A DNA stretch of 40,991 bases, taken from IMG/VR virus record IMGVR_UViG_3300021083_000035, positions 1-40,991 of that record, one strand, 5' to 3'. A model generated the notes under the pieces. It was not told the DNA's origin and did not search any database. It saw only the letters and a list, made by a program, of their open reading frames with translations. A program made the position numbers and the translations under genes. The DNA comes from a virus. This document shows, in pieces, positions 1-40,991 of this stretch. Within the stretch, counting starts at the first letter, position 1, and each line of letters begins with the position of its first letter.

Positions 1-232
1 TCTTCAGTTCCTTTATTGTTGCTTTTCCATCTCGATATAGCTTCGCTATCCTGATACATTCCTCTGCCTTAGGGTGGCCGGTGGCGAGATGTGCTACATC
101 TGCGGCACATCTCCATGCCCAATTGGATTTGACTGACTCCGGGTATTTGGCCTCACATCTATCCCATGTACTGGAATTTGATGTCAGGATTTCGTATTTC
201 AGTAGTACGAAAGTTTTTAATTCTTGATCCAT
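1..232 (-). CDS. RLKY-family small protein, 3' end outside the window
   Basis: The gene starts at an ATG at 232 and runs off the left edge, so only 77 codons are visible. It begins MDQELKTFVLLKYEI and contains SNWAWRCAADVAHL and a segment AEECIRIAKLYRDG. It is a close paralogue of the gene at 40423-40902, which has the same order FVLLKYEI, WAWRCA, EECIRIAKLYRDG. The family is scattered through the right part of the window (22668, 36227-36883, 37895, 38298, 40423, 40892). Its function is unknown. An extended -10 element (TGC-TATAAT) lies upstream. Confidence 0.8.
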   Translation of the reverse strand, partial: MDQELKTFVLLKYEILTSNSSTWDRCEAKYPESVKSNWAWRCAADVAHLATGHPKAEECIRIAKLYRDGKATIKELK

Positions 233-252
233 ATATGCGCACATACCCCGAA

Positions 253-281
253 ATTATAGCAATAACCTATGGAAATTCCTA
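253..281 (-). promoter_or_regulatory. possible extended -10 promoter
   Basis: The minus strand reads TTGCTATAAT, a perfect TATAAT with an upstream TG (extended -10), about 20 bases before the gene starting at 232. The -35 (TAGGAA) is poor. Confidence 0.4.
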
Positions 282-299
282 CGAAAAACATAGGAATTT
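273..299. repeat. inverted repeat (hairpin), 11 bp arms
   Basis: The arms are AAATTCCTACG at 273-283 and CATAGGAATTT at 289-299 with a 5-base A loop; one G-T wobble. It lies in the 186-base gene-free stretch 233-418 and overlaps the possible promoter. No T-run follows on the minus strand, so it is not a standard terminator. Confidence 0.5.
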
Positions 300-360
300 A
301 GCACATAGCACAATGACCTGCTACTACGGCCTATGCTTTATTTTGCATGCTAAATTCAAT

Positions 361-399
361 GAAAATCTTGGAAGCCTCAATGAAACGACCAAGATTTTC
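361..399. repeat. inverted repeat, 11 bp perfect arms
   Basis: GAAAATCTTGG at 361-371 pairs with CCAAGATTTTC at 389-399 around a 17-base loop. It sits just after the stop of the VWA gene (419) and may be a transcript-end or processing structure. Confidence 0.45.
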
Positions 400-418
400 A
401 ACAATGAAACACAGATTC

Positions 419-1615
419 CTATTTGGGTTCGGGTGCGTCATAGTACACAGTCATTCCGTGTGGTGACTCTAAATTTCGTGCTGAGTTACTATGAACAAGG
501 AATATAGTTTCGCAGTAATCCGCTTCACCCTCACACCAATCTGATTCACCATATCCATCAGTCATCATAATGAATCTATGAGGAACAATATCGTGCGCTC
601 TCATATAATCCCAGTTACACTGAAATGCTGTTCCGCCGCCACCCTTGATTTCGTAAGTCATGATATCTTGGAGATTGTCTGGCGTGAATTCAGCATATCC
701 ATAGACAGCAGTATCGAAGCACCACAGGCGAACTTTGAAATCTAGAAACTGTTCCATAATTCCCTTTACTTCGCCAAGTAGATCTTTCAGCATTGAATCA
801 CTCATAGACCCCGAGCAGTCAATACTGACGCATACATCTATCTTGGTATCTGGAATTTGTCCCGGGAGAATAATTCCATTCTGACTTTTCCTGTTTGGCC
901 TCGAGAATGTGTAGTCCGATTTGAACGCACTTTGAATCTGCATGTTTAGAAACTCACGCCAATCCATCTGTGGTTCAGTGAGATCGTGTATTAATCTTTT
1001 GATACCGGATGGAATATTACCAGGTTTATCAACCTTAGCTGCCTGCATTACAGCCTGACGAATTTCGTCGCTCAATTCACGCTTCTCTTCCTCAGTCATC
1101 TTTCCTTCAGGCGATTCAGCATTGTCTTCGTCGAAGTGAATATCAAACCCACCGTTGCCATTTGCCATTACTGAGATACGAGTCGTACTCTTATCAAGCA
1201 AATCATACACTTGTTCGGAACACATTCCTTTGTATTTTTCATCGAAACATATCTGAACACCGGAAGTCTTTGGATCTGGTAATTGTCCAATCTTGTGCTC
1301 ATGCAATTCCCAATTGATTACATAATCATTGGCTGCGTTCCACATCTGATGATGTCTTGATCCTTTTCTTGATTTTGACATATGCTGATAACAGCAATGC
1401 AGGACTTCATGGGCCCACAGGAAGATGAGCTCTTTTGGATTCAACTTGTTGATGAAATCTCGATTGTAATAGAAATATCTACCATCAGTGCCGGCGGTTG
1501 GCATGCTGTCAGTCATATCTTTCAATTTCAAACGAACTGCCAAATTTCCAAAGAATGGATTATGCAATAACATTGCGACACGAGCTCTGACTAGTTTTTC
1601 AACCGTTTTATCCAT
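419..1615 (-). CDS. VWA-domain protein with HExxH metallopeptidase-like motif
   Basis: This 398-residue protein has an N-terminal alpha-helical metallopeptidase-like part with HEVLH (HExxH zinc motif) near residue 69, and a C-terminal von Willebrand A domain with the MIDAS-type DCSGSM near residue 269 and MMTDGYG later. This is the architecture of DUF2201-type putative metallopeptidases. Such genes usually pair with a MoxR AAA+ ATPase, and a MoxR gene lies directly upstream (1772-2890), as in RavA-ViaA-like pairs. The start has a GGAGA ribosome site 6 bases upstream. It has its own promoter (1651-1679) after a terminator. No in-frame CGG codon is present. The substrate is unknown; the pair probably remodels a protein complex using a metal-dependent VWA adaptor. 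Confidence 0.85.
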   Translation of the reverse strand: MDKTVEKLVRARVAMLLHNPFFGNLAVRLKLKDMTDSMPTAGTDGRYFYYNRDFINKLNPKELIFLWAHEVLHCCYQHMSKSRKGSRHHQMWNAANDYVINWELHEHKIGQLPDPKTSGVQICFDEKYKGMCSEQVYDLLDKSTTRISVMANGNGGFDIHFDEDNAESPEGKMTEEEKRELSDEIRQAVMQAAKVDKPGNIPSGIKRLIHDLTEPQMDWREFLNMQIQSAFKSDYTFSRPNRKSQNGIILPGQIPDTKIDVCVSIDCSGSMSDSMLKDLLGEVKGIMEQFLDFKVRLWCFDTAVYGYAEFTPDNLQDIMTYEIKGGGGTAFQCNWDYMRAHDIVPHRFIMMTDGYGESDWCEGEADYCETIFLVHSNSARNLESPHGMTVYYDAPEPK

Positions 1616-1650
1616 TTAATTCTCCGATCAATTGTAACTTTATATAGTAT

Positions 1651-1679
1651 ATTGTAGCATATTGCTGTTGGTAAGTCAA
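1651..1679 (-). promoter_or_regulatory. early sigma70-like promoter
   Basis: TTGACT, 17-base spacer ending in TGC, then TACAAT. It fits a pattern seen at eight other places in the window (TTGAC-type -35, 17-base spacer, TGC before TATACT-like -10) and would drive the VWA gene. Confidence 0.75.
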
Positions 1680-1704
1680 GACCCCGAAATTACCGTTGGA
1701 CAAC

Positions 1705-1732
1705 AAGGAGCCTATCCGAAAATAGGCTCCTT
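1705..1732 (-). terminator. hairpin terminator after moxR-like gene
   Basis: An 11-bp perfect stem (AAGGAGCCTAT / ATAGGCTCCTT) with a 6-base loop follows the stop of the MoxR gene. The T-run is weak (GTTGT), so it may be a stabilising 3' hairpin rather than a strong terminator. Confidence 0.6.
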
Positions 1733-1771
1733 GAATTGATATTACTCTGGTATCGAACTGTTGGCTTTGAA

Positions 1772-2890
1772 TTACGCCTCGATAATCAATCCGCCGACCA
1801 TAGTATTGAATCGTTTGAACGATTTCAGCTTGCGATGAACGATTGGCAGACCACCACCATCGGCGTCACGTAGTGAATATTTCGCACCAAGGACAATCAT
1901 TTCGAGTTGGAAATTATCCATCATGAACTCAAAGAAATTATCTACACAAAGATGCCAATCGTCCATTGAAAATTTCTCTTCAGGATCTTTGGTTCTCTCG
2001 ACCCACTCGCCCAATGTATAACAAGTGCTAATGGTCAACGAATACATTGCGGAAATTTCCTTCACATTCAGCTTCTTTTCCTTGCCAAGCAGAATGTCTT
2101 CCGGTTTTGGCATCTTAGCCGAAATCTTCCGGTGTTGTGCGAATTCAATTGCGATACCTTCACCTACTGTACCAGCAATTAGGGTAGTCACCAAACTTTC
2201 AGCCAAGGTATTGTCTTGGATCAAGTCACTGGCAAACTTCCACGATCTCGGTGTGGCAAATGCATGGCCGGATTTCTTCGGATCGAAATTAGAAAGATGT
2301 TGTTTGTGGTGGCTTACAAAGCCGACGACATCTGGATGAACTTTCTTTCGAAGAGCCCAAGCTTGCCAATCTTCAAAATTGGCAATCATTTCCAAATGGA
2401 CCAACCGATTTGCCAACGGACTTGGCATACGATAGGTGACTCCGCGATCTGTTTCACGATTGCCGGCGCACACTATGCTAACACCTTCGGGGAGGATGTA
2501 TTCACCAATTCGACGATTTAGCATCAACTGGTATGCCGCACCCTGAACTGCTCCTGGTGCGGCATTGAGCTCATCAAGGAACAGAATGGCATTTTGGAGA
2601 TGTGGGTGTTTCTCCGGGGAACCTGGTAATTCGCATGGTTGCGCCCAGCGCATTGTTTCTGATACTGGATCGTAGTATGGAATACCTTTCAGATCAGTCG
2701 GTTCCATCAACAACAAGCGAATATCAATGACAGCGCGGCCATCTTCGTCACCAATTTCTTGTATCAGCTCGCTCTTTCCAAGGCCGGCACCACCCCAGAT
2801 AAAGATTGGCCGCTTCATTTTCATGCAGCGCCGGATCAATATCTTCGCATCTTTCGGACGAACTGTCCGTTCTGTCATTTCTGCAGCCAT
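1772..2890 (-). CDS. MoxR-family AAA+ ATPase
   Basis: This 372-residue AAA+ ATPase has Walker A GGAGLGKS near residue 33, Walker B FLDEL near 105, sensor-like GNRETDRG and the SPLANRLVHL arginine region typical of MoxR/CbbQ ATPases. A ribosome site AGGAAG precedes the ATG. It probably works with the VWA/HExxH protein encoded downstream. It is odd in codon use: it carries four in-frame CGG arginine codons (2129, 2405, 2810, 2831), whereas the other core genes scanned contain none. Three of the four are followed by T or C, yet the frame continues as ordinary triplets. This suggests recent transfer or expression under different translation conditions. Confidence 0.9.
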   Translation of the reverse strand: MAAEMTERTVRPKDAKILIRRCMKMKRPIFIWGGAGLGKSELIQEIGDEDGRAVIDIRLLLMEPTDLKGIPYYDPVSETMRWAQPCELPGSPEKHPHLQNAILFLDELNAAPGAVQGAAYQLMLNRRIGEYILPEGVSIVCAGNRETDRGVTYRMPSPLANRLVHLEMIANFEDWQAWALRKKVHPDVVGFVSHHKQHLSNFDPKKSGHAFATPRSWKFASDLIQDNTLAESLVTTLIAGTVGEGIAIEFAQHRKISAKMPKPEDILLGKEKKLNVKEISAMYSLTISTCYTLGEWVERTKDPEEKFSMDDWHLCVDNFFEFMMDNFQLEMIVLGAKYSLRDADGGGLPIVHRKLKSFKRFNTMVGGLIIEA

Positions 2891-2938
2891 TTTTCTTCCT
2901 TATGAAGTTGTCACACACAATTTATATACTACATACAT

Positions 2939-2967
2939 ATTGTATAGCAGACAGTTATAAAAGTCAA
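2939..2967 (-). promoter_or_regulatory. early promoter of the moxR-like gene
   Basis: TTGACT, 17 bases, TACAAT on the minus strand, about 50 bases upstream of the MoxR start. Confidence 0.65.
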
Positions 2968-2996
2968 GCGGCAATTTTATACCGGACGAATACTTC

Positions 2997-3188
2997 TCAC
3001 TCTTTGTTCAACTTACTGGAATGGTCTTCAAGATATTTCGAGGCAGTTTCCTTTGACATTCCGGTCTTAACTGTGACGCCATCGGAATTCAATACTTCGA
3101 ATGTGATTTCTACGGAATCATCAGCACGAGTCTTTTTCACCTTACGAATTTTAGCTTTGTCTTCATTGATAATTTCACTAAATCTCAT
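2997..3188 (-). CDS. small conserved phage protein, 63 aa
   Basis: I choose the second ATG (3188) because GAGGA lies 8 bases before it; an in-frame ATG at 3212 would overlap the late promoter. The protein (MRFSEIINEDKAKIRKVKK...) is charged and ends in a predicted helix KYLEDHSSKLNKE. No family recognised with certainty. A GATAAATATA late promoter just upstream suggests late expression. Confidence 0.7.
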   Translation of the reverse strand: MRFSEIINEDKAKIRKVKKTRADDSVEITFEVLNSDGVTVKTGMSKETASKYLEDHSSKLNKE

Positions 3189-3211
3189 TTTAAATTCCTC
3201 TTTGATTTTCA

Positions 3212-3221
3212 TATATTTATC
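3212..3221 (-). promoter_or_regulatory. late promoter, GATAAATATA
   Basis: GATAAATATA resembles the T4 late TATAAATA box and recurs upstream of other genes in the window (8022, 28375, 28648, 29810, 29829, 35268). Transcription would begin about 18 bases before the 3188 start. Confidence 0.6.
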
Positions 3222-3630
3222 AATGACCAGCGGCTCGATGGAATCTGTAATCTGAAATCACGAGTTCATTGGGGATTTCAATTTCACCAGCCGGCATTAA
3301 CCTACCCACGAGACATTTCAGTATTGCTTCATCTGGCGTATCGCTTTGAGAATATTCTAATTCAATAGGCATTTGACCAGCGCACCATTTGACCATATTT
3401 TGGTCATTTATACACGTCTGAACAGGACGACCGCCGATTAAACATTCTTTCATTATCTGAAGAATATGATTTCGTGGTTCGTATTTGGTAAAGTACCCTT
3501 CGCGAACAGGTGCCATATACCCTTTGCCAAACAATGGCCCAAAGGATGCCACAGTCATCTTATGGCCTAGTGCTACCCCTACCGCGTAGTCAAGTGGATA
3601 ACCTGATAATTCATCTATCTTGATTTTCAT
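3220..3630 (-). CDS. NinX-like (DUF2591) protein
   Basis: The 136-residue protein begins MKIKIDELSGYPLDYAVGVA and continues with a tryptophan/cysteine-containing middle and the C-terminal LVISDYRFHRAAGH. This start pattern (short strand, then a helix LDxAVxxA) is that of the phage NinX/DUF2591 family, whose function is unknown. It ends next to the late promoter of the following gene. Confidence 0.6.
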   Translation of the reverse strand: MKIKIDELSGYPLDYAVGVALGHKMTVASFGPLFGKGYMAPVREGYFTKYEPRNHILQIMKECLIGGRPVQTCINDQNMVKWCAGQMPIELEYSQSDTPDEAILKCLVGRLMPAGEIEIPNELVISDYRFHRAAGH

Positions 3631-3663
3631 ACGATATCATCCTTCGTTTGTAAGTAAGTAAGT

Positions 3664-3927
3664 TCATAGTCCAAATTTCAATTTTAAGAAGACTATATCT
3701 TCTTGCGGCACATTTTTCAATACAGCATACGATGGTGTTAGAATTCGAACTCTTCGTTGTGGCGACTGATCTCCATATGTGAAATCATATTGATCTTCAC
3801 TTAAATTGTTCACACACCATTCATAAATCTGTATATAATTTCTATCATGAATTTCCTGTGAGAATTTCCCCGGAATAAGATACAGTTTGTGTGTCTTTGG
3901 AAACAGTCTTCTGAAGAGTGAAGCCAT
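3664..3927 (-). CDS. small protein distantly like the KYGHIY family, 87 aa
   Basis: The ATG at 3927 overlaps the TGA of the upstream gene (TGATG), so I prefer MASLFRRLF to the longer frame. The C-terminus EDIVFLKLKFGL resembles the EDLxxFILKYGH ending of the array at 9.8-12.6 kb and the KFGD ending at 16764, so it may be a diverged member. Function unknown. Confidence 0.65.
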   Translation of the reverse strand: MASLFRRLFPKTHKLYLIPGKFSQEIHDRNYIQIYEWCVNNLSEDQYDFTYGDQSPQRRVRILTPSYAVLKNVPQEDIVFLKLKFGL

Positions 3928-4517
3928 CAATGTATCTCGCCTTTCAATTTCTTGAATACATATTGTTCGGCGAGCCCCGGCCAATCGTCAATCCAAATTG
4001 TGACTGAATACTGGAAATTATTACCGCCGCTGCCGGTGCCTGTGTGAATGTCGATAAATTTCCAAATATTGCTGACGCCGAAATGTTTGTGATTTTCGAA
4101 AACACCGGACATATTTCCAATATAACCCGGATACCCCCGCGGAAGATCTGTTGATCCGAGCCAGTTTGTTTTCTTTCCGTTTGGGGCACTATGAGTATTG
4201 CTGGCATAAGTATTATGTGTTGTTTTGAGAGAAAATTTCTCAAGCTTGCCGCGGAATTGACTATGAAAATTCAAAGCATTGTAGAATTTGACTATTTTCG
4301 AAAAATTAATCAAAATCCATTCTTCAAATTCTTCAATGCCTGTAATCTTTTCTTTCTCAGACTTAAACCAGGATTCAAAATCACGGCGTTTTCGATTGTG
4401 TTTGCGATTATCTTTCTTTCGTGCTCGTAAGTCTTTCAGATGAGCAATATACTCTTCTTTCTGATCTAACTGAAATAGCTTCTTGGTAAACCGGCACTGA
4501 TATATTTGAATTTTCAT
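3927..4517 (-). CDS. hypothetical protein, 196 aa
   Basis: Not recognised. The N-terminal third is highly basic (KDLRARKKDNRKHNRKRRDF), followed by a glycine/asparagine/histidine-rich half (GSTDLPRGYPGYIGNMSG, HTGTGSGGNN). It uses in-frame CGG twice as arginine (4491, followed by T; 4137, followed by G), unlike most neighbours. It overlaps the downstream gene by TGATG and follows the AAA+ ATPase by one base. Confidence 0.75.
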   Translation of the reverse strand: MKIQIYQCRFTKKLFQLDQKEEYIAHLKDLRARKKDNRKHNRKRRDFESWFKSEKEKITGIEEFEEWILINFSKIVKFYNALNFHSQFRGKLEKFSLKTTHNTYASNTHSAPNGKKTNWLGSTDLPRGYPGYIGNMSGVFENHKHFGVSNIWKFIDIHTGTGSGGNNFQYSVTIWIDDWPGLAEQYVFKKLKGEIH

Positions 4518-4518
4518 A

Positions 4519-5634
4519 TCACAGCATGTCCATATACCTGAAATTGACTTCTTTTCTCTTTGTAAAGACTACTTTGATATCACCACTCACATAGGTGTAG
4601 ATATTATTCACTGAATCAATTGCCTTCAGATCGCCGGGTTGAAGAGTCCAATTTGATCTTCCAGTGATATAATCTGGTTTGTCATAGTCATCGAATGCTG
4701 ATAGTGACGGACTCGCCGCATTGACACTGGCATCACCATAATAGCGAATCTCAATGGATTCTTGGCCAATTGGATTTGTATTAAAGGTTTCGGGATTCAT
4801 TTTCTCTGGCGGAATTGCCTTACCTTTAATGGACAAAATTACATCATACGCCGAATCATTGTCACTGAATGGTTTAGCATTCAGCATCTTCATTGCATCC
4901 TGTGGTGACTCGTTGTATCGATTCATCTCTTCACACAATGCTTTTAGAACATCGAAATTGAACTTATGGAACAACGAGGCAATTCTACAGACAGTTTCGG
5001 TATGACTGGTATCATTCAGATTTTCATTGCAATATTCGGTAATAAATTTCGAATCAAGACCGTCAAAGTCAAGCAGATAGAAAATTCTGCCAGGGCGATT
5101 TCTCATATGGCTATCAATTCTCCACTTGTCATTACAAGTAAGAACGAACAACTTCTTAGTAGGAAAGACACCGTCGAGCAAAGTTAGCATCAATGGCTGA
5201 TGTTCATCGTCATACACTTTTTCAAATTCATCAAACATCACAATTGCCGGTTGTTCGATACTTTGAATAAGTTTGTTGAATTGCTCACCACACCACGGTT
5301 GATTGATTGTGATGGTAGGATACCCATAGGCAATGCCTTTCAATGATAGCATCTTAGCCAGAAGGGTTTTACCGGAACCCTTCTCACCATTCAAAAGAAC
5401 ACCAGTGGCTGCAGTTCGGTCTTGAAAGGTATTGAAAATTCTATCTCGTTGCTTCTCTGTATCGCCATAAATCTTACCCGATACGTAGAATGGATCAGTT
5501 GATTCGAAATACAACTGTCCAGTGTCTAGATCCTTTTCAACGATATAATTACCAGGTGGCAATTCTTTTCGAACATCGAGTGCTGATTCATCTGTTGGAT
5601 GATAGGATGTGCCTCTGCGGAGATATAGTGTCAT
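4519..5634 (-). CDS. AAA+ ATPase
   Basis: I start at 5634 (MTLYLRRGTSYHP), preceded by AAAGGA, giving 371 residues. The AAA core has Walker A GEKGSGKT, Walker B IVMFDEFEKV, a sensor asparagine in LTCN and an arginine-finger-like RNRPGR, in the style of BCS1/classic AAA proteins. The N-terminal region (about 80 residues) and the C-terminal region with GDIKVVFTKRKEVNF look like beta-rich adaptor parts. Its substrate is unknown. It is transcribed from the promoter at 5658-5686. Confidence 0.85.
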   Translation of the reverse strand: MTLYLRRGTSYHPTDESALDVRKELPPGNYIVEKDLDTGQLYFESTDPFYVSGKIYGDTEKQRDRIFNTFQDRTAATGVLLNGEKGSGKTLLAKMLSLKGIAYGYPTITINQPWCGEQFNKLIQSIEQPAIVMFDEFEKVYDDEHQPLMLTLLDGVFPTKKLFVLTCNDKWRIDSHMRNRPGRIFYLLDFDGLDSKFITEYCNENLNDTSHTETVCRIASLFHKFNFDVLKALCEEMNRYNESPQDAMKMLNAKPFSDNDSAYDVILSIKGKAIPPEKMNPETFNTNPIGQESIEIRYYGDASVNAASPSLSAFDDYDKPDYITGRSNWTLQPGDLKAIDSVNNIYTYVSGDIKVVFTKRKEVNFRYMDML

Positions 5635-5657
5635 TGTTGTCCTTTGTAGTTTTATAT

Positions 5658-5686
5658 AGTATAGCAAATTTTTATGGGTTGTTCAA
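5658..5686 (-). promoter_or_regulatory. early promoter of the AAA+ ATPase gene
   Basis: TTGAAC, 17-base spacer ending in TTTGC, TATACT. Confidence 0.7.
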
Positions 5687-5892
5687 TCCGGTGTCTGTGA
5701 ATTCTTAATAGATGATTCCTTTTTCTTATCTGAATATTTCACGAGTATCATTGCCAAAATACCAATAGCAATGAGTGAGACGAGACCTAAAAGGATATAG
5801 CCGGCCGCTTGTGTATTCTCATGCACTTCGACATGTTTCGCGACAGCACTATTGCTCGTCAATGATAGAACTGTAGCAGTGAGCAATTTCAT
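5683..5892 (-). CDS. small membrane protein, 69 aa
   Basis: I start at 5892 (MKLLTATVLSL), where AAAGGA is the ribosome site. The product has an N-terminal signal-like segment ending NSAVAKH, then a transmembrane helix GYILLGLVSLIAIGILAMIL, then a charged cytoplasmic tail. Probably a small inner-membrane protein; function unknown. The stop overlaps the -35 of the next promoter. Confidence 0.7.
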   Translation of the reverse strand: MKLLTATVLSLTSNSAVAKHVEVHENTQAAGYILLGLVSLIAIGILAMILVKYSDKKKESSIKNSQTPD

Positions 5893-5911
5893 TTTGATCC
5901 TTTCGAGAAAA

Positions 5912-6379
5912 TTAATCCAAAGTCCAAAGAACCTTGCCACAAGAGATAGTGTTATCAATAATGGCTTCGACGATTGGCCATTTACCACCACCCAAACCAC
6001 TACCCATTAATGGAAAATTTAGTATCGGCGGAACAACATAATTGTCGCGACATGAAATGATTGATTTCTCAATCATTTCCAGCCCAGTGGCAAGTGCTTC
6101 ATAATCCGTGTATCTTTTACCATGACCACCGTATCGATCTTGGCCAATGAGGTTCCAAATGATCAGTTTCTCATTGACCAAATATGGAACTACTCTCCCA
6201 AGTAATTCGGCGCTATCTGAGGCAATGGCGCAAAACTCTTTATATTCTTGGTAACACCCCGGGTATTTCTGTTTTATTGCCAAGGCCACACCGGCACCCA
6301 TGATCCCCTGCGCATTCGCAGAGTGAACGATATGACCTTCGGTGATATCAAGCAGATTACCAATTTTGTACTGTATCAT
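5912..6379 (-). CDS. macro-domain protein (ADP-ribose-1''-phosphatase-like)
   Basis: The ATG at 6379 overlaps the upstream TGA (ATGA) and gives 155 residues that are essentially one macro domain: strand IQYKIGNLLD, binding loop HSANAQGIMGAGVA, later NLIGQ and NFPLMGSGLGGGKW. Poa1-like macro domains bind ADP-ribose and can remove phosphate or ADP-ribose. In a phage this could serve NAD salvage or reverse host ADP-ribosylation defences; that role is inference. Confidence 0.85.
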   Translation of the reverse strand: MIQYKIGNLLDITEGHIVHSANAQGIMGAGVALAIKQKYPGCYQEYKEFCAIASDSAELLGRVVPYLVNEKLIIWNLIGQDRYGGHGKRYTDYEALATGLEMIEKSIISCRDNYVVPPILNFPLMGSGLGGGKWPIVEAIIDNTISCGKVLWTLD

Positions 6380-6588
6380 TTTATTTCTTTCGAAAATTGA
6401 AGAATTTCTATCTTTGCGCAAACCGTGCTTCTGTGTGGAAAGATTTCAATAATCTGACCGCCGGCGGCCTGGCATTGTTCTCTATATGAATTGACATCTT
6501 TCATTCTAACTACAAAAATGCCAGTCATGAAAATTATGAGGCTGATTAGTAAAATCCACCCACACCAAATTGGGTCAATATTTTTCAT
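6376..6588 (-). CDS. single-pass membrane protein, 70 aa
   Basis: Start at 6588 (MKNIDPIWCGW), preceded by TAAGGAATAAG. A transmembrane helix WILLISLIIFMTGIFVV is followed by a soluble segment with two cysteines (REQCQAAGG, STVCAKI). Overlaps the macro-domain gene by ATGA. Confidence 0.7.
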   Translation of the reverse strand: MKNIDPIWCGWILLISLIIFMTGIFVVRMKDVNSYREQCQAAGGQIIEIFPHRSTVCAKIEILQFSKEIK

Positions 6589-6589
6589 C

Positions 6590-6904
6590 TTATTCCTTAT
6601 CGTTGGTAAGTAGAGTTTGATTTTTGAAATTTGGACACAGATGTTCTGGTGGTTCAAAGTCTAAGTTGTGTTCATTCATAAATCTCATTTCAAAGTCTGG
6701 AAAATGTCTCTTGATTGATTCCATTATTTTATCTTTTGAATCAGAATCAATCAAGGCACAAATGCCTACCTCTGTTCTTTCATCTTTTCCTGGTGGGTTT
6801 CCTATTCTGGCTCGCTCAGTAGAAATCCATATTTGAAACGGTGGCATTGAACACCCTTCATCAAGGTAATATCCTGACCACCACGAGCACCAATATCGGT
6901 TCAT
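6590..6904 (-). CDS. hypothetical protein, 104 aa
   Basis: Not recognised. Soluble, with aromatic and cysteine residues near the N-terminus (MNRYWCSWWSGYYLDEGCS) and a helix IMESIKRHFPDFEMRFM. A ribosome site AAAGAAG lies before the ATG, and the gene is packed head to tail with its neighbours. Confidence 0.7.
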   Translation of the reverse strand: MNRYWCSWWSGYYLDEGCSMPPFQIWISTERARIGNPPGKDERTEVGICALIDSDSKDKIMESIKRHFPDFEMRFMNEHNLDFEPPEHLCPNFKNQTLLTNDKE

Positions 6905-6909
6905 CTTCT

Positions 6910-7245
6910 TTATTCTCCAAGAATATCTTTCACTCGTTGTCTGTCTACAGCCAATGTTGAAAGAACCTTCAAATATTCACTAAATCGATGTTCAGCATTA
7001 CCTACACCAATCATATACTCTGATCCATCAGGTAGAACAATGGTGCCGAGTAAGGTTTCGACCTTCTTCGCATCTTCAAAGGTTCCGTCAAATTCACTTT
7101 CCATTGAAGATACCGGTGGTAAGGTTTTTGACCAACTTTTCCAGTGTAGTGTGACTATTGAAGTTTTACGAGAATGCCCGGTGGGTACATATAAATCTAA
7201 TTCGTAGAATTTTATTTGTGATAAACCTTCCTGTGGCAAAATCAT
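6910..7245 (-). CDS. hypothetical protein, 111 aa
   Basis: I start at 7245 (MILPQEGLSQIKFYELDLYV) because GAGGA precedes it, and because the longer frame from 7269 would begin very near the transcription start. Beta-rich then helical; not recognised. First gene of the unit from the promoter at 7290-7318. Confidence 0.65.
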   Translation of the reverse strand: MILPQEGLSQIKFYELDLYVPTGHSRKTSIVTLHWKSWSKTLPPVSSMESEFDGTFEDAKKVETLLGTIVLPDGSEYMIGVGNAEHRFSEYLKVLSTLAVDRQRVKDILGE

Positions 7246-7289
7246 ATTCTGTCCTCGCTGCGGATTCATTGTAAAAAGCTACTGTATAT

Positions 7290-7318
7290 AGTATAGCACA
7301 AACATTGAATAATCGCAA
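7290..7318 (-). promoter_or_regulatory. early promoter
   Basis: TTGCGA, 17-base spacer ending GTGC, TATACT on the minus strand. Confidence 0.65.
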
Positions 7319-7339
7319 CTGGCAATAGGGTAAACCAGT

Positions 7340-7678
7340 CTAGGAACTACGATCAAGGAAGATTTTGACATTGCCACACAATTTTATCACCATTGCATCC
7401 ATTTCTGAAAACAAGATGAGTTTATTCTGTGAAAGATAATATGGATAAGTCATTGTGTTTGATAAGGCGATATAATGCTTCGATTTTAGATGCAAGTCAG
7501 CGCCAATATCGAAACTATATGGAGTGAATACATTCTTGACACATTGTAAACCATAATAGGTTAATCGGTGTGATGATGGTAGAAAGAAATCCTGATTTAG
7601 TTGATCAACTGTAAATTTTTCAAGTTCGGGTGTTTTCTTTATTACTTCAGAAATGATAGCCTGTCGCAGCGGTTCCAT
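7340..7678 (-). CDS. hypothetical protein, 112 aa
   Basis: Not recognised. Begins MEPLRQAIISEVIKKTPELEK, a helix, then a mixed region with RLTYYGLQCVKNVF. A GGAAATG element upstream of the ATG may act as ribosome site. Confidence 0.65.
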   Translation of the reverse strand: MEPLRQAIISEVIKKTPELEKFTVDQLNQDFFLPSSHRLTYYGLQCVKNVFTPYSFDIGADLHLKSKHYIALSNTMTYPYYLSQNKLILFSEMDAMVIKLCGNVKIFLDRSS

Positions 7679-7701
7679 TATATCATTTCCGAAGATTGAA
7701 A

Positions 7702-7999
7702 TTATTTATTGCGTTCGGTGATTAGAGTTCCAGAATCCAACTTATGAACTGTAAATTCGGTAGTGTCGAATATACCATTTAGTTTTTGAGCCAAGTTAAA
7801 TGCATGACCGTGGATTACTGAAACTACACTTCTTATATTTTGGTCCTGGTATATCAGATATCTGGTTCAGTATTCTCATATTGATTGGCTTGCCTTTGTG
7901 AAAGACAGCATAGATAGATTCTGCTTCAAGAACTTGAACTACCTTGAAACTCTTTGAATTAGTATCTGTCATCAGAATGGTTGGCTTTGGTCGTGACAT
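7702..7999 (-). CDS. conserved small phage protein interrupted by a one-base frameshift
   Basis: Start at 7999 (MSRPKPTILM, GGAG upstream). The frame reads well to ISDIPGP, then breaks; reading one base on restores NIRSVVSVIHGHAFNLAQ and continues to a stop at 7702, giving about 98 residues. The extra base is most simply one A of the AAAA run (plus-strand T run 7838-7841). No CGGY lies here, so this break differs from the recurrent recoding sites and may be a homopolymer error or a genuine mutation. Late promoter GATAAATATA at 8022-8031. Confidence 0.65.
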
Positions 8000-8021
8000 T
8001 GTGATCTCCATTGATTATACT

Positions 8022-8031
8022 TATATTTATC
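8022..8031 (-). promoter_or_regulatory. late promoter, GATAAATATA
   Basis: Same motif as at 3212 and 28648, 22 bases upstream of the 7999 start. Confidence 0.6.
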
Positions 8032-8055
8032 TTCGGCACCAAATAAAGTATGGTT

Positions 8056-8265
8056 TTAGAAATGTCCACCATCAAAGATTATAGGTCCGGTTTGATGTGA
8101 TTCGGCCACCTTTTCTATCTTTGGCGCAGGCTTCACATTGGCAGTAATCAGCTCGTTAATTTCATCGAGCAATGCTTGAGCATCAACAAAGGTAATCTTG
8201 ATCTCTGGTGATTTTGTTTTCTTAGCATTCTTAACTTTGGCTATGAACTTATTGATCTCAAGCAT
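8056..8265 (-). CDS. small conserved phage protein, 69 aa
   Basis: MLEINKFIAKVKNAKKTKS then a helix AQALLDEINELITANV, a linker rich in proline and lysine, and a C-terminal GPIIFDGGHF. The ribosome site is AAGGAAGA. Overlaps the upstream gene by 8 bases. Function unknown. Confidence 0.7.
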   Translation of the reverse strand: MLEINKFIAKVKNAKKTKSPEIKITFVDAQALLDEINELITANVKPAPKIEKVAESHQTGPIIFDGGHF

Positions 8266-8734
8266 TCTTCTTCCTTTCGGTTTGTAAAGCAGTTCTCATT
8301 TGTAATTCATCTACAAACGGACCCTTATGATTGTACAATTCTAAAGTTGATAGTTTTGGATTTAAGGATGGCATCCATCCTTTTGGGTATTCTAAGCAAT
8401 AATATCCAGCAGAGAAATATATCTTACTACCTTCCTTCTTTACGAATAGTGGTAGAGAATTGCCTTCAATTTCAACTTCGATTGGCGAATCATAATCTAC
8501 AGGAAGGCCTTTGATGAACTTCTCTATATTCCTTTGCTGAAATACTGGTTCAATAATATGACGGAATATGTCTTTGTTAAAATGAATATTTAATTCTTCT
8601 TTGGACTTAAATTCATATTTCACACTCTTCATCAATAGAGTGAATTGTTCTTTACCTTCGTTTAGCATCCCGATCCTTTCATTGTCGTCAGACAATACAA
8701 TCCAGGATTTATCAGTAATAGTCTTTAATTTCAT
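8258..8734 (-). CDS. conserved T4-like phage protein, 158 aa
   Basis: Starts MKLKTITDKSWIVLSDDNER. The pattern KGLPVDYDSP...LPLFVKKEGSKIYFSAGYY...PSLNPKLSTL is, from memory, a conserved uncharacterised protein of aquatic T4-like phages. It overlaps the 5' nuclease gene by 4 bases and is probably co-expressed. Confidence 0.7.
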   Translation of the reverse strand: MKLKTITDKSWIVLSDDNERIGMLNEGKEQFTLLMKSVKYEFKSKEELNIHFNKDIFRHIIEPVFQQRNIEKFIKGLPVDYDSPIEVEIEGNSLPLFVKKEGSKIYFSAGYYCLEYPKGWMPSLNPKLSTLELYNHKGPFVDELQMRTALQTERKKNA

Positions 8735-9777
8735 TCGAGGTCTTGATAATATTTAGAGTTGAACAATGGGGTGAATTGCTGAGCATTGTTTGATATTTTT
8801 GGCAAATTCCACCTTGTGCAGAATTGCAAGAATGCCATTCCTATATTTGGTGCTGAGATATTCTTTCTTGAAACTTGATTTACAATAATATTCTCACACG
8901 ACTCTTTCACACTGTCTGGCTGAGCAGTTAGGTCAATTAGTATTCGATTTCTCTCATAAAGATCCTTTACAATATGGGTCTTTTGGTCAATGTCAACCCA
9001 AGATTGATTCATGAAATTATTCCAATCAAACCCTTTCACATCTTGATTATTATATGCTTCTCTGATCCCAATCTTATCTTTGGTTCCTTTTTCACGAATA
9101 CCGGGATAGGCACTGAATATATAATCAGACGTATCACCACGAATGATTTTCATAAATAATGCGTATCGAAACCAATCCTTTTCTGGTTTGAAATTTGGAT
9201 CTACCTTAGGTGAAGAAATCTTACCATCTTTGACAACGAAACTCAAATTCTTATCTCTGTCATCAGTAATTCCAACATCAGTTAATAGAATATCTTTAAC
9301 TGGATCGTAGATTTTTACATTTGGCGCGAGCAATTGATAGAAGTCACTATCGGAACTGATTAGAATATGATCGTCATCTGGGTGTAATCTAATCCAAGTA
9401 GCAATCATATCATCTGCTTCTGCTCTTGGATTCTGAAGAACAGTCATATTGGTTTTCTGATCAAGAAATTCTACCAAATCATCAAACGCCTCAGTGAGTA
9501 GATCCCTGTCTTCTTTTTCTTTCTCTGTCTTTTGCGCGAATATAACTTTCCTGGATTTCTTGTAATCTTTGTAGATATCATATCGCCACGAATAACCTTC
9601 GGTGAAGAATACCGCATGAGTTCCATTGAAACGATTCCATTCTTTCTTAAGACTATATAACATTAGATGGAATGACAATCCTATCATTCCATCTATACCT
9701 GCGGCAGGATTAACCTGATGTATCATTCTATGGAACAGATTGTGTCCGTCCATGAGTAGAAAGGTTGATTTATTCAT
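8731..9777 (-). CDS. rnh: T4 RNase H-like 5'-3' exonuclease
   Basis: The 348-residue protein has the FEN/5' nuclease order: LLMDGHNLFHR (first metal aspartate), DYKKSRK helical-arch region, EADDMIATW (acidic pair), SSDSDFYQL (metal site) and IIRGDTSDYI (helix-hairpin-helix region). T4 RNase H removes RNA primers from lagging-strand fragments. A strong AGAGGAACAACA precedes the ATG. No CGG codons. Fits with polymerase, clamp and clamp loader elsewhere in the window. Confidence 0.9.
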   Translation of the reverse strand: MNKSTFLLMDGHNLFHRMIHQVNPAAGIDGMIGLSFHLMLYSLKKEWNRFNGTHAVFFTEGYSWRYDIYKDYKKSRKVIFAQKTEKEKEDRDLLTEAFDDLVEFLDQKTNMTVLQNPRAEADDMIATWIRLHPDDDHILISSDSDFYQLLAPNVKIYDPVKDILLTDVGITDDRDKNLSFVVKDGKISSPKVDPNFKPEKDWFRYALFMKIIRGDTSDYIFSAYPGIREKGTKDKIGIREAYNNQDVKGFDWNNFMNQSWVDIDQKTHIVKDLYERNRILIDLTAQPDSVKESCENIIVNQVSRKNISAPNIGMAFLQFCTRWNLPKISNNAQQFTPLFNSKYYQDLE

Positions 9778-9792
9778 TGTTGTTCCTCTTTT

Positions 9793-9987
9793 TTATTTTG
9801 GTCCATAGATATGTCCGTATTTCAATATAAAGGCTAAGAGATCTTCTCTATCCATAAAATGAATTGTTCTATTCACTGGAAAGTGCTTGGCACCTGGAAA
9901 TTCAATTCTCAAAATTTCGCATAATGTAGCAATCTTTTCAAAATTCGGATAAAGAGCGGTTGTTCTAAAATAAATTATCTTTTCCAT
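9793..9987 (-). CDS. KYGHIY-family protein, last copy of the array, 64 aa
   Basis: MEKIIYFRTT..., core CEILRIEFPGAKHF, ending EDLLAFILKYGHIYGPK. The start lies inside the 3' end of the upstream copy (23-base overlap). Function unknown. Confidence 0.75.
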   Translation of the reverse strand: MEKIIYFRTTALYPNFEKIATLCEILRIEFPGAKHFPVNRTIHFMDREDLLAFILKYGHIYGPK

Positions 9988-10162
9988 AGATATGTCCGTA
10001 TTTCAATGTGAAGGCTAAGAGATCTTCTCTATCTATAAAATGGATTATGTCCTGCAACCAGTGATACTTCGACCCCTGGAATTCGGCATTCAATAATTCC
10101 TGTAATTTATTACCTTCTATGAGGGTAGCTACAAACCGAGCACGAAACGAATTACTTGACAT
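9965..10162 (-). CDS. KYGHIY-family protein, 65 aa
   Basis: MSSNSFRARF..., ending EDLLAFTLKYGHIYGKDNLF. The codon for the second arginine is CGG followed by T (10136) and must be read as a normal triplet for the gene to exist. The ATG lies within the 3' end of the 207-aa gene upstream. Confidence 0.75.
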   Translation of the reverse strand: MSSNSFRARFVATLIEGNKLQELLNAEFQGSKYHWLQDIIHFIDREDLLAFTLKYGHIYGKDNLF

Positions 10163-10776
10163 TTCTCTTACCTTTCGGGACTATTTCACCTTCTTGTGAA
10201 TTTAACGCATATTCAGAATCTTCAGTAAAAGTTCCTACACCGTCATACGATTCAAGCGCCACTGCTCTGCATACTTCACTAAACCAAAGATTCACAGTTT
10301 GGTCTGGTTTCATAGCAATATATCCTGCGTCTTCAAGCATCTCAATGAATTTATCATTCCAGTCAAGTTCAAAACTACCTTCTTCGGCTTTTTCTGTTCC
10401 AAATTCTAACTTGACCACTGCCACCCACGGTTCGTCATTAATGGTGGCACTTTCTTTTTCATAGTTAAATCTTGATATCTTATTCTCTTTGTAATCCAAT
10501 TCAAGCAATGCGATTTTCTTTTTCTTCTCATCCTGAATTAGATTTGCCAATCCTCTTTGATATTCACCTAATGATATTTTGAGATATTTAAATTCTATGT
10601 CAAGCAATTTACCTTGATAAACATTGGCCGGTAATGTATCCTTGTGAATCTCGAGTAGTCGAATATCTAAATCATATCCTTCTAATTCATATTCTGCTTT
10701 CAGCGTTTCTCGAGTTTTACCCTTTGTGCCGCCAAGCATAAGGATAGAATGAGAATGGTATGAGTGGTTTTTTCAT
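10152..10776 (-). CDS. conserved phage protein read through a CGGC +1 site, 207 aa
   Basis: The obvious frame starts only at 10739 and has no ribosome site. The true start is probably the ATG at 10776, which overlaps the upstream TGA (ATGA) and reads MKKPLIPFSFYPYAW; it then meets TGG CGGC ACA. Skipping the C at 10731 gives W-G-T and joins GTKGKTRETLKAEYELEG in one 207-residue protein. The rest is helical and charged, ending EIVPKGKRNVK. From memory a similar MKP...PFxF...WG start occurs in aquatic T4-like phages. Function unknown. Confidence 0.75.
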
Positions 10777-11021
10777 TTGAATATATGTCCGTATTTAAGA
10801 ATGAAGGCTGTTAAGTCTTCTTGGTTAGTGAATGTAATTCTGGAGAATGGATATTGCATATGATCATATGGATTCCCTTGTGTTTGATATATTGCACAAT
10901 CTTCGCGGCTTGATCCCGGAAATTCATCATTTAGAATTTCTATTAATTTGTAAATGTCTGACTGTGGTGGTTGCCACCACAGGACGTTTGTATTAAATAT
11001 ATATTTATCTTCATTTGCCAT
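10773..11021 (-). CDS. KYGHIY-family protein, 82 aa
   Basis: MANEDKYIFNTNVLWW..., core LIEILNDEFPGSS, ending EDLTAFILKYGHIFK. Its stop overlaps the start of the 207-aa gene (ATGA). Confidence 0.75.
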   Translation of the reverse strand: MANEDKYIFNTNVLWWQPPQSDIYKLIEILNDEFPGSSREDCAIYQTQGNPYDHMQYPFSRITFTNQEDLTAFILKYGHIFK

Positions 11022-11208
11022 AGATATGTCCGTATTTCAATGTGAAGGCTACTAAATCTTCTTCATTCACAAAAGTGATAATATCACTTGCATAAGTATA
11101 TTCTGCACCAGCGAACTCCTGATCTAAGACAACCACCAAATCTTTGACATGAGGCAAATCACCAACCTGCCGGTATATTGGCCTTGTGAGATATTTATTC
11201 TCTACCAT
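11011..11208 (-). CDS. KYGHIY-family protein, 65 aa
   Basis: MVENKYLTRPIYR..., core LVVVLDQEFAGAEYTY, ending EDLVAFTLKYGHIYGK. The ATG is inside the GHIYG codons of the upstream copy; no Shine-Dalgarno sequence, so translation coupling is likely. Contains one CGGC arginine triplet (11170). Confidence 0.75.
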   Translation of the reverse strand: MVENKYLTRPIYRQVGDLPHVKDLVVVLDQEFAGAEYTYASDIITFVNEEDLVAFTLKYGHIYGK

Positions 11209-11422
11209 AGATATGCCCATATTTCAAAATAAAGACTGTGAGGTCTTCGGATTCCCGAAATCGTATTTTACATGTGACATATTTCACATCACGCGTCTTC
11301 AATAATTTCCATTTCGATTTAGGGAATTCGTCATGGATTAACTTTAGCAATCGTGGTAGTCTATATCCACGATTGTAGAATTCTCTTGTTTCATACCGTT
11401 TTATTTTACTTGACATCATCAT
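11195..11422 (-). CDS. KYGHIY-family protein, 75 aa
   Basis: MMMSSKIKRYETREF..., core LLKLIHDEFPKSKW, ending EDLTVFILKYGHIYGRE. Uses CGG as arginine at 11396 (followed by T) and 11255 (followed by G). Confidence 0.75.
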   Translation of the reverse strand: MMMSSKIKRYETREFYNRGYRLPRLLKLIHDEFPKSKWKLLKTRDVKYVTCKIRFRESEDLTVFILKYGHIYGRE

Positions 11423-11621
11423 AGATATGCCCGTATTTCAGAATAAATACAACCAAATCTTCCGGGGTTTCGAATTTGATTCTATAGAATGGTAGAATAT
11501 AACTATCCATATACTCCCATTCAGCATTGGCAAATTCATTTCTGAGAATTTTCAACAACTCGTCGGTGGCATATTCCCAAATATTCAGGACACGAGTCTC
11601 GAAGATCTTATCTAGGCGCAT
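11406..11621 (-). CDS. KYGHIY-family protein, 71 aa
   Basis: MRLDKIFETRVLN..., core LLKILRNEFANAEWEY, ending EDLVVFILKYGHIYDDVK. Start chosen by analogy with the other copies, at the second ATG of ATGGGCATATCTATG. Confidence 0.75.
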   Translation of the reverse strand: MRLDKIFETRVLNIWEYATDELLKILRNEFANAEWEYMDSYILPFYRIKFETPEDLVVFILKYGHIYDDVK

Positions 11622-11805
11622 AGATATGCCCATATTTCAATATAAAGATTACCAAATCATCACGGTTGGCAAAGGTAATTACATCTTCTGTAAATTCATA
11701 AGTAGCACCCGGAAACTCTCTTTGAAGGATATCAAGTAAATCACCAACACATGGTAGCACGGCATGGTAGTATATGCAACAAGTCCGATACTTATTATCT
11801 TCCAT
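11608..11805 (-). CDS. KYGHIY-family protein, 65 aa
   Basis: MEDNKYRTCCIYY..., core LLDILQREFPGATYEF, ending DDLVIFILKYGHIYAPR. Overlaps both neighbours. Confidence 0.75.
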   Translation of the reverse strand: MEDNKYRTCCIYYHAVLPCVGDLLDILQREFPGATYEFTEDVITFANRDDLVIFILKYGHIYAPR

Positions 11806-12040
11806 AGATATGCCCATATTTCAATACAAATACCAATGCATCATCTTTATCTTCGAATGAAATTAGGTCACATTGATAGGAATATCTGGCACCCGGAAAT
11901 TCACGGTTCAGAATATCAAGTAAATCCTTCTCTAGTTCCAGTTTTTCGTCCCATTGGCGCAGCGTACGAAATATAGCTCGCGTATAGAATTCATATCGTT
12001 GGTAAATTGCCGTAGTAGGTGTCGTGGTAGATGTGGTCAT
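11795..12040 (-). CDS. KYGHIY-family protein, 81 aa
   Basis: Threonine-rich start MTTSTTTPTTAIYQRYEF, core LLDILNREFPGARYSY, ending DDALVFVLKYGHIYGR. Starts inside the KYDHIY codons of the upstream copy. Confidence 0.75.
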   Translation of the reverse strand: MTTSTTTPTTAIYQRYEFYTRAIFRTLRQWDEKLELEKDLLDILNREFPGARYSYQCDLISFEDKDDALVFVLKYGHIYGR

Positions 12041-12221
12041 ATTTAAGAATGAATGCGACTAAGTCTTCTTGATTTGTGAAAGTGATTATATCGTCCATAA
12101 ATTTATAAGTGGCATCAGGAAATTCTCTTCGAAGTATATCCTCAAGCACCTCCGCGCTGGGTCTATTATATTTTTCATATTCTAAAAAGGTAGTTTGATA
12201 TTGAAGATTAGTTTTTATCAT
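11991..12221 (-). CDS. KYGHIY-family protein, 76 aa
   Basis: MIKTNLQYQTTFLEY..., core VLEDILRREFPDATYKF, then EDLVAFILKYDHIYHDTYYG with a C-terminal extension produced by the overlap. Confidence 0.75.
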   Translation of the reverse strand: MIKTNLQYQTTFLEYEKYNRPSAEVLEDILRREFPDATYKFMDDIITFTNQEDLVAFILKYDHIYHDTYYGNLPTI

Positions 12222-12429
12222 AAATGCCGCCATATTTTAAAATAAAGAATGAAAGATCTTCCTCACAACTGAAAGTAATTAAATCCTCTTGATAAACATA
12301 CATAGCATCAGGAAATTCTCTTTGAAGTATATCCTCAAGCACACACGCATCGGGGGCATCAGGAAAAATGCTTCGAGGCATTCCTTGACGCACCAGATAT
12401 ATAGTTCTATATTGAAGACATGGATTCAT
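12208..12429 (-). CDS. KYGHIY-family protein, 73 aa
   Basis: MNPCLQYRTIYLVRQ..., core VLEDILQREFPDAMYVY, ending EDLSFFILKYGGIYDKN. Very close copy of the next gene upstream, so a recent duplication. Confidence 0.75.
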   Translation of the reverse strand: MNPCLQYRTIYLVRQGMPRSIFPDAPDACVLEDILQREFPDAMYVYQEDLITFSCEEDLSFFILKYGGIYDKN

Positions 12430-12641
12430 TCGAAGTGTCTTTTAAAGATATCGCCATATTTTAAAATAAAGAATGAAAGATCTTCCTCACAACTGAAAGT
12501 AATTAAATCATATCGATAGACGTACATGGCATCAGGAAATTCTCTTCGAAGAATACCCTCAAGCACAAAAGCATCGGGGGCCTCGTCGGTTCCTTGACCA
12601 CGCACCAGATATATAGTTCTATATTGAAGATTAGCATTCAT
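12426..12641 (-). CDS. KYGHIY-family protein, first copy of the array, 71 aa
   Basis: MNANLQYRTIYLVRGQ..., core VLEGILRREFPDAMYVY, ending EDLSFFILKYGDIFKRHFE. ATGA overlap with the next copy. Confidence 0.75.
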   Translation of the reverse strand: MNANLQYRTIYLVRGQGTDEAPDAFVLEGILRREFPDAMYVYRYDLITFSCEEDLSFFILKYGDIFKRHFE

Positions 12642-12662
12642 CTATAATCAGATCTTTATAAT

Positions 12663-13604
12663 TCAAGTTCCCATTCCATTGCCAAGTAGATAAAGGTGAG
12701 CACGAATACAAACATTGTATCCACGAGCGATAGTTTCACGTGTAATTTCAGCAGCGTGTTCATTCTGCATTTCTACATCGGCACCGACCGGCATAATCCA
12801 CACTGGCCAGTCCACACCTTCTTCACGAAACATCTTTGTTGCTCTATCGACTTCGCCCCATGTTCGTGTGCTACCATCAACAACATATTTCAATTGACCG
12901 TGACTACTTTCATATGCGTATTTTGCTACAACATCGGGTTTGATAGCATCATCCCATTTTTCACCACTCGCGTGAAGTTTTGGACTTACGCTCCAAAACA
13001 ACTCATTCGCAGCGCGTGATTGATCCATCATTCCGCCAACTACTTGATATCGGTAAAATCGTTCTTCGAGAAATGTTTGGAAGAAGTCTTTCATTGGTCG
13101 TGTACCATTTGTTTCGATTGTAATTTTCACAGGTGCGGTTTTCAGCTCGGCCAATGACTCAACAATATCAACTATGCCTCTCTGATTCATCATCGGTTCA
13201 CCACCTGTGAATACTAAATGTGATTCTTGTTGTGATCCTTCGTGAACAAAATGTCCGGTTGGGTTATACATAGTTTTGTTAAGTTCAATCAACTTCTCGG
13301 CGATTTCCGGCGCAGTATTACTATGTGCAAGATGGCCAAATTTCTTCGCCCAAGAATAAGAACTATCACACCCAGTATGAAAGACTGGCAAATCTTCCAA
13401 TTTTGTAATCTTTTTCACATCAGCATCAAGGTAAGGTAATGTCCAAGTGGATGGATCATTGATGTCTTTCTGACTGAAACCCTTACATTCAAAATTACAC
13501 GACCAAAGACGAACCCACAGACTTGGTTTTCCACAATAAGTGCCTTCACCTTGAAAACTGGAGAAAATTTCACTATATTTAATCTGCCTAATTGCCTTAT
13601 CCAT
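12663..13604 (-). CDS. queE: QueE-like 7-carboxy-7-deazaguanine synthase
   Basis: The 313-residue radical-SAM protein begins YSEIFSSFQGEG, the QueE start, followed by SLWVRLWSCNFECKGF with two of the cluster cysteines and HTGCDSSYSW with a third, a spread arrangement seen, from memory, in phage QueE. FTGGEP and TIETNGT are the SAM-binding strands. QueE makes 7-carboxy-7-deazaguanine from the product of QueD. With QueD (17033) and a DpdA-like enzyme (21118) it points to 7-deazaguanine in phage DNA. QueE may also affect host cell division, as in E. coli. Ribosome site AAGGTAATACA; no CGG codons. Confidence 0.9.
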   Translation of the reverse strand: MDKAIRQIKYSEIFSSFQGEGTYCGKPSLWVRLWSCNFECKGFSQKDINDPSTWTLPYLDADVKKITKLEDLPVFHTGCDSSYSWAKKFGHLAHSNTAPEIAEKLIELNKTMYNPTGHFVHEGSQQESHLVFTGGEPMMNQRGIVDIVESLAELKTAPVKITIETNGTRPMKDFFQTFLEERFYRYQVVGGMMDQSRAANELFWSVSPKLHASGEKWDDAIKPDVVAKYAYESSHGQLKYVVDGSTRTWGEVDRATKMFREEGVDWPVWIMPVGADVEMQNEHAAEITRETIARGYNVCIRAHLYLLGNGMGT

Positions 13605-13656
13605 TGTATTACCTTTCAGAAATTATGAAACCCACATTAGAAACAAACTCGGTACC

Positions 13657-13845
13657 TCAAGCATTTTCATTACCGTACAGAGCCCATAGCAGCAATATAA
13701 CCCAGACCACAAGTGTCCATCCAAAACATAAATTCACTATCATAATTGTTCCTGCGTATTGATGCCAGGTGCTAATTGCTACAATTGATGGCAGGAAATA
13801 AATGCCTATCAGGCACATCGTCAGAATTAGTAACGAAATTATCAT
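13657..13845 (-). CDS. superinfection-immunity-like membrane protein (Imm family), 62 aa
   Basis: Two hydrophobic helices with the signature IYFLPSIVAISTWHQ ... NLCFGWTLVVWVILLLWAL. This matches the superinfection immunity family (T4 Imm type) pattern: YFLP, a short basic turn, then NLxxGWTxxxWxxxLxWAL. Such proteins block DNA entry of related phages. I start at the ATG at 13845. A sister gene lies immediately upstream. Confidence 0.8.
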   Translation of the reverse strand: MIISLLILTMCLIGIYFLPSIVAISTWHQYAGTIMIVNLCFGWTLVVWVILLLWALYGNENA

Positions 13846-13850
13846 TTTAT

Positions 13851-14057
13851 CTACCACCCATCATTTTCAGTGAACGCCCAATATACCACAAAGATCCATC
13901 CTATTATTGTCCATCCAAAAAGGATATTTATTATGAATAGAGAAACGAAATATTTATGATTCTTATTCAACGCTATCCAACTTGGCAACCAGTATAAAGC
14001 AACGGCCGACCCAGCCACTATGAAAGCAACAATATAAGAAATCAGATAATGTGACAT
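13851..14057 (-). CDS. superinfection-immunity-like membrane protein (Imm family), second copy, 68 aa
   Basis: MSHYLISYIVAFIVAG then ALYWLPSWIALNKNH and INILFGWTIIGWIFVVYWAF, the same two-helix Imm pattern as the downstream gene. A longer frame from a TTG at 14084 is possible. The two copies have diverged strongly, suggesting different targets or an old duplication. Confidence 0.8.
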   Translation of the reverse strand: MSHYLISYIVAFIVAGSAVALYWLPSWIALNKNHKYFVSLFIINILFGWTIIGWIFVVYWAFTENDGW

Positions 14058-14128
14058 ATGCTCAAAATCATCCAAATCATCCAAATTAAGGCAATAATGA
14101 CAGATATTATTTCAAAGATGTCTTTCAT
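14042..14128 (-). CDS. 28-aa membrane peptide
   Basis: MKDIFEIISVIIALIWMIWM... is almost entirely one hydrophobic helix. Its ATG overlaps the TGA of the 24-aa lipopeptide gene (ATGA) and its stop lies inside the next Imm gene. The coupled position makes it more than chance, but it is very short. Confidence 0.5.
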   Translation of the reverse strand: MKDIFEIISVIIALIWMIWMILSICHII

Positions 14129-14199
14129 TCTTTGGGATCCGACAGAATAGAACATCCTATCAAAACGCATATCACCACGGCAACAATAAGGAATATCAT
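14125..14199 (-). CDS. 24-aa lipoprotein-like peptide
   Basis: MIFLIVAVVICVLIGC followed by SILSDPKE: a signal helix ending in a lipobox (LIGC). If processed, the mature product would be a 9-residue lipidated peptide. ATGA overlaps on both sides tie it into the immunity cluster. Confidence 0.55.
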   Translation of the reverse strand: MIFLIVAVVICVLIGCSILSDPKE

Positions 14200-14378
14200 T
14201 GTTTATTCCTTAGCCAATCGCCGATAATGTATGGCAGGTTCCATCCAAGAACGAAACCAAATATCGCAGTAATGATGAGTACGCAGTAGCCGTAGCCAAA
14301 TAATGCGCCGGCGATATATCCCATAATACCATTAATCACTATAGTGATGATTAGTCCTGCTATGGAAAATTTATCCAT
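14196..14378 (-). CDS. small membrane protein, 60 aa
   Basis: Two hydrophobic, glycine-rich helices (MGYIAGALFGYGYCVLIITA, FGFVLGWNLPYIIGDW). AAGGAGAAACAGA is a strong ribosome site. First gene after the promoter at 14423-14451, in the same unit as the Imm-like genes. Confidence 0.7.
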   Translation of the reverse strand: MDKFSIAGLIITIVINGIMGYIAGALFGYGYCVLIITAIFGFVLGWNLPYIIGDWLRNKQ

Positions 14379-14422
14379 TCTGTTTCTCCTTTTTATCGAT
14401 CAGACCTATATTGCATTTGTAT

Positions 14423-14451
14423 AGTGTAGCAAATTTACTGAATTCTGTCAA
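14423..14451 (-). promoter_or_regulatory. early promoter of the immunity cluster
   Basis: TTGACA, 17-base spacer ending in TTTGC, TACACT; a near-consensus strong promoter. Confidence 0.8.
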
Positions 14452-14469
14452 GTGGTGTCTGGTAATTTT

Positions 14470-15012
14470 CTAAACTACACCTTTGAGTTTCTCCACGATT
14501 TTACTACATCTCAGAATGTATTCCAGGTCTTCAGCACTCAATGCACCCGAGTCTTTGGCAATGCTAATCAATTCTTCAAACACGGAATCTCTCATTCTTC
14601 TTTTGGTGCCTTCGGTAATGCCTGATGCTTTTTCATATGAAATAGTGAATACATTTGATAAAGATTTGATTGCTTCGTCTTCATTGGTCCCTGAATTCCA
14701 AGTCACTGAGCCGTCGTCATTTATTCTCACAATCTCTTTGTTATTCGAAGAAGTGATTAGCAGTGGTATGTAAGTAGTTGGATTATAATTATACCCGGTA
14801 TAGGCCGTTGATGTGGAATTATACACAGTGCCTGCCTGTGAACCAAGAGAAATCCCTGTATTGTACACGATAGCAGTATTATGAGGATAAGGTGTTATAC
14901 CGGTTGTAGCCATCGTGGTGAGCGGTGTTATTGTGGTGGCGATTGATGCTGTGGTCGGGGTTGATGCCGCAGGTTGGTTTATCGGTGCCGCGGTATTAAA
15001 AATGGTTTGCAT
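14470..15012 (-). CDS. threonine-rich conserved phage protein, 180 aa
   Basis: Start at 15012 (MQTIFNTAAPINQPA) because GGAG lies 8 bases before it. The first 100 residues are rich in T, A, P and Y; the rest has EIVRINDDGSVTWNSG and a helical tail EDLEYILRCSKIVEKLK. From memory, the sequence RINxDGxVTW occurs in an uncharacterised protein of T4-like cyanophages, possibly virion-associated. Confidence 0.65.
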   Translation of the reverse strand: MQTIFNTAAPINQPAASTPTTASIATTITPLTTMATTGITPYPHNTAIVYNTGISLGSQAGTVYNSTSTAYTGYNYNPTTYIPLLITSSNNKEIVRINDDGSVTWNSGTNEDEAIKSLSNVFTISYEKASGITEGTKRRMRDSVFEELISIAKDSGALSAEDLEYILRCSKIVEKLKGVV

Positions 15013-15040
15013 TAGGGTTCTCCATAAACTTTTCTTGATG

Positions 15041-15508
15041 TTATTTTCTTTCATTTGTCAATTCCCAAGGATACTTCTGCCATTCGGCATTGTTAATTAC
15101 TTCACCAATATAGTCTGGTATATATATCGAATTATATCTCATCTGTAAAGAGGCAGTCTTAATTCTTGATAAATTCAAATTTGGAATTGTGTCAAAGCAT
15201 TTCTGAAGTTTAACAAAAGTAGATCCAGTGTCACAAATTTCATCAACAATGACTATCCTACTTCCTGGTGCCGAACTGATAATTTGATATATTTCATCAC
15301 AGTCGCACAATGGATCTACATACTCAGTCTTAGTCGGGGTCAATGAAGTGAATCCACAATCGAAATAATGACTTAGCATCACTCCCGGAATTAAACCACC
15401 ACGAGCAATACCTACTACTAGAGTAGGAATAAAATCAGTTGATTGTAATTGACTTGCTATTGTTTCGACCAACAATGTAATGTGATCAAAAGTGATATCA
15501 GTTGCCAT
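15041..15508 (-). CDS. phosphoribosyltransferase
   Basis: Start at 15508 (MATDITFDHI), giving 155 residues. LVVGIARGGLIPGVMLSHY is the N-terminal strand-loop of type I PRTs and VIVDEICDTGST is the PRPP-binding motif. Closest in feel to xanthine/hypoxanthine PRTs. It could salvage purines for DNA synthesis or feed deazaguanine chemistry nearby; the latter is speculation. Overlaps both neighbours slightly. Confidence 0.85.
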   Translation of the reverse strand: MATDITFDHITLLVETIASQLQSTDFIPTLVVGIARGGLIPGVMLSHYFDCGFTSLTPTKTEYVDPLCDCDEIYQIISSAPGSRIVIVDEICDTGSTFVKLQKCFDTIPNLNLSRIKTASLQMRYNSIYIPDYIGEVINNAEWQKYPWELTNERK

Positions 15509-15545
15509 TCTTTTCTCTCTTATAAGGATAATTTCAAACTCATTT

Positions 15546-16511
15546 TCAACCGTGATAGCGAACTTCCCAATTCCATGCATGATCAAGAATTTCACCAATA
15601 GAATATTTTGGTTCCCATCCTAAGATGTTTCTTGCTTTATTGGTATCGGCTACCAATCTCGGAACATCACCGGAACGCATAGAAGCATATTGAATATTTG
15701 GATATCGGTTTAATATCATATAGGCATTCTCTGCTAATTGTTTTACAGTTAATTCACCAGCAATACCACCAATGTTAAATATCTCACTTCTATTTCCATT
15801 ATTCAAATATTCTAAGGCTTTCTGATGAGCATTGGCAATGTCCTGTATATGAACATAATCGCGAACACAAGTTCCGTCGTATGTAGGATAGGTATTACCA
15901 TAAATTACAATTGGTTGATTCTTGTTTATCTTATTACAAAGAATTGGAATAATATGAGTGGCTGGATATTGAATATAACCAAATTCAGTATCTGGATCAG
16001 CGCCACAGGCATTAAAATAACGGAATATCACATAATTCAACTCGTGTGCTCTGGAATAGTCCTTGATAAGTAATTCGCCGGCCACCTTTGTCGAAGCATA
16101 AGTGCATTGTGGATTATATAATAGATCTTCAGTCAATGAATTATTCTGCTGATTACCATAGACACTTCCGCTGCTACTGAAAATAATATTTTTGACATTT
16201 CGTGAAACTAAGATATCAAGCATTTCTTTGAGTTTCATCACATTATTAGAATAATATTTGCTAGGATCAAATTCACCTTGCTCTACGAGAATGTCACCTG
16301 CCAAATGAATCACAGTATCAAATTCAAAATTTGGAATTGAAAATGCTTCTAAGAAATCACCTTGATGGATATGATCCGAAGATACATAAGTATATGTCCA
16401 AGGATTGATTTTTCTATCAACAACGAATATCTCGTGACCATAATTTGCCAAACTTTTTACAATCTGACTTCCAATAAAACCCGAGCCGCCAGTGACTAAT
16501 ATCCTATTCAT
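15546..16511 (-). CDS. galE: UDP-glucose 4-epimerase-like NAD-dependent epimerase
   Basis: The 321-residue short-chain dehydrogenase-type enzyme has the NAD motif VTGGSGFIGSQ, the SSSGSVYG and catalytic YASTK (YxxxK) motifs, and RYFNACGADPD and CVRDYVHIQDIA, characteristic of GalE. It interconverts UDP-hexoses. The ATG at 16511 overlaps the TAG of the gene upstream. With the glycosyltransferase at 18887 it suggests sugar decoration of DNA or host surface. Confidence 0.9.
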   Translation of the reverse strand: MNRILVTGGSGFIGSQIVKSLANYGHEIFVVDRKINPWTYTYVSSDHIHQGDFLEAFSIPNFEFDTVIHLAGDILVEQGEFDPSKYYSNNVMKLKEMLDILVSRNVKNIIFSSSGSVYGNQQNNSLTEDLLYNPQCTYASTKVAGELLIKDYSRAHELNYVIFRYFNACGADPDTEFGYIQYPATHIIPILCNKINKNQPIVIYGNTYPTYDGTCVRDYVHIQDIANAHQKALEYLNNGNRSEIFNIGGIAGELTVKQLAENAYMILNRYPNIQYASMRSGDVPRLVADTNKARNILGWEPKYSIGEILDHAWNWEVRYHG

Positions 16512-16762
16512 CTTCACCTACCAATTTTTCAATGATTTTATAATCCTCATATGCACTCTTCAATGACTGGAATCTTTCCAATGATTTTGGATCCGGACCT
16601 TGGAGAATACATAATCTCTTTTCGATTTCGGCGATTCTTTCGAGCACAATAGCAAACTCGAGTCTTGAAACATTATCGAAATTGGGAAATCCATAGTGGT
16701 GTGTTGTGTGGTCGCCGAGTAGAGGTAGAGGTGGAGGCGCCAGTAGTGTTGTTTATTGCCAT
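16504..16762 (-). CDS. small helical protein read through a CGGC +1 site, 85 aa
   Basis: The ATG at 16762 has a good GGAG site (inside the KFGD codons of the gene before). It reads MAINNTTGASTSTST, then ACT CGGC GAC. Skipping the C at 16717 gives T-G-D and continues HTTHHYGFPNFDNV, RLEFAIVLERIAEIEKRLC to a TAG overlapping galE. Without the skip there is no gene of this length. The C-terminal half looks like a coiled coil. Function unknown. Confidence 0.75.
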
Positions 16763-16763
16763 T

Positions 16764-17036
16764 TCAATCTCCAAATTTAATCTTAAAAATTAGTGCGTCA
16801 TCTATATCAAAGAATCCAAAGAAGCAACTGAAGGTCTCGGTCAAGCCACTGATATCAACAATTTCCCAGTCATCATTTATCTTGTCTTTATGACATCTAT
16901 AAAAGGTTGCAGATGATATCCCGGATTCGCAAATCCATTTATTACCATCTAAAATTTTAATCCACCCATCTTTACTACATTGAATTCTAATGACTTCTTT
17001 TATTCCGGGTGGCATTAATTTCTTGGCTGTAGTCAT
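16764..17036 (-). CDS. KYGHIY-like family protein (KFGD ending), 90 aa
   Basis: MTTAKKLMPPGIKEV..., with two cysteines in ...WICES and FYRCHK, ending DIDDALIFKIKFGD, which aligns with EDLVVFILKYGH of the array. ATGA overlap with queD. Confidence 0.65.
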   Translation of the reverse strand: MTTAKKLMPPGIKEVIRIQCSKDGWIKILDGNKWICESGISSATFYRCHKDKINDDWEIVDISGLTETFSCFFGFFDIDDALIFKIKFGD

Positions 17037-17468
17037 TTAGATATGGTTCTTAGACTTTCTAAACCTTGTCGCAGTGTTTCATCATACAAATCTACTGGTG
17101 AATATTCTACAATAGCACCATTGATGCCTTCTTCAGACACGTCAACTTTGATTTTCTGATCCGGGTACTTATCCTTGAGTATGTCTACGAGACCATCGGC
17201 CAACATCTCACAACTCTGATTATTCAATTCTAAGGCGCCAGTTTCATACTGTTGTTCGATCCACCTTCTCAACTGAATAAACTCAATGTCACGATTCAAG
17301 TGCGATACTTCAACCCATACCTTAAAATGAAAGTAATGAAAGTGACGAGTTCCGAGATGTGATACATCTAAATAATCACCGTGTCTTGAATTTTGGATCC
17401 GTGGCTGCTTCGGGGAAGCAGTGATAGCCTTCTTTTTGAAATGTAGTATATACAAATGTTCGTTTCAT
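17033..17468 (-). CDS. queD: QueD-like 6-carboxytetrahydropterin synthase, read through a CGGT +1 site
   Basis: The start at 17468 has AAGGTGAAAA before it and overlaps the upstream TGA. It reads MKRTFVYTTFQKEGYHCF ... FKT, meets ACA CGGT GAT, and with the C at 17381 skipped gives T-G-D-Y and 144 residues in all. The HFHYFHFKVWVEV segment matches the zinc histidines of QueD (LHGHxYxVEV), and the end VDVSEEGINGAIVEY matches VWExPTSxAEY. QueD and QueE act in succession in 7-deazaguanine synthesis. The family call is from motif shape, so moderately sure; the frame restoration is clear. Confidence 0.65.
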
Positions 17469-17689
17469 TTTTCACCTTTTAGAATTTCTACCAATGCGTC
17501 ATCTATATCAGAATATATCCACGTATCATACTCGTATTTTCTTGCTACTCTTTCTAGCCAAACTATCTCACAAGTAGGACATTCAATGTTTAGAACTATT
17601 GGCCTCCAAGCAAACCAAGAATGCTACTGGGATTTAATTTCAAAACTTCTCTTGAGTTGCTCCTCATACGATTCGATTTTAAATCTCAT
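17465..17689 (-). pseudogene. KYGHIY-like family gene with an in-frame TAG at codon 22
   Basis: The ATG at 17689 overlaps the upstream TGA and the stop overlaps queD, so the gene slot is intact (74 codons). Codon 22 is TAG (17624-17626). The same frame then continues with normal protein, including ECPTCEIVWLERVARKYEYD and the family ending SDIDDALVEILKGEK. Either a nonsense mutation or readthrough. Other genes here use TAG as a true stop (16504, phoH). Confidence 0.6.
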
Positions 17690-18459
17690 TCTGTATCTTT
17701 CTTCAAAGTTCTATGTCTAGCGGATTCTTCTTTCTCTTTCCTAACTGTGCGTTGTGATACCAATTCCGGTTCCTTTTGAGTTTCTTCATCAGACCCAATC
17801 GACCCCGAAGTTGTCTTCAATTCGCCGGAATAGTAATCGGCGATATTTTCTTTGCTTGGATTTACTGGCAATGGTGCCGTTTCAGATTTGTTAAGTTGAG
17901 TTATTGCTCTTTCGGCAATTCGTGCTCTTGGTTGCGGAACTGCTACTACCTTTGTCGGTTGAATAAATTCATCGTCTTCGTATTCATTCCACCCGGTAAA
18001 TTTGTTCGAATCCATTATTTCGTGCTGATTCCAGCACCAAACACCATCATTCTTCTTTTCAGGATCATCAATCTTAACTGTCAAGTTTTGATTCAATGTA
18101 TTTATGCTTGTGATGTCAACTGTTATTAATGGTATAAATGATCGGCATTGCCATACACCTCTCGACAATACTTGAGTCAATTGCTTATGATGACTTGCCT
18201 GATAATCTAAAGTGACTGTCATTCCCTTCGAATCAAGCAACTTTGTAAGCAGATGATTCCAATCGTGATTCAAAGTGAAACTTCTATTAGCACCAAGATA
18301 GATATGAGTAATCTTATGCTCTTTAGCTGTGGCAAGAATTTCATCCTGTGGTTGATATCCTACTACAAATAATGTCTTCTTTGAAAAAGCCGGCGTTCTT
18401 TCAATTTCAGTACCGATGAAATATACTGCTGTCTTTAGTTGTTCGTGATAGTTGCTCAT
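17686..18459 (-). CDS. hypothetical protein, 257 aa
   Basis: Not recognised. An N-terminal alpha/beta part (TLFVVGYQPQDEIL, HIYLGANRSF, MTVTLDYQASHH, FIPLITVDI) of about 130 residues is followed by a disordered, charged tail (EEESARHRTLKK type). AAGGAAACAACA precedes the ATG. The tail suggests a scaffold or binding role; neighbours are deazaguanine genes. Confidence 0.7.
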   Translation of the reverse strand: MSNYHEQLKTAVYFIGTEIERTPAFSKKTLFVVGYQPQDEILATAKEHKITHIYLGANRSFTLNHDWNHLLTKLLDSKGMTVTLDYQASHHKQLTQVLSRGVWQCRSFIPLITVDITSINTLNQNLTVKIDDPEKKNDGVWCWNQHEIMDSNKFTGWNEYEDDEFIQPTKVVAVPQPRARIAERAITQLNKSETAPLPVNPSKENIADYYSGELKTTSGSIGSDEETQKEPELVSQRTVRKEKEESARHRTLKKDTE

Positions 18460-18473
18460 TGTTGTTTCCTTGG

Positions 18474-18710
18474 TTATAGTTGTGTTGGTGCTATTCCTGT
18501 TGCTAGGATGAAGATCATAGCATCTTCCTTATCCTTGATATAAATTCGATAGAAAGGATACTGAGAATATAAAAATTGATTAATTCTCCATCTGTCTTTC
18601 TTTGGGCTACCATATAGCCTTCGACATTTTTTAGAAATTCCTTTAAATTCTGATTTTTTTATGGTAAATCGATATGGAAAACCAATTGCTCTATTCAGAA
18701 CGAATTTCAT
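18474..18710 (-). CDS. KYGHIY-like family protein, 78 aa
   Basis: Basic N-terminus (KKSEFKGISKKCRRLYG), ending YRIYIKDKEDAMIFILATG, which corresponds to ITFxxxEDLxxFILKYG in the array. ATG overlaps the TGA of the next gene upstream. Confidence 0.6.
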   Translation of the reverse strand: MKFVLNRAIGFPYRFTIKKSEFKGISKKCRRLYGSPKKDRWRINQFLYSQYPFYRIYIKDKEDAMIFILATGIAPTQL

Positions 18711-18886
18711 AATATCAATTTGAATACAATAAGATCGTCTTCATCTTTGAAATAGAAAGTAGTGATGAAAAAACAATCCCAAAACTGCCATCTTCCATTG
18801 TCTCCGAATTTCTCATTGCATCTTTCTTTTAGTCGCTCGTCCACTTCCTCATATACGTAGAATACGGATATTGGATTTTCAACCAA
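18707..18886 (-). CDS. KYGHIY-like family protein with TTG start, 59 aa
   Basis: The frame fills the gap between the glycosyltransferase stop and the next ATG exactly. It begins with TTG directly after the TAA and reads (M)VENPISVFYVYEEV..., ending TTFYFKDEDDLIVFKLIL, the family C-terminal pattern. No ATG is available. Confidence 0.6.
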   Translation of the reverse strand: MVENPISVFYVYEEVDERLKERCNEKFGDNGRWQFWDCFFITTFYFKDEDDLIVFKLIL

Positions 18887-20059
18887 TTAGTATTTGGCAA
18901 TCGTGACATATTTTCTATAGTCGAGTTCATTTCTTCCCCATTGTTCCCCGTTGCCTTCAAGAATATCTAACATTCTATCAATGGCGCCATCTATCCATTC
19001 TACAATCGGCTTTACATCATAATTTTCCGGATGTAGAAACATCTTCTGTAATTTTGACATAGCATCATCAAGACTCCACGGAATATATAGGAACTCGTCT
19101 CTATTTCCAAAAGTCTCAGGAAAGGATCGATATGCCGGATAGAGTAGCAATGTTCCAAGAGCGCCTAATTCACCGGGTTGATTACTTTGCCAATCTTGAA
19201 GCGCACAGTTAAAATTTACCCAACTATCAGCCGCCAGATTGTAATAATCATTCTTCTTCAATCCAGTATAGACTTTGAAGTTAACCATGCTCCTCTGTAA
19301 TCTATCTGCTCTTTTTACTAATTCTGGATTATTACTCTTCAATGTAGGATGTCCGCACAGAACAGCAAATTCAGTCGATGGGTCAATCTTAAAATAATGC
19401 TCTGCCAAGTCCATATAGAAGTTCGGATTCTTTTCATCGTCAAATCTTGAACCAAAGACTACTCGACGTCTTCTTTCTTTGATAGGCTTTACAACTGGCA
19501 CTCTTTCTAATACTTCATCTTTACAGAATGGAAGACCGGTGACATAGATTGGTGATTTGAATCCTGAGATCCTCAAGTGAGCAACCATTTCTTCCGATGC
19601 TACAAAAATACCATCTACAAAATTATCAATCATTTGCTCAAATGGTCGAGCCCACGCCAATGACCCATTCCTCAATAGGAAATCGTCGGGGTCGGTGGAA
19701 TTAGCGAGCCATCTTACAAATACTCGTGGTCGGTATTTTGGATCAATTTGGTCAAATATATATGGCAATGAGGACATCCCCATTACATAGGAATCTTCGA
19801 AGAATATTACATCCTCGGAAGTAATACTTCCCGCTTTCATCAACTTTACCAATGCTGCCATTTGTGTAAGGCTGTAATAGCTTCGGCCATGCACATCAAG
19901 CACTGAGCCAGTCACAATTTGGTCGCCGGTCAAATCTTCGCCATAGACAATTTCATAATTGATATTTCTGCGATTGAAGACTCGTGTATTCCAGTCTTCT
20001 AATTGTAGTGAGTATCTTGCCTGAAGTTTTTCAATTCCACAGTAGTATAATTTCCTCAT
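18887..20059 (-). CDS. glycosyltransferase (GT-B fold)
   Basis: 390 residues. The C-terminal half has VVFGSRFDDEKNPNFYMDL, FAVLCGHP and QPGELGALGTLLLYPAYRSF, the nucleotide-sugar binding pattern of GT4/GT1-like enzymes; the N-terminal half contains IFFEDSYVMGMSSLPYI and GIFVASEEMVAHLR. It may glycosylate phage DNA, or modify the cell surface. GalE nearby could supply the donor. ATGA overlap with the upstream gene. No CGG codons. Confidence 0.85.
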   Translation of the reverse strand: MRKLYYCGIEKLQARYSLQLEDWNTRVFNRRNINYEIVYGEDLTGDQIVTGSVLDVHGRSYYSLTQMAALVKLMKAGSITSEDVIFFEDSYVMGMSSLPYIFDQIDPKYRPRVFVRWLANSTDPDDFLLRNGSLAWARPFEQMIDNFVDGIFVASEEMVAHLRISGFKSPIYVTGLPFCKDEVLERVPVVKPIKERRRRVVFGSRFDDEKNPNFYMDLAEHYFKIDPSTEFAVLCGHPTLKSNNPELVKRADRLQRSMVNFKVYTGLKKNDYYNLAADSWVNFNCALQDWQSNQPGELGALGTLLLYPAYRSFPETFGNRDEFLYIPWSLDDAMSKLQKMFLHPENYDVKPIVEWIDGAIDRMLDILEGNGEQWGRNELDYRKYVTIAKY

Positions 20060-20358
20060 TTACTTTTCTTCTCCTTTGCTTCCCAGTATTCTATCATCCA
20101 ATCAAGCCACGCGAGTCTTCCTTGTTTGTAATCTTCTCGTTTCCATTTACGGTATAATTTGCTATGGTTAACCCTAATCCAGTCTTCATAGGTTCCACAG
20201 CGGCCGAGTAAGTTGCTAACCCACATTCGTAGCTCTATGCGTTGGTAAATGCAAGTGGAAATGACTGGAACGCGGCGAATGGCATCACAGATATAGTTTT
20301 CTTCACCGGACTTAATTAATTTTTTCGCTTTCTTCAATATTTTGCTATTCTTCATCAT
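20056..20358 (-). CDS. small phage protein, 100 aa
   Basis: MMKNSKILKKAKKLIKSGEENYICDAI then LRMWVSNLLGRCGTYEDW, a helical pattern I recall from uncharacterised phage proteins. The start overlaps the end of the upstream gene. Confidence 0.65.
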   Translation of the reverse strand: MMKNSKILKKAKKLIKSGEENYICDAIRRVPVISTCIYQRIELRMWVSNLLGRCGTYEDWIRVNHSKLYRKWKREDYKQGRLAWLDWMIEYWEAKEKKSK

Positions 20359-20671
20359 TCTGTCCTTGTTCTACTTCAACAGGATACGCAACTCTTCGAA
20401 TCATTGATTCGCCCATCCAATGAGAACTTGTCTCAGTTTTATCATTCTCCAGGTCTAATAACATAGTATCAAATTGCGCCTTGGTAATTTCTCTACCATC
20501 AATAATCATTTCACCAAGAAACTTTTGAGTGAGTTCGTCGAACGAGTTGTCAGCGTTATCGGAATCTATCATTGCCACTTCATCATATGCGTCTTCTACG
20601 TTTTCTGCTTCAATGACATAACGTAGACGAAAGGTGCTAATTGTATCAACTACGAATAATTTCTTTTCCAT
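20345..20671 (-). CDS. conserved small phage protein, 108 aa
   Basis: MEKKLFVVDTISTFRLRYVIEAENVEDAYDEV, then FLGEMIIDGREITKAQFDTML. From memory a conserved unknown of aquatic T4-like phages. Acidic, soluble. Confidence 0.7.
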   Translation of the reverse strand: MEKKLFVVDTISTFRLRYVIEAENVEDAYDEVAMIDSDNADNSFDELTQKFLGEMIIDGREITKAQFDTMLLDLENDKTETSSHWMGESMIRRVAYPVEVEQGQNDEE

Positions 20672-20686
20672 GATTTTCTTTCAAAG

Positions 20687-21121
20687 TTAAAATGCTTCAG
20701 TGCCGTGGCGAATGCCTTTGAGTTTGTCAACAATCAGTTGTTGTTCTGCCATTTCCTTCTCATACGCTTCCCTCTTTGGGAAGTATGATTGGATAATTGA
20801 TTTCGAATTCCAAAATATGTCTTCATATCGACGAAGGCTATTGCATTCACAGTCAATCACATAGACTGGACCGCCCATATCTATTGCCATCACTGCATCA
20901 TATTCTTCGTGAAGAACAACACCAGCAGGATTCAGTTTCTTCTCTTCCCTTGCTTCGAGTTCAAATTCATCCTCGCCGTTGTAACTTTGAGAATCTGGAC
21001 AATAGTGATTTCTTCCGCAGTAGCATTCTATATGTGGCGAGCCGCTACGATGCCCGTTTAAAGATTCAAGAAACATATCACTTGGCGGTTCTTTACTAAA
21101 GATTGGATATTTCGCTGTCAT
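20687..21121 (-). CDS. hypothetical protein with cysteine/histidine-rich segment, 144 aa
   Basis: Contains HIECYCGRNHYCPDS, a likely metal-binding knuckle, and VIDCECNSLRRYEDIFW later, then a helical tail. The ATG overlaps the stop of the dpdA-like gene. Possibly an accessory factor of the modification enzyme; inference from position only. Confidence 0.65.
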   Translation of the reverse strand: MTAKYPIFSKEPPSDMFLESLNGHRSGSPHIECYCGRNHYCPDSQSYNGEDEFELEAREEKKLNPAGVVLHEEYDAVMAIDMGGPVYVIDCECNSLRRYEDIFWNSKSIIQSYFPKREAYEKEMAEQQLIVDKLKGIRHGTEAF

Positions 21122-22678
21122 TTGAATTCACTTTCGAGTTTTACTAATTTCTCATCGTTTATATCGGCCAGTTTATCTTCATCTGGAAGTTGTTCAGTAA
21201 AATCAAACAATCCTTTGTAAGAATGATTTGATATCTTACCAATGTCTAATGTTTCCAAGAATGGTCGATAATGATCTATCATTCCAAACGGATCTGTGTT
21301 TGCTGGATCAAGTAAATCTTTCACGAAACTTTCAAAGAATAGAATCTTATTTGGAACAAAGTCACTGAAGCAAATTGTCTCAGATTTCTTTGTCTTAGTC
21401 CAGTCTTTATAACTCACATTCTTTCGTAAATGCTCAATATCTGCCAACCTATTTATTTCTTGGGTAGCCTGAATATGATTGTATGTATTATGCATCATAT
21501 ACAGTAGATAGGTATATGTATCCCAACTTGTTCTTCCGATCTTACCATTCTTATTTGGGTCTGTGTCACCAAGGACACATACATCACCAACTTTCAATCT
21601 ATCCATAATAGGACTTTGAAATGGCATTGCTAATTGACTACCCTTGAAATATTTCTCATCAATTGCCTTACCCATCGAATATGTCAATCTCTTTGAATCG
21701 AAGTAGTTATAATTGTAAGCCAATCCATATGCTGTAGCAACGAATGGACTTGCTGCATCATAACTAATCTTCAGTCTTGGGTTATCGTGCTTATTCAGTT
21801 GTCTCATTATACTTGTAAGATAACAACCCCAATCTAATCTTCCAATTCCCAAAAAGTGAATCCAATCTTTATCTTTCAATAGATTATCTTGTCTCAATAA
21901 TAGAATTTGAGTTAAGGCTGCTTCCATACTTGTTCTATTTACACCAGCAAATGCCCACCCTTCTAATGTTCGATCTTCGCCGAATCCATTCTCAACCATC
22001 CATTTTGGATCACTGTATTGCTTCACTGCATCATACCAAGTAATTCCATTCTCAAGAGTAGACCCTGATAGAACATTAAGGAACTTTGTTGCTCCGGGTT
22101 TCCTATTCTTAACAAAATAATCCAGATTGTAAAGTGAAACATCTAAAGTATCTTCAAATTTCTTCAATCCTGTTTTGGCAGAAAGATTACCTTCGGCCGC
22201 AAAAGCAGGAACATCGAGCGTCATACTCCAATCTGCAGTATGTTCTAACCAACGAAGAATATCCTCTCGCATTTTATCACCGGCAGGGGTTTTGAATGTT
22301 GTCCAGTCAATTTTCAACACACCGGTAGCGATTTGAAATCCCCCGGAATCCCCGATAATCAAAGTATCACTTCTATCTCGTTGCTGAATCATCTGTTCTT
22401 CAGTGTCTGATTTGGCAAGATTAAGATAGGCGTGTCCCGCTGAATACAAACCATACTTATAATAGTAATATCCTTTGTCTCTATCTAAAAAATTTAGTCC
22501 TTGGTGACCATTTTCGAATCCTTTTGGCATTCTGCTTGATGGCACGAAATTTGGATCATTATTCATCTTACTTAATTGATTAGTACAAAATCCGCTAATT
22601 GCAGGCAAATACAGAGCGTAGTCGCCGTTGATCAGTTCGTTCTGAAAGATTCACACCATACACTTTATCACTCGCCAT
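21118..22678 (-). CDS. dpdA: DpdA-like DNA deazaguanine transglycosylase, read through a CGGC +1 site
   Basis: The ATG at 22678 lies within the end of the upstream gene. It reads MASDKVYGVNLSERTDQ, then CAA CGGC GAC; skipping the C at 22627 gives Q-G-D-Y-A-L-Y-L-P-A-I-S-G-F and 519 residues. The DSGGFQ box is the TGT-superfamily signature, with DVPAFA and FAGVNR further on. DpdA enzymes swap guanine in DNA for a 7-deazaguanine. QueE and QueD upstream support this over a tRNA substrate. An in-frame GTG/ATG further in would give the shorter 496-residue form lacking this N-terminus. Confidence 0.8.
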
Positions 22679-23075
22679 TGTTTCTCTCATATTCGATTAA
22701 TTCTTCTATTAGTAAATCCATTATTGATTGTTTTCCAAAGTCGGCTGCATATGACAGTGCCGAGCTATACCTACCAGTTGCAGCATAGTAGAAAGATAAT
22801 GCCACTGGACAATTAGATTCAAACCAAGCATCGTCTAGTAATTCGCCGGCTTCAGCGGAGGCGGCGTAGTCATGCTTACCCTTAAATTTCTTTGACATCT
22901 CAATCAAATTTAGAGTTCCGGGTGTCTTATCATTAAGATGTTCGATACTATACGCACATCTCCAAGCCCACTTTGAATCAGTTCCTGCCGGCAACATTGT
23001 GAAATATTCCCAATAATCCCTAGTCGACATATCATATTTCAACCGAATAAATGTCTCAAGTTCGTCGCGTTCCAT
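22668..23075 (-). CDS. RLKY-family protein, 135 aa
   Basis: MERDELETFIRLKYDMS, then SKWAWRCAYSIEHLN, an AY-rich middle and MDLLIEELIEYERNNGE: the complete family pattern. The conserved arginine is encoded by CGG followed by T (23043), read as a triplet. Sits between the clamp and dpdA genes. Confidence 0.75.
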   Translation of the reverse strand: MERDELETFIRLKYDMSTRDYWEYFTMLPAGTDSKWAWRCAYSIEHLNDKTPGTLNLIEMSKKFKGKHDYAASAEAGELLDDAWFESNCPVALSFYYAATGRYSSALSYAADFGKQSIMDLLIEELIEYERNNGE

Positions 23076-23087
23076 TGTCGTATAATC

Positions 23088-23819
23088 TCAATGAGTTTCA
23101 GGAATCACATATTGATATTTTCCAAGTCCGCTGTCAATGTCAATCTTAACAGCACCTTGATCGGAGAATGACATTACGCAGCTCTTCGAACTTTGACCAA
23201 TCTTTAAAACTCCAAGTATATGGCTAAGTGGATACTGACGACTAGCCAACATTCCATTTACATTCTCGGCAACCACAATCTTGCTATTGTCAGCAACACC
23301 ACCACCGATGTTAAAATACAATGTATTCTTACTTACTGACACAGTGAATGATTTTTCATATGATCCGTGGGTGCTTGATAGATGGTATAGTTCAGCCAAC
23401 TTAGTAAAGTTTGGTGTAATAACTACATTCCAATTAGCGCCTCTGAAAGGAGGAACTCTAAGATTTTCATCAATCATCTTCTGTGACATAAATCGATATT
23501 CTGAATTAGTTCCAGTCATACCTTCAAATTTCAACCCTGACGGACTTTCGACATTGTCTTTATTCGTCTGTGTTAGAATTTTGATTACTGCACCAGCATA
23601 ACCTGGGTTGTCAATATAACCTTTCAACAGGTTCAGCCTGGTAAGTCCAACTGTTTCTGATAGTCCAGTGATATTATTATGCAATGAACCATACATAATA
23701 ATATCAGTATCAATCATAGATTCAATCTTCGTTTCGGTGGTTGAACCAAGAACCTTGACCATATCAAAACCGAGATTATGTGTATGTTTGAGAATATCTT
23801 TGAAATTATCTAAAATCAT
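23088..23819 (-). CDS. sliding clamp (T4 gp45-like)
   Basis: 243 residues, close to the size of T4 gp45, starting MILDNFKDILKHTHNLGF. FIYDTDI-like strands, LSETVGLTRLNLLKGY and the C-terminal QYVIPETH fit the clamp fold; the trimeric clamp tethers the polymerase and activates late transcription in T4. The strong promoter at 23852 lies just upstream, and the polymerase gene is next. Confidence 0.8.
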   Translation of the reverse strand: MILDNFKDILKHTHNLGFDMVKVLGSTTETKIESMIDTDIIMYGSLHNNITGLSETVGLTRLNLLKGYIDNPGYAGAVIKILTQTNKDNVESPSGLKFEGMTGTNSEYRFMSQKMIDENLRVPPFRGANWNVVITPNFTKLAELYHLSSTHGSYEKSFTVSVSKNTLYFNIGGGVADNSKIVVAENVNGMLASRQYPLSHILGVLKIGQSSKSCVMSFSDQGAVKIDIDSGLGKYQYVIPETH

Positions 23820-23851
23820 TGTGATGCTCCTTTTTATTGTTTATAGCATAC

Positions 23852-23880
23852 AGTATAACAGTTTTTTACACGTATGTCAA
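23852..23880 (-). promoter_or_regulatory. early promoter of the sliding clamp gene
   Basis: TTGACA, 17-base spacer, TATACT: close to consensus. Confidence 0.8.
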
Positions 23881-23894
23881 TTTACCAAATTCCA

Positions 23895-26838
23895 CTATCG
23901 TTTCGTGAAATCAAACAAAGTTTCTAAATAGTCTCTTTCCTTATTAGTTCTTTCTAAATCCCAATTTAGACACCCAATCAAATTTTTCACTTTCTGATCT
24001 ACACCCGCAGCCATCATAATATCACTATCAAATGGTAATTCCAAAAACCAATCCGGTAAATGGTTCTCGTCCACTGGATAGGCAATGCTGGTTAAGAGAC
24101 TGTCAACTGTTGTCTTTAATTTACAGACTATCACTTTTTGACCATCGATAATTCTCATTGAGTGTTGATCGTGGTTTGTTTCACACATCTTGTTCCAATT
24201 CAAGCTTGCTCGAACGTGTCCTGGCATTGTGGCGGACCCGGATTTGATCCCATTAAATTTATTGGCATAGAAGTCTTCTTCTTTCTTCTTATAGAATGTC
24301 AACTTGTTCACTGCCTTTGGTGACCCTTGCTGCCACGGTTTCATATCTTCAAATTTAGTTTTGAATTCTTTGATTTTCTTTATGACACAATCTTCACCTT
24401 TGTCAGTTAAAGTGTCGAGCAGAATTTCGGATAGAAATTCTTGAACGAACTTTGGTGTGTCTGCTCGTTTCAAATCTAATCCCATTGCTTTGACGGCACC
24501 AGCCTTTCCATTTACATCTTTTCGGATACCATCTTTATCATACATCAGCATAGCATATCTCTTCTTCTTGATAAAGATTCCGGCCTGTGCCACTACTTCT
24601 CTGGAACTGGCAATTACACCTGTGCTCCTGGATTCTGGAACATTTAGTTTCTTATTTAAGAAATCTGGAAATGTTGCCGACACTTCTTTGGCTACATTGT
24701 TATACAAATCAATCACGTCTTCTTTTGTCCAAGCAATATTCCCTTGTTCGACATCGTCTTTTACCATTGGCCAAACGGAGAAGATAGAGGAATCTGTGTC
24801 GCCGTAGACCATTGATTCACCATAATGGTCATATTCGCCAGTTACGAACTTATTCGTTTGAGCTGCCATATGTTTCGTAATTGTTCTGCCTGATAAGGTG
24901 ACTGATTGACCAAGTCGTTGATCGAAATATCTGGAGCCTGAATTTAATAGAGCACCGGTACAGACTGTTTAGCGAGATTTTTTTAACGGCTTGTTTTTTG
25001 TCCCAAAACCCAATATATTTCTTCAATTCTTTCTGATCTCTATGAATTGCCTTACCATCTTTGATATGAAGATGGTGTTGATTCATATATTGAACTATAT
25101 CTTCCTTAATGCCTGTTGAGATAAGTTTTGATAATTTAGATGGATTGTAAGATTCGTGCTCATTGTAAGGATTAGCCTTGACTTCGATATCAGAAATATC
25201 TTTGTTAGTGAATAATTCTTCAGGCACTAACACACCTTCTATCTTTTCATTATCTTCGAGACCTTGATAATTTACCATTATCTTCTGAAGTTGTTTTCTT
25301 TCACTATACCATCTTGATAACAATCCCGGAATTACACCTTCAATGTCAGTTCTGAAGATAGTTCCGTTAGCACTAATACACCAACCTTGTTCACTTTCAA
25401 AAATAATATCTCTTAATTCGGCACCAGTAACTTCAAATACATCACCATTTGTCATATCTAAGATAAGTTTTTCACTTATGTCATTATCGTAAAAATATTC
25501 CATTTCAAGAACATTAAATCGGTCATTCCACCAATGAGCAAAATCGTTAGTTCCGCCTTTAGATTCCCATTCCAGTAAAGCCTTGTTTGTTCGGTCTAAT
25601 CTGATTTGGCCTACAATGGTCTCGGGGCTCATATTGAAAGCGCGAATCACAGATGGATACAGTGATTTCATATCTGTTGTTCCGATCCATCTATGGAAGC
25701 CTATCTTCGGTGTCGCAACCCATCCACCTGCAGCACGAGTTTCTCCATTACTGAACTGTGACCTATCCATCACAATCATATTCCTGTTGTGTGCTTCGAT
25801 CATAATTGCCTGATCAGTCACAGCAACTGCACCAGCAGTAGCCATCAATGTGACACAATTGGAGTGAGCAATGGAACTTGCCAAATCAATGAACTGTAGT
25901 TTCTTATCTATCTTATCAAGCAGCAATGTATCTTGAATGTTGTATTGAAGGAATTTCTTATAGTCACAGTTGAATAACTCATCAAGTGTGCCTTCGTATG
26001 GAATCTTCGTATCGCCGACTTCAAGTTCAGCAATGGCGTTCAATGCATAACTATGTCGTTCCTCATAGTTATATTTCTTATATAATTCCATATAGTCCAT
26101 ATGAACTCGACCTATCAAGTCATAGGTAGGAACTTCTTTACCGCCACGATCAATCATTCGAGCGTGTGGTTCGAGATTCCACAAACATAATTTTCTTACT
26201 TCGTGGCGACCTAAGACTTTCTTCATTCTGTTGATAAGATATGGAATATCATAACATCCTGAATTCCACCCACTTAATATATCAGCATCCTCGATGATCT
26301 CTATGAACAGCTGAAGCATTTCTAATTCAGTCTTACAAATGATAGTATTACCAACCTCATCAGCAATACTTTGCGCTTCTTCGGCTGTGATAGTTTCGGG
26401 TGGAACCGATATACAGATAATCTCATCCTTCCATTGACAATGAACTGATATGGCAGTAATGAAATTGTTTGCTTCACTGGCGCCGCTCCACCCCAACTCT
26501 TTATCGAAGCTTGTTTCTATGTCGAAGAATGCTACGTGTGGTGTAGGTAGTTCGGAATTTTGATAATTCTGTTCGAGACAACGGTAAACTGGATTTACAT
26601 TTGTCTCCCACACCTTGACATTATGACTTAGTGATTTAATTGTCTTAAATCGTTCTTCAATAGATTTTGGAATAATCTTCTTTAATGCGTCACCATAGAT
26701 AGACTTATGCTGACCTCGTGCGTCACTAACGAAGAAATGAAGATCCGGCTGAAATTCTCTGTAAATTCTTTGACCATTGATTCTTTCAACTACCTTTACC
26801 GTTTCGGCTTCGCCGACCTTTTTTATTATAGTATGCAT
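23895..26838 (-). CDS. family B DNA polymerase, read through a CGGT +1 site in motif B
   Basis: About 980 residues. Exonuclease motifs AFFDIETSFD, SGWNSGCYDIPYL and YNIQDTLLLDKI, and polymerase motifs DMKSLYPSVI (A), KISLNSLYG (B) and VYGDTDSS (C) are all present. The frame breaks at TAC CGGT GCT inside motif B; skipping the C at 24957 restores NSLYGALLNSGSRYFD and the C-terminal third. Without it, motif C and the thumb are lost. The N-terminus may begin earlier: AGGAG is 7 bases before an ATT at 26848 that reads YIDAYYNKKG, then a second CGGC (C at 26815) leads into GEAETVKVVER. From memory, several T4-type polymerases start with MY(I/V)DA. Otherwise ATG at 26838. Confidence 0.9.
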
Positions 26839-26859
26839 CTATGTAAATGATATTTCTCC

Positions 26860-27102
26860 TTAGATACTTGACTTGTAAAGTTCTTCTAATTCTTCGAACG
26901 CTTCTCTCTTTTCATCCATTGATCCTTCATAACAGATCTTTATCAACTTATTGATCTGTGCTGGCTTGACATCGAGTTCTTCGGCCACTGCTTTGACAGT
27001 TTCTTTCAGACCTTCTCTTAAATCCGAAACTTCTTGCAAGACAGTTGCTCCATCTCTCATTAATGCTCTTAGCCTTGCAACATTTGCCGGTGACAAATTC
27101 AT
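26860..27102 (-). CDS. dsbA: DsbA-like double-stranded DNA-binding protein
   Basis: Start at 27102 with perfect AAGGAGAATAAT; 80 residues. VSDLREGLKETVKAVAEELDVKPAQINKLIKI closely follows the T4 DsbA pattern (REGLKDTIKAIAEEI-VKP), a small protein that binds near late promoters. First gene of the polymerase transcription unit. Confidence 0.8.
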   Translation of the reverse strand: MNLSPANVARLRALMRDGATVLQEVSDLREGLKETVKAVAEELDVKPAQINKLIKICYEGSMDEKREAFEELEELYKSSI

Positions 27103-27150
27103 ATTATTCTCCTTGTGATAAATTGGGTGATTCTCTATTGCTTGTATTGT

Positions 27151-27180
27151 ATAATAACACATACTTGACGCGGATGTCAA
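27151..27180 (-). promoter_or_regulatory. promoter for dsbA and polymerase
   Basis: TTGACA with an 18-base spacer and TATTAT. The -35 lies in the inverted repeat CTTGAC ATCCGC GTCAAG, a possible operator. Confidence 0.6.
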
Positions 27181-27212
27181 GTAATCATTGTGAATTTACT
27201 TTGTATATTGAA

Positions 27213-27801
27213 TTAAAAACGGCCTACAGCATTACCTGGTGTGCCAGTAGTGGAACTGCGTGGGTTTGGAACAGGATAGCCGTGTATTGGCGAGAATATT
27301 CCGTGAATCAAGTGATCTGGATCAGAAGCACCGAGTGAATTTGCTTATTTGAGATGGCATATTGAGCTCGAGCCATTTTATGACGATTGGTCGAACATCT
27401 TGGTTAGGATTTCTTTGTGCTACTTGCTGATATTCATCTGTCAATTCATCTGACATCAGGATATCATCTAATATGATAGTAGCAATCTCTGCGGGTATTG
27501 GTCCGTCAAGGCGATGTTTCAATTCTTCAAGTTCGCTGTCAGACATTGGAATCTTATGAACTGATTCTACCATAATACTTTCGGTGAGTTTTTCTGTTAG
27601 TTCTTTTACTGCTTTCAGATCCTTTTCGAGATTCTTTTTATAGAAACTTCTTTCTTTCGATTTGAGATCTTTCGAATTTAATTTGTCGGAATAGTGATTA
27701 ATTCTCTTTGAGATCAAACTCAATTCTCGTAGAGCATCTTCCTTTGACAATAGGCTATTATCCTTGAATACTTTCGGTCTTAGTAATTCGACGATTTTCA
27801 T
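27213..27801 (-). CDS. conserved phage protein read through a CGGT +1 site, 195 aa
   Basis: The simple frame ends at 27322 just after SQISKFTRCF. At TTC ACT CGGT GCT, skipping the C at 27333 gives F-T-G-A-S and adds SDPDHLIHGIFSPIHGYPVP and a glycine/proline tail ending NAVGRF with TAA at 27213. The 140 bases that would otherwise be empty are thus coding. The N-terminal 100 residues are a charged coiled coil (ELSLISKRINHYSDKLNSKD), then PIPAEIATIILDDIL and NQDVRPIVIKWLELNMP. Possibly virion-associated; not recognised. Confidence 0.75.
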
Positions 27802-27811
27802 TCCTTGAACC

Positions 27812-28357
27812 TTATATCAAATTCTTCTTACATTTCTTAAATATCTTTCTCTTCCATTTCTTATCTAATTGATCAGGTAAGTCATTGAAGAATTTCTTCT
27901 TATCATTATCAACTACAAACTGTCGCAATTTTGAAGAACTTATACCAGCAATACCTTTAGCAGACGAATCTCTCTTACCAAAAGTCCTTACCTCAAATTC
28001 TTCAATGCCCCATTTTGTAGCATATATATTCATTCTGGTCTCAAATTCTTCAACTCTGTCGCTACCGACAATCATTATCACCTTCTTGTATCCCTGTTTG
28101 GAGAGTTCCTCTAAGGCATTAAATGGTGTTTTGATCCGAAGATCTTTCGAAATGTGAATTTTCAGAATACACGATTTGATAATCTGTCTCTTGAATTTCC
28201 ATTTTAGCGGATCTGTCTTTCTATTATATGTCTGTGACAGAAATATCTTATAATCAGATTTTGATTCTTTTGAAAGAGTAATAATTTTCTGGAATAGTTT
28301 GATATGGGCCTTTGTTGGTGGCGCAAATCTTCCAAATGTGAATATTACCGTCTTCAT
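27812..28357 (-). CDS. nucleotidyltransferase (cytidylyl/NMN adenylyltransferase-like)
   Basis: 181 residues. FTFGRFAPPTKAH is the HxGH-like ATP site with the first histidine replaced by proline-threonine context, VIMIVGSDRVEEF the middle strand and GISSSKLRQFV the ISSTxxR motif. The family adenylylates or cytidylylates small substrates; NMN to NAD is the commonest phage role. The ribosome site AGGA is buried in a 13-bp hairpin (28360-28404), suggesting temporal control. Confidence 0.8.
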   Translation of the reverse strand: MKTVIFTFGRFAPPTKAHIKLFQKIITLSKESKSDYKIFLSQTYNRKTDPLKWKFKRQIIKSCILKIHISKDLRIKTPFNALEELSKQGYKKVIMIVGSDRVEEFETRMNIYATKWGIEEFEVRTFGKRDSSAKGIAGISSSKLRQFVVDNDKKKFFNDLPDQLDKKWKRKIFKKCKKNLI

Positions 28358-28359
28358 AG

Positions 28360-28404
28360 AAATCCTGCTATATTGTATTTATCTTTAACAGTATAGCAGG
28401 ATTT
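28360..28404 (-). promoter_or_regulatory. RBS-sequestering hairpin around a late promoter
   Basis: Perfect 13-bp inverted repeat: AAATCCTGCTATA (28360-28372) and TATAGCAGGATTT (28392-28404). The arm next to the gene holds the AGGA ribosome site. Both an early -10 (28390-28395) and a late GATAAATAC box (28375-28384) would start RNA after the far arm, so only read-through RNA can form the hairpin. This is the logic known from T4 genes e and soc. Confidence 0.65.
28375..28384 (-). promoter_or_regulatory. late promoter, AGATAAATAC
   Basis: GATAAATAC in the loop between the hairpin arms, 18 bases upstream of the 28357 start. Confidence 0.55.
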
Positions 28405-28418
28405 TTGGCAGAAGTCAA
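28390..28418 (-). promoter_or_regulatory. early promoter of the nucleotidyltransferase gene
   Basis: TTGACT, 17-base spacer ending CTGC, TATACT. Confidence 0.75.
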
Positions 28419-28424
28419 ATTTTC

Positions 28425-28601
28425 TTATTTACCGTCTTTCTTAGGATGAAAACGATCATAGATTTTCAGAATGAAATAAATCAAAGTAGCAATACCAACT
28501 AAGAGTGTCACACATTCATTGAGTACCGGAAGATACAAATGAAGATTTAATACAACTGCGATAAATGCAACAACAGCATCACTGAATTTCGAATGATCCA
28601 T
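28425..28601 (-). CDS. small two-helix membrane protein, holin-like, 58 aa
   Basis: Fills part of the stretch 28358-28680. MDHSKFSDAVVAFIAVVL ... ECVTLLVGIATLIYFILKIYDRFHPKKDGK: two membrane helices and a basic C-terminal tail, as in small holins. AGGAGACATCAGG is a strong ribosome site and a late promoter lies 47 bases upstream. Holin function is a guess from topology. Confidence 0.65.
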   Translation of the reverse strand: MDHSKFSDAVVAFIAVVLNLHLYLPVLNECVTLLVGIATLIYFILKIYDRFHPKKDGK

Positions 28602-28626
28602 CCTGATGTCTCCTGATTTAAGAATT

Positions 28627-28648
28627 ATGAAAGGAGTATTCCTTTCAT
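28627..28648 (-). repeat. leader hairpin
   Basis: ATGAAAGGA / TCCTTTCAT with a 4-base loop, in the leader of the 58-aa gene, directly after the late promoter. Such 5' hairpins can stabilise T4 late mRNAs. Confidence 0.55.
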
Positions 28649-28657
28649 ATATTTATC
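28648..28657 (-). promoter_or_regulatory. late promoter, GATAAATATA
   Basis: Same motif as at 3212 and 8022; upstream of the holin-like gene. Confidence 0.6.
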
Positions 28658-28680
28658 TAAATCTGAAGGATTTCACTTTC

Positions 28681-29330
28681 TTAGGTTTCTTGGATGGTTA
28701 AAGACATAAAGAAACTCTGACCGCTGTTTGGGGTGAAGCCACTACCCACGAGTATTCCATAAATGGCTTGCGATCCACAAGCACAGTTAAATGGTAGGAC
28801 GCCAGTGCCGGTTTTCGATACTCAAACCGGTCAATAGAATAAGCACAATCACCGGGGCTTGAATCTCCGTTAAATTCAGTACCAAGATAATATTGAATAG
28901 CACCAATTAAAGTGCTGTTATATGCCCACATAATTGCGAACGGACTTCCATCATTAATTGGTGTAGGTGGTTCATTAAACAGAAAGAGATTATAGTTGCC
29001 GTGATTTGTAACTTGGTTTGTAGACAATGCGGAGTAACTAATTATTCCTGAACCACCAGGATAACTTACCGTGTATGGAAAGGTTATCACTGTCGGTGTT
29101 GTCGTAGAATTTGAAATAACAGAGCAGTAAGCGTAAGCAGTAGTATTCGCCGGTCTTACCAATGTTTGATTTACAGTTATGAATGATTTCATTCTATTAT
29201 TTCCGCCTTGAAATGAATTGACAAATGCCTGTCTAATTGGATCGTAGACCAATGTTTGACCACCAATTATATTATTGATAGCAAAGGTTGGTACAAAATT
29301 GTTGAGAATGGTATTTTGACCAGAAATCAT
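28681..29330 (-). CDS. virion structural-like protein read through two CGGY +1 sites, 215 aa
   Basis: The simple frame continues after AYSID as RFEYRKPALASYHL, a basic sequence out of style. Reading ATT GAC CGGT as D-G (C at 28829) and GAA AAC CGGC as N-G (C at 28810) gives AYSIDGLSIENGTGVLPFN, then CGSQAIYGILVGSGFTPN and an end SFFMSLTIQET at 28681, fully in keeping with the glycine/threonine-rich body. The body (GGQTLVYDPIRQAFVNSFQG, TVSYPGGSG) resembles late fibre or capsid-decoration proteins. AAGGAAGAATAAT precedes the ATG. Confidence 0.75.
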
Positions 29331-29342
29331 ATTATTCTTCCT

Positions 29343-29781
29343 TTATAGACTGAGTAGAACTTTATCAATTTGGCCGCCATATCCAATCAGTCCAAGTCAA
29401 TTGACCGGGTCCTGGACCAGGTTGGATATAATCTCTTGTCATTACTGTTCGCAGAAACACAAAATTACCAATGAAAGTAAATGCCATTGATCCTGTATCA
29501 CCACCATTTGATCCAGTCGGGTATAACGGATTGAGTGGGTATGTCAAATATGGATAGAATGATTGACCGTTCGGGTTCAGTTGGATCCAAAACCAATCCT
29601 CAGGCTTAGGATCTAAGGCAAGCGTTCCTTGAATACCAAAGCCACCTACGAAATTCTGATACACAATTTGAACAGTGTGAAGTCCATCAGTGTATCCATA
29701 GAATGAATCTGCGCGTGTAGGAACGCCGATGAGATTCCACTCTGTGCCAGTATTCGCCATCATCAGTACTGATTTATTCAA
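29343..29781 (-). CDS. virion structural-like protein, possible CGGC +1 site near the end
   Basis: Rich in aromatic residues and glycine (DSFYGYTDGLHTVQIVYQNF, DYIQPGPGPGQLTW). As triplets it stops at 29365 after DWIWRPN. Reading TGG CGGC CAA with the C at 29376 skipped gives DWIWGQIDKVLLSL and a stop at 29343, right before the ribosome site of the next gene; plausible but tentative. The start may be the TTG at 29781 or an ATG at 29763. Two late promoters lie upstream. Confidence 0.65.
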
Positions 29782-29809
29782 TGAAATTTTCTTTCTCCTG
29801 ATTCACTAC

Positions 29810-29838
29810 TGTATTTATCATTCGCATATGTATTTATC
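29810..29838 (-). promoter_or_regulatory. two tandem late promoters, GATAAATACA
   Basis: GATAAATACA occurs at 29810-29819 and again at 29829-29838, 19 bases apart, upstream of the structural-like genes. Confidence 0.6.
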
Positions 29839-29870
29839 TGTTATGCATTGATGCGATGATAAATAATGAT

Positions 29871-30516
29871 ATGAAACTATCCGAAATCATCAGCACACAA
29901 TTTGGCGTCAAGCCTTACGAACCGCTTGACCAAAGTAATGAGATCGGATTAGGTAAGTATTCGTCGGTCTCAAATGATCCCGACGAGCATATGGTAATGA
30001 AGAAAGATAAACAATTGAAATACCGCCTTAAAGATGATCCATACTATACATATATCAAGGCGATTGCCGATAGACAATTATCTTCCGAGAATCCATATTT
30101 CCCCCGAGTGTATAATGTCGATCTAGAAACAACCGAAGATGGCGAAGTAAGGCCAACTTACCGAATCGAGAGATTACAGAAGTTTGATAGTTTCTCTTCC
30201 GAAGTTTTAATAGAACTTGGAAAGAGAATGGTTGATAACCTTAGTGACTATATGAGATTGGATCTTTGGGATGAAACATTGCCACCGGAAGCCGACATTT
30301 GCGTCTCTATTTCGGAGCTACTTGATAGTAGTTTGGCATTACGGTAAATTTTCCAATATTAAGGATCCGCGATTGATACAGGCATTAAAAGAAATTCACC
30401 ATCTGACTAAAATGAATAATCTATTTCAGTCAGATATTCACACTGACAACTTGATGATTCGACCAACCTCACACGGCCCGCAACTTGTCATCACTGATCC
30501 AATTTGCCGGCCGTGA
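29871..30516 (+). CDS. kinase-like protein read through a CGGT +1 site, plus strand
   Basis: Starts MKLSEIISTQFGVKPYEPLD (an ATG 15 bases earlier is also possible). GLGKYSSVSNDPDEHMVMKK looks like a glycine-rich loop and lysine of a kinase fold. The frame breaks at GCA TTA CGGT AAA; skipping the C at 30342 gives A-L-G-K-F-S-N-I-K and leads to QSDIHTDNLMIRP (HxDN catalytic-loop-like) and LVITDP (DFG-like). Total 214 residues to 30516. A further CGGC near the end (C at 30508) would extend it to GREHSWPAIQ; uncertain. One of only two plus-strand genes. Confidence 0.65.
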
Positions 30517-30531
30517 ACATAGCTGGCCGGC
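30506..30531 (+). terminator. GC-rich hairpin between convergent genes
   Basis: GCCGGCC / GGCCGGC with a 12-base loop at the meeting point of the kinase-like gene and clpA. No T-run; could end transcription from both sides. Confidence 0.45.
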
Positions 30532-30542
30532 GATTCAGTGAA

Positions 30543-32780
30543 TTAAAGCGAATCAATAATATCTGAAAGATCAGCAATGACATTCTCAATTGGTGTGATA
30601 AGAATGTCATCATCTTTCACTGTAATATTTGCTCTGCCACCATTCTTCAGGCAACCGAACAATATCTCTTTCGACAATTGCTTCTTAACCTTGTCCTGCC
30701 ACAGTCTGTTAAATGGTCGCGCACCAAACAATGGATCATAACCATTCTTAGCAAACCATTCTCTTGCCTCTGTGGTAAGATTGACAGTGATATTCTTATC
30801 AACAAGTAGTTGATTGGTTTTATCAAATTCAGCATTGATAATGAGATACATTTCTACCATTGTCAATTTATTAAACTTGACAATATTATCAATTCGATTT
30901 CTAAATTCCGGAGCAAAGAATTTCTTTACTGCCTCATCAACCACAGTGTCAGTATTGCTATTTTGATGACCAAATCCAATACGATTCTTTTCAGAATCAG
31001 CAGCACCAAGATTTGAAGTCATAATCAAAATTACATTACTGAAATCAATCGTGTCACCTTTGCTCGAAGTGCATCGACCATCATCCATTACTTGAAGCAG
31101 AATGGTATAGATTTCTGGTGCTGCTTTTTCAATTTCATCAAGCAACAACACACAGTTTGGATTGTTTTTAATTTCGCTAATCAACAATCCATCACCAATC
31201 TTACCTTCACCGAATCCAACATAGCCTGGTGGCGCGCCAATCAGTTTTGACACTGAGTGACTTTCTTGATATTCACTCATATCAAACCTTACTAACTTGA
31301 CACCAAGTTCTTCGGATAGTCTCTTACATACGTAAGTTTTCCCCACACCCGTAGCACCTAAGAATAGGAAATTACCAATTGGCTTGCCTGGCTCGCGTAA
31401 TCCTGACTTTGATATATTGATTGCTTCAACCAATGCGTCAATTGCCAAGTCCTGACCAAACACCTTGTTCTTAACTCTAGCTGCTAAGTTCTCCAATGCG
31501 GTATTTTCTTTGACATCAATCATATTGAGTGGAATCTTTGATACCTTTGAAACTACCTGTAGTATCATATCCTGATCGACGATTGTCTTATCTGCCAGTT
31601 TTGCTCTTGCACCGGCACTATCCATAATGTCAATTGCCTTGTCTGGTAGGAATTTATTCTTCATATACCTGACACTAAGATCGACACATTCATCTAGTGT
31701 TCCGGGTTCATATGTTACTTTGTGAAATTCAGCATAATACTTCTCTATTCCTTTCAGAATTCTCTTAGAATCTTCGACGCTTGGCGGATGAATATCTACC
31801 TTCTGGAATCTGCGTAGCAATGCCTTGTCTTTCTCGAAGTGAGTGACATACTCGTCTTCTGTGGTAGCACCGACACACATCAACTTACCCTTTGCTAACA
31901 ATGGCTTCAGCATATTGGCAGCGTCCATTGCGGAACCGGAAGATGATCCCGCACCCATAATCATATGGATTTCGTCAATGAACAGAATAATATTTCCTGT
32001 CTTCTCGATTTCATTTAGCACACCTTTCAGGCGCTCCTCGAAATCACCACGGAATTTTGTTCCAGCGAGTAAGGAAGCAATGTCGAGACTATAAACTGTC
32101 TTATCAAGTAGTGCTTTTGGCACTTCTTTGTCGACAATTTTCTTAGCAAGGCCTTCCAAAACTGCAGTCTTCCCGCAACCCGGGTGCCCTACAAGCACGG
32201 AATTATTTTTCTTTCTTCTTGCTGCGATTTCAATAATTTCGGTGATTTCTTTCTCTCTACCAATCACTGGGTCGACAAGTCCGTTCTTGCTATCTTCATT
32301 GAGATTGCGACAATACTGACTTAGGAATGTTTCATCGGGTGTTTTTCCTTTCTCCATTTGCTTCCTAAGGAAGTTAGCCAATTTCTCTCTGGTCACACCA
32401 TTTATCTTCAACTGGTAGCAAGCGTGGCTTTCTTCTTCACTTAGGATACTGATCAGCAATCCTTCGAGTGAAAGTTCTGATTGGCTACTTACCAATACTT
32501 GAGTTAATGCTCGTTGCCAAGTTCTTTGAACTGCCTGTGTCCTTTTGACCGGAAGGTGGCGAAGATGCTCCGGTTTCTTGTTTGATGGATCTTCGAGTTG
32601 CTTTATCATTTCACTCTTGATCTTGTTTGGCTGCGCACCGATACCAAGTAGCAGATCACTGATATCTTTCTCTGAAAGCAATGACAGCAGAATATGTTCC
32701 AGTGTCACATATTCGTGACAATTATCTTGCGCCAAATTCAGCGCTCGTTCAACCATCTTATCAACTCTCTTGTTGCTCAT
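30543..32780 (-). CDS. clpA: ClpA-like AAA+ unfoldase
   Basis: Start at 32780 (MSNKRVDKMVERAL; AAGGAAGAAAAA), 745 residues, the length of ClpA. N-domain, then D1 with Walker A GHPGCGKT and LFIDEIHM, and D2 with GATGVGKT and LLLDEIEKA, arginine-rich sensor GARPFNRLW. The loop RIGFGHQNSNTD corresponds to the ClpP-docking IGL/IGF loop, so it could dock on host ClpP; no clpP is in the window. A phage ClpA could redirect host proteolysis. No in-frame CGG in the entire gene. Confidence 0.95.
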   Translation of the reverse strand: MSNKRVDKMVERALNLAQDNCHEYVTLEHILLSLLSEKDISDLLLGIGAQPNKIKSEMIKQLEDPSNKKPEHLRHLPVKRTQAVQRTWQRALTQVLVSSQSELSLEGLLISILSEEESHACYQLKINGVTREKLANFLRKQMEKGKTPDETFLSQYCRNLNEDSKNGLVDPVIGREKEITEIIEIAARRKKNNSVLVGHPGCGKTAVLEGLAKKIVDKEVPKALLDKTVYSLDIASLLAGTKFRGDFEERLKGVLNEIEKTGNIILFIDEIHMIMGAGSSSGSAMDAANMLKPLLAKGKLMCVGATTEDEYVTHFEKDKALLRRFQKVDIHPPSVEDSKRILKGIEKYYAEFHKVTYEPGTLDECVDLSVRYMKNKFLPDKAIDIMDSAGARAKLADKTIVDQDMILQVVSKVSKIPLNMIDVKENTALENLAARVKNKVFGQDLAIDALVEAINISKSGLREPGKPIGNFLFLGATGVGKTYVCKRLSEELGVKLVRFDMSEYQESHSVSKLIGAPPGYVGFGEGKIGDGLLISEIKNNPNCVLLLDEIEKAAPEIYTILLQVMDDGRCTSSKGDTIDFSNVILIMTSNLGAADSEKNRIGFGHQNSNTDTVVDEAVKKFFAPEFRNRIDNIVKFNKLTMVEMYLIINAEFDKTNQLLVDKNITVNLTTEAREWFAKNGYDPLFGARPFNRLWQDKVKKQLSKEILFGCLKNGGRANITVKDDDILITPIENVIADLSDIIDSL

Positions 32781-32790
32781 TTTTTCTTCC

Positions 32791-33612
32791 TTAAAGGTCA
32801 ATCGACTTCCTGGTTAAAAACAACTTCTCCAAAATCTCTTTCTGTTCTGCTGTCAGTGTTCCTGATGGCATTACTACATTACATCGAACCATTAAATCAC
32901 CATAACGGCTTGTCTCTGGGTTTGGCATTCCTTTCTTCGAAAGACGAATAACCTGATTATGTTGTAATCCTTTCGGAATGCTAAACTGGAATTTTTTACC
33001 ATCGAGATGAGTTAAAGTGACATTATCAATACCTAACACAGACTCGAAGACTGAGATAAAGATATCAACTAATAAATCATCATTCGTTCTTTTGAATTTG
33101 GTATGTGGTTGAACAATTATGTCTATGATTGTCGACTGAACGAATAATTTGCTACCAGTTCTTACACCTGGTGGAACTCTTAGAACTTCATTGTTAAATG
33201 GAATTGTGACACCACCGTATGCTTGTTCTAAGGTGATTGTAATTGTTGTCTTGGTTTTCTTCTGCTGAGCGGTTTCGGCTTCTCGACGACGCCACGAATT
33301 ATATAGATCCGATAAATCATCATTTGTGAAGTCTGGCGACCCGGAGAAATTATGCCAGTTAGCAAATGGATTGCCGCTGGTGGTTCTATTGCCAGTATTC
33401 TGTCCTTGCGAATCGTAAATACCTTTCTTCGACTCATCACTTAGGGTTTCATATGCTTCTTTGACTTCTTTGAATTTGGCTTCGGCACCCGGATTATTAT
33501 TACGATCGGGGTGGAATTCCATCGCCTTCTTTCGATAGGATTTCTTTATCTCATCTTGAGTTGAATCTTTGGTGACACCAAGGATACTATAAAAGTCTGA
33601 TGGTGTAGGCAT
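32791..33612 (-). CDS. dnaJ: DnaJ/CbpA-like co-chaperone
   Basis: 273 residues: J-domain with [12 protein letters not shown] and the HPD tripeptide (FHPDRNNN), a glycine/asparagine-rich linker, then the C-terminal substrate domain ([46 protein letters not shown]). No zinc-finger, so CbpA-like. Upstream of clpA and downstream of IF-1 in a compact proteostasis cluster. Confidence 0.95.
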
Positions 33613-33620
33613 AATTTCTC

Positions 33621-33836
33621 TTAGAAACGATAACTTATTCTACCAAGTGTCAAGTCGTATAAACTCATTTCAATTTCAACTTCGTCATCCAGCAGAATTT
33701 GGATATTATTCTTTCGAATTTTACCACTGATAATAGCATTGATTAAATGCCCGTTTTCAAGTCTTACCTTGAATTTTGCTCCGGGTGCTGCGTCAGTGAC
33801 ACGACCTTTTAATACTATACATTCCTCTTTGGCCAA
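33621..33836 (-). CDS. infA: translation initiation factor IF-1
   Basis: 71 residues, the exact size of bacterial IF-1, and matching it along its whole length: (M)[67 protein letters not shown]. The start codon is TTG with GGAG 6 bases before it. IF-1 binds the 30S A site and supports initiation fidelity together with IF-2 and IF-3. A phage copy may bias the ribosome toward phage mRNAs. It follows two genes carrying seven CGGY sites. Confidence 0.92.
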
Positions 33837-33869
33837 TCTATTCTCCTATTCTTTTTTTATATTTAATTC

Positions 33870-34625
33870 TTATCTACCATAACTGATATGCGTGTTTCTT
33901 AGCAACATCACATCATCACCACGAGTAATTAGTAGAAATTTATCTACCGGGGTGACCCCACAATTACCTAACATAGATTCCAACATCTTTACCTCATATG
34001 GAATTTGTGTAAGTTTGAAGGCAGACTCTGATAAGAAATTTCTACCAATCACTGTATCATAATCACCAAAATCAACAACCTCTGCTACTATTTTATTATG
34101 ACCTTGTATTAGTGTAACATAGTTATTTTGGGTTGTCAAGTCTGACACCATTGAAGTTCTGAAAAAGTTGATGACACTCTCTTTTATTGTATCCATTTTG
34201 AATTCTGCCTTGGTAACGTATTTTTTTGGTTCGAGGATGATAAATTTGTATATTTCTGGATCATTGATTTCAAATTCTCTATCATTTGAAAGATAGGTTC
34301 TTACTTTCCACTTTACCTTACCTGTAAGATTTTCAATATCTTTTATCAATGCTCTGAATTTGTTTGGAAAGGTGGCGTCTCTTCCCATTTCTATGAAGAC
34401 CAAATATCGACCGATCCTCATCTGTGTTTGGACTTACCTCAACATCAAGCGTGTCAATGAAACCGGCGCTGAATGAAAGTGTTCAAATCCTTAGCAGGGT
34501 CTTCTTCATTGAAATAGAAAGCTACTACGATGACATCGGGATCATTGCCGTGCCTTTGGTTTGAAATCATCAAGAGTAATGATTGGTTGAATGGTATTTT
34601 TCAAATCATTGTGCTGGAGGCTCAT
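33870..34625 (-). CDS. conserved phage protein read through three CGGY +1 sites, 250 aa
   Basis: Start at 34625 (MSLQHNDLKNTIQPI), overlapping the TAA of the gene before. Three breaks are each repaired by skipping a C: GCA CGGC (C at 34550; K-A-G-N-D), CGC CGGT (34465; Q-R-G-F-I) and GAT CGGT (34413; E-D-G-R-Y). The joined product is 250 residues, length exactly consistent. It continues LVFIEMGRDATFPNKF and ends VTPVDKFLLITRGDDVMLL. I recall similar ends in T4-like aquatic phages; probably structural, unproven. A chance promoter-like match sits inside near 34110. Confidence 0.8.
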
Positions 34626-35234
34626 TATTGTTGCTCCTGGTCGTCAACTGGCGCTGGTGGTTGATCACCAGTGTCATCACTGTAGTCATTGTCGAAATCA
34701 CCGGCCACCGTTATCATAGTCTTGAGAATCATCAGCAGGTTGACCTTCATCTTGATAAGCATCTACAATATCCGAATTCGCCTGTTCGAGATCTTTCTGA
34801 ATCATTGTCTCAATATCTTCAAGCCCCTGGGTAATATACTTGATTGGTAAATCTATAGTCACGAGCCAAATAGGATGATCTATGATTTTAGCTTTCTTCG
34901 AAGTAGGATCTTTCCAATCTTGTGGTCCTTCGACCTTGATTGGTTTCTTGAAGATACTTTTCTTGAATGTTACAGTAGCGCCAATTTTGGTCAGTCTCAA
35001 GCCGGCCGATTCGGATCGGGCATTAGTTTTCGTGGAAACATCAAAGTCACAGTATAGAAATATCTACCTATATGTGGACCGGTCAACTACTTCACCGAGT
35101 ACCCAATTCTTATATGAGAATATCTCTGTGTTGTCCAGTGTTCTTTCAAATTCTAATAAAGTATCCAATACTGAATTACCTTTGGAGATATTTATGAGAG
35201 TTGATTTGATTTTGTCTAACTCAATTTGATTCAT
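34625..35234 (-). CDS. conserved phage protein read through four CGGY +1 sites, 201 aa
   Basis: Start at 35234 (MNQIELDKIKSTLI). Four skips: GAC CGGT (C at 35081; V-D-G-P-H), AAT CGGC CGGC (35008 and 35004; D-P-N-G-G-L-R-L) and GGC CGGT (34703; N-G-G-G-D-F). The result is 201 residues ending in an acidic, disordered tail (DDTGDQPPAPVDDQEQQ). The repaired core YKNWVLGEVVDGPHIGRYF ... LMPDPNGGLRL is, from memory, conserved in aquatic T4-like phages. Four shifts in 201 codons with no other defect argue against a decayed gene. Confidence 0.8.
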
Positions 35235-35244
35235 ATTTCACCTT

Positions 35245-35273
35245 TTGATTTGTGATATTCACTATAGTATATT
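35245..35273 (+). promoter_or_regulatory. promoter of phoH, plus strand
   Basis: TTGATT, 17-base spacer, TATATT, in the divergent intergenic region. Confidence 0.55.
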
Positions 35274-35277
35274 TATC
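35268..35277 (-). promoter_or_regulatory. late promoter, GATAAATATA, minus strand
   Basis: Overlaps the -10 of the phoH promoter on the other strand, so early rightward and late leftward transcription may exclude each other. Confidence 0.55.
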
Positions 35278-35326
35278 AATATTGTATGGTTCACAAAGAA
35301 TTTCGCTAAGAATGGTAAATACTTGT

Positions 35327-36188
35327 ATGACAAATGAAATTATTGATTCATTCTTTGCTCATCCTGTGTCGGACCCTCGAGTTCGAAAGACTAAAACATC
35401 CTCAGAAAATACCGCCACCGGTCTTCTTATTCCAAAATCAACCCAAAGGAGTATAACCTTGAAACCACGCAAAAATTCCCGCGTAGCCGCAGCCTTACCT
35501 CACGAAACTCATAGCACGAGTGTTCTTAAATTTGATAGAGCACCAGTAAATCGTGTAAACCTTATACCGCGTAATACAGCACAGGAGACATATATAAGTC
35601 AGTTATTGAATGATAATATGAGAATAGTATTTGCTGTAGGCCCAGCAGGAACTCGGTAAGACATATTTAAGCGTATTGCGAGCAATCAAAGCATTGCGTG
35701 AAAATGAAGTAGAAAAGATTATCATTGTCCGACCTGCAGTTCGGTGCTGAAGGTGAGAATCACGGTTTCTTACCGGGGACATTGAATGAGAAATTGGATC
35801 CCTGGGTTCAACCATTAATGGATATTTTCGAAGAATATTATAGCAAGGCAGCACTTTCAAAGATGATGGATGACCGGTGTGATTGAATTGGCATCATTGA
35901 TGTATATGCGCCGGTAGATCTTTCAAAAACGCTATTATTATTCTCGACGAATCTCAGAACGCATTACCGTCGGGTATGAAATTATTGCTGACAAGATTAG
36001 GTGAGAATACCAGAGCGTTCATTACTGGTGACTTGGATCAAACCGATCATAAGAAAGAGAACGGGCTTGCTGATTTTGTAAAACGATTGAAAGCAAAGAA
36101 GAGTTCAATGATCGCCATTTCTGAATTCTTAAACTGTCACATCGAAAGAGATCCCATTGTGGCTGAGGTATTGAGGATTTATGAATAG
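35327..36188 (+). CDS. phoH: PhoH-family ATPase read through four CGGT +1 sites
   Basis: Start at 35327 (MTNEIIDSFFAHPV) or 35312. Skips at 35654 (GGA ACT CGGT AAG: P-loop GPAGTGKT), 35742 (V-R-P-A-V-G-A-E-G-E), 35875 (M-M-D-D-G-V-I-E) and 35912 (Y-M-R-G-R-S-F) restore one 285-residue PhoH protein with Walker B IILDESQNA and the ITGDLDQTD motif, all classical. Without the skips the ATPase is cut in its P-loop. PhoH is an ATPase, often RNA-related, common in marine phages. Terminator at 36196-36227. Confidence 0.88.
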
Positions 36189-36195
36189 ATAAGAG

Positions 36196-36227
36196 ATAAG
36201 TGGGATATTTCTATCCCACTTATTTTT
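36196..36227 (+). terminator. Rho-independent terminator after phoH
   Basis: 12-bp perfect stem (ATAAGTGGGATA / TATCCCACTTAT), TTTC loop, then TTTT. Also able to act on the convergent minus genes. Confidence 0.85.
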
Positions 36228-36472
36228 CAATAAATTGATTCTTCATAGTTCAGCAATTCTTCAATCAACAGCGGAACCACTACTGCATTCCACTTGCGAC
36301 CACCATAAGTTGAATGGCACGATAAATTCTTTATTTGTGACACCAGCCTTGATACTACAATTTCTGGAAACGGTTTACTCCATCCTATTGGGAGTTCATA
36401 AGTATATTCGACATTGGGTATTGAGTATTTCAATCGAATGAAGGTCTCATCTTCCGGCGTTATCATTTTCAT
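36227..36472 (-). CDS. RLKY-family protein, 81 aa
   Basis: MKMITPEDETFIRLKYSI, then GWSKPFPEIVVSRL, ending VPLLIEELLNYEESIY. Overlaps the upstream copy by 26 bases; the start lies in its LWNYEND codons. Lacks the AY-rich middle of the long members. Confidence 0.75.
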   Translation of the reverse strand: MKMITPEDETFIRLKYSIPNVEYTYELPIGWSKPFPEIVVSRLVSQIKNLSCHSTYGGRKWNAVVVPLLIEELLNYEESIY

Positions 36473-36668
36473 AGTTCCATAATTCTTCAATCAACCATTT
36501 CTGATATAGATTACTATCCCACCGTCCGTAATCACTAATTCTACCCCACCAACGGTCAACAACAATAGGCGGATATGAATCGCCCCAATCGATCGAAATT
36601 CCACTTGGGCGGAATTCGTAGATTGGATATTTCAATCTTATGAACACTTCATCTTCCGGCGTCATCAT
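36447..36668 (-). CDS. RLKY-family protein, 73 aa
   Basis: MMTPEDEVFIRLKYPI ... YPPIVVDRWWGR ... WLIEELWNYENDNAGR. ATGA-type overlap upstream. Has one CGGT arginine triplet (36522). Confidence 0.75.
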   Translation of the reverse strand: MMTPEDEVFIRLKYPIYEFRPSGISIDWGDSYPPIVVDRWWGRISDYGRWDSNLYQKWLIEELWNYENDNAGR

Positions 36669-36883
36669 TGTCTATCACCGCCAAATTCATAATCCCAAAT
36701 TGCTTCGATTAAGAATCGTTTCTGATTTTTGAAATATTCAACATACCCCATTGTGATATCTTGATGTAAGTTAGCAAACCATTTTTCAACAACTTCGGGT
36801 GGGTAATTTTCTTCAAGGTACCAAGTTTCTGTATCAAGTGGATATTTTAATCTTATGAACACTTCATCTTCCGGAGTCATCAC
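36665..36883 (-). CDS. RLKY-family protein, 72 aa
   Basis: MMTPEDEVFIRLKYPL ... NYPPEVVEKWFANL ... FLIEAIWDYEFGGDRQ. First of three tandem short copies; overlaps the HAD gene stop. Confidence 0.75.
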   Translation of the reverse strand: MMTPEDEVFIRLKYPLDTETWYLEENYPPEVVEKWFANLHQDITMGYVEYFKNQKRFLIEAIWDYEFGGDRQ

Positions 36884-37500
36884 TCTTCCAACCCATAATC
36901 CTCACAAATCAATTGATAGATTTCACTCCATGGTCGGCTACCACATATTCGAGTAAATGGTAAATCGAGCTGCCAAGCATTTGTCGGATGATCTATAAGA
37001 AGAGTCTGAAGACCTAATTTATGTCCTGCCATTGCTTGCGCAGTGTTATCTTCGATCCAAAATAATCCAGAATTCTCCCAATTTTCAAGACAGGGTGATT
37101 TATCGGCGCCAATCGAAAGACAATGAACTTCATTAAAGACATTTCCGAAATATTTTTCCAAATTTTCAATTCTGTATCCTTTTGAGACCGGATCATCACT
37201 CAATGAAGTTATTGCTATGAATCGAAATCCGTGTTTAACATTCAGTTTTGAAATTATCTCTACAGAATCCAACAATGGTTGTAGATCACGTATCTTTTCA
37301 CTGTTGTTGAATTCTGAAACCAATTTCATCATCTCTGGATGTTCAACGAGATATCTTTTCGACATTGAATATTCGTGGTCGGTGTTATCTTCCTGTGTAT
37401 GACCTTTCTCAGCCATAAAGGCAGCAAACGCATCTAACCACCATAGGATGACACCATCGCAGTCGGTTAGAATTATTCTTGGTTTGTAGATCTTCACCAT
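36880..37500 (-). CDS. HAD-superfamily phosphatase (5'-nucleotidase-like)
   Basis: Start at 37500 (MVKIYKPRIILTDCDGVILWW), 206 residues. DCDGV is the nucleophile motif, IAITSLSDDP motif II, FWIEDNTAQAM motif IV, as in NT5C-type deoxynucleotidases. May trim host or phage nucleotides. Starts one base after the upstream TAG. Confidence 0.8.
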   Translation of the reverse strand: MVKIYKPRIILTDCDGVILWWLDAFAAFMAEKGHTQEDNTDHEYSMSKRYLVEHPEMMKLVSEFNNSEKIRDLQPLLDSVEIISKLNVKHGFRFIAITSLSDDPVSKGYRIENLEKYFGNVFNEVHCLSIGADKSPCLENWENSGLFWIEDNTAQAMAGHKLGLQTLLIDHPTNAWQLDLPFTRICGSRPWSEIYQLICEDYGLEE

Positions 37501-37501
37501 T

Positions 37502-37870
37502 CTATACAGTCTCGGTGGCTTGTTCTGCAACTTGAATTTCACCATCAACAACTTCAATTGCTGGTGTATTGTCAGTCACCGGAACTACTATGTCAGTTTC
37601 TGGTTTATAAGCCTTCCTTAGTTCTTCCATCTGCTTTGGATAGGTCTTTGTCAAATATTGGATATATTCATCAAACTTGATACCTTTGACTGATCCAATG
37701 ATTACTCTCTCATCCAAATAATCAATCACAACGGTAGCAGTAGTCAATTGATTGTTCTTTACGCGATTAAGAAATTCCACTCTCTCGTGAGATTCCCATA
37801 CACCTGGTTGATGCTTACTCGTCTTACGATAGTGAGTAGTGACAATGAATACTTTTTCTTTGTTTGACAT
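37502..37870 (-). CDS. hypothetical protein, 122 aa
   Basis: Not recognised. MSNKEKVFIVTTHYRKTSKH..., mixed alpha/beta for 80 residues, then an acidic valine/threonine-rich disordered tail. Confidence 0.7.
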   Translation of the reverse strand: MSNKEKVFIVTTHYRKTSKHQPGVWESHERVEFLNRVKNNQLTTATVVIDYLDERVIIGSVKGIKFDEYIQYLTKTYPKQMEELRKAYKPETDIVVPVTDNTPAIEVVDGEIQVAEQATETV

Positions 37871-37894
37871 TTCTATTCCTTTTCTGACACTGAT

Positions 37895-38308
37895 TTAACT
37901 ACTTTCTTTTGATTCAAACTTACAGAGTTCATCCATAAATACTTGAGCATAGAATTTCAAATTCTCAACATCAAATTCACAACGATGCATAGCAGCAGTT
38001 AAGTCACCGCAGCAGGCCCAGTATGCTGCCGAATCACCGACATTCATATCCGTTTTAATCCAAGCCTCATCCCTTTCGTCGACTGTTACCTCACCATTGA
38101 AGTATTTTCGATATACTTCAATGCTCTTCAATATAGTTTCGATATCATTATTGCGAAGTGGATGAATTGATAATTCTGAGGCACACCGCCAAACCCAATT
38201 CTTTCGAACCTCGAGCGGGTATTCTTTCATATAATGCCATTCGAGATATTCCTTTGGATCTATTTTTGGATATTTCAATCGAACGAATATTTCTATATCA
38301 TTGGTCAT
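37895..38308 (-). CDS. RLKY-family protein, long form, 137 aa
   Basis: Start at 38308 (AGGAG 9 bases upstream). MTNDIEIFVRLKYPKID, KNWVWRCASELS, SAAYWACCGDL and FMDELCKFESKESS. The WRCA arginine is a CGGT triplet (38186). Confidence 0.75.
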   Translation of the reverse strand: MTNDIEIFVRLKYPKIDPKEYLEWHYMKEYPLEVRKNWVWRCASELSIHPLRNNDIETILKSIEVYRKYFNGEVTVDERDEAWIKTDMNVGDSAAYWACCGDLTAAMHRCEFDVENLKFYAQVFMDELCKFESKESS

Positions 38309-38726
38309 TGATACTCTCCTTCGTGCTTTCATATTCGCACAGTGCTTCAATCAACAGATGTTCGGCTATGTCTTTACGGAATGATTCCAGTCGCAATATA
38401 TTACCAATCGAGGCAACGAAATTATTGTCACTCGCCCAACAGTAGGCAGCATCTACCAATCTGAATTCATTGCCTTTACATTGAATCTCAAACGTCCGGC
38501 GCCAAGTCCTAGTCATTTCGGTACTATTATTGGCGCCTGCTTTATATTGCAATGATGTTTCTATAGACTGGTTATACTCCAACGGATAAGCTGAGGTATT
38601 AACAGAAGCAATATATTTCAATATCCAGTTATCAAGAACTTCAGTTGGGTACCGAGAAAGTGTATCATTGATACGCTCTATATCAATCTGATATTTCAAC
38701 CGAACAAAGGTTTCCAATTCTGACAT
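38298..38726 (-). CDS. RLKY-family protein, long form, 142 aa
   Basis: MSELETFVRLKYQIDI, DNWILKYIASVN, DAAYCWASDNN and LLIEALCEYESTKES. Arginines at 38652 and 38700 are CGGT triplets, 38496 is CGGA. Its ATG overlaps the clamp loader stop (TGATG). Confidence 0.75.
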   Translation of the reverse strand: MSELETFVRLKYQIDIERINDTLSRYPTEVLDNWILKYIASVNTSAYPLEYNQSIETSLQYKAGANNSTEMTRTWRRTFEIQCKGNEFRLVDAAYCWASDNNFVASIGNILRLESFRKDIAEHLLIEALCEYESTKESINDQ

Positions 38727-39656
38727 CACAAAATACCCTTGGCAATCATAGACAATTCGGTAAGCGTGGCTGAAAGATTTATTTCTGGATCTGCTATCAA
38801 AGAATGCTTTGCTAATCCATCACGGATTACTAACAAGCATTTATCTTCCTGATCTTCTGTCGCAGACCAAAATGATAGATTTTCATACATAAATCGGAAT
38901 ACATCTTCATATTCATCTATTGTGATTTGACTACATATCAATTCTCTTGCTGCCTTGTATTTCCCAATCTTGAACAATTCAACCATCTTGAATTTATAAT
39001 CATCGGAATTTTCGGAAGAGTTTAATGGATTGAGTTTTCCATTGTAAGAGTTCATTTGTAAAGAATTGATACATTTTCTTAAATCTGGATAACTCTTATC
39101 GACATAGGAATCTATGACATCCATATCAAATGTGATACTCTCGGCTATTAAAATATTTGCTACCTTCAATGTATATTCTTCTTTGTCAAGTTTATCAATG
39201 TGAAGACTTTGGCATCTTGAATGTAATGCTGGAATGATTTTATTGACATAGTTGCAAGTAAGCAGGAACCTTACTGTAGTAGAATACTTTTCAATCACAC
39301 CCCTCAATGTTCCTTGCGCGGCCGGTGATAAGCCGTCACTTTCGTCGAGCAATACATACTTGAATTCACCGTATGGCATTGTTTCACAGAATCTGCTTAT
39401 CGTATCACGAATGAAATCGACACCATTATCCTTGGATGCATTTATTTCTTTGATATCAAAGTCGTTGACATTTAATTCTTTCAGCAATAATTTTACAAGC
39501 GAAGTCTTGCCGGACGCCTGCGGAACCGGACATCAGAATATTTGGCAGAACACCACCAGTTAGCCAATTCTCAATCTGATTTTTCTGTGTCACATCTTTG
39601 AACACATAATCCGAAAGAGAATTTGGTCTATATACATCAACCCATAGATTTTTCAT
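38726..39656 (-). CDS. clamp loader ATPase (T4 gp44-like), read through a CGGC +1 site
   Basis: Start at 39656 (MKNLWVDVYRPNSLSDYVF; AAGGG upstream). The P-loop meets GGC GTC CGGC AAG; skipping the C at 39512 gives SGSAGVGKTSLVKLLL and a 309-residue AAA+ protein near the 319 of T4 gp44. LLDESDGLSPAAQ is Walker B, LTCNYVNKI sensor 1, HSRCQ the SRC arginine finger. It loads the sliding clamp at primer ends. Without the skip only the first 65 residues are made. Confidence 0.88.
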
Positions 39657-39683
39657 TAGCAACCCTTTTTATTTGTATGTTAA

Positions 39684-39712
39684 ATTATAGCATACTATTT
39701 AGTGTAAATCAA
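39684..39712 (-). promoter_or_regulatory. early promoter of the clamp loader gene
   Basis: TTGATT, 17-base spacer ending ATGC, TATAAT. Confidence 0.75.
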
Positions 39713-39729
39713 TCGCGGTTGCTTGTGGA

Positions 39730-40080
39730 TTATCGAGTAAGACGATCGGCGCCAGTCCAGGTAGAGAAAGTTTCGACATTTGATGGCTTTGTATCCGAAA
39801 CGCACATTACTGCCTTTGGATATTCAACGCCCCATACTTTGATTTCATTAAGGCCATCTTTAACTACCATTGCTCGAGTCCAGCGTGAGTGTTCGACCAA
39901 AATCCATTGACCGACCATAATGTCTTTGATATCAGACCCAATCGAATAGACTTGCGCCCAACGTGGCCTAATACCTTCACTTTTACCATTGTCATCTGGA
40001 ATAATAATTCCATTGATAGTTCTCATACCGCCTTCGATGTTTGATACAAGAACTTTACCTTTGAGTGCTTTGATTTTCAT
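39730..40080 (-). CDS. groES: GroES-like co-chaperonin
   Basis: 116 residues. MKIKALKGKVLVSNIEGG, then a mobile-loop-like GMRTINGIIIPDD, PRWAQVYSIG, MVGQWILVEHSRWTRAM. This is the GroES barrel with a phage-type loop, comparable in role to T4 gp31, which works with host GroEL to fold the capsid protein. Confidence 0.8.
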   Translation of the reverse strand: MKIKALKGKVLVSNIEGGMRTINGIIIPDDNGKSEGIRPRWAQVYSIGSDIKDIMVGQWILVEHSRWTRAMVVKDGLNEIKVWGVEYPKAVMCVSDTKPSNVETFSTWTGADRLTR

Positions 40081-40081
40081 T

Positions 40082-40436
40082 TTATTCTTCTTTCTGAATA
40101 GTGATATCTCTGTTATCGGCTTCGACTTCTTTTACTGTTGGCGCTGAAGTTGGCTTTGCTGCTTTCTTCTCAGGCGCACCTTTGATCTTATTATCTACTA
40201 CCACATTATCGGGTTGTGGACCTTTCAGACTCGTCTGAGTGACTGCAGTTCTAATTCTATGGCGTTCTTTGGCAACCTGATCGGCAGGTTTGGCAATCTT
40301 ACCATCTTTGGTCAATAGATCGCCGGCGCGCATTTGTATTCATATTGCCAACTGCCGGTACATCTCCATTTTCTCTTCTCATTGAAGCCATATCAATGAC
40401 TCTACCTCTATATGATACGTGATTACTCTTTCTCAT
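40082..40436 (-). CDS. conserved small phage protein read through a CGGC +1 site, 117 aa
   Basis: The ATG at 40436 follows AGGAG and reads MRKSNHVSYRGRVIDMASMR ... NTNA. At CGC CGGC GAT, skipping the C at 40325 gives A-R-G-D-L-L and joins the lysine/alanine-rich remainder. An 83-residue version from the ATG at 40333 needs no skip, but would leave the upstream 36 good codons unused. Disordered, basic; possibly a head core or DNA-packing protein. Confidence 0.7.
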
Positions 40437-40902
40437 TCTCATTCTCCTTTAGTTGTTCATACTCGCATAGTTCCTCTATTAACCACTCGATATATAAGTC
40501 CCATTTTTCTTCTCGTTCGGTGTCGATGGCGGCGGCGTAGTAGGCGGAGGCGGCGGCCAGATCAACGCCGGCGGCGTGGTAGCCGGCGTAGTAGGCGGCG
40601 GCGGAGGCGTAGTAGGCGGCGAAGGCGGCGTGGTAGGCGGCGTCGGCGCACGGAACCTCACGCCACGCCTTGCTCAGTTCCTTTATTGTAGCTGCGCCAT
40701 CACGATATAGCTTCGCTATCCTGATACATTCCTCTGCTTCGGGGTATCCTTTGGTGAGATGTTCTACATCACTGGCACATCTCCATGCCCATTTCTTTTT
40801 GACACTGGCCGGGTAGGTAGCCTCGCATCTCTTCCAAGTACTGGTGTCAGATGTTAAAATTTCGTATTTCAGTAGTACGAAGACTTCGTTTTCATCGTCC
40901 AT
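40423..40902 (-). CDS. RLKY-family protein with Ala/Tyr expansion, 159 aa
   Basis: I start at 40902 (MDDENEVFVLLKYEI; AGGAG upstream). KKKWAWRCASDVEHL, EECIRIAKLYRDG, then about 40 residues made nearly only of A and Y (AAYHAAFAAYYASAAAYYAG) and the ending LYIEWLIEELCEYEQ. The Ala/Tyr part uses GCC and TAC almost exclusively, at far higher GC than the rest. Confidence 0.8.
   Translation of the reverse strand: MDDENEVFVLLKYEILTSDTSTWKRCEATYPASVKKKWAWRCASDVEHLTKGYPEAEECIRIAKLYRDGAATIKELSKAWREVPCADAAYHAAFAAYYASAAAYYAGYHAAGVDLAAASAYYAAAIDTEREEKWDLYIEWLIEELCEYEQLKENENEKE
40520..40655. repeat. GC-rich trinucleotide-type repeat inside the RLKY gene
   Basis: Repeated GCC GCC TAC units on the minus strand (ggcggcgtagta on plus) code for the Ala/Tyr stretch. 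Such repeats can change length by slippage in whole codons. Confidence 0.7.
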
Positions 40903-40991
40903 TGATATTCTCCTGTGATTGTTCATACTCACATAGTTCCTCGATCAACCACTCAATATAGATCTTCCCCTTTTCTTCTCGATTGGTGATG
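40892..40991 (-). CDS. RLKY-family protein, 3' end only
   Basis: The last 32 codons (ITNREEKGKIYIEWLIEELC...) enter from the right edge and stop at 40892, overlapping the next copy's start by 11 bases. Shares IYIEWLIEELCEYEQ with it, so a tandem duplicate. Confidence 0.75.
   Translation of the reverse strand, partial: ITNREEKGKIYIEWLIEELCEYEQSQENINGR

Follow-up and report, generated by a model that had tools for sequence, protein, structure and literature searches.

In bacteriophage T4, recombination amplifies tifA and thereby allows escape from toxIN (PMC9391042). In Bacillus phage G, a lineage-specific expansion of a zinc-ribbon protein has reached about 35 copies (PMC7824862). ATGA stop-start overlaps with translational coupling are a general feature of operons (PMC2174442). 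The array described here lies in a window of 40,991 nucleotides (the whole stretch of DNA analysed, positions 1 to 40,991 of IMG/VR virus record IMGVR_UViG_3300021083_000035), and the phage that carries it is probably large and lytic. As with tifA, a small accessory gene, putatively involved in host interaction, appears to have been amplified by recombination. However, the T4 case is a laboratory segmental amplification, whereas the window copies are old and diverged and have overlapping frames; the likeness drawn here is one of process. Like the zinc ribbons, the array represents the expansion of one small protein family inside one large phage, but the protein is a different one, and an overlapping-start chain is not described in the passage considered on phage G. 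The ordinary operon overlaps have a coupling geometry identical to that of further chains presented below (contigs L024, L178, L187 and L177), while differing in that here one family's motif repeatedly supplies the junction and that the window overlap is longer and lies inside Tyr-Gly codons.

The array occupies the minus strand from 12641 down to 9793, between genes encoding QueE (12663-13604) and a 5'-3' exonuclease (8731-9777), and consists of eleven paralogues of 64-82 aa arranged head to tail. A search of the record with a single member as query recovered all array copies. Copy 1 (71 aa, 12426..12641) ends in KYGDIFKRHFE, and copy 2 (73 aa, 12208..12429) shares 74% amino acid identity with it, with a tree support of 98/97. 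These are followed by copy 3 (80 aa, 11991..12233, alternative start at 12221), copy 4 (81 aa, 11795..12040), copy 5 (69 aa, 11608..11817, for which a second in-frame ATG at 11805 is likelier), copy 6 (75 aa, 11406..11633, second ATG at 11621), copy 7 (75 aa, 11195..11422, a basic protein of pI 10), copy 8 (69 aa, 11011..11220, second ATG at 11208) and copy 9 (82 aa, 10773..11021), whose tail KYGHIFK is encoded by motif codons without an ATG. Copy 10 (65 aa, 9965..10162), preceded by a Shine-Dalgarno-like sequence, and copy 11 (64 aa, 9793..9987) complete the array. All eleven copies have the tail (E/D)D(L/A)xxFxLKY. Copies 9 and 10 are separated by a non-family gene of 195 aa (10152..10739, minus strand), absent from the earlier note, which matches phrog_13349 'virion structural protein' (E 1e-25). 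A homologous N-terminus of this gene (MKKPLIPFSFYPYAW..., 10738-10776, minus strand, starting at 10776) is out of frame relative to its counterpart in the related contig L009; this frame break is either a real mutation or a sequence error.

All nine family-to-family junctions overlap, by 4, 26, 50, 23, 26, 17, 26, 11 and 23 nt in succession, an arrangement expected of translationally coupled genes. The eleven overlapping paralogues of the earlier note are thus confirmed. At eight of the nine junctions the next ATG lies within the KY(G/D)(H/G)IY codons, the exception being the junction of copy 1 to copy 2, a 4-nt ATGA overlap that is the only one of its kind between window family members. In several copies a second in-frame ATG follows the first (MGISM...); the N-terminal alignment favours this second one, which, taken as the start, would give those copies overlaps of 11-14 nt. 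Copy 11 keeps the motif ATG with no paralogue downstream. This left-over ATG opens a 10-codon ORF (9774..9806, minus strand) whose TGA overlaps the ATG of the exonuclease.

The presence of an ATG in the motif is not in itself a special device. TAT accounts for 77% of the Tyr codons in the window phage, so that an ATG is expected by codon usage alone at 77% per Tyr-Gly, and the motif ATG follows from Tyr-Gly together with this preference. What is remarkable, therefore, is that at almost every junction this ATG serves as the start of the next paralogue. The frequency of ATG in Tyr-Gly codons also suits a rival reading, in which the locus is an ordinary compact phage operon, with overlaps arising from genome compression and coupling, and with copies made by plain tandem duplication in which the motif has no special role. 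ATGA is the typical co-directional 4-nt overlap in prokaryotes (PMC2174442). Against this reading stands the overlap of every family junction in the window, and we regard it as a serious contender that nevertheless falls short of an even chance.

Pairing with the Shine-Dalgarno region at family starts was weak, mostly -0.9 to -3.2 kcal/mol, with some first-ATG alternatives weaker still, whereas 36 other genes averaged -3.9 kcal/mol and the random median was -2.1. Only copy 10 (-4.0 kcal/mol) and copy 3 at its alternative start (-4.8 kcal/mol) paired more strongly. This is in line with the earlier statement that most junctions have no Shine-Dalgarno sequence. Promoter-like sites in the array region were not above those in shuffled sequences. 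The weak sites and the universal overlap fit translational coupling, and the array is probably coupled in this way. The array and QueE would share one transcript and be read together, and termination and re-initiation at the overlaps may pass translation down the array.

The closest relative of the window is contig L009, whose QueE and exonuclease are 74% and 76% identical to those of the window. In its slot, three family copies precede a 195-aa gene homologue, which is followed by one more ORF and then the exonuclease. In the more distant L057, QueE is followed by a 66-aa ORF that lacks the family motif and then by the 195-aa homologue, a further ORF and the exonuclease, and no family member was detected in this QueE-exonuclease slot. 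The comparison of copy number between related phages, proposed earlier, thus gave 11 (window), 3 (L009) and 0 (L057). The L009 copies retain F.xKYG, but their neighbouring starts lie elsewhere (overlaps of 1, 35 and 4 nt). The KYGHIY start therefore belongs to the window lineage and not to the whole family, and the proposal that the DNA for KYGHIYG gives the next start holds for eight of the nine window junctions while failing at copy 1 to 2 and in L009. The earlier note had also considered that homologues without the overlap would tell against its model; the L009 copies partly correspond to such a case, as they lack the KYG start, yet they overlap or abut, which is also what a compact operon would produce with no motif start at all. 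The same contig bears on whether the array could be an artefact of assembly or gene calling. The source is a metagenomic virus record, and there are two probable frame or stop problems in the vicinity. However, eleven intact, diverged ORFs share a conserved protein motif, and the independent contig L009 carries homologues in the same gene order, so that an artefact is extremely improbable.

The farther apart two copies lie along the array, the lower their DNA identity (Mantel r=-0.35, P=0.007; P=0.013 for protein), a signal that may come largely from copy pairs 1-2 and 10-11. In copies 10 and 11, the 3' 64 nt, spanning the motif, are 94% identical. Synonymous differences between these two copies amount to 3.2/15.8 in the 3' part versus 17.4/20.8 (saturated) upstream (Fisher P=2e-4). 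A near-identical 3' tract next to saturated 5' halves points to recombination of copies at their 3' ends, and its coincidence with the motif argues against a compact operon in which the motif is idle. A tree of the eleven window copies and the three L009 copies resolved only copies 1 and 2, so we do not assert that every duplication is younger than the divergence from L009. Of the earlier idea of duplication by recombination at the repeat, the 3' motif tract and the greater likeness of neighbours are in favour, while the birth of self-registering genes is still a model; 'self-propagating' is a fair model for the origin of in-frame copies. The array itself is real, copy-variable and recombining.

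Other member-like ORFs lie outside the array on the minus strand. Four of the five diverged members listed earlier have the same kind of end motif. The ORF at 3664..3984 has the tail VFLKLKFGL and a TTG start, and is linked to the family by its motif only. That at 16764..17036 (tail ALIFKIKFGD) is assigned by motif and position only, with a counterpart at L009:6932-7300. Those at 18474..18710 (tail AMIFILATGIAPTQL) and 18707..18886 (tail LIVFKLIL) have likely counterparts at L009:4947-5177 and L009:4745-4969, respectively. Profile support for the diverged members was weak (E 0.25 for 18474 and 0.9 for 18707) or absent, and the L009 counterparts of 16764, 18474 and 18707 are positional. The fifth, at 17465, is unconvincing as a family member, its ORF (17468-17689, minus strand) being broken by an in-frame TAG at 17624-17626; an uninterrupted counterpart of this ORF is present in L009:6235-6564. 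The DNA polymerase of the window (23895-26838, minus strand) is represented by two overlapping ORFs, one for the N-terminal and one for the C-terminal portion of phrog_262.

The window family probably belongs to an unnamed superfamily with the tail 'DAxxFKL(K/T)(F/W/H)', whose members are strung into longer chains in several large phages. Membership was defined here as a C-terminal [DE][AL]xxFxL(K/T) ending a protein of 60-110 aa, which the window family has. In the longer chains, the last codon and TGA together make the ATGA that is the next start; this ATGA directly after the motif, common in the superfamily, occurs in the window at copy 1 to 2 alone. Contig L024 (296 kb) has about 30 genes in 8 kb, mostly with DAAxFKLTHL-like tails, in which CTA-TGA supplies the next ATG, and 19 of 27 family-like ORFs are linked by the 4-nt overlap. 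In L156, from a 369 kb contig, AFKLKFGV-like tails form GTATGA junctions and 6 of 8 ORFs are so linked. The L178 chain has 15 genes with junctions of exactly -4 in 12 of 14 cases, and the L187 and L177 chains have about 14 genes each. L024 and L156 were reached through QueE or a profile match, independently of overlap; the other three were found by an ATGA-containing pattern, so their overlap rate is biased. Junction scans of IMG/VR gave further contigs with several matches each.

The background of 4-nt overlaps in these phages is already 11%, as the compact-operon explanation would have it, but the longer chains reach about 70-86%, far above it. Moreover, in L024 the terminal Leu codon before TGA (CTA or TTA) ends in A in 13 of 14 cases versus 2 of 14 for interior Leu (P=7e-5), a skew toward keeping ATGA that tells against the compact-operon explanation. 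At the codon level, the motif showed homogenisation in L178 and L187 but not in L024 or L177, and only to a small extent in the window; this mixed result means that it is not a general property. Several solutions of this kind exist, of which the KYGHIYG device is one.

Among named phages, only Sinorhizobium phage Phosso (PV764938.1) was recovered, through one L218 member. It encodes about nine small 'hypothetical' proteins whose tails resemble FKLxW, and 4-nt overlaps link some of their genes, but these form short dispersed runs and no single long chain, and their membership is by motif only. The family C-terminal motif also occurs in proteins of some 157 aa, perhaps fused or extended members, encoded at L189:1487-1960 and, in coordinates of the minus strand of that contig, at L197:2977-3462. 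In marine phage contigs L063-L069, a protein of roughly 110-160 aa encoded downstream of the exonuclease ends in ITF.D.DDAxWFRLK and is possibly a distant single-copy relative of the family.

Profile comparison of the window family with the L178/L187 family gave a probability of 94% over 41 columns, and with L024 76% over 23 C-terminal columns. AlphaFold2 models of window copy 5 and of a member of another chain have the same order of strand-helix-strand-strand-helix, at moderate confidence (pLDDT 75 and 70, respectively). The predicted fold is therefore beta-alpha-beta-beta-alpha, with the conserved motif as the last strand and helix. No significant match to the family was found in Pfam, NCBIfam, PHROGs, PADLOC, PDB sequences, PDB folds or viral folds; Foldseek matches (ribosomal, RRM, ACT-like and T4-like Ip6) had E values above 0.05 throughout and were set aside. 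Queried directly with the window family, IMG/VR yielded no confirmed relative by profile or by pattern; relatives were obtained only by way of the adjoining genes for QueE and the exonuclease. In tblastn searches against named phages, members from the window, L024, L017 and L178 gave nothing and those from L156 nothing usable. The open-access literature searched contained no description of the family or its architecture.

The paralogues might also be virion or nucleic-acid-binding proteins, structural or packaged, in the manner of the phage G zinc ribbons, which are proposed to be transcription factors or structural DNA-binding proteins (PMC7824862). The match of the interrupting 195-aa gene to a virion structural PHROG would suit this role, as would the weak, non-significant RRM- and KH-like fold matches. 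Most array copies are acidic, however, no fold match is significant, and many of the neighbours are metabolism and replication genes; we consider such a role improbable.

Taken together, these features suggest, with about an even chance of being right, that small accessory proteins of about 65-80 aa have expanded into an array whose genes are probably coupled and recombine at their 3' ends, and whose products have variable, putatively host-binding N-termini. Unequal recombination between the repeated 3' ends would add or remove copies and, since each unit carries at its end the start of the following one, the product would be a complete in-frame gene. The C-terminal strand and helix would form a fixed structural core, with codons also constrained to keep the next start. 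As the weakest step, different host targets may be bound by the fast-varying N-terminal two thirds. By analogy, counter-defence or host takeover would be the most likely single function, a tentative assignment that we hold below an even chance. It is less likely than not that the arrays represent a widespread, undescribed architecture, an expandable, self-registering host-interaction library in which motif codons are the next start and recombination of any two copies yields an in-frame coupled gene.

Much of what is unannotated in large phages consists of dense arrays of tiny genes, and a family tail followed by ATGA is a simple DNA signature for locating them. The array also offers a defined protein set for screening against bacterial defences. 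If the end of a unit is the next start, such arrays could grow and shrink with translation intact, which would allow a rapid gain of phage proteins.
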